From Neofusicoccum parvum (Eukaryota > Ascomycota > Dothideomycetes > Botryosphaeriales > Botryosphaeriaceae), in the NCBI GenBank assembly GCA_020912385.1, contig CP087215.1:1736001-1800000 (forward strand): DNA of 64,000 nucleotides. Direction: 5' to 3'. The notes beneath the pieces are model-generated. The model worked only from the letters and a program-made list of their open reading frames with translations. It was not told the origin of the DNA and searched no databases. Position numbers and translations under genes: made by a program. Of this stretch, positions 1 to 64,000 are shown in pieces (within the stretch, counting starts at the first letter, position 1; each line of letters opens with the position of its first letter).

Positions 1-847
1 GCGGCTTTTGCGGTCGTGTAAGTGTCCTTAGGCACGGACTAACATATTCTCGAAGCTGACTTCCCTATAGCAAGGCAGTCATCAAGACTGTCCTCTCTGT
101 CGTCCGCCTGTCCCGGTCGGCGCGCACCTGGTGCTCGCCTTGTGCGCAACCTGCCTCACCAACATCGACGATTTCGGCCTCCTCGCCTTGGCATATACCC
201 TTTTGGGACATCTGGTCCCGGGAGTTCGATTCCGGGTACGGGCAAAGTTGCCCATGATTCTTTTGGGCTTTGGCATTTGTTCCCTCGCCCTCGCCCTCTC
301 CATCGCCGCCTTCTTCACGAATCTCCCCTTGCTGGGCAAATTGGCCCTTGACGAGTTTTGTTCTTTTTATGCCAAATGGCATACGAAATTGCCCGCGCTT
401 GTTGACAACGCGAGCGGAGACCTCGATGTCGGTCTGCTCGGAAACGAGCTCCCAGGCCGAAGCTGGACCGCGGAAGAAGATGACCAAGGATGGCCAGGTG
501 GGCTCCCAGCCAATCCAACCAACGCCCCGCAGTGCCAACACCATCGTGGTGCAGGCGAGGGACCGACAGACGACAAAGAAACCCGAGAAGGCAACGGATC
601 CTTCTCCCCAAAAGAGGCGGACTGCGGAGCGAAATTCAAATACGCACTTGAGAAGCGCGTGAATGCCAAAAGAGGCAATGAGTGACAGCGGATCGATATA
701 GTGGGTAATGCATGAGATTCGCTATCTATCCTGCGAAGGCAGGATACCTATCTACGCCCCTACCACTACTCTAGCAAGACCTATGTCGAGGGAACCCGGA
801 TCGATCCGGATGAACCATGAGATTTCATAACCAACCTTCCCAAAACG
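1..847. other. gene-free left edge
   Basis: No convincing gene is visible. Overlapping open frames exist on both strands but none shows a recognisable domain, and they shadow one another. The stretch may be the outer part of the decayed transposable element whose integrase piece follows, but nothing in the sequence proves that. Confidence 0.4.
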
Positions 848-1195
848 ATGGACGCACACGAAATGTTGTTAAAGATCACGGACAAAGCGACGAAGAGAGT
901 GCTTTTATTACCCGGCAAGCTGACCTGGAGCGCGGGAGAATGGGGGGAAGTATTTCTGAATGCGATGCTCGCTCACGACTGGAGCCTGCCAACCGTCATC
1001 ATTTCCGACAGAGACCCGCGGTTCACCGGAACCTTCTGGAACAAGATATGGGAGAAGCTCGGGACTAAACTCTTCATGACGACAGCTTACCATCCTCAAG
1101 CGGATGGGCAAAGTGAAAGGACGAATACGGTGATGGAGATTCTTTGGTGGATTCAGGAATCGAATAGGCATTCGCGGCTCGTCCAGATTTGGTAA
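848..1195 (+). mobile_element. Ty3/gypsy integrase fragment (decayed)
   Basis: The reading frame contains part of the retroviral-type integrase core of a Ty3/gypsy (Metaviridae) polyprotein. Visible signatures are the ISDRDPRF strand with its catalytic Asp, the TAYHPQADGQSERTN segment with the downstream Glu region, and the upstream KRVLLLPGK and TWSAGEWGEVFLNAML stretches. Integrase catalyses insertion of the element DNA. Only about 95 residues of the core survive. No reverse transcriptase, RNase H, protease, gag, chromodomain or LTR could be seen around it, and the frame ends soon after the core. I read it as a truncated relic, not an active element. Family assignment is firm; the element boundaries are not known. 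Confidence 0.8.
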
Positions 1196-1593
1196 TAGCC
1201 CCAAACGGCAGGAGCCGCGGCCTTCGGGCATTCAAGACCAGGGGTGGCCGGGCGGTGCGGAAAGTCTCGCGCCGGATGCAGATGCACGAGTTCGTGGCGC
1301 ACCGCATCACCACCACCACCACCACCATCGCGCGTTCCGGCACGACAACGATCGACCATTTTTTATCTCGAGAGAAAAGCAGGACGCCCAACACGGAGAG
1401 ACTCAGAAGCAACAAGCTGAGCAGCCGAAGGAGGCGGAGTTGGAACAGAACATTCCGGAATCGGCGCTGCCTGAACAGCAAGGAGGACGCTGCGGAAGAC
1501 CAGAACGAGCCGGAATCCAACATTGCCGAAGCGGAAGTGGGAGACACCGAACAGCCAGTACACCTCGAAGACCCTGCCATTACACACCTCCAC

Positions 1594-1641
1594 AAACCGA
1601 CCGCCAAACCGTCCGCCAAACCGTCCGCCAAACCGTCCGCC
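1594..1641. repeat. 12-bp tandem repeat, four units
   Basis: The unit AAACCGTCCGCC occurs four times head to tail, the first copy with one change. It lies just beyond the stop codon of the ankyrin/CorA-like gene on the opposite strand, so it is probably in that gene's 3' untranslated region. A short CACCAC run lies upstream near 1308-1328. Confidence 0.85.
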
Positions 1642-1656
1642 CCTCTAACCTCACCC

Positions 1657-4600
1657 TCAGCCGTTCATCCTCGCCAGCAAATCACTTTGCCTCCTCTGCT
1701 GCTTCGTCATCAACTCCAACTCCTCCTCATCGCTCGTGCCCTCGCCCTCCGAGCTGCTATCCGAAGAGTCATTCCACTCATCCACACGCCCCGTTCCCAT
1801 TGGCTCCCCATCGACCTCGCGCCGCAACCGCGCACTCATCTCGCCGTCCGGCTTGAACGGCAGGTCATGCTTGGCGATGAAGTCGATCCACTCTTTGTAC
1901 CACCTGCCGCCGGTGTCGCGCACGCGCGCGCTCGGAATGCGGTGGCTGCTGCGCAGCGGCTTGAGGAAGAGGAAGGCCGTGTTCTTGTTGGCGCTGTGCT
2001 TCATGCGGATCCAGGCGATCTTGAACTTGTCGATGTTGAAGGCGAGGAGGACGAAGGGGATGGAGACGGCGAAGGAGATGCCGAAGAGCAGCGCCGACAC
2101 CCAGCCGATGGCGAAGTTGTTCTCGCCGTCGGTTTTGGGGAAGATGGAGATGCCGAGCGCGAAGAAGGACGCCATGAACGACAGCGGCAGGAAGATGATC
2201 GTGACCACGGTGAACACGAGGATCGTGCTGCCTTGTCTGGCGGCGGCTTCTGCGCCTTCGCGAGACGAGCGGGCTTCCCACAGGTTTGCTTGCTTTTGTT
2301 TGAGGTCAAGAAGATGCTCGAGCCCTTTCTCCACCTCTTTTGCATGTACCTCCATGAGATCGAAGCTGCATTCAGTCTCATTGAGCAAGTTCAGAACGTC
2401 TCCAAACTTGTTTTCATTGTCAGCGATTGAAGTGGTACTGGCGAAAGGAGCTCGCGTCTCAACCATGCTTTGGAGGGCGTTGACGACTTTGGTCTGGTCT
2501 TTCAAGACGGATTTGATCATCTTGATTTCATCCAAGATATCTTTAATCTCTTTGAGTAGCTTGGATTCCTTCAGAATATCCAACAGCTTTTTCAGAAGCA
2601 TGCTCCTATTTTGTGAGTAAGTTCTGTTCATTTCGTGCAAAGAGTGCAGCCACTTGGCTCTTCGGCGGAACCTTCTGAAGAGACGGGTTTGGTCCTCTTC
2701 CTGAGTTTCGTTTAGTGATTTGGGGCAGAATTAAACACGGTAGGCACTTACTGCGCGTCCAATGGCGCTCTCAAAAAATTGAAGGAAGTTTACGGACTCC
2801 ACATGCTGGTGACGGTCGAAGGCATTGCAGCAGACGGATAGAATACGAGAAACCAGGTCCATACTCGTTGAAATGGACTTCCGATTATCATCACCGAGCA
2901 CGCTTCCTTGGAGATCATCCACCTCTCTGGATGACTGCTGAAACTCAGCTCCTTCTCGCGAAGGAAAACTGGTGATTATGGTATCCGGCTCGCCGTCTTT
3001 CTTCCCCTTGATGAACCACAACCATAGTTGGTCAACCATCAGAATGTTGTGGTCTTTTTGATCAGGCCATTCTGTCTTGACCCAGCGGGACACAACTTGC
3101 GTTTTGTCTCTGTATGAAGTGTCCTTGAGCATGTAGTAATATGACTGATCGAGGGTCCTGTCATTGCCACATCATTTTGTTAGCACTGCAACGAGTACCC
3201 GGTTCCATGGGCGTGTGTGAACGATCAAAATCTAACATACCTTCGAATGTGGAGAGTGAGGTGCTGGTTCTCATTATGGTTTTGATCATTCAGATAGCCT
3301 TTCAGAGCTAAAACTTCAGGGTCTTCATTTCTCAGAATATACCCAAGCGTGCTGCTGACAGTCCGGGAAGGCTTCAACCGTGGTCCTGAAAGTGGCAGAT
3401 TTGGGAGCGCGAATGGTTTTGGAGCTGAAGAGCTGGTTCGCTTGATGACTTCCGCAAGTCTTTGCTGGCGAGCAGAACTTTCGTAACTTATGTAGGGCAT
3501 CTTTGTAGAACCATATTCAGTAAAGTTTTGGACTCGTGCATGATCGAGTACTTACGAACATGACCCAGTCATCCTTGCTTATTGTCCGGGAAGCTCGCTG
3601 CAGGCCGGGCAATTTTGTGGCTTCCGGACTCATATAGCGCTGATGAACACCTGCTTGTCAGCGGACAGCCTGTCAAGGTAGTGATACTTGGCATTTCATT
3701 CAACCATCTTCACTTACACCGTGATGAATCTTGCTTCGCTTGTGAGGCTTTGGCCACGGCCAGACCGACATTTCCAGTTTTGCGAAGAGATCCTGGGTTG
3801 TCAGCACGCACCAATGAAAAAACGTCTTAATCTTACCTGAACCCAGGCCATCTGCAAATGAAGGTCAGCTCTGTTTATGCTATGATGGACATTGACATAC
3901 GTTGTTCATAGGAACGTGATACCATCGACAAAGAGCATTCGATGCTTCGTTGTCATGCGTCGCTTGGAAGAAGTCGCCGATCTTATCGTCCGTGTATATT
4001 AAGTCGTGCACAGTCTTGTATACAGGAAGATGCTTATCGGGCTTGTCGGAAGCAGTGGAGAAGATCTCGCGGACCACCATGCCAGTATTTTGACATGCAG
4101 CCTGGGCTTGCTTATTGGCTGGCTGTCCTCTCACTAATTTTCGTGGTCCAGAAGGTCCTTCAACCAGGGGTGGTTTTCTGAGAAGATCTTTGATCTGAGG
4201 AAGGATGCTCTTTTCAAGGGCAAAACTTTGCGCTGATTTCCCAAGGTTGTTTTTGACGCCAGATTGAGCACCAGCCTTCAGGAGGTTGTAGACCATCTCT
4301 GGGCTGTTGTGGCGATGCGTACTAGTGACCGCAATGTGGAGTGCCGTGTTGCCGGCCTCGTCCTGGAGATCCAAGTCAACCTTGTCACTGTTTACCAGGT
4401 GTTGGACAAGCCTGGTATATCCGCGCTCAACTGCTACGTGTAAAACGGTTTGCTGCTTTCTGTTTTTGAAATTGAAGTCGACCGAGGATTTGAGCAATTC
4501 CTCCATAACGGCATCGTCGATGTCTTTTCCGCAGAGCAATAATTGGTGGACAGCTAAGAATTCGGAGATCGCCTTCGAAATATTCCTGAACCGGACATCT

Positions 4601-6391
4601 TCCGGACGGACAAAGCGCGCAATGCCGCCGATATCATGATCAGACAGCCATCGGCGATCAAGACGATCGGAATACTTGTTTGAGTTTATGTCTGAAGACT
4701 TAGAATTTTTGGGCTGGCTCCGCTCAAAATATCCAAAAGTTGCGATGTGGTGTTTCTCTGTGCCCTCGAAAAATCGATTCCATATCCGGTCAGGTATGTG
4801 TTCCGTCCCTTTACGAGCGTCAAAGAGTTTCGTAGAAGCCTTGTGGATGTCGAAGGTCTCGGTCGCCCAGCTTATTATGTTGTCGAAGCTCTCGAAAGGA
4901 GCGCCGAACATGGTGACCGCAGCGGTAGATTGTACCAAATCAAGTCTGGAAGCCTCTTCATCAGTATTGAGAAGTTCTCCGAAAAGTAGCTCCTCAATCA
5001 CGACGTTGCCGTAGCCATGGCCAATGAAAACAATGGGATTTGTGCTCATATGACCTCGTTCGTTGAGAAGACGACTGAGTATATTCGAGGCTGCCCACTT
5101 CAAATCAATGGGAGCGTTGACGCTCTTGAGTCGTGAGTTGATATCGAGGCCAAATCCCATGATTCGAGCTGTAGGAAGAGATTTTGGGAGCATGTCGGGA
5201 TCTTCCAGCCAGCTCATCTTGGCTATCTGTGCCTGCTCACTGTCTTTTTCTCGCATTGATATTTGAGGGACTCCATTTGCCTGGGACTTTGAAGATCTGC
5301 ATCCTGTTAGTGCTTTTTGTCGTCTAAGACGAGTGAGAGGATGAGACAATGGGGAAGAGATGGAGAAAGTAACGCGAAGTTCTCCTGTGACGCGGAGGTG
5401 CAGCAAGGAGCCGGAAACGCTGACTCGGAGAATATTTGCAACGTCTTGAAAAATAAATTCCGTGCGCTTCTGTAAGATTTAATGGGATGTGAAGCAACGT
5501 ACTTCATGGGGGGTCTCTTCGTATGTCCTTTTGCAACCTCTTCTGCTGGAACGTTCAATTGTACTCCTCCCTCCTTTGGCGGGCGTAATTGAGAATCTCC
5601 AAGTTTCTTGATCGTGTTTTGCTTCTTTTCCCGAAACATGGTTAGCTCCCAGTCTTCATCTCTCCTCCGATCGCCACACATGTAAATGGCGACGACATCG
5701 ATAGGGCATCCGCCTGATCTGATTTGAGGATCACGAAAGTTACGAAATTCAATCTCTGGTATGAGATGGCTGAATTGTGCAGGTGGCGGGGATTGTGCAC
5801 TGCAATGCGTCAGTGAGTTTACATATACCATCAAAGTCAACTTTCTTACTCTCGGACTTTGCTGTTACGCCTCTCGTTCCCTCGCCTTCCACCTCCAGTC
5901 GTAGTTCTTCCAACACTCAGCAAGTTTGTTGGTAACTGCAAGCGTATTTGGTCCCCGTGTTTGTTAGCCTTTGGCGAAGGGGGACCTTCTGAGCCGTTCA
6001 GAGTAATCAAGCTTTTACTACGCTTGAGCTTGAGCGGTGGCGGCGATGCGGGATTTGCAGGGGCAATGGGATCGGGCTCCTCGGTCAGGGAAATTGCTAT
6101 ATCTGGCGCGATTCGTTGAGCAGGTGGTGAGGAATTTCTGTATGAACCAGCCGGAGGCGGGCCTTTCCCTAGAACATGTCAAATTGTGTCTTAAGAGCAC
6201 TTTGCACAGGGCCGGTTCCGCGAAAAAATATTGCGACATATATCTGTTCGGGCATTTAAAGCATTCGTCCGGACGCAAGTGTGCAGCGAAAGAAACGTCG
6301 AACCCGTCTAGATGTATAGCTCGGTGCATGTGTCCGAGTAGTCAATGATTGGAAATCGAGACTTACCCGCCGCCTTGCGTGGTGCATCCAT
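1657..6391 (-). CDS. SERAC1-like/ankyrin/CorA-like membrane protein
   Basis: Multi-exon gene of about ten exons and about 1,300 residues. Early exons fit 6391-6367, 6168-5850, 5799-5503, 5323-3901 and a 15-nt exon 3851-3837; later ones run to the stop at 1657. Domains in order: a low-complexity N-terminus; an alpha/beta-hydrolase region of SERAC1 type (CPIDVVAIYMCGD, later ARIMGFGLDIN and FIGHGYGN near residue 314); about three ankyrin repeats near 500-595 (TVLHVAVERGYTRLVQHL, NTALHIAV); a helical region containing TLDQSYYYMLKDT; and a C-terminal CorA-like part with two membrane segments and an acidic tail. The nucleophile Ser of GHSxG is Gly317, so the hydrolase part should be inactive. No GMN pore motif is seen after the first membrane span. 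Such proteins are widespread in filamentous fungi with no settled function; magnesium transport is not supported. Intron 1 contains a dispersed repeat. Confidence 0.8.
6252..6317 (-). repeat. dispersed ~65 bp repeat, copy A (in an intron)
   Basis: Read on the minus strand, this copy runs from CATCTAGACGGGTTCGACG to a core GCGTCCGGACGAATGCTTT. Three further copies on the plus strand, at 30043, 59767 and 60088, share the same order of blocks. The core holds the perfect 10-bp palindrome CGTCCGGACG. This copy lies wholly inside intron 1 of the ankyrin/CorA-like gene, in the same orientation as the gene. Confidence 0.75.
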
Positions 6392-7540
6392 CCAGGGTCC
6401 TAGGATTGAGAGAGAGAATGTAAGGCGACAAAGCTGAAGGAAGAGGGAAGGACGCGTTCGCATACTTTAGTGGGCGGGTCGCGTCCCGCATGGGGGCGCA
6501 GGAATGACAAGGCTGGAGCTGACCTGCGTTTTGGCCCCCAAAGCAAAAGTGTGGGTCACACGTGTTGACCAGTTGTGCATTCTGCCGTGTCAGCGTTCAC
6601 ACCATCACGAGTTCGATCCGAGCCTGGATTGGCTGTGGCTTCAGCCGCACGCATCCTCGGCTGAAATCGCCTGGGAGAGCGGGATGCAGACACTGGGTTG
6701 GACAGCTTGAGGACAGGCAAGAAGTCATTGGTTTGAGAGCAGACACCGTCCCGAAAGCAGACGTCTGAACGACCAGATGGACGTACACGATTCATACTAG
6801 ATCCTGTGAGGGGAATCAACACAGCTGTAAGGGAAGCGGTCGTGGCTTCAGTCCTGCGGTTCAAACCGACCAATGCGGAACAGATCGGCGCTGGCGTTAT
6901 CTTTTCGAGGACCAGTGCGGAGACAATGTGCAACCGCAGCTAGTAAGAAACTACAAGCTCGTAATCCTGCCGAAGGGCATTTCCGCTCGGTGCTGATGAG
7001 ATGCAAGACCACATGTTAAACGTTAAACAACGAGACGAAGACCGATTGACGGCAAGGATATCGGGTGCTTGCAGCCATCGGGTGACTTCCAAGCACAGTC
7101 TAGGACGCAGTCCTCCCGTACGGTTGCCGACAGCATGTGAGATCCATCTGCAGGTGTCACAGTGTGAGGTTGAGTGTGGAGGTGAGACGGGCAAGGTCCG
7201 GGAGCGCAGCGCTGCCGGCGCGGATGCGGGCGGGGACCCCTGCAACGCGCGCTCGGGCCGGCCAAGCTCGACTTTCCTCGCCGCCGCCGCCGCCGCCGCA
7301 GCGCCGACAACTTTACAACTACGACCTTCAAATCCACCCACCTCAAACCCCAGCGCAGCAGCTCCGCGATCTCTATTCCTGGTGGTACCACGCGCTACGA
7401 TAACCCTCAACCAGCCACAACCGCCTCGCACGCCCCACAAACCACCGCAGCAACGACCTCACCTACGCCCGCGCTTCCCGCAACCACAACCACCTCACCA
7501 CCCGTCCACCTCCGCCCATTCCCGCTCCCGCGCCCCCGCC
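6392..7540. other. intergenic region
   Basis: This stretch separates the divergent ankyrin/CorA-like gene and the SNU23-like gene and should hold both promoters. Short open frames exist (for example 6556-6933 on the minus strand) but none is recognisable. A GCC-triplet run lies at about 7279-7300, and pyrimidine/C-rich sequence leads up to the SNU23 start. Confidence 0.5.
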
Positions 7541-8185
7541 ATGTCGTCCAGCAAAAGCGGCGCCTACGGCGCCAACCAGGCGTCCGACACGTCCTTCCGC
7601 AAAACATGGGACCGCGCCGAGTACGCCGCGAAGGCGGCGTCGCACGACGAGAAGCTCAAGGAGGAGAGCAAGGCGCGGTACGAGGCGAAGCTCGCGGGCA
7701 AGAAGTACGTGCGGCGCGCGTCCACGCCGCCCGACGCCAAGGACACGGAGGCGCGGAAGCAGCGGCTCGACGTGGGGTCGATGGTGGGCAAGACGATGCT
7801 GGTGCCGGCGGGCGCGGCGGTGGGGAAAAGGGGCCGCGGCGCTGGCTTCTACTGCGAGGCGTGCGACCTGACGTTCAAGGATAACCTGCAGTTTGTGGAG
7901 CATTTGAACAGTAAGCAGCATTTGGCGGCGACGGGGCAGAGCGGGGAGGTGAGAAGGGCGACGGTGCAGGATGTGAGGGATAGGTTGGCGTGGTTGAAGA
8001 GGAAGAGGGAGGAGGAGAAGGTGGATGAGGTGGTGGATTTGGAGGCGCGTTTGGAGACGGCGAGGGAGCGGGAGGAGAGGGAAAGGGAGGAGAAGCGGCG
8101 GAAACGGAATGAGAAGAGGAGAAAGACGAAGGGAGGCGTGGGAGTCAAGGAGGAGTACGACCCTAGTGAGGGTGTGCTTGTGTGA
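7541..8185 (+). CDS. snu23: SNU23/ZMAT2-type U4/U6.U5 tri-snRNP zinc-finger protein
   Basis: Single-exon gene of 214 residues. The family (yeast Snu23, human ZMAT2) is a tri-snRNP component acting near the 5' splice site during spliceosome activation in the nucleus. Visible features: the N-terminal FRKTWDRAEYAAKA block; a basic KKYVRRAS stretch; the VGSMVGKTMLVPAG segment typical of the family before the finger; a U1-like C2H2 zinc finger from about residue 104 (YCEACDLTF then HLNSKQH); and a long charged Arg/Glu/Lys helix to the end. The ATG at 7541 is chosen because the conserved FRKTWD block begins shortly after it, while the in-frame extension upstream is Pro/Thr-rich and has no family resemblance. 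Length matches the family's usual 190-220 residues. Family identity is confident. Confidence 0.92.
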   Translation: MSSSKSGAYGANQASDTSFRKTWDRAEYAAKAASHDEKLKEESKARYEAKLAGKKYVRRASTPPDAKDTEARKQRLDVGSMVGKTMLVPAGAAVGKRGRGAGFYCEACDLTFKDNLQFVEHLNSKQHLAATGQSGEVRRATVQDVRDRLAWLKRKREEEKVDEVVDLEARLETAREREEREREEKRRKRNEKRRKTKGGVGVKEEYDPSEGVLV

Positions 8186-9205
8186 GCGTGAGATGTGCGG
8201 ATGTAGTTGGGTGGGCTTAGGGATGGGAGGCATTTCTCAGGCGTTCCGGTGGGACCAGCAAGGCTTGCAGGGACACGGGGAAAACATAGACCAGAGCCGG
8301 ATATCTCGGTCGCATGAGCAGAGCCGGAAACCAATAATACTGCCTGCGCACACGGCACGGTAGGCAGTCGACGATGCTGGCCAAGGCTTGTCGTCTTATT
8401 GAACCAAAATTACAGCGATTCCTGCGTATCTTGGCCCCATTGCGCTAAACTTCACTTATATGAAGAGCTACTTTAACACAACCTGGGTTCAGGCTGAATA
8501 CCCAAGTCGACCGTATCTTGCGAAATCATCTGCGCTATCTATTTAAAATTGTTCTGGAGCCTCAAATTCTTACAATGCCTGTCTAATTGATTGGCTCCCA
8601 GTACTAAGTCGGCCACGCAAAATGGTCGATTCCTGGAAAGCTTGGCATCAACAACACGTGTGTGAGTTCATGGATCCTCTAGCTTGCCGCTTGCCCCAAT
8701 CTCTGTGGCGCAGTCGTGTGGGTGAGGAGATGGGTAGTCGTCCGTTAAGAACAAGAGATCGTCCACAAAGCATACAAAATAATCATGCAAACAAAAGTTC
8801 TTGTTACCAATATCAGCCTACAGTTTGGAGCAAATCAAATAAAGGAAGCCACTATTGATACGCTGCATGCACCTCTGTATCTGAACGCAAAAAAGTGGAC
8901 TACTCTTGTTCTGACAGTGGAAGGCACCCCTCTCAAGCAAGAGGGAAAACAAGAAAACATGTCTGAACAAGACTCACAGCGCACAAAGCAAACAATTCTC
9001 TCCAGGTCCGGAAAAAAAAAGTGACTAGAGAAAGAGGGGAAATCATGGTCTCTGAAGCTTTTGAAAAAGCAGCTATCCAAACTCATCTAACAATCACGCC
9101 TTGCTCCCCAGTTCCTTCACTCGAGTATTCTAGACAAACCCAATATCCAGTCTCCGTAGCAGTCATGGCCCAATTCGGCAGAGCCCCATTCGGTCAACCT
9201 ATAAT
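8186..9205. other. intergenic region
   Basis: About 1 kb with no supported gene. Only short unrelated frames are present, and composition becomes more AT-rich around 8400-9050. No RNA gene was recognised. Confidence 0.5.
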
Positions 9206-10163
9206 ATGTCCACCCTAATGGCCTCTCTCCTCGTCTCCCCTACTACGTCCTTTAACGCATCGAGCGTATGCTTAGCTCTAGCGTCAATAAGAATTATAAG
9301 CAACCCGAAACCAAAATCTTCACCACGAAGCGCAGCATCGAGAAGACTCTCTCCGACTACCATAACGGCTTGGCGAGGAAGAAGCACCACGCCAACATCT
9401 CCGCCCCTCAGCCGCACTCCAACCCCATTCTCTCTCGCACCCCGACATATCCGCCCCTACGCACCGCCGCTCCCACCGGCCACTTTGCCTCTCCTCCTCC
9501 GCTCGCCCCCGCCCGCCCGCCAACCTCTTCGACCCCGCCCTGCCACCCATCCCACCAAACCGCTTCTTCCACCCGGCACGCACCCTTCTCGGCCGCAACC
9601 GCCAGTCCCCACGCCAGAAGCGGGCGCCGTCCAGACAGAGACGGAGAAGAATAGGGCCCTTCTCCAAAGCGCCGCACGGGCTGTTTCCGGCCGTCGCGCG
9701 GTGGGTGGTTCGGGGACTTACTCGTTGGATTGGAAGGGGCGGGGGGTGAGGTCACGGTTGTTTTTGTGGTCGAGATGGGCGCTGGCGCTGCGTTTTTGGA
9801 GGGCGGAGGCGCCGCGAGAGCTGGCGGATCGGTACGAGGTGCCGCTGGAGACCGGTTTGATTGATGGGGATTGGGACAGGGGCGTGAGGTTGTTATGGGT
9901 GGCGCTGTTGGGAGACCTGCCGTGCTGGGTCAGGAAGGTCAATGTTGTGGCGTCGTGGTTCATACACGACCCTATCGTTGTCGTGATACTGCGAGGATGA
10001 GGATGTTAGGACTCGGTGGGGTCGGAGCAGCCCAGATTCCCAGCTTGTCGAGGAGTCAGTGTTCAGCGTGAAACTGAGGCTGAAGGAGTGGAGATACATC
10101 AGGGCGAACGGCCTGCCTGTAAAAGGAGGGGGGTTCGAAGGCGGTGCTCGAGGAGGAAAATGA
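9206..10163 (+). CDS. uncharacterised protein, two exons (tentative)
   Basis: Tentative gene. An open frame from 9206 continues in phase to 9937, where GTCAAT can act as a donor. The acceptor GCGAG at 9995 joins it in phase 0 to a second exon 9996-10163 ending in TGA, giving about 299 residues. The second half looks coding: it is rich in Trp, Arg and Glu (RLFLWSRWALALRFWRAEAP, RELADRYEVPLETGLIDGDW) and the second exon continues that style (FSVKLRLKEWRYIRANGLP). The first ~130 residues are Pro/Ser/Thr-rich and a second plus-strand frame overlaps them, so the true start may be further in or in another exon. No family was recognised. Transcript evidence would decide the structure. Confidence 0.35.
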
Positions 10164-10521
10164 ATACGACCCTTTTTCGTGGGTGTAGGGTTAGGTTGGT
10201 TGAGTGCTGTCTGTTAGCCGACTTGTTGCTGGATTAGACCGTTTTCTTCTTCAGAGATGTGCGCCATGTTGAGTGAACTGGCTGTGATGGTATTGGTTTG
10301 CTGGTGCAGTGAGAGCTGCTGGTTGGGTTGCTGCTCCCGTTCGCTCGACGAGACACGGCCACCACCCGGCAGCTGCTCAGCGAGGGCTGGTTCTTGGCCG
10401 CGCTCTCGTTCTTCTGGCGGCAAGATGCTTGGCATCCATGGTCGATTGAACTGTCGTCGACGTGCGGCTCACCGCGAGCATCCAGTATTCCACAAGGCGG
10501 GATGACGGATGAGCGCGACAC
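10164..10521. other. intergenic region
   Basis: Short space between two convergent genes. Nothing recognisable is present; it should contain two 3' untranslated regions. Confidence 0.5.
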
Positions 10522-10842
10522 TCAGGTCTTCGACTCCTGAACTCTGCGCACTCTGATGGGCCCCCTGATGGCATCGGCTGGCACCTCTTGGCCGACGACT
10601 GCGCCGCGCTGCAGCACCTCGACCTCGCCTGCTGCGCGGGCGTCGAAGACGAGACGACGGATAGCCGGCATCGCGTCGCGCCACTCGCGCACCCCTATTT
10701 CGGCGAGCTCCTGGGGCGACAGCGAGCGGGCAGCCTCGGAGGGGCAAATGGTCTTGGGATGGTGGCGCTGGACCAGCACGGCGTGCAGGCGAGCGCGCAG
10801 CAGGGCGTCGGCAGGCTCCATTTTCACGGGCAGTGGGGCCAA
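10522..10842 (-). CDS. DUF3253 domain protein
   Basis: Single-exon gene of 106 residues. The whole protein matches the pattern of the DUF3253 family, small proteins common in bacteria and scattered in fungi. Visible blocks are the helical start ADALLRARLHAVLVQR, the hallmark KTICPSEAARSL, then WRDAMPAIRRLVFDARAAGE, EVLQRGAVV and the closing RGPIRVRRV. The layout resembles a winged-helix fold, but the biochemical role is unknown. The ATG at 10842 puts the first helix about eight residues in, normal for the family. The gene is GC-rich like its surroundings and has no intron, so there is no base-composition sign of recent transfer. The conserved block order supports a real gene although the frame is short and lies in a GC-rich area full of chance frames. 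Confidence 0.8.
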   Translation of the reverse strand: MAPLPVKMEPADALLRARLHAVLVQRHHPKTICPSEAARSLSPQELAEIGVREWRDAMPAIRRLVFDARAAGEVEVLQRGAVVGQEVPADAIRGPIRVRRVQESKT

Positions 10843-11846
10843 GATAAGCCGGCGGCGCTTGCACGTCGTCTAATTAGGACGGAGGGGCGGCGAGATATGG
10901 TTTAGATTAAGTTTAAACGAGTGACGTCTTCGCGAGCGGGCGGGTGGACAGCAGGCGTGATGGTGGAGCGGCGCCGAAGAGAGTCGGGCGGCGGCCAGCC
11001 GGCGGAGGACGGAGCCGGAGCAGCGCCGCAGCAGAGGCAGCGACGGCCAGCGCGCGCCAGAAGCAGCCGCCCCGCTGGCCCCAGCGCGCCCCGAACGGGC
11101 CTGCCCAAACACCATCACGAGCCTCACCACCAAACACGGTGCTGACCGGCGGCCGTTTCTCATTTCTGTTTGCTCCAGTGCCAGCCCGGTTTCACCGCGG
11201 GCTTGGCCGTCTCGCACCACGGCCCCTGGCCGCCCGCCCGCTGCGCTGTTTCTGGCGCTGTTTCTGGCTGCCGCCGCCCGCCGCAGGACCCAATACGAGC
11301 TGCTGCTGCAGTCACCACCGCCGGCGCGCGAGAAAACCGGGGACTGGAAGAGCCTGGAAACAGTCTAGAAAAGTCGGTCGGCGCAGGGGAAATTTGCGGC
11401 TCAGCGAAGCGACGCTGCGGCGCTCCTGGACCTCACCGCCGACAGCCTGGCCGCCCCCGTTGCTCCCTGCGCGCCCGCTCACGGCGGCGGCAGCGTGGTG
11501 TAGCGCGCGCAGGAATGTTCCGCATCATTTCGTTTGGCGGGACGGAAAAATGGCTGAACAGGATGCGCCTCATGCGCAGCAGCCTGGCCTGTTTCACGTC
11601 CAAGCGATTGGTGTTCCTGACGCCGCCCGAGCCACGCGCTTCCGCTTTCAGCAGTCCTGCCGCTGCTCTGGTGGAGCATCGCAGCCGACTGCACCGTGTA
11701 GATGAAACTCACGTCTTGGCACCGCCCTGCCCGCTGCTGCACCCGCGGGCAAGCGAGGGGCATTGGGTTCTTGGCAATGCTTCAGCACTGTCGGCGCGCC
11801 CATCAGCCTGCTGCCCCGTGGGCGGAGCACTCTCCCGCTGCGTCTG
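10843..11846. other. GC-rich intergenic region, promoter of the AA9 gene
   Basis: Very GC-rich sequence with many overlapping chance frames on both strands and no recognisable protein. It lies between the divergent DUF3253 and AA9 genes and probably carries the regulatory region of the AA9 gene. Confidence 0.5.
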
Positions 11847-11853
11847 TATAAGA
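11847..11853 (+). promoter_or_regulatory. TATA-like box of the AA9 gene
   Basis: TATAAGA lies 130 bp before the ATG at 11983 in otherwise GC-rich sequence. The intervening leader becomes pyrimidine-rich (CTCTCACCTTCTTCCGC), as is usual before fungal start codons. Confidence 0.5.
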
Positions 11854-11982
11854 GCGGCCGCCCTGCCGGGCGTGACATGTTCTGATCATCAAGCCTGGAT
11901 AGCTTAGCATTCTCTCACCTTCTTCCGCTTTTAGCACACTTTCGTTCTTTTCGTCGCTCGTTGACACCCACACTCTTTCACC

Positions 11983-13125
11983 ATGAAGACCAACACCTAC
12001 AGCATGCTCGCTCTGGCAGCGGCCGCTAAGCTTGCCAACGCCCACACCACCGTCATGGCCGCCTGGATCAACGATGTTGACCAGGGCCTTGGAAACTCTG
12101 CCGATGGCTACATCCGCTCCCCTCCCTCCAACTCGCCCATCACGGATGTCACCTCCACCAGCATGACCTGCAACGTCAACAACGTCGCCACCGCCAAGAC
12201 GCTCTCCGTCAAGGCCGGCGACAAGCTCACCTTCGAGTGGCACCACGACGCCCGCTCCGACTCTGACGACATCATTGCCTCGTCCCACTTGGGCCCCGTC
12301 ATGGTCTACATGGCCCCCACCGAGAAGGGCACTGCCGGCAACGGCTGGGTCAAGATTGCCGAGGAGGGCTACTCCAACGGCAAGTGGGCTGTCGACACCC
12401 TGATCGCCAACAAGGGCAAGCACTCCATCACCGTCCCCGACGTCGCCGCCGGCAAGTACCTGTTCCGCCCGGAGATCATCGCCCTCCACGAGGGCAACCG
12501 CGAGGGCGGCGCCCAGCTCTACATGGAGTGCGTGCAGGTCGAGGTCACCTCGGACGGCACCACCACCCTGCCCGAGGGTGTCTCCATCCCCGGCGCCTAC
12601 ACCGCCACCGACGCCGGTATCCTCTTCGACATCTACAACAGCTTCACCAGCTACCCCATCCCCGGCCCGGCTGTCTGGGATGGCGCCTCGTCTGGCTCTA
12701 GCTCCGGCTCCGGCTCGTCTTCCTCCGCCGCCGCCGTTGCCACCACCGCCTCTTCCACCTCTGCCGCCGTTGAGGTTGCTGAGACCACCGCTCCGGCCAC
12801 CACCTCTGCCGCCGCTGTTGAGACTCCCGTCGTTGAGTCCTCTGCTCCCGCTGCCACCACCGCTGCTCCCGTCACCACCTCCGCCGCTGCCCCCGTTGTC
12901 ACTCAGACCGCGACCGCGACCGAGGAGGTTGTTGCCACCACCACCGCCGTTGTCTCTGCCCCCGCTGCCGAGACCCCTGCTACCGAGACTCCCTCGGCCG
13001 TTGGTGGTGCCGTGAAGAAGTACGGCCGCTGCGGTGGTAAGAACTACTCGGGCGCCACCTCTTGCGAGTCTGGCAGCTCCTGCAAGGTCTGGAACGACTG
13101 GTACTCCCAGTGCGTCTCTGAGTAA
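11983..13125 (+). CDS. AA9 lytic polysaccharide monooxygenase with CBM1
   Basis: Intronless gene of 380 residues for a secreted copper enzyme that oxidatively cleaves cellulose or related beta-glucans. A 20-residue signal peptide ends in ANA, leaving HTTV at the mature N-terminus; this His is half of the copper-binding histidine brace. The second brace His is probably in [12 protein letters not shown], and the later [17 protein letters not shown] block carries the family's His/Gln/axial Tyr set. The catalytic module ends near residue 235. It is followed by a ~110-residue linker rich in Ala, Ser, Thr, Val and Glu, then a C-terminal fungal cellulose-binding module ([11 protein letters not shown] to WYSQCVSE) with its Cys and aromatic residues. 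Module order and length are normal for AA9-CBM1 enzymes. Codon use is strongly C-ending, suggesting high expression on inducing carbon sources. Family call is very secure; substrate range is not known. Confidence 0.95.
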
Positions 13126-15754
13126 ATGCAGCTTGTAGTGGAGCCGGAAAATAGATGGCGATGGAGTTCACGATGTTGATGGGAAAAAAACCTCCTTTTC
13201 CAAGACCCTTGTTAAACACTTCTAAATCCTAGCCGATCCACTTGGAAACCCGCCCCATTGCATGGCGGCGCGTTTGGCTTAATTGCTCTTCATTGTAGAT
13301 ATATCAAATTTTCACAGCGGTCTGGTCGCCCTCTCCGAGCGACCGGAATTTTGCACAAACTTTGTTCTCCCTACATGCTCCCGGTGACACTGCGATGAAA
13401 TGAACCGAACTCAACACGCCCCAGCAAATTAGCCCTACGCACGCCTCCAGCGCCTCATCTCCCCATCCGCCCACATTCCAGACCCCCCCGATCGCCGCGC
13501 CGCCCTCCCAAAACACCACGCCTCCGCCGCCGATCCTCGTTTGGCCACAGACCTCCCAGCATCCCCATCACCCAAACCCCCTCTCTCCCCCAAAAAAAAA
13601 AACTCTCCTATTACGCAACCTGCACCCTCATCAGTTCGTCCACCGTCGTCCACGGCTCGAGCGTCGCCGGTCGGGAATTATTGCCCCGCGCGGTCCGGGC
13701 TGGGGGACGGCATCCCGAGGACGTAATCTTTAAGCTGCCGGTCCGTGCGCCGGGGATAAACGTGAAACATGTTCGCGGACACGCGAGCCTTGGCGCGCCT
13801 GGCCGGCCGACCGACGCCGCGCCCCCCCGGGGGCCGGAGGCTGAAACGGTGACGGCGGTCGCCGGGGTGCGGTGGGGTGGTGGCGGGAGGTTTTTTCTCT
13901 CGTTCTCTTTTGCGCGTGAGCGGGAGGGGACGATGGTGGCGATGGGAGGGAGGGACGAGGGTTTGTGACGCGGTTGGTGCGCGTGGTCTGGGAGGGGTGC
14001 GCGGGCGGCGCCGGGCCTCTCCCTGCACGTATGCGCTGTGATTGTTGTGTGGGGATCGCGAGGGGTGTTTACACAGTATGGCGGGTGGGTGATTGGTCGG
14101 CGCGGGATTAGGGAGCTGCGTGGACGAATTTCCGTATAGGGCCCCGCGGAGTGGGCCGGCGGAGCGCCAAGCCTGAGGGCGGTGACGGGCCTGACGTGAC
14201 GTGTGGACGGCATCCTGTCATTTCCATGTATATAGTGTTGCGCGGACGGTGTGGGTGGTAGGGCGGCGGGTGGGCAGGGATGCGGTGGCTATATCCTGCG
14301 ACGAGCGTGATGCGTGATGCGTGATGCGGTTGATGCCGACCAAGTGCGCGGTGAATTGGAGCATCGGTCCGGAGGCAGAGGTGCTACGCAACAAAGGGCA
14401 AGGTTGTCGACGAATGACTATGATGGCCTCGAGTTGCTCCACGGTTCTTAGCAGAATAGGGCCGCCGTTCATGACGTAGGTCGTATCCTCACACAAGAGG
14501 GCCGCCTTATCGCTGTTCCAAATGTCCTACAGCACCGTGTCACGCCTTTTAGCCTACAAACCCGTGGTAGACCAGGCCATTGCAATATACTCGTACTGAG
14601 GATGATTTAATTTATGAAAATCAATAGGGTTTCCGTCAGATAGGCCTTTTGGAGTGCTGCTGTGTAAGTGATACATGCATACGTTAGGCTTTTTTCGAAT
14701 TTTCTGTTTTAGCTACATGATTGGTAGTAATTGTCAACTCTCAGCAGTATTATGGAATCGACGGAAGTCCACCCTAATTTAAGCGTCCATAATAATTTCC
14801 TGACGTAACGCCTGATCAATTCCTGGACGCTCAGGAGACCATTGCAGATGATCACGACACTGCCAATACCTCTCGATATGGACAGGGCGGAGCAATCAGG
14901 ACCCTGAAATCCCCGACACCAGGAAATGGACGACGGTCGCCAATTATTCCTGATGCGACATCATTGTACATCGAGCCAAGGTTGAGTGCTGGAATACATG
15001 AGTCTTCAAAGTCCTTCTAGACATAATGCATGATATTTTGAGCCTCAAAATTCCCACTGCTTAATTCCAACACCAATGAGCATGGAGCTGTCATTTTTGA
15101 TGTCTGGTAAGGTCTCGATATATTCCTATTAGGCTATTCCCCACACAGCCACAACTTCGTCACCTTCCTTTCCACCACTTGGCGTTTTGAAATGGTGCGG
15201 AGGCAGCGCTTCATTGCGCAGGAATGCACCAAGACTGGGCACACCGTTGAACCTGTGGGGACCATCATCAAGGTCTTATAGTGCTCTTCAATCCATCCAA
15301 GTGCACCTAAAGTTTTGATATGATTGTCAAATAACTGTTCTTGGGACCGAATCTGCAGCTGTCCGCAGGTTCTCGGGAGACGGCTCGTTCGACATGGCAG
15401 GTTAAGGGAGTATGAGTGTTCTGGAGCATGAGAAAAAACGTCAGATGCGGCATAGTTTAGAAAACATGACTACAGAACATGTGCTAGTCCAATAGAGAAC
15501 TGGACACATCGCAGCGCTTCGGTATTTTTAGATAGACGCAAAAGTGGAGGATTGTCAGCACTTCTATTCGAAGCCCATGGGTCTTATAGTATTACGATGC
15601 ATTATTTATTAAGTATAAAATTCTACTCAGCCACTCAGCCATTAATAACAGGACTGATGGCATGTCTTTTTAGCCTGAACTCCAACACTCCAACATTATG
15701 CTCGCTAAAGTAACATGGATTATTGCCGCAACCTCCCTCTCCAACTGGAAATGT
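13126..15754. other. 2.6 kb gene-free stretch
   Basis: No supported gene. The first part (to ~14.5 kb) is GC-rich with chance frames such as 13611-14213 on the minus strand, whose translation is Pro/Arg-rich without a domain. The rest (14.5-15.75 kb) is clearly more AT-rich, without long frames, like old repeat sequence. An A-run lies at about 13592-13601. Confidence 0.5.
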
Positions 15755-17211
15755 TCAATTCCAATCTCCGTCGAGCAGAGCAGCAGCGTCCGGTTCGGAA
15801 CAGACGTATATCACGTCGTGCGAGCCCGTGTAGCCGTTGAATGTCGTGGTGCTACACCTCGTGTATGCTAAAAACAGTCAATCAGTTGCTCAAACTTTCA
15901 GACCGAGACTTGCATGCTTACCTCCCATATCCCGGTAATACAGCCAATCGCCAACCTCCACCTCACCCGGCAAGCTGCACGAGGGATTGACGCAGTCAAA
16001 GCTGTCACACGTGTTTCCCCAAATGCTGTACTCATGCCGTTCCACCGACTCCAGAAGGTCCGGATCGTCGACTATGGTGCGTCCCGCATGCCTGAACACC
16101 CGCGGCTCAGGCGGAACCTCGCAGATGGATGTGAAGTAGTTGCCATAGACGCCGTCATTGATGTACAGCATCGTCGACTTCAGGTTATTCGAGTCCTCCT
16201 CCAGCGGCTCCGCACTCCTCCGGGAGATCACGGCGGCCGCGGCGGTGAAGGCGCTGTTGACCATGAACCGGCCCGGCTCGGCGATGATCCGCACGCCGGA
16301 ATCAAGCGGGAAGTACGAATCTAGCGCCTGGTTGACCTGGCTGGCAGTCTGCGCGAAGAGAGGGCCGGCGCTAAATCCGCCTCCGATGTCGAGAGTGTGC
16401 ATTTGGAATCCCATGCCCGTTGCCTGGTCGAACACCGTCCTCGCGTCACGGATGGCTCTTTGGAAGGCGCTCGGATCTCTTCCGCCGCTGCCGACGTGGA
16501 ACGATACGCCAACGACGTTCAGACCCAAATCTCTTGCCAGTCTGAGAAGCTTGCTCGTGGCTTCCATGCGTGCTCCAAACTTGATGCTGAGCTGCGAGAC
16601 AGCTGAGGGATCGCAGGCGACGATCCGGAGGAGTAGCTGGGCCCCAGGATACACGCGCTTGATCTTGTGCAGCTCGTCCTCGTTGTCGAACGTCATCCAT
16701 TGGACTCCAGTATCACGCGCGAACTTGATGGCAGACATGACCTTGCAGGTGTGGGCGAAGATGATGCGAGACGGGTCGATGCCCATTGCCAGAATGGTGC
16801 GGATCTCTCCGATCGAGGCGCAGTCGAAGCCTGTACCCAAGGCTGCCAATAACCGCAGCACATGGGGATCCGGATTCGATTTAATTGCTGGAGAATATTC
16901 CAATCAGCCTTTAGTATTTGCGGGTTTTGAGAAAGCGACATACCGAAGAAAGGCGTCACGCGGCCCAGGCGGCGTCTCCATTCGGCGTGGAGCCGATACA
17001 CCTCTCCCAGGTCTGCGACGAAGAAAGCGTCGTCTTCTCCTGGTGCACAGGTTGCGCAGTCAATGTTCTGGATGCGATCGTGCATAATCTTCTTGACGAG
17101 GTGCTCTGCTGTTCCTTTGGAGTTGTCGGTGGTCGTCTCGAGGCATTCAAGCGGGTTCAGCCGGATATTGAGGTCAGGAGACCTGGGCGGTGTAAGTGCA
17201 ATTGGTGCCAT
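15755..17211 (-). CDS. ornithine decarboxylase-type group IV PLP decarboxylase
   Basis: Three exons, 17211-16944, 16887-15922 and 15867-15755, join in phase to give 448 residues, close to the ~450-470 of fungal ornithine decarboxylases. The enzyme would make putrescine from ornithine in the cytosol. Visible motifs: FFVADLGEVYRLH near residue 72; the PLP lysine motif AIKSNPDP across intron 1; GTGFDCAS; MTFDNEDELHKIKR; VSFHVGSGGRDP; the glycine-rich LDIGGGFS; EPGRFMVNSAF; the active-site WGNTCDSFD carrying the Cys/Asp pair of true ornithine decarboxylases; and a C-terminal TTTFNGY block in the last exon. AIKSN has Ser where AVKCN is usual, and the region after PSRIIFAH is unusual, so this may be a divergent paralogue. 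It lies divergent to an MFS transporter. A TATATA box near 17392 on this strand could serve it. Confidence 0.88.
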
Positions 17212-18774
17212 ATCTCAATATCTGGTAAAAGGTCCGGTGGGGAGGTGAGTGAAAGAGGTGGGCCTGGGTATGCAGCTTTCAGTGCGAGATATCTGCTTAA
17301 GACCGCTTGAGGACGGTTGTGGAAAAAATGGTTGGAGATGGATACCGAAAGTCAGCCTGACCGTCCGCCCTTTTCTACTCTCTCTCTATATAGTTCTGTC
17401 TCGCGCTGCATCGTCAAATGTTTCTTTGGATGGCGCCATTATTTCCACACATTAGGCTGCAAAGCTCAGAGACCTGCGCCTCAGCTGGGAGTGGGAAGTG
17501 CCGCTAATGGTCCCCTGTATCCATAAGGTTTTGCCTCTAGCATGGGAAGTACCGACGACAGCTCCTATTTCAGGGCATTGCAGGAGTGTGTTTGGATTGC
17601 CGACCTGAACGGTGCGTCCGCGTCTATAGGAACCGAGACCGAGGCGTGAGCTGAGTGCGTACTTGTCTCGTAATAAAATCAGCTTAGTGCGATACCGTGC
17701 CACAGAAACAGAGTCTGAGCCCATCCCCGGACTCCAGCCACACTCCACGTGGAGCGCCTGGACAACATCGAGTCTTGGCGCTGCGGCGACCCCGTGGATG
17801 TGGAAAGTGGCAAGGCGTTGTCCCGCACGGATGGATCCGAGTCGCGCAGCCTCAATCCAGATGGATGCAACGAATGGCGCAAGAATGGCAAGTCGTGCCG
17901 TTTTCAGAATGCCAGAGGGCCAAGCTTTGCGGGCCAGCCGTAGTACTCGCCAGAAATGGAGGGAGAAGGCATCAAACGTCGCGTCGACCCCAGTCCAAGT
18001 TCTCTCAGCACGTAGCTAGCACGTTCACGTGCTCTTGCAGACGGCGTTCAGACTGTTCTGGCTACTTGGTCTTTGCCGGAACCACAGATGCTTTTTCGAT
18101 GAAGGCTTCCAAACATGTCACGATTCACCTTGCCGGAGCGTAAGACACCATGCGTTGCGGAGTTATCCGGCTCCTTTAGCCCCGATGGTCGCCAAAGTAA
18201 CCAGTAGTCCCTGAATAGGAGAGTGCGGACACAGCCGTGGTGCAAAGGTTGTGGCGTCCAGGAGAAAATGGGCGAATGAAAGGCCGCGCTAGTGCTCAGC
18301 TAACGCCTTTTGCTTCCGTTCTACGCATTGCTCGGACCACTTGAAGGTCAAGGACATACCGCTGAATTCAGCTGCAGCACCACTTCAGTCCAGCCTGACG
18401 CCTTGTCGTACCGCTCGGGTGAGCTTCTGGGTTGGTGTGGAAATCTGGCGCGGACCAACGATTCTGGCGCTGTTCTTCAGCTATCAATCGTGCGGATGGC
18501 TTGTCCACGCTGAATTCATGGCGCACCTCTGGACCACGCGAACTGGTACAATCTCCTGACTGCTTTGCACCTATATCCCACAAGCTGCAGCATCTAGCCA
18601 CCTTCCTCCGTCTCCCATGACACTGTACTTTCGTAACTCCCAATTCACTACACTCTTTTCGAAATCCATCTCTACTTTCCTCCCTCTCCAAGCGCCCTTT
18701 AATTCCGTCACCTCCCACAATCTCCAGCAAAAGTTTTCTCTCGATGAGTTCCAGGTAGACAAAATAAATCGAAA
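17212..18774. other. divergent intergenic region between decarboxylase and transporter
   Basis: A 1.56 kb space that must hold both promoters. CTATATAG at 17386-17393 is a plausible TATA element for the decarboxylase, about 175 bp before its start. Open frames at 17.66-18.14 kb and 18.37-18.9 kb show no domain. The last 150 bp before the transporter start are pyrimidine-rich. Confidence 0.5.
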
Positions 18775-20794
18775 ATGGCAACCAACATCACACATGCTGT
18801 GGATTCGACATCCGATCTCGATAACCTTTTGGAAAAGCATGGCCTCGAGATCGGCGATGACCAGAACTTGCGTTGGTCTGCACAAAGCCACCATCATCCC
18901 CGCAATTGGGACTGGAAAAGGAAGATGTACGACGCGGGATTGATCATAATGTTAGAGATGCTCATGTGAGTAAACCAGTTTCTCCGCAGGTCTCCTCATC
19001 TCTGCTTGCTTCCATGTCGGCCAGTCAAGCTAATCGTTAACTAAAATGGCAGGGCTGTCATGAGTACAGTAGGCGTAAGATGAAAACATCGCAGTATCGT
19101 GCACGAGCTAAACAGCTAACACATCACCACCGCTTAGTCCGCCGTATCCGACCAAGCACGTTCCGAATACGGTTATGAGAAGACACTTGGCTACTTCGCC
19201 TTCACCTCCGCGTACGTCTCCCCACTCGATAACCCCCTCTCGCATCGACGTGGCAATCAGGTCTGACATTCCACAGGTACTTGCTTGGTGAGGGCGTTGG
19301 CGGAATATTTCTACCACCTATTTCTGAGTCCTTCGGCCGTAAAGTCGTTTACGTGACTGCCACGCTGTTCTATGCAGTATTTAATATCCTTCCGGCGGCT
19401 GTGACGCCGCAATTCAAGGGATCAGTAGCACTCTTCATCTTCGCCCGCGCGGCAGCTGGGATAGTAGGCTCCGTGCCTGCTACAGTAGCAGCGGGAAGCT
19501 TGGAAGATATGTTCGATGAGCGGCAGCGTATCTGGACAGTTGCAGCTTGGACCACGGCCTCGAATACAGGCGTATTGTTTGGCCCCATTTACGGAAGTTA
19601 TGTTACCGCATATTTAGGCTGGTGAGTGCAAGGTCACTTTCTGTTGTTCTGTAATCCAACGATGGTGAGCATGAAGCTGACTATGGAGAAGGCGGTGGGT
19701 ATTCTGGATCTCAGCAATCATCATGGCCATCTGTTTCTTTCTCACCCTGTTCCTCCGCGAATCCCGCTCTACTCGGCTCCTCCAACAGAAGCTCGACGAG
19801 ATTCTTGCCCTCGTCGACAACTCTCCGGACGCCACCCCTCGTTTCCGCATCGACAACCCAGACGCCGTCCCCTCTCTAAACACCTTTCTGACCACCACAC
19901 TCTTCCGACCCCTCCGCCTCCTTTTCACCGAACCCATCGTCATTCTCTGCTCCGCACTCAACGCCATTTCCTTCGCCATGATCTACGGTCTCACCGAAGG
20001 CCTCACAGTCGTCTACTCCTCGCCCGCCTACGACCTGCCCGACCCGCACACAACCTCCTCTCTCGCCTTCGTCCCCCTCATCCTCGGCCTCTTCTTCTCG
20101 CTCCCCTTCCGCGCCCACGACGCCCGCCGCTTCCGCGAGCTGAACGGCGCGGGCGTGCCGCCGGAGCGCAAGCTGTGGTCGTTCACGTTCGCGGTGCCGG
20201 CGCTGGCGCTCGGCTTCTGGGTGTTCGCGTGGACGATCCCGCCGCTGGTGCCGCGGGCGCCGCTGCTCCTGTCCATGGCGGCGCTGGTGCCCGTCGGGTT
20301 CGCCATCAACGATCTGGACTCCGTGCTGTAAGCAACATCTCCTCCCCACCTCCGCCTATTCAACCCAACGTCGGAAGAAGCTGACGCGTGATCCTCGATG
20401 AAGGTGCGGCTACATGGCGGACGTGTACGGGATGTACGCGGCCTCGGCTTTCTCGGCGTTGTCGCTGCTGCGCGCCCTCTGCGCCGCGGCGTTCCCGCTG
20501 TTTGCGGAGCCCATGTTCGAGCGCTTGGGGGCCAATGTCGCGGCGAGCGTGTTTGCGGCTATTGCTACTGCTTTCTGCGTCAGTCCCTGGGTGTTGCTGA
20601 GGTATGGTCGTCGCCTGCGCGAGCGGAGCAGCTTTGCTGAGTATTCGGCGGCGATGAATGAGAAGATGGTTGCGGGAAGCAGTAGTGAGGGATGCAGCAC
20701 GGTGACGCTTGGGGTTGGTGGTGCTGCCGGTGCTGATGCTCGTGATAAGGAGAAAGGGCAGTTCATAAATCCTGCTAGTGTCAGAAACAGGTAG
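18775..20794 (+). CDS. major facilitator superfamily transporter (DHA1-like)
   Basis: Six exons, 18775-18965, 19053-19074, 19138-19211, 19277-19621, 19692-20327 and 20404-20794, join in phase to give 552 residues. The protein is a 12-span plasma-membrane transporter of the drug:H+ antiporter 1 type. After a soluble N-terminus with the family's NWDWKRKMYD block come the first spans, LLGEGVGGIFLPPISESFGR (the motif A region), FARAAAGIVGSVPATVA and the antiporter-type ASNTGVLFGPIYGSYV. A central loop (FLRESRSTRLLQQKLDEIL) leads to the second half, which includes MIYGLTEGLTVVY and YMADVYGMYAASA. The C-terminal tail is Ser/Ala/Gly-rich. Exon 2 is only 22 nt. The substrate cannot be told; divergence from a polyamine enzyme makes polyamine export one guess, but drug or toxin export is as likely. 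Confidence 0.87.
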
Positions 20795-21062
20795 ATCGGT
20801 ACAAGCCAGCAACTGAAAAGATTGAGCTTAGAATTCTATATTGTGGTCAGGATTGAGCTATGAAGAAGATAATGCCGTGTTGTCGTTATCAGATAACGGC
20901 AATATCTAAATATCTTTGGGTATGACCATTATACACTCCCTGATGAAAATTGTGAATTCTTGGTAAGCTTGAGGGCTCCCACAAGAAGATGTTGTCCCGC
21001 AGATTTGTCACAACGTATTTGTACAACTTGGTGTCTGGAATCAATTTCTCCCCCTTTACCTT

Positions 21063-23687
21063 CTAGTGAGGAATCTCGTCCACCAGAGCATTGTAGATGT
21101 TACCCGCTAAGAGATTGACATGGTTTCCTAGCTTTGATTGCCGCCGGGCCCGGGCTGGATCGAAGAACTTGGCAAACTGTAATGGATAAAGTCCCTTCTC
21201 CATTTCAGATTCGCCAATTAACTTCAATGTTGCCCTAATGCCTCTATAAGTCCTCATGGTTTCCTCGACACCTATTTCTTCAGCAAGCGGTCCGACTCTC
21301 GAGAATTCGAGAAGTAAGGAAACTGAGCCAGCAACAAAGGGAGTTGCAAACGAAGATCCACACTGTTCGATTTTCTCATCCAAATTCGGTTCCCCTTTCT
21401 CATTCTTTCCTGACTTTGCAACAAGCTGTGGAAGAAGATAATGCTCAGCTAGGGCCATGAATCCCTCTCCTCCATAGACAGCTGGACAGTAATCTGTTTT
21501 GTTGCCGTTGGCGGTCGCTGGGTAAACGGCAACGACATTTTCGTTCCGAGCAGGCCACGCAATTTCGCCTCGCTGATTCCTTCCATCGTTCGACGCTGCT
21601 GCAAACACCAAGATATCCATTTTCTGGCCTTTTGATCGACGAGATCTATGCGTAGCGTTGCTCAGTGCCTCGTCGATATCCGGGTACGGGTTAGGATAGC
21701 CAAAGGACATGGACATTATGTCGACATCCCATTTATCAGCTGCGTAGTTGATAGCAGTGGCGACGGATGCAGAGTTGATTTGTTTTCCGTCTTTCGAAAT
21801 GCGCGCAATGTAAATTTCCGCGCGATAAGCAACAGTGAGGATCAATGATGCACAGCGGGTGCCATGGCCATTGCAATCTTTCCATTTGGATTTTCCTTTT
21901 GGAAGGATAATTGGCTCCTGTTCTGTTGAAGACAGATCTGTGAAGTCTGCGTATTCTCGGATTTGGCGTTGTCTAGACCATATGAATTTGCATGTGTGGG
22001 CCTGGTCCGAGAACTCTAGACCTGTGTCCAGAACGGCGATTTTGACTGGAATTGGCTCATCGAAGTGCCCCAAAAGGATATTTGAAGCTCTCCATAGTTT
22101 TGCTATTGCATGAATTGCAGCCCGTCGACTGGAATGTCAGTCCAGATACTCACGAAAAATAGCGAAGAGAGACTCTTACAGTGTAAGATTTGGCTCAGGC
22201 GTTTGGGCATCAAAGAAGATTGCTGGGCTCGACTCAACTCGGTCCAACTCCTCTTGTCCGAAAGCAATTCTGAACATATCCTGATCATCTGTGTGTTTCA
22301 ACGACAAATGTGAGCAGGAACTTCGGTGATAACCTTTAGAGCGGAACATACCAGAATAGGCATTGTTGGCAGACTCAACGTATCGGTATTCTTCTAAGGA
22401 ACTCTTTTCCTCCGATTCATTGGCATGTGTGAGCAATTCTGAAATCTCAGCAGTCTTGAGGCGCTTCTTGTGTGATGTTTCCTCTTCGTTGCACGACATC
22501 ATACGCTTTTCTGTTCCTTCGTCTGTAAATTTTGGCCTGTGGTGGGTTTGAAAGTCATCCAGGCTGTGGGTGGGATTGAATTTTGCTGATGGTGAAATCA
22601 AAGCTGAGGTGTTGCTGTCGCTTTGGCTTACTGCTACTTTGTGCGTAGTATCAAGCTGTGTTGAGTCATATCTTTGTTTAATGTTCCCACCCGTTGGTCT
22701 TGCACTTGAAATAGTGCCCCCCAGTGTCTCCTTGCCGTTTGAGGTGGTCTGAACACGTTTTAAGATATGGACACTTCCACTTGTTTTTGCCCTTCTCCAG
22801 TTACGTCGAGGACGGGATATATCGTTCGGTAGGAGACTGGCCTGGAAAACCACCGCATTCAACCGATGCTCATCTCGAACTTCTCTCTTGCAGCTTTCGG
22901 AATAGAGCATCGCGTCTTTGGCAAGGTCTATCATATTCGGTCTTTCTGCCCATCCCCATTTCTTCAAACTTTCCAAATTTGCTTCAAACTCAGAGTTGGC
23001 TCTTCGGAATGACCTCGAGAGGTATAAAAATGTTGCGTAGTTGTGTCTGCTCTCGATCATCTTTCGAAATGCTTCATTCACCAACTCCTCATCTTCTGAA
23101 TCCTGAATGCATCTCTTCCAATTTTCAACCCTGTGATTCAGATTTCGCTTCTCAAGCCAGAACGCCTCGGAGTATTTGCCTTGACCGGAAAAGCATAGAG
23201 CAAGGTGATAGACAGTCTCATAGACATCGTCTGAGCTCGGACTCCAAGAAGCTGCTTGGTCGAAGTTTTTGCGGAAAAGGTCTGTGGCCTCTCTGAGTTT
23301 GGGCACCAGTTTGATGTCTTTCCTGCTCTCAGCGAGTAAATCTTTGGCTAGATTGTGTCTTGAATCCCACGCGTCGCGGCTGTGTTGGCCGATCGCTTCG
23401 CCCTTAGAGAGAGTTTCGCGGTCCCATTTTTCCGCCTCCGCATAGCTACCCAAATGATAGAAACATAGTCCAATTTTACGGCGAATCTCGAGCTGGTTCC
23501 TGATACCCCTGTTATTGACAAAGACGGGCTTGCCCACTTCCAAAGCTTGCTGTAAAACGGCCACGGCTTTTTCAAAGCTCCCAGCTTTGAAGAGTTCAGT
23601 ACCTTCGTCATACTTGCGACGAAGGTTGTCGATATGCACAGAAAGCATACCATCATCGGAGCATCCTGACGGCAGCTGGAGTGGCAT
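21063..23687 (-). CDS. TPR-subtilase (S8) protein, candidate gasdermin-activating protease
   Basis: Three exons, 23687-22352, 22288-22180 and 22128-21063, join in phase to give 836 residues. The N-terminal ~300 residues are helical with TPR-like units (YDEGTELFKAGSFEKAVAVL, IGLCFYHLGSYAEAEKWD, YHLALCFSGQGKYSEAF). A Ser/Thr-rich linker follows to about 480. The C-terminal part is an S8 subtilase with all catalytic residues: Asp516 in AVLDTGLEF, His570 in NGHGTRCAS, Ser741 in CGSSFATPF, with oxyanion Asn662. There is no signal peptide, so it should act inside the cell. In fungi, such proteases, often with repeat domains or NLR-like architecture, sit beside gasdermin genes and cleave them (HET-Q2/HET-Q1). 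A gasdermin-like gene lies 2.3 kb beyond its start. No NB-ARC or NACHT is visible. An acceptor-like CCCATCACAG just before the ATG leaves an upstream exon possible. Confidence 0.85.
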
Positions 23688-24232
23688 ACTGTGATGGGAA
23701 TTTCTTAGTTGAAGAGTGAAAATGACCGATCGGCCGGGGTCCGGGGGGCCTTTGGATGCACAAATTTCGGTGGGACATAGCCTCGGCCAGAACGTGATAT
23801 GAAAATCTGTTTTTGTCGGTGGCTGCAGTATGCATGTCAGCAGTGTGGGAGATAAGGATTAATAAGAACCTCCTCGTCAAATAAGGGCCAGCAAGAAATA
23901 TGAGCTCGGCTGATTGATCCCTGCCTGTCAGCAGGGCGCGCAAGCAAAGCTGATAGTGGCCATTTTAGAATTGCGAGCTCAGCTGGATGACCTCGACATG
24001 GCTTGCATGAACTCGACGTACATGGCTTATTCTGTATAGCCTATGCGACTTAATTACGCTCGAAAAAAAAATTCTTCATTACGATAACCGTACTAATCTG
24101 ACGATTGAATGCGCATCTCCGCCTGATGGCTCAAACGTCGGCATGGTCTCTGTCAACCCCAGCCTAGCATGATCATCGACGAACCAACAACATAACACAT
24201 GTACATTTCAATGACGTACTTACCTCAACGAC
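23688..24232. other. divergent promoter region
   Basis: This 545 bp stretch separates the TPR-subtilase and the membrane-protein gene and presumably drives both. No domain-bearing frame is present. A possible branch-point/acceptor pair for an upstream exon of the protease gene lies at about 23690-23715. Confidence 0.45.
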
Positions 24233-25585
24233 ATGCCCGCTCTACCATACAATCCGCGGATAACAGTATTACCCGCAAGACATGCGACTGATTATGCCCC
24301 ACAAGCGGTACATCGGTCTACGAAGACAGTCACAATCACCATTACGGTCAACATAGCCCTACAACCTTCGTCAACAGCTAGCACACATAGCCCGAGCTAT
24401 GGGTTAACGACTCCAGTAAATGAGCAACACCATGGCTTATCGAATGCACAAGAAGGAGGCATCATTATTAGCTCTTTGCTTCTTCTCATAGCCATTGGGG
24501 TGTTCTTACACTTTTGCTGCTGGAAGCGCTATAGAAAGCAATACTTTCAGTCATGGAGTACAGATTCACCTTCATCCAATTCACCACCTCCAAGAAGATG
24601 GCCTCAAGGACCGCTGGGGGCTGGGCAAAGCAGAGTGGCAGGAGCTTACGCGGCAAGAGAGCGGGTCGCAGTTGAGCAGGCAGCCAGAGAACAGGCTGCC
24701 AGAGAACAGGTCATTAGAGAAGAGACTACAAGAGAAGGTGTTGCACTGCCGCAGACTGTCTTTGAAGCGGAAGAGGTTGCTTGGCAAGGCACTGCAAGCC
24801 AACAGACTATATTCGATCCACCTGTTTCGCATGCGGCACCAAATGAAGAGGACAATCCAACAGAACAAGCTACCGAACGATACATCAGAAGGTCCGGCCG
24901 GAGGAATTCTCAGCCTCGTGTTATCCATACAGCAACTCCAGTGGACCCCCCGAGACTAAATCTGTTCACGAGACAACGGGCTGATCGGGAAGATTATGTT
25001 CCATCCCGTACTTCTGAGTGCGGAGATCCTGCGGCAAGAGGTTGGATTGTAGAAGCTGGTCGCGATCGTCCTGTTCGTCTGGAATGTGAGCACGAGGGTT
25101 CTTTAAGGGACCATGTTCATCGTAGACGGTCGGCTCGGCGCCGAACAACTGCACCAGCGTATCCACCACGACTAATTCCACACGAGCGAAGGCCTCCCAC
25201 AGCTATTCAGCCGAGCTATAGGAGAAGTATCAGGCGTGGTATTGAACGTCTTATCGATGCGTGGCAGGAAGGAAGACGCCAACGGTACGAGCAGGAGGAA
25301 CTCTGGTCCCCGAAGCGAGACCTGAATGATACCGCAATGTTCATACCATTCAGTGACCTACACCACGTGCCACCGGATTCACAGAGAGGGGATCCAAATT
25401 CCAGAGTTGCAACGAACCAAACCCACAACAACCGGCGCAGGACAAGGCCAAGGGCAGGTGATCCCAGAAGACATCATAGACGGAGCTTTGAGAACCCGGA
25501 AGGAAACCACAGGGTAAGAGAGGTCGAATCTGAAGCACGGGTACGGCGTCATCATAAAACAAAAGTACGAAGAAGAATGACTTGA
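24233..25585 (+). CDS. single-pass membrane protein of unknown function
   Basis: Intronless frame of 450 residues. The first ~75 residues are Thr/Ser/Pro-rich (TKTVTITITVNIA), followed by one clear membrane segment, GGIIISSLLLLIAIGVFLHF, and a Cys/basic border CCWKRYRKQ, implying N-out, C-in topology. The cytosolic part begins with a charged repeat region around residues 145-170 (AAREQ repeated, then VIREETTREGVA), then is Arg-rich and disordered to a very basic C-terminus. No typical cleaved signal peptide is seen, so the N-terminus or an upstream exon may be missing. I recognise no family. It lies between the TPR-subtilase and the gasdermin-like gene, on the gasdermin's strand. A role in the same module is only a positional guess. 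Confidence 0.65.
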   Translation: MPALPYNPRITVLPARHATDYAPQAVHRSTKTVTITITVNIALQPSSTASTHSPSYGLTTPVNEQHHGLSNAQEGGIIISSLLLLIAIGVFLHFCCWKRYRKQYFQSWSTDSPSSNSPPPRRWPQGPLGAGQSRVAGAYAARERVAVEQAAREQAAREQVIREETTREGVALPQTVFEAEEVAWQGTASQQTIFDPPVSHAAPNEEDNPTEQATERYIRRSGRRNSQPRVIHTATPVDPPRLNLFTRQRADREDYVPSRTSECGDPAARGWIVEAGRDRPVRLECEHEGSLRDHVHRRRSARRRTTAPAYPPRLIPHERRPPTAIQPSYRRSIRRGIERLIDAWQEGRRQRYEQEELWSPKRDLNDTAMFIPFSDLHHVPPDSQRGDPNSRVATNQTHNNRRRTRPRAGDPRRHHRRSFENPEGNHRVREVESEARVRRHHKTKVRRRMT

Positions 25586-26019
25586 CTGCCAGAAGCGTGC
25601 ATGGAACCTCCCTCAACTCGTGGGTGCATTGGTACATCAGAGCTCGGCTTTGTACATATCCTTGAATATTCAAGCAGTATCATGAGCTTTTATGTATATT
25701 TTATCTTTGAAGCATGGGTTTTGGGCTGTTTGGAAAATTTACATCCAGGTTGTCAATTCGCTTAAGAAGCTCAAGCGTGAGATGCATCTTCAGAGATCAA
25801 GAAAACAAACCGGGGTTATATCCCAAGTAAGGTTCTCAGGCTTACTAATTCGTAAAGATGCCTGAAATTTTCCCTTGCATTGAACAGGCCAGCAGAACAC
25901 GTATGTTCTCCATGGAAAGGATAAGCTGAAGAGCCTGATGACCGGCAGATGCCGCGGGCTCGGTCAAACAACACCATCTCCATCAACCTCTTTCCCGAAG
26001 ATCGCCTTTGATCGTCGCA
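25586..26019. other. promoter region of the gasdermin-like gene
   Basis: A 434 bp spacer. The first half is AT-rich and probably 3' untranslated sequence of the upstream gene; the rest should hold the gasdermin promoter. No clear TATA element is seen near the start. Confidence 0.45.
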
Positions 26020-26892
26020 ATGAAGACATACTTTCTTGTTCCCTCTACCGAGATCGCGCCCGATGGCCTCATCAAACTTGGCAACATCATAGTCTCCCCG
26101 CGTCTGGTGGAAGAGCCAATCAACAGTGGGCCGCCTCCAGAAATCCCACCAGCCTTGCGCCAGGCCGACCACATCGAAGAGAACTGGTCATGGGAACACG
26201 AGAACCACCACGCATTCAACGGAGGTGTCTGGGCTTCGTTCCTGCAGCTCATCCTCGGTGTAGGCGCAGATGTTGGCGGCGGCGCGTCGTGCAGCGCCAG
26301 GGAGATGTACAGCGCTGCGCGATTGACGACGACGCGGTTCAGGCCCAACCTCGACTACGTCAAGCAAGCCGTTGCAGCAGACGATGTCCAGGACTACCTA
26401 AAAGGCCAGAACCTTTTCCGGCACAAGGATATGTACATGGTAACGGCGGTCAAGATTGCCAGTGGGGCGTTCATCGCAAGGCGGAAATCGCGTGATCGCA
26501 ACGCCAACTTCAGTCCGGTGGTCGACGGGACTACTATCGCCATGATGCCCATCTCGGCGGGTTTCAAGGTTGAGGGCTCGCATGGAGGGTCTGATACGCG
26601 GTCTGCACAAGTCGTCAATGACATTGTGTTTGCATATCAGCTGAGGCAGATACGCGTCAAGAAAAAGGGCGAAGAAGAGTCAATTACCCATCAGCAATTC
26701 ACTGATGGCGCGTTCTACAATCTAGACGACATGGATATTGATGAGGGGAGTACGGAAGAGGCAGAATTTGAAATAGCAGAATTTGCAGACGAAGACAGTT
26801 CTGGATCGGAAGTCGGAATGGGCATCCGTCTCTGGGACGCAGTGGATGACAACGAGGCCGAGCTCTGCCAAGTTGCTGTTTTGCCAAAGTAG
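26020..26892 (+). CDS. fungal gasdermin-like pore-forming protein (HET-Q1/RCD-1 type)
   Basis: Intronless gene of 290 residues. Residues 1-235 follow the layout I know from fungal gasdermins: a start with a strand, then DG and KLGNII (EIAPDGLIKLGNIIVSP); an acidic/polar region; GGVWASFLQLILGVGADVGG near 68-87; RFRPNLDYVKQAV and VQDYLKG; the hallmark MYMVTAVKIASGAF near 138-151; and NDIVFAYQLRQIRVKKKG near 200-217. The pore domain ends around TDGAFYN (228-234). A 55-residue, strongly acidic tail follows. In HET-Q1 a comparable short tail keeps the protein inactive until a subtilisin-like protease cuts it, after which the N-terminal part forms plasma-membrane pores and kills the cell. The subtilase gene 2.3 kb away fits that model. 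The ATG at 26020 is the first in frame. Size agrees with known fungal members (about 250-290 residues). Confidence 0.84.
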   Translation: MKTYFLVPSTEIAPDGLIKLGNIIVSPRLVEEPINSGPPPEIPPALRQADHIEENWSWEHENHHAFNGGVWASFLQLILGVGADVGGGASCSAREMYSAARLTTTRFRPNLDYVKQAVAADDVQDYLKGQNLFRHKDMYMVTAVKIASGAFIARRKSRDRNANFSPVVDGTTIAMMPISAGFKVEGSHGGSDTRSAQVVNDIVFAYQLRQIRVKKKGEEESITHQQFTDGAFYNLDDMDIDEGSTEEAEFEIAEFADEDSSGSEVGMGIRLWDAVDDNEAELCQVAVLPK

Positions 26893-27845
26893 GAGGTGAA
26901 GTTGGAAACCCAGGCACAATCAATTCGAGAGGATGGATCAGTACATGTTCCAGATGCTGGACGAGAAGTGAAGGGTAGCTGTGATCTCCTTTTGTTGGAG
27001 GAGCGTTCTGAGTCATGTCTATGCAACTGTGTGGTTTTGACGATGGCTGCCGTTGGATAAAAATTCATTCTTTTTTTGGCTGATTCTCCTACAATTCATA
27101 GTATAATCTAGGATCCTACTTTTTCGAACCCCCTTTCTTACCCTCTTTCATCTTCACCTATCCCACTTTACTCTCACCTACCTCTATTTATTATTACCCA
27201 CTTGAGTAAGTGCTCGAAGAAGTAAGAGTATAAGTGTAGGGACTTATGTAGCTGGTGTATCCATGCATATAAAGCGTAAATTATAGCTACTACTTATGCA
27301 GAAGGGTTGAAATATAGCTATAGGGATTCAGGATATGAAAATGGGGGTCGAAAATGTAGGCACCATTTTATTTGCCCCAGATGCGGCCGTGCTGCTACAT
27401 AGCGATGTAACGTATACGAGGCGGTCCGAGAAGAGGGAATTTTTCTCAATAGTGGAGCTTGCTCTGTTTAGCTAGGGGAAGGGATTCTCTTGAGAAAGAC
27501 CTACCATACAATTACTGCGGGTTTAATACCGGGCTCCACTTCTTCTGAACCCTTTCGGACATCGCTAGTCCTCATGCGCCTAAAGACGCGAGACCGCTAC
27601 ATGGCTGCTACGGACATAGCTATGATTATGATTTATGATCAGATGATCCGATGATGATCGCGAGTCAGCTATTACTGAACATCTTGTAGTTTTGAAGCAC
27701 AAGAGCTTGCCGTGAATTCAAGTCGCTATCCGAGCCTTTCCGCAGTGGCCGTGCCATGAGGACGCTGCTTAAGAAGCGCGCGATCTGAAGAATCACAGCC
27801 ACCACCCCTCTCAGTGAATCAATCAAGCCTATCCAGAGAACCAAA
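26893..27845. other. AT-rich intergenic region with decayed repeat
   Basis: No gene is visible. The middle is AT-rich, full of stop codons, and contains one copy of an element whose other copy lies inverted near 63.4 kb. The final 100 bp before 27846 are the promoter of the hydrolase gene. Confidence 0.5.
27221..27400 (+). repeat. decayed AT-rich dispersed element, copy 1
   Basis: From AGTAAGAGTATAAG through TATAAAGCGTA, GGGTTGAAATATAGCTATAGG and GGTCGAAAATGTAGGCACCAT, this stretch aligns by eye along ~150 bp with the reverse complement of 63395-63553. Many differences are C/T or G/A, as expected of an old, possibly RIP-mutated transposon. Confidence 0.65.
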
Positions 27846-29793
27846 ATGTCCAACATCCCAGTCCTCTACACCGATGCCAGTCGCGATTTCCACAACATGT
27901 GGGCGCCCTTCGGGCACGAAGTGCGCGTGCTTCCCAAGGGCTGGGTCAAGGACCCCGGCCGGCGGCCTCTCGCCCAAGACACGGTCTGGGAGAAGGACGT
28001 AGCCATCACGCTCCGCGACGGCACGACGCTCTACGGCGACGTGTTCCGCCCGGTCGGGCACACGGCCGTGCCGGCCATCCTGCCCTGGAGCCCGTACGGC
28101 AAGAGCGGCACCGGTTACTTCACCATCGACACCATACCTCACCGGGTGGGCGTGCCGAGAGACCGCACCAGCGGCCTCGAGAAGTTCGAGGCGCCCGACC
28201 CGGCAGAGTGGGTGCCGCGCGGATACGCCGTCGTCAACGTGGATGCGCGCGGCGCGTACAACTCGGAAGGTGATATCGTCCATTTCGGTACCCAGGAGGG
28301 GAGGGACGGGTACGACACGATCGAGTGGGTTGCCGCGCAGCCGTGGTGCAATGGTTCTGTGGGCATGGCGGGGACTTCGTGGCTCAGTGTGGCGCAGTGG
28401 TACGTCGTGCGAAGCTCTTTCTTCCCTGCCCTCGTCTGCAGCGTGTATTTGACGGGTGCATCGTAGGTTTACCGCAGCAGAACAGCCCCCTCACCTAAAA
28501 GCAATTGCCCCCTGGGAAGGTCTGGGAGACTTTTACCGGCAGAGTATTTGCAGAGGCGGCATCCCGGAACCGGCATTCTGGAACCTGGTCACTTCATTCT
28601 ATGGGGGTGTGTGCATGTCCCAAGGCTTCCTGCGCGAGTTTCAATCTCTGCTGACACACACACAGGGAAGAACAAGCGAGAAGATATAAACGCCATGTTA
28701 GAGCGGTATCCCCTTTGGAATGGATACTGGGAGGATAAGAAGCCGAAGCTGGAGAAGATCACCCAGCCGATCTACGCAACTATGAGTTACTCCTCATGCC
28801 TCCACACGGAAGGCTCGCTGCGAGGCTTCCTTCTCTCAAGCTCTAAGGATAAATGGTGAGCGCCAACCCCCATCCCATGCGGCTGTGCGATTCCACTGAC
28901 GCATGCTGTCCAGGCTACGGTGCTGCCCGACGCAAGAGTGGTACGACCTCTACCAGCAGGAGCACGTCGACGACCTCCAGCACTTCTTCGACCGCTACCT
29001 CAAGGGCATCGACAACGGCTGGGAAGCAACACCCCGCATCCGCCTCTCGCTCCTGGGCTACAACCGGCCGAACGTGATCAACCGCGCGACGCCCACCTAC
29101 CCGCCTCCCAACTTCGCGCCCACGCGGCTCTACCTCGACGCCACTTACGACACGCTCTCGCGGCGCGCGCCCGCCGCCCCGGGCACGGCGACGTACGACG
29201 CGGAGCAGCGGGCGGGCCGCGGCGTGCGGTTCGCGCACCGCTTCGACGCGCGCACGGAGCTGTGCGGGCTGTCGCGCGCGACGCTGTTCATGTCGACGCC
29301 CGACCACGACGACATGGACGTGTTCGTCGTCATCCGCAAGCTCGACGCCGCCGGCAGCGCGCTCGAGTCGTTCAACATCCCCTTCCGCGACGCGCCCGCG
29401 GGCTGGACCGAGGCGGACGTGCCGCCCAACAACATCTGGCGCTATGTGGGGCCGAACGGGCGGTTGCGCGCGTCGATGCGGCGGACGGAGGACGAGCCGG
29501 GGTTGAGCGAGGAGCAGAGGGCGTTGCTGGGCGAGGCGAGCGTGTATCATCCGTTTGACCGGGTGGAGAAGGTCGGGCGGGACGAGGTGGTGCGGCTTGA
29601 TATTGGGCTGTGGGCTGGTGGCATGGTTTTCGACGAGGGCGAGTACATGTCGTTTGAGGTGAAGGGGTTCTTGCCTATCCGTCCTGAGTTCGAGGGGCTG
29701 GACGACAAGATGGTCAACTACAATAAGGGCCGGCATCGTGTGCACAGTGGTGGCGAACACCCGTCGTCTCTGCTGGTGTGGCTATCGGGATAG
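27846..29793 (+). CDS. CocE/NonD-type serine hydrolase (X-Pro dipeptidyl-peptidase S15 family)
   Basis: Four exons, 27846-28399, 28467-28606, 28666-28855 and 28914-29793, join in phase to give 587 residues. The family hydrolyses esters, amides or X-Pro peptides. The N-terminal hydrolase part shows KDVAITLRDGTTLYGDVFRP, the tunnel-lining PWSPYGKSG, RGYAVVNVDARGAYNSEG, and the nucleophile motif GMAGTSWLS with Ser178. The C-terminal part from about residue 330 is the beta-rich jelly-roll of CocE/NonD proteins (AHRFDARTELCG, DDMDVFVVIRKLD, FEVKGFLPI, GGEHPSSLLVW). No signal peptide is present, so it is probably cytosolic. The WLRCCPTQEW segment has Cys where, from memory, relatives have His, so a catalytic residue may be altered. 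The exon boundary just before it gives this reading in phase. Substrate unknown. Confidence 0.85.
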
Positions 29794-31392
29794 ATGTCTC
29801 TGTGTCTCAATGTCCATAGTTTATCCATGCTGCAAGTGATCGTTAGCCATCTCAACTCCATTTCGTATAGCCTCAAAGATTGGTAATATAATTGCAGTGG
29901 TTGTGCACTACCAGGTGGTAAGTCCGATGAGCTGAGTGATCGAGCAATGGACCGAGTTCTCCGCAAGACCAAGGTGAGCTCAGAATATACTGGTATACAA
30001 GTGAGTGAAGATTCAATGTGCCGCATTGATAGGTAGTTGAAGTATCCATCTAGACGGGTTTGACATTCCTCTTACTGCACATTTGCATCCGGATGAATGC
30101 TTTAGCTACCCACGTGTTGTAATACTATCCGAACCGACCTCGTAACTCTAGTCGTACTTTAAAGGGTGGCTTGACTATGGCGCTGTAGCTCTTTCGACGT
30201 TCACAGCACAGGTTTACAGCGTTGATGCCTAATATTTCTTAACTACTACGTAGCACCTTGTTTGCAAGCAGCCAGTCCGTCTGTCCAATGGCGTGACGCC
30301 AACAACCCCACTACTTCAACAAGAATGAGGCACTAGCCGGTAGCGGAAAGGCAGCCGTTGTTGGGCGCCGGCGATCACCCGACCACTGAACATTGTTGGA
30401 ACATCTCAGTCACTCAACGCAATACACCCCACTCTGGGTTCGTGCAACCCTTGTTCTTCGATTTCCATATGAAACATTGCTCACGGATGCAGTCAGCGAA
30501 CAGGCAGCAGCACTGTGAAAAATCCTCGCTCAGAAGTTTGCTCCTGACCTCTTCCTCATTCCCATAAATCAGCTTCTTTCACAATTTTGCATCAAAACGG
30601 CCCTTCATAACCATGGTTCTCGGTCTCGTCTCTCTGACTGCAACTATACCCATGACAGCCACGTCTGTCATCTCTCTTCAGGACCAAGCAGAACGCTGGT
30701 CTCAGAGGCAGGTTTGATTGTAAATTAAAAGTCCATGACAGACATGCTGCCTGCGATCCTTGTCACCCTAATGGTCGTGAACAAAATGAAAGACCTATAG
30801 TATTCGCCTATGCTATGGATTCAATAACACAACGACCAAACAAGCGCGGTGATCTTGCCTGCGGCTTCGAGTAATATTCCCTGGAAGAAATCGAACTGCA
30901 GGGTGGTATACTACGCGGTTAGACATCGAGCAATACTTACCTGTGATGGCGAGCCGTGCTATGTTTCAGCCTTGAAGAAATGAACAGATAAGCTGCATAA
31001 GACTCGTTCGAGGTGTCATCGCCCACCCACTCGCCCTGGCAGTTGGACAGGGTCAGAACATTGACTGAACATCAACTCATTAATCAAAGACACACCGTGC
31101 TCCATTTCAGCCATGCTCATGTGTCCAAACAATCCGCGAGGCAAGTGTGGATAGCCATACGAGTAAAGAACACCTATTTGACCCGGATACACAACCCAGG
31201 ACAAGGCTAAGCGAAAGTTCTCGGGAATCCTAGAATGCTGACGAGAGAAATAAGCCTATCGTGTTCCGCAGCCTCGGTGGAGAATGAATCCTTCATCCTT
31301 TCGTTTCCCCGCTGGTCCGATTGCTCATCCGGCCCAACAGATGACAGTGTAAGTAAGCGCTAATGAGCCTCTCAGACATAATCGTCACTGCA
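29794..31392. other. intergenic region with dispersed repeat
   Basis: About 1.6 kb without a supported gene. It holds copy B of the ~65 bp repeat at 30043-30105. Short frames at 30358 and 31013 have no recognisable product. Confidence 0.5.
30043..30105 (+). repeat. dispersed ~65 bp repeat, copy B
   Basis: Reads TATCCATCTAGACGGGTTTG, then a divergent middle, then TGCACATTTGC and the core GCATCCGGATGAATGCTTT. It matches copy A block by block. The palindrome here is CATCCGGATG; the differences from copy A keep the palindrome because both arms changed. Confidence 0.75.
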
Positions 31393-31399
31393 TATAAAA
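31393..31399 (+). promoter_or_regulatory. TATA box of the short-chain dehydrogenase gene
   Basis: TATAAAA lies 87 bp before the ATG at 31480, a usual distance for a fungal TATA element. Confidence 0.55.
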
Positions 31400-31479
31400 T
31401 GCAACAAGCCCTCTGACATTTTCCACTTGTCTTAAGATCACAAGTCTCCCAGCAAAGTATTCGCATACATTCCAGCAAC

Positions 31480-32460
31480 ATGCCTCCTGTTTCAATCCGC
31501 CACCCAACCGAAACCCTCCACCACGCCCAATATCCCGCCATCGACCCGACCAACCCATCCAACTCTGCCGCTGGCAAGACAGTTATCATCAGCGGCGGGG
31601 CAAGTGGCATTGGCTATGCAATCGCGCAAGCCTTTTCCGCCGCCGGTGCCGCAACCGTCATCATCCTAGCCCGCCGGCAAGAAGCTCTCGACGAGGCATC
31701 AGCCAAACTCCGCGCCGAAAACGAGGCGGCAAAGCGTAGCACCGAGGTCTGGACCTATCTTCTCGACATCAAGGATAGCGCAGCTTCCCAGTCTCTCTTC
31801 GCCACCATCCGGCAGCGCATCAGCTCGAGCAGTGGCCCAGCCACCGACGCGGACATCCTGGTCACCAGCGCCGCGTACCTCATGCAGGGCCAGTCAAGCC
31901 TCGAGGAGCCCGAGCAAGTCTACCGCGAAAGCTTGGACACCAATCTGTTCGGCAACTTGGGTCTTGTGCGTGCGTTCCTGGCGCCCGAGATCCCGGCCAT
32001 TCCGTTCTCCGCGATGACAGGAGGAGTAAAGGACATTTCTGGGACGAAGGCTCCGACGCAGCAGAAGGTCATATTGGATGTCTCTTCTAGTGCCTCGTAC
32101 TACGTTCTGCCAGGGCAGGGCGCGTATTCGTCCAGCAAGCTAGCCTTCACGCGCGTCATGCAGTCGCTACAGGCGGAGTTGGACCAGCTGGAGAACCAAC
32201 CCATCCGTGTGCACAGTTTCAACCCGGGCCTCATATACACAGAGGCGGTTTCAAAGCTATTCGAGTCGAAGACGGACAAGTTTCCTATTCCGTGGGATGA
32301 TGTATCATTGGCAGGAGGGTTTGCGGTTTGGCTTGCCAGTCCAGCGGCTTCGTTTCTGAAAGGCAAGTTTGTGATGTCAACATGGGATGTGGAGGAGATG
32401 ATAGCTCAGAAGGACAAGTTTGAGGATCCAGATTTCTCAGTTATCACGTTGAAGATCTAG
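31480..32460 (+). CDS. short-chain dehydrogenase/reductase
   Basis: Intronless gene of 326 residues, slightly longer than a classical SDR because of a ~30-residue N-terminal extension. The Rossmann fold begins at KTVIISGGASGIGYAIA (about residues 33-49), the glycine-rich NAD(P) site. ILARRQEAL follows at the end of strand 2; the Arg pair there suggests NADP(H) preference. Then come LLDIKDSA, DILVTSAAY (in place of the usual NNAG), the catalytic Ser in DVSSSASYYV, and the catalytic YSSSK (Tyr/Lys). HSFNPGLIYTEAV is the usual PG region after the active site. No signal peptide or membrane segment is present, so it should be a soluble oxidoreductase. The broken FAD monooxygenase downstream hints at a former secondary-metabolism or degradation group, but two genes do not make a cluster. 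Substrate unknown. Confidence 0.92.
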   Translation: MPPVSIRHPTETLHHAQYPAIDPTNPSNSAAGKTVIISGGASGIGYAIAQAFSAAGAATVIILARRQEALDEASAKLRAENEAAKRSTEVWTYLLDIKDSAASQSLFATIRQRISSSSGPATDADILVTSAAYLMQGQSSLEEPEQVYRESLDTNLFGNLGLVRAFLAPEIPAIPFSAMTGGVKDISGTKAPTQQKVILDVSSSASYYVLPGQGAYSSSKLAFTRVMQSLQAELDQLENQPIRVHSFNPGLIYTEAVSKLFESKTDKFPIPWDDVSLAGGFAVWLASPAASFLKGKFVMSTWDVEEMIAQKDKFEDPDFSVITLKI

Positions 32461-33123
32461 TGGAGAGCGAACAGTTCCATCTGACAAAATCCAATCGTCA
32501 TTTTTCTTCTCGCCTGACAGGCTGTCTCTAAGTAAACTCGGCACTTTCCTTGGTAAATAGCTTCCTGATCTTATTTGGATACTCGCGAGCTTTTACTCCA
32601 ACCATTGAAACTCAACCCATACGAATGCTGTCTTGTAACGTACATTCAACCAAGGAACTACACCCGAGAGCTTAAGCATGGTAGCTTTTTTCTACTCTTC
32701 AACAACCTACTCAGTGAATGACTTTCGCTCTTTGGCCACGGCAAGAAAGGAAGGGATTTTGAAGAACCGAGACTGTCTTTGGCGCGGTCAGAAGTGAGGT
32801 TAGCAAACTCACGAAGGTGAGCTTGCGCCGCTTCGCGTGCACTGCAGGTCCATTCTTGTCAACGGCTCTTTTCTTTACTATTCAATCAACGGAGAGAATG
32901 TTAAACTGGCAAAATAGAAGAACAATATGTGAGCTTATGCCGCGCTGGACCCACGGCAGCCTCAAGCACACGGGCGTCAACGCGGATACGCTCAAAAAGG
33001 CTGAAGACATTAAGCGGAGGAAGGTGAGAAATATCATCGATAACAGAGAGGCTCTGCTCGTATAAATTAAAGTCGTCGATCCGAAATTCCTCCTTACGGA
33101 GTGGATGTTGAAGTCCTTGGACA
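32461..33123. other. intergenic region upstream of the monooxygenase relic
   Basis: No intact gene. Short frames on both strands at 32.8-33.16 kb may include badly decayed N-terminal parts of the following monooxygenase relic, but no FAD-binding GxGxxG motif could be found. Confidence 0.4.
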
Positions 33124-33753
33124 GTGGTGCTGAGTAGAACCCAAGTTTTGGGATACGTCGACACATCTGTACACAGCGGCTATGCTGTCTGGAGGGCCTT
33201 TGTGGACGGTTCTATGTCCTTGGAAGATCTGTTGACTAGAGCTTTGTTTGATGATGGTAAGTTATATCACATATATTTTGAATTGATAGGATCAGTGGGA
33301 GTTGATGGACGAGAACAGTATAATTGATCGGAAACTCGTCTTGTGGCCTTGCTTGGAGAAATGGGTTATAGATTTTGGAAAAGTGGCTATCATTGGCGAT
33401 GCGGCATATCATCTCCTCCCAACATCTGTCCAGGGTACAGGCCAGGCAGTTGAAGATGGTGTTACTATAGCGAAGTGCTTGGCGAAATCCAATGGAGATG
33501 TACTATTGGCTTTGCATACATACTTCGCGCTGAGATATGAGCATGTGGTGAGTGCCAAGCAATTGGGGTGGCGTAATGTAACAAGTGGCATAACTTGCAT
33601 GACAAAGGGACCGAAGAATTGAAGGCCGAGGTCGGCATCTCGGGCGGGTTGCTTGAAAGTTACTCGCTCGCGTCGGATAATTGCGAGATAGTTGTGGAGG
33701 AAAATCAGATTGACAACCGCGGTAGTCGTGGAGAAGGTAAAAAATGGAGATAA
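33124..33753 (+). pseudogene. FAD-dependent monooxygenase fragment
   Basis: Pieces of a salicylate-hydroxylase-type flavoprotein monooxygenase are spread over three phases. First SGYAVWRAFVDGSM, the domain-centre region; then DQWELMDENSIIDRKLVLWP; then the second FAD-binding motif GKVAIIGDAAYHLLPTSVQG with GQAVEDGVTIA; last a tail beginning WHNLHDKGTEEL that ends in TAA at 33753. The joins would need introns of only about 33 and 38 bp, too short for normal fungal introns, and the first does not keep the frame. The N-terminal dinucleotide-binding half is missing. I therefore call it a relic. A real gene with unusual splicing is less likely but not excluded. The intact SDR is just upstream. Confidence 0.7.
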
Positions 33754-34128
33754 GCTCCACGAGGAATAGTGATGAAGAGATATTGCCTATAAATAGCTGC
33801 CTCTTATACATTGCAAAGCGAGGCTTGGCATCATACATAGATCCGGTCGATGGTCTCTAGGACTCGAGAAGCTGCCAATTATTGCGTATCTGTAACCGCC
33901 GTCTCGATCAACCGTGACACACGAAAATTTTTAGGGGGTGTTGCCGCCTAGCTGAAGCTGTGCCGCAAAGGCACGCATCTACGCCTCATGACCCATTTTT
34001 GACGCTGATTCACTGGTGTTGCACGGCACGCGTGCGGCGAAGCAACATTATTGAAGAAGTCTGTCGAATCTGCCAGATCTTTCATCTTTTCCTCTCCACC
34101 CATACGCGACAACCGCACACAAACCATT
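33754..34128. other. intergenic region
   Basis: A 375 bp space holding the promoter of the F-box-like gene. No clear regulatory element was recognised. Confidence 0.45.
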
Positions 34129-35403
34129 ATGGCAAGACTCCTGACCTGTGCTAATGAGACCTTGATCGACATTTTCAAATCCTTGGATACCATAGACTCT
34201 GCCATTCGATTAGCCATATCCTGCCGCAGATTATACTGTATTTTTGACACTTTTCGCCTGGAAATCCTCAAGCACATCATTGTAAGTGTTCCGCCAAAGG
34301 GTTTTGCAATCTTGTGCTCATACTGACTCGTTCAGCTCCACTCCAAAACTCACATGTACGATATCGTGCTTTGCCACCTCAATGATGCTTTCCACGCATT
34401 CTCCTCAGCCCAGCTCGAGAATCGTCGTCAAATCATCGAAATTGGCGCACACCCCTCACACATCCGCTATGAAGAATGCCTCAAGGCCAAGGATCTTAGC
34501 TCCGGACAAGTCTGGGATATTCTAGCTCGCTGGCATGGCCTCAAACTCGTCCACCGTCTCTATACCTGCTGCACCGTCCATAATCCCTACAAAGACCGAA
34601 TCGGTATTACTGGAGATGCACCATTGACTGAGGAGCCGATCCTGGACATCCTCGAGCTCTTTTCGAATGCCCACGGTCCGGGTGGGGCAAAATGCGACCA
34701 ATGCGCTGCTCTCGCGCCCAGCAATTCTTATTGGGAACGGTTTTACACCGCACTTACAAAATATTGGCTAGACGTGGAGCGCACGCGGTTCGCATCAATC
34801 TGTCATTACCGGCTTCAATCGGAGCAGAACGATGTCTACGAACAGATTTATTACTTCTGGTTTCGGTATGATTGCTTTCAGGAGAGCCTTGAGACCCTCG
34901 AAGCCTACGATTTCGTATATGGGTTCCTTGCTCAAAATCTCCAATTCTCCTCTATATCTACTCTTGAGGACTGGATTCAGGGAGAAGATCGTCCGTTTAG
35001 GGAAGAGCCTGAGTGGGATTGGAACTTGTACATGAAGGGTATTCGCCTTGCCCTCAACCCGGCAGATATTCTAGAGCTCCTGGCACTCACGTCGCGATGG
35101 AAACGGGAGCCATCGACTGAATGGCCCACGGAGCGTAAAACTCGATACTTTCGCACGCGAGGAGTCTTCTGCAACGGGTTTCCCGGTGACGTCTCTGTTG
35201 GAGACATCGACGAATTTCCAGATACCTGGCTCGACTTGACACATCTGGAAAGAGCATGCTTTGCGCATCTGCGGTCGTTGACGGGCAATCCTTCTGGCCT
35301 GGAGGAAACTTGGACGCACTACCGCACATCAAGGTGGCAGACAGAAGCACGGGGAAATTTCAAGCACCTATCAACAGTGGCATTGGGTTTACAAAAGAAG
35401 TAA
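34129..35403 (+). CDS. F-box-like domain protein of unknown function
   Basis: Two exons, 34129-34281 and 34336-35403, joined in phase 0, give 406 residues. The N-terminus (LLTCANETLIDIFKSLDTID then AIRLAISCRRLYCIFDTFR) has the hydrophobic and Leu/Ile pattern of a fungal F-box-like helix bundle, which would bind Skp1 of an SCF ubiquitin ligase. The rest is rich in Trp, Tyr and charged residues (QVWDILARWHGLKLVHRLY, DVYEQIYYFWFRYD, EWDWNLYMKGIRLAL) with no recognisable repeat; lineage-specific fungal F-box-like proteins usually look this way. A role in protein turnover is inference from the N-terminus only. Small cysteine pairs (KCDQCAAL) are present but do not form a clear zinc site. Confidence 0.7.
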
Positions 35404-36712
35404 CATATCTCAGGGCCCAATTCGTACCCTGGGCAAGACGGGGACTGAGAAGGAGAGACGGTTCACGGGCACATTCAGGACTTCGGGTATGCCGCATTCA
35501 TGACATATTTGTCGCAGCCTATTTCGTGATTAGAGGTGTCCTTTCCTGATATTTTCTAGAGATTGAGAAATTTTGTTGACGTGCAAGTTGGTAGAATGCT
35601 GGCCTATAATATGGAGACATTCATATTCCCAGCGCAATTACTCGTGTACATATGCCTGGTCTATGTCGTCACTAAGACATGTGTCTCCATTCTGCCAGCA
35701 GTAGAGATTCAATACCAAATTAGCCCATCCAACTCACACTCCCGTTCGTTCCATCTCCCAAACGAACACCTCCCAAACAACTCCGTCACCGCCCATCCCT
35801 CAAATAAACTGTCTGCTCGGTCCACCAACGCTTGTGTTTCTTTCCCAAACACCACACTTCCATTCCAACGAGCTTCCATACGTTCCCATTCCACCTGACA
35901 TCTTACATCATGTGTTTGTTTAAATGGATTAATCCTTTTCCAGCTAGGCGGGAGTATCCGGATAAACGGAGCATAAAGCGGGATCTCGAAAGAAAGAAGG
36001 ATGTTGAGGGTCGGGGCAGTAGGAGACGATCGTGGAGCATGCCTTCGCGGGGAAGGGACCGTGATTGGCAGCGGCGGTGCAACGACTGGGGCCTTCACCG
36101 CTGAAGTTAGATAGTGCAAAGGGTTGCCGTGAAGACATGTCCGCACTCAAATGCAAGAAGATTGGATACAGATTCTACATCAATGCAAACTGCACGAGAT
36201 GTCCAAAGATTTTAGAGAATTAGACCACGTATTCTGCGTGCCGCTTTACAGCAACTCTGATCTCATGAATGTCCGAGCCGTGTTTGCTGGCAGAGTGCCT
36301 GGATCCCAAAGAAGCGGATCACCGATAGCACCCCTGCAACTGCGCAATGACCCCGGCATCTCCGCCAGTACCTTGCATGACTGTTGCATTCTTCGTATAA
36401 GCAGCCTGTCAATCCCTGGCCGTGATTGCGAACAGACAAACACCTCTCCCGAAACCCGACGGTCTCGCGTTCCCGCCCTTCACGCTACGATCACGCCGCA
36501 ACCGTTTCGCTGCCTTCCTCATCCGGCACTCTTGGTCCGCCCGGCAAAATGCTTGGCCCACGCCTACCTTGCCTGCACTTCGTATACGTTATCGACACCC
36601 CAATGCTCCTTATCCCGTTGCGCGCATCTCGCAATGCTCCACCCCGGCAGACCCCCCCGCCCAATAGAGCAATAGCGGTCAAGCTATCTCTCTCGCAAAC
36701 CCACCTCCCCCA
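35404..36712. other. intergenic region
   Basis: No supported gene over 1.3 kb. A short frame starting near 35910 and ending at 36104 encodes a very basic ~65-residue peptide (SIKRDLERKKDVEGRGSRRR) and could be a small gene, but it has no recognised relatives and no independent support. The last 400 bp are C-rich promoter sequence with a CCAAT motif near 36661. Confidence 0.4.
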
Positions 36713-36719
36713 TATAAAT
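36713..36719 (+). promoter_or_regulatory. TATA box of the secreted subtilisin gene
   Basis: TATAAAT lies 90 bp before the ATG at 36803, with a CCAAT motif about 50 bp further upstream. Confidence 0.6.
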
Positions 36720-36802
36720 CCCACCACCATGGCGCACCACCGCAACCGCCCTCTCCCTCCTCTCCCCCAGGGACCTCCACAGCTTACCCGCGCCCACCCA
36801 CA

Positions 36803-38348
36803 ATGAAGTGCACTACGCTCCTCACCCTCCTCTCCGCGGCCCTCGCCGCCGCCGCACCATCGCCGCACCTGCGCCGGCGCGACACCAAGGAATACGACGT
36901 GCTCGCGTCGCCGAGCGCCGACGTGGCGGCGCTGCTGTCGCGGCTGGGCCTGTCGCCGGCCAACGACGGCGTGTTCGCGACCTTCGACAACGCGCGCTTC
37001 CGCGGCTTCTCGGGCGCCATCACCGAGGACGAGGCGGCGGCGCTCAGAGCCGCCGACGGCGTGCTGAGCGTCGAGGAGGCGGTCGAGATGGCGCCGCAGG
37101 CGAGCAGGAGCGATGCGCCGTGGGGACTGCAGCGGATCTCGTCGGAGGGGGCGGTGGCCGTGCAGGGGAGTGTGACGGCGAGGAAGTGAGTTGGTGGTTT
37201 CTTTTTTTTTTTTCGTTTTGTGCTTTGCGGCGGGAGGGGGTGGTTGTGGGAGATTCTTTGGCGAAGAGATCAAGAGAAGAAAGTTTAAGAGCATGGAACT
37301 TATTTTGGAGAGGGGAGAAGACCTGTGAATAACTCTGGCTGACCGTTCGCTTTTTCCCCCTCCCTCAGCTACACGTACACGTGGGACGACGCGTCGACGC
37401 TGGGAGAGGGTGTAGACATCTACGTCATGGACTCCGGCATCTATCTCGAGCACGAAGAGTTCGCAGGCCGTGCGACCATGGGCTTCAACTTCTACGATGA
37501 TGCGCCAGGAGACAGATACGGCCACGGTGAGAGACCGCCCTTTCGCCCGACAACCAGCAACACCACCTGAGAACCCCTAAGCGCTGACGTTCCCCAGGAA
37601 GCCACTGCGCGGGCACCGCCGGCGGCGAAACCGTCGGCGTCGCCACGAACGCGAACCTGATTGCCGTCAAGGTCATTGCAGATGCCGGTGGCGGCACCTC
37701 GTCCGGCGTGAGTCCAGCCCCATCATCACCCGCCACTTCCCAACTGCTTCTCTCAACCAAAGTCCTAACCCACCCCTCCACCAGTACCTCGCCGGCCTCG
37801 ACTACATCCTCACCACGCACGCCGCGCGCTCCACGCAGCCCGACTTCGTCGCCTCCGTCGTCTCCATGTCGCTCTCCTTCAGCACCGTGCTCGCCGCCAT
37901 CGACAACTCGACGCGCGAGCTGCCGGCGGCGGGCATCCACCTGGCCATCGCGGCCGGCAACACGTACGATGACGCGTGCACGTACAGCCCGACGTCGGCG
38001 GGCGGGCCGGGCACGCCCATCGTCGTCGTCGGCGCCTCCACCGCCGCCGACGCCATCCTCTGGTTCAGCAGCTCCGGCCCCTGCGTCGACGTCTACGCCC
38101 CCGGCGCCGACGTCGTGTCGGCCGGGCTCGCGGGGCCCGCCGCCTACGTCGCCGACTCCGGCACCAGCATGGCCGCGCCGCACGTCGCCGGCCTGCTGGC
38201 CGTCTTCGTCGGCGACGACGGCGCGCTCGACTCGCCTGAGAAGGCGAAGGCGAAGGTGGTCGAGAGCGCGAGGGCGGGGGCGCTGGCGGAGAGTGCGAAT
38301 TTCGTGGAGGGCGGGGAGGTGTTGTTGGTGGGGAATGGGGCGTATTAG
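36803..38348 (+). CDS. secreted proteinase-K-type subtilisin (S8A)
   Basis: Four exons, 36803-37185, 37369-37526, 37598-37707 and 37785-38348. A signal peptide (MKCTTLLTLLSAALAAAA) precedes an inhibitor I9-type propeptide that ends near SVEEAVEMAPQ, which acts as chaperone and inhibitor until cleaved. The mature enzyme shows the catalytic Asp in VDIYVMDSGIY, His in GHGSHCAGTAGG across an intron, oxyanion Asn in AIAAGN, and Ser in SGTSMAAPHVAG. The Asp motif reads DSGI instead of DTGI, a mild and tolerated change. Total length of about 400 residues fits proteinase K and cuticle-degrading proteases. It degrades extracellular protein. It is unrelated in use to the intracellular TPR-subtilase at 21-23.7 kb. 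Intron 1 is the longest (183 bp) and includes a T-run. Confidence 0.94.
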
Positions 38349-39300
38349 GCGGAGGCGGCGGATGGGATGGGATGGGTGGAGGTGGTGGTTGGGGGAGGTG
38401 AGGGAGGCGGCCAGCATGATTGGTTGTGCTACAGTGCCTACAAGTAGTGATTAGTAAGACTATTTTCTTGGGTTTTTTGAGGATTAAATTTCAGGGCGCA
38501 TGGGGGCGCAAGGCAGAAATGACACCAGATACCCTGCCTGCCTCTTTTTGCCTTGCAGCTGCGCCCTATTTTTTGAACCGCAAAAAAGTTGAGCCAATTG
38601 CTGACTAAAAAAATGTTCGGAGCTGGATCCACCGTGATTATTAGGAAGACGGATTCCTTGGGTTTTTTTTGAGGATTGGATTAAGGGCGCATGGTGAGGG
38701 CTGACGAAGGGCAAACGAGCACGATTGAAGGTTGACTTACTGCGCCCTATTTTTGAGAGTACAAAAAATTAAGCTAATTGCAGACGAGGAGATGATTGGC
38801 GCCGGATCTACCATAATAATTAGTAAGACGGATTCCTTGGTTTTTTTTGAGGATTGGATTTAGGGCGCATGATAAGGGCAGAAGAAGGGCAAAGCAAGGG
38901 CGATTTACTGCGCCCTATTTTTGAACCACAAAAAAGTTGAGCCAATTCCTGACTAAGAGATGTTTGGCGCCGGATCCCGTGACGAACGAACTTTGTTCGT
39001 CGCTGAATGGTTGAGTGCTTATGTTTAGCATTACTGGCTTTTACTGCTATGCTTAAGGTGAGTGTTCCAGCCTCAAAGTACACAGTATGCCCATCTATAG
39101 GCATGTCCGCTTTTTTGGTGAAAAGTTGGTCTGATCTGGTAGACAGGACCTCTTCCTGGACCTGGCGCCCGCTGCTAAATTAGAAACCATCTCACGGATG
39201 CAATTTTTCCTTCTCATATTATTTATATTTAATATTTTTCTATTCCTCTTGCTGCTTCGACAGCTGCGTGGTATCACATTACATCCCATCACCCCTCCCC
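38349..39300. other. convergent intergenic region with tandem repeats
   Basis: Lies between the convergent subtilisin and lipase genes. Apart from three tandem repeats (38448-38978) nothing is recognised. Frames read across the repeats are repeat artefacts. Confidence 0.6.
38448..38978. repeat. three tandem ~170-190 bp repeats with internal inverted repeats
   Basis: Units begin near 38448, 38635 and 38813 (TTAGTAAGACGGATTCCTTG with variants) and end with GTTGAGCCAATTGCTGAC-like sequence and GGATCC/GGATCT. Each unit contains AGGGCGCA (38493, 38684, 38861) and later its exact reverse complement TGCGCCCT (38560, 38741, 38909), so each can fold into a hairpin. The loop shrinks from about 59 to 49 to 40 bp. 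Confidence 0.85.
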
Positions 39301-40912
39301 TCACAACACCATCGGCACCTTAAAAACCTCCCTCTTCCTGAACTCGAACACATCCGGCCTGCAGCTACTCACGTTGTTGAAATACCACCCGTGCGCGTCG
39401 AAATCGACAAGCAGGTTGCCGGTGTTCCCCTTCCAGTTCACGCTCCCCTCCAGCGGGCCGCTGATGTCGTCCGTCGTCACCTCCTCGTTCGTGTCCACGT
39501 CGATGTAGTACTCCGGGCTCACGTGCACGAAGCCCAACAGCACCGGCGGCAGCTTCGGCACCGGGTCCTTCTTGTGCGTGAGCCTGAAGTTGTCCCCCTG
39601 GTCCGTGATGTAGTCGCTGATCTTGCTCCCGCCGATCCGCGGCTGCCCGAAGCTGTACATCTCGACCGCGTACCCGCTGTTGCGCAGCTCCGCTGCGGCG
39701 AACACGGCGACGGCGCCGCCGAGGCTGTGCCCGACCGAGACGATCTTGAACGACGGGTTGGCGTCGGCCGCCGACTTGACCGACGCCAGCACGCCGTCGC
39801 GGGCTTCGGTCCAGGCGGTCCAGAAGCCGCCGAAGGCCGTGCAGCCGGAGCAGAGGGAGGACGCGTCGACGGTCGGGAAGCTGATGTCGGTCAGGTAGTT
39901 CCGGACGGAACCGGAGCCACGGAAGGCGACGACGATGAGGGAGTTGGTGGTGTCGGTGGCGACGTAGCCGGTGACATCAGTGATGAGGGAGCTGTGAGAG
40001 GAGGGGGTTAGCAGGGAGAATGACAAGGGAGTGGGTAATTGTGCTGAACGAAGAGATCGAATAATGAGATAGGTAGGTTGTGGCAAGATATGTTGAGGGT
40101 TGAGGGATGAAGTGGGAGGTGGTTCGGATAGAAACTGGGGGGTAGTGAAACATGAGTGGGCGTGAATGATGACCATCAAGGGTCCAGATGTTGTATGATT
40201 GAAAGCAAGGTGATTCTTCCCTCAGGATCTATGACAAGGGGTCTTGAAGTGCAGTACCCCGAGCTTTGACAAAAGACCCACGAGTCGTGACTCTCGGCAA
40301 CATCCGAGTACAAACGGGCCATGAAGCTTAAGCACCGAAGAATATGGCCGCATATAGCGACGAAGCAATTAAACGAAGCGAATACGCGAATGACGGTGGA
40401 GATCAGACAGAAAGAAATAGGAACATAAAGTCATGAAATGAGAGCTGAGAAAATGACCATTTTGAAGTAAGATAGGAAATTGAGGAGAGAGGGGTGAGCT
40501 TACTTCTCGAATTCGCTGACAGTAGTAGTATCAGCCGCCTGGACTAGCGGGCAGTTGTCCGTAGAACAGGTCAGCTTTGTGTCGGGCGAGTCGTTGTTGT
40601 CCGGGCTTTGACGTCAAGTTAGCAATGGTTCAGGGAGGAGGTCAGTGTGCATGTTGTAACTTACCAGTAAGCCGCTGCCGCGTACTGCTCCATCAGACTG
40701 AACGTGTCGAACAGATCCTGCGAGATGGCTGTTGTGGCAGGCTACGTCAGCATCCATGCTTCAAGTTTGAAGTGTTGTTTCACGGCGGTACTGGGTGACG
40801 CCAGCCCGAACGTACCTCTGCGTTCAATCTTGGAGTCGATGGGCGCAGGGGCTGCGCCCACCAGCGCCGCGGCACCCAGGCCAGCGGCGAGACGCGTGAA
40901 GAAAGACGGCAT
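39301..40912 (-). CDS. secreted class 3 lipase
   Basis: Four exons, 40912-40816, 40728-40665, 40605-40504 and 39991-39301, join in phase to give 317 residues. A signal peptide (MPSFFTRLAAGLGAAALVGA) and short propeptide precede the mature protein. Typical filamentous-fungal lipase features follow: QDLFDTFSLMEQYAAAAY, paired Cys (LTCSTDNCPLV), DVTGYVATDTTNSLIVVAFRGS, the nucleophile in VSVGHSLGGAVA, the Asp region THKKDPVPKLPP, and HVSPEYYI before the final catalytic His. It should hydrolyse triacylglycerols or related esters outside the cell. The close pattern to Thermomyces/Aspergillus lipase and feruloyl esterase A means substrate cannot be fixed by eye. Intron 3 is 512 bp, unusually long here. 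A TATAAA element on this strand lies at about 41202-41197. Confidence 0.93.
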
Positions 40913-43035
40913 CTTGAAGAAGGAGAGAGACGAGAGGATAGATGATCAACCAACCGCAGGCCAGTCGATCGAGAGGCAGAGTCGGCCGGACGAGGAACGA
41001 CCCACGGACGACAGCGGGAGAAGAGAAGAGAAGAGAAGACGGAGGGGACGCCGGCGAGGAAACACAACTACTGCAGGAACCCGCAGCTATAACACGTTTG
41101 GTTTCCTTGCACGACTCGCAGCGAAAGCGGGAAGCGCGCGAGTGTGGATGGCCGCAACGGGAAGCTTCGCCGCAGCCCACGTGTGCCCTCGAGCTCTTTA
41201 TACACGACTCAACAGCGGGAGGCAACCTGGATTTGAGAGCAGGCAGTCCGGATTTAAAAACAGGCGCAATGCCCAGCTCGACGGCCGCGCATGATCGCCG
41301 GGCACGGCGCGGGCTGTGCACGCGGGCTGGTTGAGGCACTGCTCCCTCCGTCGCTTGCTGCTCCACGAGGCCCCAGGAGCATCCGCGCGGCCAGTGCTTT
41401 TTTCCCTTCTCATCCGCTTGGCCAGGCTCGTTGCTGCCGCGGCTCCGGATCGAGGACAGGAAAATGGAGGGCTCTGCGCCGAAAGCGGCAGTGATGCGAG
41501 GCGCGCTGCTGCGCTGTTCCCGGTCTCCGCCACCGCAATTCGCTGGCCGTCGCAGCATTCTGCCGGCCACTCAGCGCGCGACGGCCGCTCGCCACGCTCA
41601 CAGGTCGAGCGGCAAAAAGCCAAATGCGCCCCAAAACTGGAATCGTGGGGACGGCGGTGCAGCTAGCTCCCGCCGTCCGCGAGTGGCACATCCTGACAGC
41701 GGTGCGTGTGAATGTACCTGCGGATACGGCCGGACCTTGCTTCGTACGCGCCCGGATTGCAGTCTGCAGCTCCCAGAGCAGCGAAGCCGGCTCGAAGGAG
41801 CCATGCAGCGTCAGCGATCGCTTCCCGCGACACGCCCGCGGCCCCTCGCTCGGCGGCTTTCGTGGCACGCCTGAGTCACCTGCTCTGCCCTCTCCGGCAG
41901 TGCCGATTTCTGCACGCTCGCTCGTCAGCCTTGCTTCTTCGAACGACAACAGCGGCGGGTGGGGAGGCTCCTCCGCCGCGCCGGGCTGGGCGCCAGCACG
42001 CGACATCCGCGCAGACCGCCACGGACTCGCGGTCAGAGGGCGTCAAGGTCTCGGAGCGTGGTGGTCACTTTGAGTTTGGGCTCGGTTATCGCCTGCGGAT
42101 CTCTGGTCGCGGCAAGCAGGGATTGCTTGCTGCACCATTCAATTGAGCCGCCCGTTGACTGGGGACGCAACGGACCACGGCGGGCTGATTTTTGCCCTTG
42201 TTGTTGGGCGGGGACGACGCGAAAAACCGATGGGCGCTCGGCATTTCCCAGCGCGGTTGGGATGGGCAGAGAGCCGCGAGTGATGTTCAGCTCGCGTGCA
42301 TGTCAGCCCGGACGAGACGGGCGTTGTGTGATGGACCCTGGCTCTTCCCTGCTGCAGCGGATGGACGGGACGGGTGTGCATGTTATTTTTGCTTCCCCGA
42401 TGAACGAGTTCCAACAATCCAACAGCCGTGCACTTCCTCTCAGCTCCTTCGCGAACTTGTCTGCCTAGCCGTGAGGTCAGCTGTTTGTCCATCTGTTGGG
42501 AGCTCGCACGCCCGTGGAAAGAGCCGTGCCCACAGCGCGGAGCAGCTTTCCTGGAAGCGGAAGGTCAATATAGCACCACCATCGTCACTATTAACCCTCT
42601 GGAGCGCGCCAATGTCTTGTCATCGTGATGAGACTATTGCCATATCCACACGCTGATGTACTGCGTATGTGCCTCGTTTCTCACCAGCATCACGCGCTGC
42701 TCGTGCATGCCTGGCTCTGCTGCTAAAAAAAAAAAAAGAACAGAAAAGAAAAGAAAACATGGTCTCAATGCGGCTCGCCTTCCTATGCTTCATCACGGAC
42801 CTGAGCTATCCGAGCATCCGTCTCATTGAAAGCTGAACGAACCCATGTACCATTAGGCTGTGTGCAACGGTCTGCAGTAACCCCGTACTCTGCAATAAAT
42901 CACATCGTGTGCAGATTTCCCATGGCATGCCCCAGTGCATCTTCGGAACTCTTTCTTCTCTGATATGCCCATGTGTACGCCCGACTCCGTCCCCACCAGC
43001 ATTTTGTACTTTGCTCCATTGGACGAAGCGCCTCT
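40913..43035. other. 2.1 kb GC-rich gene-free region
   Basis: Many overlapping frames up to ~250 codons run on all phases at 40.8-42.6 kb, but none has a domain and they mutually overlap, as chance frames do in GC-rich DNA. A GAGAA-type run lies near 41027-41040 and an A-rich tract at 42725-42760. No RNA gene was recognised. Confidence 0.5.
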
Positions 43036-44184
43036 CTACTGCGGTGGTTGGTAGGGAGTGACCAGCATCTCGCTGAACCTGTTGAAGAGGAACAAAACCG
43101 ATTAGCCAATGGACGCTGCAGCAATTGCAGATGCAATGAAACTCACTTCTCCAATCTTTCCTTCCCCCGCACCTCCTCAACTAGCAGCGGCATCTTGACG
43201 ACGTTGAACTCCTCATACAGTTCCTCGATCTGATCCAGATACTTCTTCTGCATCTTGCGCCTAGCATTGCACTGCTCGCAAGGATTATCCGCCTTGGGGA
43301 ATAGCAGCTGATTGACGACAATCGTATGTGTATCGATCTCATAGCTGGTAAGCTCCTGAATCATGCGTTCGGTCTCGTACAGCGACAAGAACTCCGGAAT
43401 GCAGACGCACACGAACGTGGTCAGATCCGCGTTCTTGAACTGCTGGTTGACCTCAGCGATGGTCTCGCGCAGGCTCTCCATCTTCTGCATCATATCGTCC
43501 AGATTCTGGCCGCCGGGGAGGCCTCCACGCGCGCCCAGCACGCTGTTGAGCATGGGGCCGAACTGCTGCGACAGCTGCGACAGCTTCGCCAGGGCCTTCT
43601 CCATGACGGTCGGGAACTGCAGGAAGCGCAGCGTGTGGCCGGTCGGCGCCGTGTCGAAGATGATGACCTCGTACGATAGGCTCTTGACCTGCTTGAGCAC
43701 CTCCGCGAACGACATGGCCTCGTCGACACCCGGTATCTGTTTCGTCCCGTCAGCCCAAAACCGCCCAACCCCTCCTCCCTCCACCCCTCTCACTTACGCT
43801 GAACGCCAAATCCTGCATCATGTTCCCCATGCCCCCCATCCCCGCCATCGCCTCCTCCGCGCCCTCGCCGCCCGCGGCCAGGAGATCCTGGATGCTGCCG
43901 TTCGGGTCGATCTCCATCGCGCTCAGGTTGCTGAACCCCTCGACCAGCCGCGCGTCCTTGCCGAACTTCTGGCTGAACGCGTCGCTCAGGTTGTGCGCCG
44001 GGTCGGTGCTGATCAGCAGCACGCTCTTGCGCGCCCGCGCCAGCTGGATCGCCAGCGAGCACGACGTCGTCGTCTTGCCCACGCCGCCCTTGCCGCCCAC
44101 GAAGATCCACCGCAGCGACGTCTGGTCCAGGATCGACTGCAGCGTCGGCTCCATGGCGTCGGCGTCGATCACCGCGGCTGACAT
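43036..44184 (-). CDS. get3: GET3/ArsA-type ATPase for tail-anchored protein insertion
   Basis: Three exons, 44184-43798, 43736-43147 and 43078-43036, join in phase to give 339 residues (yeast Get3 has 354). The protein is a homodimeric cytosolic ATPase that carries tail-anchored membrane proteins to the ER receptor Get1/Get2. Visible: the deviant P-loop [14 protein letters not shown]; switch [13 protein letters not shown]; a Met/Gly-rich stretch ([13 protein letters not shown]) in the substrate-binding helical part; switch [17 protein letters not shown]; a second helical segment around [12 protein letters not shown]; the zinc-binding CEQC that joins the dimer; and the conserved C-terminus [13 protein letters not shown] supplied by the short last exon. 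This last exon confirms the splicing. The ATG at 44184 gives the usual N-terminus [17 protein letters not shown]. Confidence 0.95.
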
Positions 44185-45110
44185 GGCTGGTTCGGGGACG
44201 GGAGGGAGGAGCGCGCGCGCGGGGCGTCTTTTTCGTTCGTTGAGAGCGTGCGGGTGGCGGTTGGCGGGGTCCGGGGGTGAGCGGTGGGCAGGCGGTAGGT
44301 GGCGTGTTTCGCGCGTGTGAAGTGGTTCGGTGAGGCCCTGGGTGTTCGGTGAAGCAGGAGCTAGGATGTCAAAACAAGAGAATACGTTGCAGGTTTTGGA
44401 AGGGTGCGCGCGGGCGGGCGAGGTGCCGGTGGTGACTGGGCCAGGTGGTCGCGGGGGAAAGTTGTCTGCAACTTTCCAACGTGTTCCGGGCCACGGAATC
44501 TGGACCGCTGCGCCTAAGCGCGTCATCGTGCAGCGCGGCTCGGCCTGCGCGACGCGTGCCTCAAACTCTACGCAAAAGCGAAAAAATTAATAACCTCAGA
44601 CTTCCGTCTGTTGGAATTTGATCGGTTAGATGTCGCACGTCTATTGGAAGTTGAAGCATCCAGTGTCTGCGAAAATGCAATAGAAATTATGCCCAACTCG
44701 TCCAAACGGATGCTCCCACTTTCCTAGTTTGCCTCTCTGATTCTGTAGTAACCCGCAAGTCAGCAACATGTCCTACTCGCATTGAGTGCTTTTGATGCTG
44801 ATTATCAGCTACATCTCCCTGTAGTACTGGCGTCACCTTAACAGCACGCCAACCAAAGCTGCAAGTTGCCTGAAAATAAAGGTCATGATTGTCCCTATCG
44901 GTGAAGCAATTCCACTATTCTTTTCTATAGCATACAGAGCAAGGCAGCAATTCTACGATATACCTCCCGTGAAGCATGAACCGCCCAGAGTATCGTCAAG
45001 AAGTCAACCAAGCCGTGGCCATCCGTTGAACAAGCTTGTTCCTTGACACCAAAACGCCCGCAACCCATCCCGTTCATGAAAATAGGCAGTAGAAATGTCC
45101 AGCCGCACAA
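44185..45110. other. intergenic region
   Basis: No gene seen. The left part is the GET3 promoter; the right part is 3' sequence of the ISWI gene. Composition changes from GC-rich to AT-rich near 44.58 kb. Confidence 0.55.
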
Positions 45111-48100
45111 TCATTTCTTTTTGCCTTTGGCCTTGGAGCCCTTGGCTGATCCGTTGGACACCACGCTGCTAGCACGGGAAGCCGAGGCAGAAGCCGACTT
45201 GCTGCCGCCGCGAACGTTGTCAAGTGCCTTGTTCTGTGCTCACGTTAGTCAAGAGGCGATTGCACCAGATTTCATGAATGACTTACCTTAACACCATTTT
45301 TGGCCTTCTTCTTGGCTGGAGTGTCATCCTCGCTTTCCTCCTCCTCTTCATCCTCTGCGCCCCTCTTCCCCTTGGCAGTACCATTGGTAGGTTTAGCACC
45401 ATCGCCATCAAACTCCCTGACCACAGTCGTGAGCAGCGTGTTGCAGCGGCGGCTGATCTCAACAGGGGTACGGCTGAGGAAGAACCAGTCGAAGCGGAAG
45501 AGCGGGGACTCGCGGATCTCATCACGAATCCTGTCGTAGATGCCCTCTGTATCGACACCGTACTTGTCCAGCATGACAAGCAAGAAACGGTCCTCCTCCT
45601 CCGTGTAGACCTTCTTGTTCGTTGTCGAGACCGAGTAGTTGAGCTTGAGTTGCTGAAGAGGCGCCCGGTACATGCTCAACTTCTTGCGGAGGAGCTGACG
45701 CTGACGCTCAATCTTCTTGAGACGATCCTCGCCTTCCTCAATGGCCGTGATGTACTTCTCATAGTTGGCAATTTCCCTGTACTTCTTCCAGAAGACTTTG
45801 GCGTACTCCTCAATCTCCTCCGCCGTCTTGCCATCAACCTCGTCTTCGATAGCCTTATAGTTCTTCCGGCCATACTTGGCTGAGCCGTTGATGAACTGCT
45901 GGAAATCACGCCTGTTCCAATCGGCGAAACCCTCGGCTGCCAGACGATCCTTCTCCTCCTTTTCAGCATCGGTCAGAGACTCGGCATTGTCGATCTCTGT
46001 CTGCTCAAGCTCCTGCTCCCGGACGCGAGCCTCCAAGTCCTCCTCAGTACCCTCCTGAAGAGGTGCTTTGATGTTGTTCTCCTTGCGGTACCATGCAGTC
46101 TCCTTATCCTGCAAATCGCCCAGACGGGGATTGAAGAATTGGTAGTCGTGAATCTGGATCTGCTTAGGCGCCCTAGGAATCTTAGGCTTCGTGTCCGCTG
46201 TGCGTCCTCCCGTCATCAAAGCCTGGCGGTAGTACTTGTCCATAGAGTAGGACTGCTCCTTCCTCTCACGCTTTGAGGGGTTAATCCAGCTGATGCCAAT
46301 TTCCTTCTTCTTGTGAACAAAGTTCTCGCCGTTCCACTCGTACGCCGAGTCAGTCGTGAAGTTTTGCAAGTCATCAATGCCCAGCTTCTCGTACTTCGCG
46401 TTGAGCTCCGCAGTACGCTCCTCACCCTTCTTTAGGATGGCATCAATATCATCATCAGTTGCACCATCGCCAAAGACACCGGTGCCGCCCTGGGACTGGA
46501 AGACCTTCTCGGCACCGTGCTGAATCATGTTCAGTAGTTCGTCCTTGGACTGAGCATTCTTGGCAGGCTGCTGAGCACGGCCTTGTTGGATGACGAGCTG
46601 ATCGAGTCGCAGTTTCTGTGCCGCGCGTTCAAGGACCTTTTCCTCGATTGCATTCTCCGTAACGAATCTGAACACCATGACCTGCTTCGTCTGACCAATA
46701 CGATGAGCACGATCCATGGCCTGTAAATCGGCCTGAGGGTTCCAATCGCTATCAAAGAGGATGACGATGTCTGCGGTCGTGAGGTTGATTCCAAGACCAC
46801 CGGCACGAGTGGTAAGCAAGAACAAGAACTTTTCCGACCCGGGTCTGTTGTAATCGTCGATGGCAGCGATACGATCCTCGTGAGCAGTAGAACCGTCAAT
46901 ACGGCAGTACTGATATCCTCTCATGACAGAGTAATCCTCCAAAATGTCTAGAAGACGGCTCATCTGAGAGAAGATCAAAACGCGGCTGCCCTGCGCCTGC
47001 ATACGCTTCAGCAGCTTGTCGAGCATCACCATCTTAGCTGCGTTTTGAACCAGATGCTCATCGGTAGTGTAGGGAGGTCCGGGTTCTGCTCCGTCGAACA
47101 AGTATGGGTGGTTGCAACACTTCCTGAGCTGCATGACAATGTTCAAAAGACGAGTCTTTGACTCCTTCTTACCGCCAGCACCGTTGACGGCATCGATATC
47201 CTTCTCAAGAATCTTCTTGTACCACTGGACCTGCATGTCCGACATGCCAATGTACAGGTTGACTTCTTTCTTCGGCAACAAACTCTTCTCGACGTCGCTC
47301 TTGACACGGCGCAGCAGGAAGGGGCGAAGGACCTTGTGGAGCTGCTGGACGACAGTGTCTTGATCTTCCTGCTGGCCAGAAAACCACTGGTCAAAGGCCT
47401 CGGAGTCGCCGAACACATCAGGTAGGAGGAAGTTAAGGAGGGCCCAGAGCTCATGCAGGTTGTTCTGGAGGGGGGTACCGGTGATCAGCAACCGGTTGCG
47501 GGAGTTGAAGACACGAATGATCTGGGCGAGTGAAGACTCCTCGTTCTTGATGCGGTGCGCCTCGTCAATGATGATGTACTCCCATGCGAACTTCTTCAAA
47601 TGTGACTTCTCGCGCAAGATCATCTCGTAACTGGTGATGCAGACGTCGAAGCCTTCGTCCACGAGGCGCTCACTGATGAGCTGCTGGCGCTCTTCCTTTG
47701 CACCCTGAAGAACCAAAACGTTAATCTCCGGGATCCACCTTGCAAACTCCCTCTTCCAGTTGTCGAGTGTAGATTTAGGTACGGCGACCAAGTGGGGTCC
47801 GTTGATGCCACGGATGAAGCGGAGGTAGCCAATGAAGGAAATGGTCTGCAGCGTCTTGCCCAGACCCATCTCGTCAGCCAGGATACCGGAGATACCGTTC
47901 TCGTGCAGCGAGATCAACCAGTTGAGACCGGCAATCTGGTAGTCCCTCATCACGCCTTGGACGTACGGAGGCGACTCGCGGAAAATGGTCAGGTCGCCAG
48001 CGCCACCATGCTTCTCCTCGCGCAGCAGCTCCGCGTCTTCCTCCTTTTCAGTTCTCCTGCGACGATCGCCACCAGCGCCGCCCTTGCGCGCGTGTCCCTT

Positions 48101-48632
48101 TGCAGCTCTCTGTGCCTCTTCCTCATTCTGGCGGTCGATCTCGGCCATAATCTCTTTGATGCGGGGGTTCGGGTTGGAGTCAATGAAGTGGCGGAACAGG
48201 TCTGTAAGACCCAGCAGGTAACGGAATCGACGAATAGAGTCATCTTCCTGTTTCTAACGTTAAAACTGAAGATTTTCGAGCATCGAAGCACTAGGCGCAA
48301 AAGATGGTAAGCGACGTACCTTGGACTCGCCTAGACGGTCATGCTTCTTGCCCAACACGCTCTTGCGAAGCTGCAAAGCTTCGGAGCGGCGCCTGCGGCC
48401 ATCTATGGGTATATCACCGGCTTCGCTGGGTGTGGCGGTGTTGAGGTTCGAGTCGGAGTCCTGGCGCGACGTCAGTATCCCACGCGTCGCTGTCGCAATA
48501 GCGAGTGCATACCGTGTAGTCGGGAGTATCCTGCGGGTCGGGGGTGTAGTCGTCGGTCACATCCGCAGCGTCGACCATGGACACGTCGGCGGCCGAGGCG
48601 AGCTCAGAGACGCGACTGCGCGAGGGCGCCAT
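45111..48632 (-). CDS. ISWI-type chromatin-remodelling ATPase
   Basis: Four exons: 48632-48513, a ~140-nt second exon, a main exon ending at 45287, and 45233-45111, giving about 1,115 residues. The enzyme slides and spaces nucleosomes using ATP. Visible: an N-terminal acidic/AutoN-like region; [18 protein letters not shown]; the Snf2 core with [14 protein letters not shown] (Walker A), [11 protein letters not shown] (DEAH box), [11 protein letters not shown], and helicase-C motifs [38 protein letters not shown]; then the HAND-SANT-SLIDE C-terminal module ([45 protein letters not shown]). That module defines ISWI against SNF2, CHD and INO80 classes. The last exon adds a Lys/Ser-rich nuclear-type tail ending GKKK. 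I cannot tell whether it is the ISW1 or ISW2 orthologue. Confidence 0.95.
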
Positions 48633-49895
48633 ATTGCCCGTTTGGGCACGCGGACTATCGATTTAAATGTTCGGAACGGCGTACGCGTCGAATGCGCTCG
48701 CTGGTGCAAGGCCCGGGTGATGGCGGGATGGTGGTTGGGATCGACGCGTCGGGCGCGCAGAGTTTGTGGTTTCGCTGAAGGAGAGGGTGCGTCGGCGGAG
48801 GTGAACAGAGGATTGCTGTGTTCGCGACTAGGGTCAAAACGCGGTTATCTTACTCAGGCCGCCGATCTTCCCGTGACGCGCCTGCAGCGCCGCTGTCCAA
48901 TCAGCCCGCGCTGAGCCTCACCGCCCGCACGCTTTTGGCTACCTCTTTGCCCCCTCACCAGGCTCGCTTCCTCTCCCACATGGCTGTGCGCCTTTGCCAG
49001 AGAGCAAATGCCATCCGCCATACTGCGTTCGTACTGCACAGAGCCGTTGCACTCACTTTACACGACTTGCCGGAAACAGCACTCTGACGTCATTCGATTT
49101 TCCTTTTTCAGAGCCGTGTGCTCCGCCATCCATTGCCGCGCTGTCGCCATGTCATTTCGCGCGACTGACCCACAGTCAGTTCTCTGCCGCCGTCGCGAGG
49201 TCTAGATTCATCTGAAACAGGCACAAGAAGCATCGAAGCTGCCGAAAGGCTTTACGGTATAATATCTGTAAAACTGTCTCGTCCAGGGATCTACCTGGAT
49301 CAATTGCTGTGAGAGTTCTTCACTCCCATATCTCGGCCTGAATCTGCTCGCACTCCCCCGACTTGGGTAAAACAGGCTCCATCTGTGCGCCGTCTGCTCT
49401 GAAGGGCGAACGTGTCGCCAGCAGTAATATCTGATGTCTGGTCTACATAGGGCGTCCCATGGTCTAGCCACTCACGGTGATCAGGAACACAATGACCGAG
49501 CGCCAAGGCACTCGCGATTCTGTCCGCACGAGAGGAGTCGGGAAGCCGTGAATTACTGCAAGAATAGGCGCACCAATATTAGAGACTACCTGGACGGGAA
49601 ATCTGCCTGTTTGAAGACGAGCGCCGACGCCAAATATGTTCGTTGGCTCAAGTACAACAAGAAGATGCAGCAAACTTTCTCACGGAGCTGAATGCCCAAA
49701 GAAATCGGAAGAAGAGCCCTGGAATCCAAATATGTAAGGAAAGGGTAAGACAAACCTGATAACGCCCCACCATGCATGCATACCATACGCCGACCAATCC
49801 CGCCAGAACCGCCTATATACACTTGTCCCGATCTGATCCAAAGGGCCTCATGCTGAAATTCGCCGTGTTTTCTACGATATTGTGTCTCAGACATC
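48633..49895. other. intergenic region
   Basis: No supported gene in 1.26 kb. It holds the ISWI promoter and the 3' sequence of the E2 gene. Small frames near 48.8-49.7 kb have no recognisable product. Confidence 0.5.
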
Positions 49896-50662
49896 TTACA
49901 TCCCCTCCTCCAGACTATCCCTCACGCACTTCCTGACCCTCTTCTTAAACTCCTTGGGGTCGTCACGCCACAATCTCCCAGCCTCCACGTTGGCGGGACT
50001 CTCGTCGTTTGGTGACGAGAGCATAGAAATGACGGAGAGCAGGATGGTTTCGGGTGTCTGGACTGGTGACCAACGCTCCGAGGCAGATTCGTAGCCGTAT
50101 TTGTCATCGCCCGGCGGGTGGAGAATCGAGATGCAGACCTCGCCGTTGGGGTAGACTTGGACTTGTAAGCAGTGCTCACCACAAAAATATCTCATCGCAC
50201 ACAAAAGACCGCTCCTGTTGCGTGAAACTTCGCATGGTTTCGATAAGGTGGAACCAGAAGCCGAATGTAACTTACTGTTTGGGTGGAAGATCGGTGTCTC
50301 GAACTTCATCTTCGGAGGAAGTAGGGGATACTCATGCGGGAAAGAGAGGCGCGCCCTGAAGAAGCCGCCTAGGGATCGGTCAGAACACTTCTGTACTCTT
50401 TACGCCTCGGAGTGGGCCGCTGCGGCTTCCATGCGCCAAACGAAACCCTGAGGCAGCTTTGGTGGCGCATCCACGGCGCAAAGCGCCAGCATGGGTGCAT
50501 ACCTCCGTAAAACTTGCAGTCGTCGTTGATCATCAACATGACTTCCCACTCGAAGACATTGTTATCCATAAGACCGACGCTGATGCCCGGAATATCCTTA
50601 TCCGTCTGCATGTGCTTCAGCTGGCGACCCAGCAGACCGGCGGCGGCGGAAGTTGAGGCCAT
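49896..50662 (-). CDS. ubc15: ubiquitin-conjugating enzyme E2, Ubc15/UBE2G1 type
   Basis: Three exons: 50662-50503, a middle exon around 50370-50278, and a last exon ending at 49896, giving about 168 residues. The enzyme takes ubiquitin from E1 and passes it on with an E3 ligase. The E2 fold is complete: [10 protein letters not shown] helix, [51 protein letters not shown], and the catalytic Cys in [13 protein letters not shown]. The insertion [17 protein letters not shown] after the active site is diagnostic of the UBE2G/Ubc7/Ubc15 class, and DKYGYE with [13 protein letters not shown] points to the Ubc15/UBE2G1 branch. There is no C-terminal membrane anchor. Catalytic residues and splice phases are all intact. 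Confidence 0.93.
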
Positions 50663-51947
50663 TCTGGAGACGGCTAGCGATGTATGTCTCAGGTGCAACA
50701 GTGGGTTCGTGTGCGCCGGACGAGAGGTGGCGATGGCGGTTTGTGCGATGCGCTGGGCTGAGCTAAGCTGTGGACCGGATGGTGGGGGTGGAGGCGGGGG
50801 CAGCAGCGGGCGCTGGGCGGTTACTTGTGGCGCTAGGCGCAGGCAGGGTGAGAGTCACACAAGGTGGAGAGGACGAGGAAGCGCAGCAGGAAGACGCAAG
50901 AAAAGCAGCCTGAGGAGTGTGGAGGCGAGCGGACGTGAAAGCATGCGCCGGGATGCGGGCACCTGCATTTCAGACGGCCCTTGGACCAGCGGGCCCGCCC
51001 TGGTGCTGGCGCGCCCCGCCTTTCCGGCGCCGGAAGAGCCAGGAATGAACGCCGACCAGCGCGTCATCTCGCTCAAAGCGAACGCTTTCTCTTTCCTCCT
51101 CTGTCGCCAGCATTCATCGGCCTTCTGTGTTGCGCCTTGTTTGCTGCAGTGCTCCCGCCGTGCTCCCGCCCTGGGTTGCACCGTCCCTATCCGCGGGTCC
51201 CTGAGCGGCGTCGTCTGGACCCCGTGCCGCCCTGCGTGCATGCGCGTCGCCATTGCAGAATGATTCATGCCTGCTGCAACGGGTGAGGCAGGTCGGTGCT
51301 AATGCCCATTTACTTGCAGCGAAGGCCAGCATGCAGCGTGCAGTGAGGCGCCGATGTCGAATAGGACCTTCCCGATTTCTAGCTCACCGACGGGAAACCA
51401 TATCCCCTCTGACGACCTCGAAGTCTTCTAGTCATCACGGCATAGAGACCAAGGCCGTGGTTTGTGCGAGTGGCTCACCTATGGCGAGTGGTTGAAAGCT
51501 GATGCGCCGGGAAGGGACGTCGTGGTCGTAGCGACAGCTCTGTCCCCAAGCCGCAATCAGAAGCCACCTCTCTGCCCAGGTAGGAACAACACTGCCGCCA
51601 TGGAGCTTTCCCAAACACTGCCAGACTTTGCTGAGAAGATGCCGACTTCTCTCTTTTCGTCTCCCGTCTTCCCTACTGTTTATTGCGTCTGTTTGCTCCG
51701 CAGCCAACCTATCGTCATCTCGTCGTCGACACATCTCCCCGAGGAGCGCATTATTTCTCGGTTCCAGGTACGATATGGGCGACAGTACGTCACAAAGCGC
51801 TCTGCTGGACCATGATTGACAAATGTAGCCGTGTCAAGTCCAACTTTTTGTTTCACTCCAGCACGTCGGCTCTAGACCAGAACCTCCGACGGGAGAGTGC
51901 CTTCGGCAGTCAGCATCATTTACCCACCACGTCTCGCACCCGACACG
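50663..51947. other. intergenic region
   Basis: Overlapping GC-rich chance frames on both strands and no recognisable gene. It lies between the divergent E2 gene and the basic-repeat gene and should contain both promoters. Confidence 0.5.
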
Positions 51948-52838
51948 ATGTCTAGATTCAGCCACTACTCGACCGAATCCACCCCTTCGCTTCCCGACAT
52001 CGAGATCCATCCCCCCTTGAGCTTTCCGCACCCTTTCGGTTACGACGGCGATATGAGTCCCACCACATATGCCAATCCTCCAGAACCCAGCGCAGAGGCT
52101 GTTATTGTTGAAACGCCCGAGCGCTACGTCGTCACCGAGGCTGTCAAGGACCCCGAGTCCACTCAAGTCCCGCAGGCCGTTCCGATCATTGAAGAAGCTC
52201 CCGTTGACGACATTGCTGAACCCCAAGAGATGCCTGTTATCAGGGAGGAAAACCATGAAAAGTCCAGCTCCTCCAGCTCCTCCAGCTCGACAAATACCGC
52301 GCGAGCCATCTATCCAATTCAGGATGCCACAACCCAACAATCAAGCTCTTCTTCTTCTTCTGTGTCGACGCCACCGATATTGGCAAGAAAGGCCACCATT
52401 ATCACAATTAAGGTTACCGATGACCTGGCTGGCCAACAAACAACTCAGCACGAGGTTCCACTTGCCAGACGCCGTTCCACCATTAAGATTGAAGTGCCTA
52501 GTCAGCACCCTGGCGAGCAGGAAACTCAAACCGAGGTCCCGGTTGCCAGACGCCGTTCCACTCAAGTCAAGCTCTTGTTTGGAAGCGACTCATCCGAGCA
52601 ACAAGTGCCTGTCCGGAAAGCCTCAACCCAAAGGATTGCCAACGAAGGAGGATTTGTAGAGCCGCAGCGCCAGCCTACCGTCACAATCGTAAATGAACCA
52701 GAGGTGATAACTATAACACCGACCACTGCACCTTCAACCACGAGCAAGCAGTCGAAACGATCCCGCATTCTGGGATTATGGCGACGTCTCATTGCGAAGG
52801 TCTTGAAAATGAAGGCTCAAAAGGCGGTTGGAAAATAA
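51948..52838 (+). CDS. disordered protein with repeated RRRST motifs
   Basis: Intronless frame of 296 residues. The protein looks disordered: an acidic, Pro/Glu/Val-rich first half with a run of Ser (near residues 106-115 and again near 131-137), then a repeat region. Units around residues 165-215 read HEVPLARRRSTIKIEV and TEVPVARRRSTQVKL, with a weaker QQVPVRKASTQRI after them. Each unit holds an Arg-Arg-x-Ser basophilic phosphorylation site of protein-kinase-A type, and the segments after it are strand-like. The C-terminus is strongly basic and amphipathic (KRSRILGLWRRLIAKVLKMK) and could bind membranes or nucleic acid. No family was recognised. The ATG at 51948 is the first in frame. A regulated scaffold is a guess only. 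Confidence 0.6.
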   Translation: MSRFSHYSTESTPSLPDIEIHPPLSFPHPFGYDGDMSPTTYANPPEPSAEAVIVETPERYVVTEAVKDPESTQVPQAVPIIEEAPVDDIAEPQEMPVIREENHEKSSSSSSSSSTNTARAIYPIQDATTQQSSSSSSSVSTPPILARKATIITIKVTDDLAGQQTTQHEVPLARRRSTIKIEVPSQHPGEQETQTEVPVARRRSTQVKLLFGSDSSEQQVPVRKASTQRIANEGGFVEPQRQPTVTIVNEPEVITITPTTAPSTTSKQSKRSRILGLWRRLIAKVLKMKAQKAVGK

Positions 52839-53840
52839 TCTCTTCTGAATTGCAATGATTCGTTGGGATTGGGCCTTTCGCACACCTCTTGCCACTATTA
52901 TGCGACGCGGACAGAATGTTTTGTTGTGTTTTGTTGGACTCCGCAGCGTTTGCGACTTCTCTTCTCCTACGAATAGCGGGATGCGGATGAACGCAGAGGG
53001 TCACCACCTGGCCGTAGCACTTATACCCTTCGATGCGAAGCCATTTCTACTCCTCACCTCGGCATTGTCCTCTAGGCGTTTTCTTTTCCAGCAATACACA
53101 AATTCTCTCTTCTCTTGCCTGCATTGAAAATCACTTTTGTCTTACGTCAACCGCCTGATTCCCCAGTAATGACAGGGTTGTAAACCCTAACCCAGACCGA
53201 CGCTGCACACGGTGAGGGTCAGCCTCGCCGCAAGGTGATGTAACTCGAAAACAGTCTGTATGGCTGTGTACTGATCAACGGTAGTGCCAAGACCCACGAC
53301 AGCGCGAAGGAAGCGACACAAAACTTCGCCCCCAAACTTCGCCCCCAGATCCTACGGGCTGTGGACCAGTAACACGGCAGCTCGTTGGCAGACCCCAGTC
53401 GCTATTACAGTTCACGGTTAGTGGCCCACCACATTAGGGCATTCCGCATGCTATTTCCGGTGTTTATCGAGATTAGAGTGCGGGAGCGGCGCGAGACAGC
53501 AACGCTAAGCACGGCTGGTGCCTGGCAGCCTGGCGCATGAGAGGCTGAGCAACGCAGGAAGAGTGACCAAGGCAACTCAGCCGCAGCCACAAACATGCGG
53601 TGCAGGCGGCGGTCAGAGATGATCATTGGGCACGAGGGCCTTATATGAGCTGTCCGACTCCCGGAGAATATATTTTTTTCGTGTTCCTACTTCTCAAATC
53701 AACTTTTCGCGCCCCCGCACCCTGCAAGCACTTGACCTGCACATCACCGCGGCTTGCTTTTTTCTCTGCAACTGTCGCCTATTCAGGTTGAACCCGCCTT
53801 GCTTTGCCTTCCACCTCTCTCCCACTTCAGTAAACACAAA
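52839..53840. other. intergenic region
   Basis: No gene found. A 14-bp direct duplication (AACTTCGCCCCCAA-like) lies at about 53323-53350. The final 150 bp before 53841 are pyrimidine-rich promoter and leader sequence. Confidence 0.5.
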
Positions 53841-54804
53841 ATGGCGCGCTACACGCGTGAAAATTCGCCCTGGAAGAAGCGCGTTCTTGTTCCCTTCTGG
53901 GTCCTCCGCGACCTCTTGACGCTCGTCATCATCGCCAGCTACGCCCTCACGCTCGCAGCACTGGTGAACAACGAAGACGATCTCGATGATGATTTTGATC
54001 AAAGCGACATCAACGCGGCGAAGGCGTACGTTCGACAAAGCTCTACATCAAGAAAAGCACAATCGCTAACGCTGCTTACAGTATCGTTGCCGCCTTCATG
54101 GCCGCCTTCGTCATCTCGCTGCTCCTCGACATTTTCTGCATGATCAAATACGCCCGTCACAGTCTCAGCCCGGGGATTTTCCTGATCGTCAGCGTCATCC
54201 AGACCACCTTCTGGACCGTCCTGCTCATCCTCCAGATCATCGGATCCGCATCGCTCGGCCGTGCCTACATCACCATCTTCGGCGTGGGTTGCTTGTACGT
54301 ACCACAACCCCCCAAACCTCCCTCGCGCCACGCAGCTAACCACCCCCCAGCCTCCTCTACCTCGGCCTCCTCATCTACGCCTCCACCGTCTACCACCGCG
54401 CGCGCAAATCCCGCTCCCGCGGCGCCTACACCGCCGCCGCCAACCCGGCCGCCACCAACCCGCTCTCGGCGCAGGAATACGGGCAGACGGGCTACACCGG
54501 CTACGGCCAGGCACCCGCCTACAACAGCGGCAGCAACTACTACCAGGAGTCATACGCGCCCCACGCGCAGGAGCTGAAGCCGGTGCCGGCGCCGGCGCAG
54601 GGCCACGCCACGGAGTACTTCTCGCCGGCGCAGGTGCGCAGCCCGCTGAGCCCGGTCTCGCACGAGTACGTCATGCCGCCGCCGCACCCGAGCGTCAGCC
54701 CGTCGCAGAGCCCGCTGCCCGCGAGCCACCCGAGCACCGGGCAGCTGCCGTACGTGCTGCCGCCGCCGGTGAAGGGGGACGCGCATGAGATGCCGGGGAG
54801 GTGA
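53841..54804 (+). CDS. four-span MARVEL-like membrane protein
   Basis: Three exons, 53841-54025, 54082-54294 and 54351-54804, join in phase to give 283 residues. Four hydrophobic segments are visible: VLRDLLTLVIIASYALTLAA, IVAAFMAAFVISLLLDIFCM, ILQ-region LIVSVIQTTFWTVLLILQII, and ITIFGVGCFLLYLGLLIYAS. The long C-terminal tail is Tyr/Gln/Pro-rich (QEYGQTGYTGYGQAPAY, then repeated SP sites) and probably cytosolic. This layout matches fungal MARVEL-like or small tetraspan proteins of the plasma membrane, whose roles are mostly unknown. An acidic loop (NNEDDLDDDFDQSD) lies between spans 1 and 2. The multiple Ser-Pro sites suggest phosphorylation. The splice phases all agree, supporting the gene model. 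Confidence 0.75.
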
Positions 54805-55874
54805 AATGGTCGCGGGTGTTCGGGGAAAAGAAGCGCGCTGTGTTGAGAGGGCAAGGGTAAAGAGGTGGTTGTGTGAATAACTGGTTGTGAGAGGCGGATT
54901 ATGGAGTTTGGTGGGCGGCTGCTAATGTTTGATGATACCTTTTCTTTTTCTCTTTGTCGTACATGATACCACGCCGGAAGATAGAAAATCTCCGCGGAAA
55001 GCCTGAGGACTTGTTTGGCTTTGAAAGATGGTGCTGTGTTTGATTGTCGGCGTGATGGGCGTTCGGAATGAACCATGATTATGTGGGGAGTTGAAACATG
55101 CGTCCAGGTTGCTTCAGAATTGGTCTGAGAGGAATTTGCGGCCAAGAGAATGCTTCGACTTCAGACATCAACCGGTCTTGGCCTGAATTGTATCACCTGT
55201 CGTGTAAATGTGCTGATCAGTTGAGATTGCTTTTGCCTAACCCTTGCGTGGTCGGGGATTTTGCCCGACTGTGGCGGGTTTATATTCGGCGCGAATTGAA
55301 ATGGGTTCCGATCGAAAGTTGAAAATAGGCCGATTGATTTACCTGATCATCTACAAGACAACGGGGCCTTTTTGTGCAGATATGAACTGATCTTATCAGT
55401 GCTAATAAGCGATATCGGCTGCGGGAGGAGGTTGCCGGGGAATCGGTGTGCACACACGCACCGGGCGGCTGCGACTTACTCGGTGTCGAAAGTGTTCCTG
55501 CATGCAGCTCGCATTGCGCCGTTTCCCCCCGCGAATTCCGCCACACCTCTCGCGCGCAGTCGTGTGCTGCAGGACTATCAGCACGGCGGGGCGGGCGCCG
55601 CCACCGTTCGTAACCGCAATCTGCTCTCCTCCAGCTTCTCTAAACCGACCCTATCCCCGACCGGCCCATCTCGCGTTCCTCTGTGCCGCCGTCCGTGTCA
55701 AGCCGGCCAAGATGCCAAGCGGAGCGGCCTGACATTGCGCGGGTTGCGAGCTGCCTGTTCGGGACATGCAGAGGTGGTGTTCAAGCCTGTACGATCCTGC
55801 GGCCAAGCACGGCGCAAATCTATTGATGCGCGTCACTGCAAGCACGATGGGTTCCTGGTGCTAACGCCGGTAGG
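54805..55874. other. intergenic region
   Basis: No supported gene. The left part is 3' sequence of the tetraspan gene; the right part is GC-rich and should contain regulatory sequence of the DPP IV gene. Frames at 55.37-55.88 kb have no domain. Confidence 0.5.
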
Positions 55875-55881
55875 TATATAA
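55875..55881 (+). promoter_or_regulatory. TATA box of the DPP IV gene
   Basis: TATATAA lies 106 bp before the ATG at 55981 and stands out in GC-rich surroundings. Confidence 0.6.
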
Positions 55882-55980
55882 TCACCATGCTTCCACCACT
55901 CGTTTTCCCCGGCGCCGCGCTCCTTTGAGGTCCTTCTTTGCGCTGCTCCCTCGGTCGCGCGTTGCTCCCGGCTCACCGCC

Positions 55981-58357
55981 ATGCAGGGATTCGTGTTGCT
56001 CGCCGCGCTCGCCGCCTCTATCGGCGTCGACGCAATCTACCCTCCTCGTGGTTCGACTGCGCCAAATACCAATGGCACCAAGCTGCTTACCTTCAATGAA
56101 ACGGTGCCCACCAGCCTCACGCCTTCGTCCATTTCGCTGGCATGGGTGGCGAGCGACGTTGACGGGCAGTACATCTATGCCGGCGACGATGGCGCACTGA
56201 TCCTTGCCAATGCCGTCACGGGCGAGAATGAGACCTTTGTCGCCGCCGACCAGGTGCCCGCCGACTACTGGGACTACTGGATCAGCTCCGACCTGAGCCG
56301 CGTCTTGTGGGCCACCAACTACACCAAGCAGTACCGCCACTCCTATTTCGCCGACTACTTTATTCTAGACATTGCGTCCGGCAACCTGGATCCTCTCGTT
56401 GCCGACCAAGTTGGAGACCTCCAGTATGCCGAGTGGGACCCCAATGGCGAGGCCATCGCCTTCGTTCGCGCCAACGACCTCTACATCTGGAGGGACGGCG
56501 AGGTCACGCGAATTACCTCCGACGGCGACCCCGACACGTTCAACGCGGTGCCCGATTGGGTCATGGAAGAGGAAATTCTCGGTGACCGCTACGCGCTTTG
56601 GTGGAGCCCCGACGGCGAGAAAATTGCCTATCTGAGCTTCAACGAGACGGGTGTTCCCACTTTCCGCGTCCCGTACTACAGTAAGCTGAAATATCCTGCC
56701 TTGATAATTCTCATAAGTACTTACGTCTTAATCAGTGGATAACACCCAGTATGGAACCTCGTACCCGCGTGAGCTAGAACTCAGGTATCCCAAGGTTGAC
56801 GCCACGAACCCCACTGTGGCTTTCAACCTGCTGGATGTTGCATCTGCGGAAATCACTCCCATTCCAATTGAAGCCTTCCCCGCTGATGATTTGATCATTG
56901 GAGAGGTTGCCTGGGTTACTGACGACCACTCAAACGTACTTTTCCGTGCCTACAACAGAGTCCAGGATTCTGAAAAGGTGGTCAACGTTGATGTGGCTTC
57001 TGGATCAACTTCTGTCGTGCGCGAGCGCCAGGAAGACGAGGGATGGCTCGACAACAACCTCGCTATCACGTATGTTGGCGCTGCGGCCGGAAACGGTACG
57101 AACGGAACCTACTACCTGGACCTCTCGGACGTCTCTGGCTGGACGCACATCTACCTCTACCCCGTGAGCGGAGGCGCTGCCATCCCTCTCACTTCCGGCG
57201 AATGGGAGGTTCGCTCCATCCTGAAGGTTGACAGCGAGCGTAGCCTTGTCTATTACACATCGACCGAGCACCACAGCACCGAGAGCCACCTCTACTCTGT
57301 GTCTTACAAGACATTTGTGAAGAAGCCGCTCGTCGATGACACTGTCGCGGCATACTGGTCCGCCTCTTTCTCTTCTGGTGGCTCCTACTACTCTCTATCC
57401 TACCAAGGTCCGGATGTTCCGTATCAGGAGCTCTACTCCATCAATTCCACTACCTCGCCGATCCGCACCCTCGTTGACAACGCAGCCTTCTACGCCCGCA
57501 TCAACGAATACAATCTCCCCGAACGCAGCTGGTTCGAGCTGGACCACCCCTCGGGCGAGAAGCTCAACGTGATGCAGCTCCTGCCCGCCAACTTCGACCC
57601 CTCCAAGAAGTACCCCGTCCTCTTCAACCCCTACGGCGGGCCCGGCGCCCAGCAGATCCCAAAGACGTGGAAGGCACTGTCCTGGAACGCGTACATCTCC
57701 TCGGACCCGGAGCTCGAGTACGTGCAGTGGGTGGTCGACAACCGCGGCACGGGCTACAAGGGCCGGGCCTTCCGGGCGCTCGTCGCGAAGCAGCTCGGCA
57801 CGCTGGAGGCCGAGGACCAGGTGTGGGCGGCGCAGCAGATCCTGCAGAACGAGTGGGCGGACCCGGAGCACGTGGTCATCTGGGGCTGGAGCTTCGGCGG
57901 GTACCTGTCGTCGAAGGTGGTGGAGCTGGACAGCGGGGTGTTCACGATGGGCCTGATCACGGCGCCCGTCACCGACTGGCGGTTCTACGACTCGATGTAC
58001 ACGGAGCGCTACATGAAGACGTACACGGCCAACCCGGCCGGGTACAACGCCACCGCCGTCCGCAAGACGGCCGGCTTCAAGAACATCGCCGGCGGCTTCC
58101 TCGTCACGCACGGCCTGGGCGATGACAACGTGCACTTCCAGCACTCGGCTGTCCTGGCAGACGTGCTGATGGGCGACGGCGTCAGCCCCGACAAGTTCGA
58201 CAGCCAGTGGTTCACCGATTCGGATCACAACATCAGGTACAACCGCGACAGCGCGTTCCTGTACAAGTTGCTGACGAAGCGCATCTACGAGGAGAAGCAG
58301 CGCGTGCCGGGCGAAGAGGAGGTGCATCAGTGGAGTAGGCGGCAGATCGTGTCGTGA
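55981..58357 (+). CDS. dpp4: secreted dipeptidyl peptidase IV (S9B)
   Basis: Two exons, 55981-56680 and 56736-58357, join in phase to give 773 residues, the normal size for secreted fungal DPP IV. It releases Xaa-Pro and Xaa-Ala dipeptides from peptides outside the cell. A signal peptide ([16 protein letters not shown]) leads to the eight-bladed beta-propeller, which contains the DWVMEEEI double-Glu motif that anchors the substrate amino terminus. The C-terminal hydrolase domain holds NPYGGPGAQ, the nucleophile Ser619 in WGWSFGGY, Asp697 in GDDNVHFQ and His731 in DSDHNIRY. Many N-glycosylation sites (NGT, NET, NYT, NST, NAT) fit a secreted protein. There is no membrane anchor, so this is the extracellular DPP IV type, not the vacuolar DPAP-B type. 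It would work with the secreted subtilisin at 36.8 kb in protein breakdown. Confidence 0.95.
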
Positions 58358-59235
58358 AGGGTATCGGGGAGGTGAAGCGCTGCTTGTGTTCGTTACTGGC
58401 TATTGTTCATATTACTATCGGATGGTTGATCCAAAATTTGTGCCTCACATCCGGATCGTCAATCCGGAAGTGGTTCTATCTACTGCAGTCCCTTTGCTTC
58501 TGTGTTTCCTGCCTCGTCCCTACCTATTTGACCCACCCGACTCCGCTCTCGCGTTCGCTATGCGAGCAGTCTTGTGTCAATGATTTCATAGCTAAACCTC
58601 CCATGAAGAACATTGCGCATGGAGGGGAATCCTATGTGTTCATCATCCATGAAACTTCAAAAACCCACGCTTCCCTCTCGCCATTCACACACCAGACGTG
58701 TGAACACGATTTAGGGCCGAGAGAGGACTTCGTGATAAATGTTTTATGTGCCGAGGAGCATCGAGGGAGGCAGTGGTTGTGTCCAGGCTAAGCGATGCGC
58801 TGGGTTTGAGGGTGGGAAGGGAGCGGCAATTGAGGCGGACACTGGAATTTATGCAAGTTCGGTGGAGGCGGGTGTCGGTGGAAAGTACGTGGTGACTGCG
58901 TGAGAGGAGACATTGAACTTAGCACACAGACACGTCTGCATTTTCTGAATGATAAGAAGGCAAAGCCTCGGGTGGGAGCGTCAGATGGCTGCCTGCCTGA
59001 GCTTTGCCGCATTCGCCTCTCCCCCCAAACCTTCCCCGGAGTGCTATCGCTCGTCTTTCGGTCGCTTCCTCGCATTACTGCGATGCGGACCTAGCCCACG
59101 AGCCGAGTACCAGCATCGTATCCTAATTGTCCCAATCCATAGTGTCCTTCGAGATCGCATATTTGCAAACTCCACCAAGACTAATAATCCGTTAGAGCAA
59201 GTCGCAAGTACGAAAGCCAAAAATCAGTAAGCCAC
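58358..59235. other. convergent intergenic region
   Basis: Nothing recognisable in about 880 bp; short chance frames only. It should contain the 3' ends of the DPP IV gene and of the small secreted protein gene. Confidence 0.5.
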
Positions 59236-59508
59236 TTACTCCGCGCATGATCTCACAATCGCTTCTTCTGGAGATGGTGAGGTGCCGTCGGGGTTCGGCC
59301 GAGTCCCGATCAGAGTGACCATATTTTTTTTGTTTGCCCCTCCACGAGTTTCGGGGTCAACATACGGCTTGTTGTTGATCGGAGCCAGCTTGACGGGTGG
59401 ACGACCACCGTGATAGGTATTGATACGTCTTTGAAGGATAGGAAGTGCAGAAATGGTGACGGGAAGCATCATAGCGCAGAGGGAGAAGAAGAAGTAAGTG
59501 AGCTTCAT
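59236..59508 (-). CDS. small secreted protein
   Basis: Small frame of 90 residues from the ATG at 59508 (an in-frame ATG at 59643 would add 45 residues before the signal). MKLTYFFFSLCAMMLPVTIS followed by ALPILQRR is a good signal peptide and possible Lys/Arg processing site. The mature part (~65 residues) is Pro/Asn/Gly-rich with one Cys and no recognised domain. The last codons and stop overlap a strong donor consensus: GCGGA then GTAAGT. A further 3' exon is therefore possible and the given C-terminus may be artificial. Small secreted proteins of this kind in plant-associated fungi are often called effector candidates, but nothing here proves that. Repeats flank the gene on its upstream side. 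Confidence 0.5.
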   Translation of the reverse strand: MKLTYFFFSLCAMMLPVTISALPILQRRINTYHGGRPPVKLAPINNKPYVDPETRGGANKKNMVTLIGTRPNPDGTSPSPEEAIVRSCAE

Positions 59509-59766
59509 CGTGATGGAGATATTATGGGCAGGAAGGGTTTTCTCGAGGTTTGGAAAATTGCACAGCTGGAGAATGGCAGTGGCTAGAAGCGAGATCTCAA
59601 CAAGGGAAACAGCTACAAGCTTGGATAAGGGTCTTTTGGACATGTAACTCTGGTGGGAGAAGCGAAGTCAATCCGTCCCAAGGCTACACAGAAAGCGGTA
59701 CTCAACAACCGTGATTGTATAGAAGGGTGCTTAACATAGAGATGTGAAAATCAATGAAGAGTCCAA

Positions 59767-59827
59767 GTATCCATAGTGCGTCTGCGTTTTGTTCAGTGCA
59801 CTTCTGCCTCCGGATGAATGCTTCAAA
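59767..59827 (+). repeat. dispersed ~65 bp repeat, copy C
   Basis: Reads AGTATCCATAGTGCGTCTGC, then GTGCACTTCTGC and the core CCTCCGGATGAATGCTTCAA. It shares block order and spacing with copies A, B and D, though its left arm of the palindrome is altered. Confidence 0.65.
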
Positions 59828-60087
59828 TCCCTAAGTTGGTGCGGCACTTTGCGAGCGCATTGCGGTAGTATGGCTAAAGGCGTGTTCATCACGACTTCAG
59901 ATATGAATTATATATTGAAAACTTTCAACAATACAAAAACAAAGTGTTGTCCTTGTTGCTAGTGTGCGTTAGCGCGGGTTCAACAAGCGCGATGTGAGAG
60001 GTCTCCACATACCAACATCAAACTGGGATGACTTATGCACTTTCCAAAATGAAACTGACTAATGCATGTCTTTAAAGGTAATTGAGA

Positions 60088-60150
60088 TATTCATTCGGAT
60101 GCGTTTGGTACTCTATAATTGCACACTTGCGTCCAGACGAATGCTTCAAC
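60088..60150 (+). repeat. dispersed ~65 bp repeat, copy D
   Basis: Reads TATTCATTCGGATGCGTTTG, then TTGCACACTTGCGTCCAGAC and GAATGCTTCAAC. The right half is almost identical to copy A (read on its own strand). Confidence 0.7.
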
Positions 60151-60288
60151 GGCCCTTACATGTGAGAGGATTTGGGGAGACTAGAAACTCCCAAAGTATT
60201 TACTTCCCTTGAATATAACGAAAGAAAGAAACGAGAATGTGGGAACAGCTTCCAGATAATGCCTTTATCCTGTGCTTCATCGCCCTGT

Positions 60289-62148
60289 TCATGGTTCGTC
60301 TTTCTTAATCGGCAACTTATGCGCTTCATTGGAAGGCATCTCCAGTACTTTTGTCTCCGAAGGCAGTTCATGCACCTCGTTGGGAGGCATCTCCGAGATT
60401 TTCGCCTCCGGCGACAATTCATGCACCTCATTAGAAGGCATCTCCAACACTCTCTCCGTCGGCAACTCAATTATCTCTTCCCCATCCACCTCTGCATGAG
60501 CACCACGTTTACTGCCAGGCACATTTCCTTGCCCGTCACTTAGTTCTGATGGCTGATTAATCTGTGCAGAGTTCTTGTTCCTCCGCCGAATGACCAACCA
60601 AGCAAGACCTGCGAGCAGCGCGAGAACTACTGCACCGCCGACGGTGCCGCCAATGATTGCAGAATTATTCTTATTTCCATTGCTAGAACCCGATTCGAGG
60701 TTGCTGCTGGGAGTCGCGAAGAGAGTTCGGATTTCGTCATTCAGCCCCGCACCGTCGTCATAGTTCCTGATACGTTGTCAATTTACAGGTCCAACCGTTT
60801 CCGACAATCCTGGGACTCAAGAGTTCCTACCCGTTCCTGTACCATTCTTGAACAATCTCTGGAGACTCGTACTCTGCTGCATCAGCGTCATATCCGCTGC
60901 TCCAGCTCAATTGTGTCATGTCGAAGATACCAAGACCTCGAACCCATGGGTCTGGATCTTCCCTGTTTTATTTCAGATTAAGAAATGTCTTAGTGAAAGT
61001 GATGAGCTTACCACCCAGCCGGCCAGGGCTTGCCGATACCTCCGATGACAAGCATCTGACGCTTACCAACAACATTACAGGTGTGAACGCATCGGGGAGA
61101 GCCGGTGGTGGTAGGGACTTTGAACCAGTGGAAGCCTGGAAGAGATAAGATGTATATGTCATCAAGTACCCCGTCGCTGAAGTCATAGTAGCCGCCCATG
61201 ATAAAGCTGCCGATTGAGAGGTTAGCGCCTCTTCTGAGAGTTGGATGTGCAGACTGCTTACATCTCGTAAGTGTTGTTGTTTCCCTGTGCACCAACTACG
61301 CAGAAAAAGGTTCTCGGTGAAGGTCTGTCTCCGGTGGTGACTTGCGAGTACCATCTCTTTTCTGTCGGCTCGTACATGGTGATGTTTGTGAAATCCAGTT
61401 TCTGCGGCTTTTGTGAATCGGCCGCCAGGGTCAGTGCGTTTCCTCCAAACATAAAGAGGAAGCCCTCTCTTCCGAAAGTCGGCACGTAGTGCATTTGACC
61501 CAGTAGTGCTGTTCCGTATGTTGTGTAGCCAGTTGCTGATTCATTGGTCCACTGCCTTTGGGTCCAGTTGTACGACACTAGTCCTGGGACTGGATAGCCA
61601 GCGTAGCTCGCGTTAGGATCCATCGTCAAATTTGGATCCGTCAGGTTCGACGATTGACCACCGAGGACATACCCGGTATCCTTGCTGGTCGCGACAAGCC
61701 CGTCATTAGTTCGCGTGTACCGATCCAATTCATTCGAGTTGGATGGCGTCTCCTTGCTCCAGTTGCCATGGCCGGATGTACCTATTGTGAGTTTCCAGAG
61801 CGCTGTTTCTGGGGGTGTTACGTTCCTCGCGGCGGAAACGGCACCGGAAAAGAGATAAATCGTGTTGTTGCCATCGGGCCAGAGGCCAGGATTATCGAAA
61901 CTTGGAGCATCGCCTTTGTCTATCGTTTGAATCTGGACAGTTCTGTTGGTCCAACTGGTGCTCATGTCGATGAAGAGTGTCTGATTGTTGTCTCGCAGAA
62001 TCTCGGTGTCATTGTTGCCATCGATATATTGAGATAGTGCGCCACCGTCGATATAGACGAAATTTCCGAGAACGACTGAACGGTGTTTTGATCGTCTGAT
62101 GAAGTTGGACGCCGATGGATCACTTGATTGTCGGCGCTCGATGTTCAT
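60289..62148 (-). CDS. kelch-repeat single-pass membrane protein
   Basis: Four exons (first 62148 to about 61263, then about 61210-61014, 60964-60836 and 60765-60289) join in phase to give about 560 residues. The first ~450 residues form a kelch-type beta-propeller: YIDGGALSQYIDG, NTIYLFSGAVS, DTGYVLGGQSSN, GFLFMFGGNALTL, SFIMGGYYDFSDG, MLVIGGIG and SYDG-like blades with the GG and Trp/Tyr spacing of the repeat. Many N-glycosylation sites (NNT, NRT, NLT, NAS, NWT, NES) show that this part is outside the cell. One membrane span (AIIGGTVGGAVVLALLAGLA) with the IRRRNKN stop-transfer follows, then a cytosolic tail with three imperfect repeats of the EMPSNEVHELSPE kind. No signal peptide is visible, so an exon upstream of 62148 may be missing. 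Role unknown; surface adhesion or sensing is a guess. Confidence 0.75.
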
Positions 62149-64000
62149 CTTATCGAATCTCTGATCATGGGGACGCTGAGATGAAGAGGCTCTACCGTAA
62201 CTGGCAAGATGCCCTATTTCACAGATGATCAGAATCTTATGACATGATCTTGGAAGTAAACATAGCGTATCGCAAGGTGGGGACGGGAAGGAAAAACGAG
62301 GAGCGAATGATTGGTCCGAATATTCTAGAGAAGAATGGCGGAAATTTGATGAATAAGTACCAAGAAGAGGGGTATTCCCGACTTAATCCCTGGTCACGTC
62401 TTTTGACACGTGTCTGCTGATCATACTGTTTTTGTTGCTGAGTACGAACCACTAAGCTTTCTATGGGCGGTCATCACATGTGGAGTCACTACTCTATATA
62501 GCGAGAAGATTTCTGTATCAAATCGCAGCTTGATGAAGTCGAGATGATTTCTCCCTCTCCTTCCCAAGAATCGCACACGCGCTCAATGTATCAATACACA
62601 CGTGCCGATTCAAAATTTATGCCCATGACTCCAGTGCCGTGGGGGCTAAAAAATCGTCCGATCAGAGGCCTCCGTATTACACAAGCTAACCACCAAAGCG
62701 GCCGCATTGCTGTTGCCTGCAGCACCCCATGTAAGTGATATTGGAGTGGAGCACACCGCAATACGAGTCACGAGATCAGTTTAGCACTGATCATTCGTCC
62801 AGGCTTCTAGAAAAGACAGCTGCAACTTCTCTCGAACTCGTTTTTCCTCTCTCGTGGCACGAGGCCTTAAGCCCTTTTACCTTCTTTCGTCCAGCTGTCA
62901 GATTCATGACGTCCGGCTCATTGGTGCATTTGCCATTTCTGTGTCCATTAGGTTGTTGCCGTGCCACTCGGTTATACGGCACGGCTCTTGTTTCGCTTCT
63001 CTTCGCTTGCCTCTTGGCCGCTTGAGTCTTGCCCGAGGTCTCGCCCCATCACACAGTGTGCTTCAACTCCTGTGCGAAATAAATGCTGTTACGATACATA
63101 CGACATGGCGAAGAAACTATCTTACTACTTCTACGCGCTCTTATAGGCTGTATAAACCAACTGCATAGCGATTGTTTTCTTTCTGGATCACATTTAAACC
63201 TTCTTCATCATATCGCTCGAGTCGCCACCATTCCTAATTTTCCCTACGCTCTATACTCCAAGGAGTCTACTCTGCTTTAAAGTCACGATAATCTCGTTTC
63301 TCGTGGCTTTACGTTGTGTCTCCGGTACTACGAGAGAACATAGAAAAATGGCGCTAAAATGTCGACTGAGCAATTATACGGACAATACGGAGCCGCGCGA
63401 CGTACAATATACAATGGTACCTGCTTTTTCGACCTCTCCTTTCTATATCATAACTCCCCATAGCCATATTTTAACCCTACCTTATAAGTAATAGCCGTAG
63501 TATACGCTTTATATATATACCGGCTATATAAAGTTCTACCGTATTCTCTTACTCTTATTAAGTAGACTCTCCAAAATCAGGAGGTTCTGCGCTCAGGAGG
63601 GAAAACATCGTCTTGGCTTCTACCCAGGTGTTTCCTGTTGATAAAGTAGACATGCGCCATGAAATGAGTTTATTTATATCTTTATGGTGCGGCCAGTGCT
63701 TCTCCAAATATGGGAACGCGCTTCACGTGAGGCAATTCTGGTCTTGTAAGCATCATAGCCCACTCTAAAGCTTTGCAGTTGGCAATCGAGTTGCGCGAAC
63801 TTAATTGAATTCTCTGGAAACCCCAAAGTTGCCTATGAAAACAAATTTCCGTGGCTGAAGCGTATGAATTTACGCTCACTTTCATATTTAGTCTATGCTC
63901 AATTACTATGAAACCTGAAAGGTGTGTCGATCAACCAGCTCACTCGCCAGCCAGCCACAGCATGAGTACGGTTGCTGCTTGGCTACTGGCTCTACACAAT
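62149..64000. other. gene-free right edge with decayed repeat
   Basis: No supported gene. Short frames at 62.5-63.2 kb and 63.68-63.88 kb have no domain. The 63.3-63.6 kb part is AT-rich and holds copy 2 of the decayed dispersed element. Confidence 0.5.
63395..63553 (-). repeat. decayed AT-rich dispersed element, copy 2
   Basis: The reverse complement reads AGTAAGAGAATACG, TATATAAAGCGTATAC, AGGGTTAAAATATGGCTATG and GGTCGAAAAAGCAGGTACCAT, aligned in the same order as 27221-27400. Orientation is opposite to copy 1. Confidence 0.65.

What the first reader, a model, noticed from the sequence alone, without database searches (positions are those of the whole stretch)
21063..26892. Gasdermin-like protein beside a TPR-subtilase: a probable protease-gasdermin cell-death module
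Seen: a 290-residue protein with fungal gasdermin hallmarks (KLGNII start, MYMVTAVKIASGAF, DIVFAYQLRQIRV) lies 2.3 kb from an 836-residue cytosolic protein with a TPR-like N-terminal half and an S8 subtilase with intact Asp516, His570 and Ser741. Known: in Podospora the subtilisin-like HET-Q2 cleaves the gasdermin HET-Q1 and triggers regulated cell death, and fungal gasdermin genes often neighbour protease genes. Inference: this is such a pair. Its sensor would be a TPR array directly fused to the protease with no NB-ARC/NACHT seen, a pared-down NLR-like layout.
Basis: partly seen in the sequence, partly recalled or inferred. Interest (0 to 1): 0.92.

Follow-up and report, generated by a model that had tools for sequence, protein, structure and literature searches.

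The report
Fungal gasdermin, protease and membrane-protein trio
A fungal genome holds a pore-forming gasdermin beside a sensor-like protease that probably cuts it to kill the cell, which is a known kind of pair, but an overlooked membrane-protein gene sits between them and the same trio recurs at a second place in the genome.

Summary

Contig C4 carries the same three genes in the same order and orientation. The membrane-protein family was found only at these two loci, nothing outside the trio matched between the window and 28 kb of C4, and the membrane core is the trio's best-conserved stretch (43 of 64 residues, against 28 and 26 for gasdermin and S8). I read this as a three-component variant of the gasdermin-protease system. 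The membrane protein's role, and even its expression, is unproven.

The parts
21063..22128 (-). protease exon 3: S8 subtilase domain (D516, H570, N662, S741 of the 836-aa model), stop codon at its low end
   Evidence: Pfam S8 E 1.2e-22; catalytic motifs VLDTG, NGHGT, AASN, GSSFATP; PDB subtilisins about 1e-7
22129..22179 (-). predicted 51-nt intron (GTAAGA...CAG) that keeps the frame past the TAA
22180..22288 (-). protease exon 2 (linker)
22289..22351 (-). possible 63-nt intron (GTATGT...CAG), in frame whether spliced or not
22352..23687 (-). protease exon 1: TPR region (about residues 26-190) and low-complexity linker; start ATG at 23687
   Evidence: Pfam TPR_16, TPR_12, TPR_1 E 3e-6 to 3e-7; no Walker A
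23688..24232 (.). 545-bp divergent intergenic region between protease and membrane-protein genes (possible shared promoter, not tested)
   Evidence: coordinates; same divergent layout at C4
24233..25585 (+).
   Evidence: residues 1-130 match the C4 counterpart at 3.8e-16 with masking on; two loci found in the genome; true frame has no stops and the lowest dN/dS of six frames; codon usage does not favour the frame
24461..24517 (+). hydrophobic segment (residues 77-95), followed by basic KRYRK (N-out, C-in by the positive-inside rule)
   Evidence: mean hydropathy 2.65 over 19 residues; lies in the best-conserved stretch, 43 of 64 columns identical to C4
26020..26892 (+). 290-aa fungal gasdermin
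26698..26718 (+). residues 227-233: candidate cleavage zone at the end of the pore-forming domain (inferred)
   Evidence: G230 and A231 each in 38 of 48 rows, F/Y at 227 in 34 of 48; last strand of the confident domain ends at 227
26713..26889 (+). 59-residue acidic C-terminal tail, net charge -17, low pLDDT: presumed inhibitory
   Evidence: tail negative in 47 of 48 rows, median -14

Best explanation
This is a cytosolic cell-death module of the fungal pyroptosis-like kind. Shown: a gasdermin (sequence and predicted fold), a TPR-subtilase with complete catalytic residues and no recognisable nucleotide-binding domain, and between them an ORF for a predicted single-pass membrane protein; the same three genes in the same order and orientation at a second locus. 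Inferred: the gasdermin is held inactive by its acidic tail. The TPR half of the protease senses a trigger or partner. The activated subtilase cuts near residues 227-233, at an aromatic or hydrophobic residue as reported for HET-Q1 F238. The freed domain forms plasma-membrane pores and the cell dies. The membrane protein, predicted to face outward with about 76 residues and inward with about 350, probably ties sensing or assembly to the plasma membrane. The stated confidence is for the protease-controlled gasdermin; the part given to the membrane protein is much less sure (see the rival and the novel case).
For: Gasdermin homology and fold. Protease with catalytic residues and TPRs. 4 of 5 gasdermins near an S8 hit. 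The window S8 domain finds four other kin genes, 3 of them gasdermin-linked (C4, C13a, C13b) and 1 not (C3). Acidic tail in 47 of 48 rows. Trio at C4. No similarity outside the trio between the window and 28 kb of C4 at tblastx E 1e-3. Fourfold-site differences are comparable for the three genes (membrane core 9 of 17, gasdermin 29 of 46, S8 33 of 52), while the best 64-column stretch keeps 43 identities in the membrane protein against 28 in the gasdermin and 26 in S8. Literature: section 15 of PMC10197012 and passages; passages of PMC12881547; passages and section 7 of PMC10989679.
Against: No cleavage, toxicity or expression data. 1 of 5 gasdermins (C16) has no S8 or CHAT hit on its contig, and 1 of 5 Q2-like proteases (C3) has no profile match to gasdermin in its 10-kb stretch. 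The membrane protein: no relative in the protein database at 248-788 aa; codon usage favours the +1 frame at both loci (-0.241 true, -0.021 for +1 in the window; -0.114 and 0.059 at C4); over its whole length it is no better conserved than the others (143 of 423 aligned residues); the C13 pairs lack it. The TPR halves of the two trios are barely alike (E 0.031). The TPR fold was not modelled.
Confidence: 0.8

Rival explanations
1. Plain two-gene gasdermin-protease module; the membrane-protein gene is a passenger that was duplicated with it and has an unrelated job, or is not expressed.
For: Described fungal clusters are mostly two-gene. The C13 pairs do without it. No annotated relative found. 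Codon usage atypical.
Against: It is the only other gene found kept with the pair after divergence near saturation at synonymous sites. It holds the most conserved stretch of the trio, and the family was found nowhere else in the genome.
Confidence: 0.4
2. The gasdermin works without cleavage, RCD-1-like, by meeting an incompatible allelic variant; the nearby subtilase is coincidental.
For: RCD-1 is the best structural match, and RCD-1 is reported as not cleavage-controlled.
Against: An acidic tail is retained; an S8 hit lies near 4 of 5 gasdermins; the pair is kept at C4.
Confidence: 0.07
3. The subtilase is an ordinary housekeeping or secreted protease.
For: The genome holds at least 25 S8 match segments.
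Against: TPR fusion without a hydrophobic segment above 1.27 over 19 residues; its kin found in the genome are mostly gasdermin-linked (3 of 4).
Confidence: 0.03

Closest known systems
HET-Q1 / HET-Q2 of Podospora anserina
   Same: gasdermin with a short C-terminal inhibitory tail and an S8 subtilase
   Different: HET-Q2 is reported as 388 aa; this protease is 836 aa with a TPR half, and a predicted membrane-protein gene lies between the two
Q2L proteases clustered with fungal gasdermins
   Same: S8 fused to TPR repeats, within 10 kb of the gasdermin; described as a frequent architecture
   Different: the passages and sections seen name no single-pass membrane protein as a third gene; PMC12881547 speaks of 'two- or three-gene clusters' for fungal cell-death pathways without, in the passage seen, naming a third gene for gasdermins
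[quoted passage not shown]
   Same: TPR-bearing protease controlling a gasdermin in a two-gene cluster
   Different: caspase-like protease instead of subtilase
RCD-1 of Neurospora crassa
   Same: closest solved structure
   Different: RCD-1 is reported to be controlled by allelic pairing, not by cleavage
Bacterial gasdermins clustered with protease genes
   Same: gasdermin beside a protease gene (as reported); weak profile match
   Different: much more distant; prokaryotic

Membership tests
fungal gasdermin (fGSDM) | sequence homology to RCD-1 / HET-Q1 over the pore-forming domain | tested here: met
fungal gasdermin (fGSDM) | gasdermin fold | tested here: met
fungal gasdermin (fGSDM) | short C-terminal inhibitory tail | tested here: inconclusive
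   59-residue acidic tail present; inhibition not tested
fungal gasdermin (fGSDM) | membrane pore and cell death | not testable with these tools
   needs expression
Q2L protease | S8 domain with complete catalytic residues | tested here: met
Q2L protease | gene within 10 kb of an fGSDM gene | tested here: met
   2.3 kb
Q2L protease | repeat (TPR/ANK/WD40) sensor half, a frequent though not obligatory feature | tested here: met
   TPR_12 30.7 bits, cut-off 30.1; fold not modelled
Q2L protease | cleaves the neighbouring gasdermin | not testable with these tools
   needs co-expression
NLR | NB-ARC or NACHT domain | tested here: not met
   no Pfam match at E<=1 in the 504-codon frame of the first half; no Walker A in the 836-aa model
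Mid2-like cell-wall sensors (middle gene) | Pfam Mid2 match above cut-off | tested here: not met
   15.9 bits, cut-off 23.2

The most novel reading that the evidence does not exclude
Some fungal gasdermin systems have three parts: TPR-subtilase, gasdermin and a dedicated single-pass plasma-membrane protein. The membrane protein acts as cell-surface receptor or assembly platform, so that a gasdermin death pathway can be triggered from the membrane or cell wall rather than only by a cytosolic sensor.
Probability: 0.35. Interest if true: 0.75.

Novelty: new variant of a known kind. Interest (0 to 1): 0.5.

Why it matters
What activates the putative sensors of these fungal death pathways is called a major open question in a 2025 review (PMC12881547, passage). 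A membrane protein encoded between sensor protease and gasdermin at two anciently separated loci gives a concrete candidate for the input or the platform, and a three-gene set small enough to test in yeast. The gasdermin-protease pair by itself adds one more case to a well-described class.

Tried and rejected
Looked for other gasdermins with two divergent relatives as queries: the same five loci each time, plus one row on C1 at E 0.284 that was not counted. Looked for CHAT proteases: three loci, on C5, C1 and C9, none on C16.

Relatives of the middle protein among 5.8 billion proteins: 77 candidates, none at E<=1 (residues 48-135 scored, lengths 248-788 only). Since the N. parvum gasdermin is in that database, its middle gene may be unannotated or annotated at another length; I cannot tell. 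Gasdermin context in other fungi could not be fetched: viral contigs and genome contigs gave no confirmed relative.

Gene conversion was considered because synonymous divergence of the membrane core (dS 0.80) looked low beside the gasdermin (2.24; 1.81 on another alignment). Dropped: fourfold sites are comparable and the whole gene has dS 2.45. The first BLASTP value for the two membrane proteins (2e-40) was run without masking and is inflated by repeats; with masking and residues 1-130 only it is 3.8e-16 over 43 residues, 33 identical. Comparing a chosen core with whole proteins is unfair, so best stretches of equal length were compared. Codon usage did not support the middle ORF (against me); conservation by frame did. 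At C3, one of the 48 gasdermin queries gave a weak tblastn hit (E 0.008, 24% identity); the profile gave none, and I treat it as chance. In an earlier tblastx (E values shared among linked pieces) a few pieces of 25 bits or less fell outside the trio; they did not recur. HET-Q1 is not among the 50 rows of the structural comparison; the separate Foldseek run was never accepted.

Rows dropped: 8 of 55 database hits (P0023, P0025, P0033, P0040, P0043, P0046, P0047, P0054) were left out of alignment A2 and of the tree for odd length or fusion. The C13b gasdermin, which has a TAG in frame, was left out of the tree.

Literature: 8 searches. Gasdermin with Botryosphaeria gave one paper, whose passages concern mycoviruses and a porcine antibody; gasdermin with Neofusicoccum gave one, on Klebsiella, seen as a listing only. 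No item seen names a membrane-protein neighbour of fungal gasdermins. Clave et al. 2022, the primary survey, is not held and was not read.

Full report
Setting. The window is C10:1736001-1800000 of a 44-Mb, 18-contig assembly. The closest database gasdermin is from Neofusicoccum parvum (96% identity), so the source is probably a Neofusicoccum or close kin; the genome itself is unnamed.

Protease. D516, H570, N662 and S741 are present, with no Walker A motif. Pfam gives TPRs in the first half and S8 in the second. No hydrophobic segment reaches transmembrane level, consistent with a cytosolic protein.

Linkage. Three gasdermin queries find the same five gasdermins in the genome. S8 hits lie within 5 kb of four: the window, C4 and two on C13 (distances 3974, 4108, 322 and 339 bp). 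With 25 S8 segments in 44 Mb, random placement gives about 7e-9 for at least 4 of 5 within 5 kb, 9e-8 within 10 kb; the loci are not independent, so this is a guide. The C13 neighbours are DUF7580 and S8 frames with the Asp, His and Ser motifs visible. The C16 gasdermin has no S8 or CHAT hit on its contig. A search with the window's S8 frame finds four other kin genes: C4, two on C13, and C3, which has DUF7580 and S8 frames but no gasdermin by profile in its 10-kb stretch.

The third gene. Between protease and gasdermin lies an intact ORF, 24233-25585 (+), with one strong hydrophobic segment, then a basic stretch and an Arg-rich tail. At C4 the layout is the same: TPR and S8 frames, a divergent membrane-protein gene, then the gasdermin in the direction of the membrane-protein gene. 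The two membrane proteins match at 3.8e-16 over residues 61-103 with masking on (33 of 43 identical), and the start codon lies 65 codons before the conserved core in both. A whole-genome search finds the family at these two loci only. tblastx of the window, in three pieces that leave out about 400 bases, against 28 kb around C4 gives 25 matches, all inside the trio.

Age and constraint. Fourfold-site differences are 9 of 17 (membrane core), 29 of 46 (gasdermin) and 33 of 52 (S8), so the three genes could have been duplicated together. Over whole alignments the three are similar (143 of 423, 94 of 278 and 88 of 243 identical), but the best 64-column stretch has 43 identities in the membrane protein, 28 in the gasdermin and 26 in the S8 frames. 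In a 51-row tree the window gasdermin groups with N. parvum and Lasiodiplodia theobromae (100/100), while the C4 one sits with P0036 from Zopfia rhizophila (88/94) inside a separate group (96/92). Two independent assemblies of the trio are not excluded.

Is it a gene? For: over the 325-bp ungapped DNA match, the true frame has no stops, the highest amino-acid identity (63 of 108) and the lowest dN/dS (0.39; other frames 0.63-1.23). Against: codon usage favours the +1 frame at both loci (six training frames only), and no relative is annotated in the searched length range.

Known ground. Section 15 of PMC10197012 reports about 80% of fungal gasdermins clustered with protease genes, about 63% with S8, and 18 domain architectures covering roughly a third of about 1500 such proteases, most of these with ANK, TPR or WD40 repeats. 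Passages of PMC12881547 say protease domains are frequently fused directly to such repeats. So the pair belongs to a known kind. The membrane protein is what I found in none of the passages seen. Clave et al. 2022, the primary survey, could not be read, so this absence is weak.

Verdict. Observation confirmed; interpretation right about the pair, overstated on the novelty of the layout, and incomplete. The most interesting content is the third gene kept at two loci.

Noticed in passing
L034:5607-6662 (C13): Gasdermin relative with one in-frame TAG, beside DUF7580 and S8 frames: decaying copy or unrecognised intron.
   Followed up: partly
L031:5666-6502 (C16): Gasdermin with no S8 or CHAT hit on its contig; matches RCD-1-2 at 4e-4. 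Possibly a cleavage-independent type.
   Followed up: partly
L045:4882-6921 (C3): DUF7580 and S8 frames of the gasdermin-linked type with no gasdermin by profile in the 10-kb stretch.
   Followed up: partly
P0046 and P0047 (database proteins): Gasdermin-like proteins of 352 and 383 aa that run into the start of a patatin domain: true fusion or merged gene models.
   Followed up: no
L030:6069-6232: 15-bp tandem repeat (10.9 copies) in the C4 membrane-protein gene; the window copy has only 2.3 units (24677-24710), so length may vary between strains.
   Followed up: partly
window 37581-38348: A second S8 frame 11 kb from the gasdermin; not among the kin found with the protease's S8 frame.
   Followed up: partly
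window 3880-5478 (-): 532-aa frame with ankyrin repeats.
   Followed up: no
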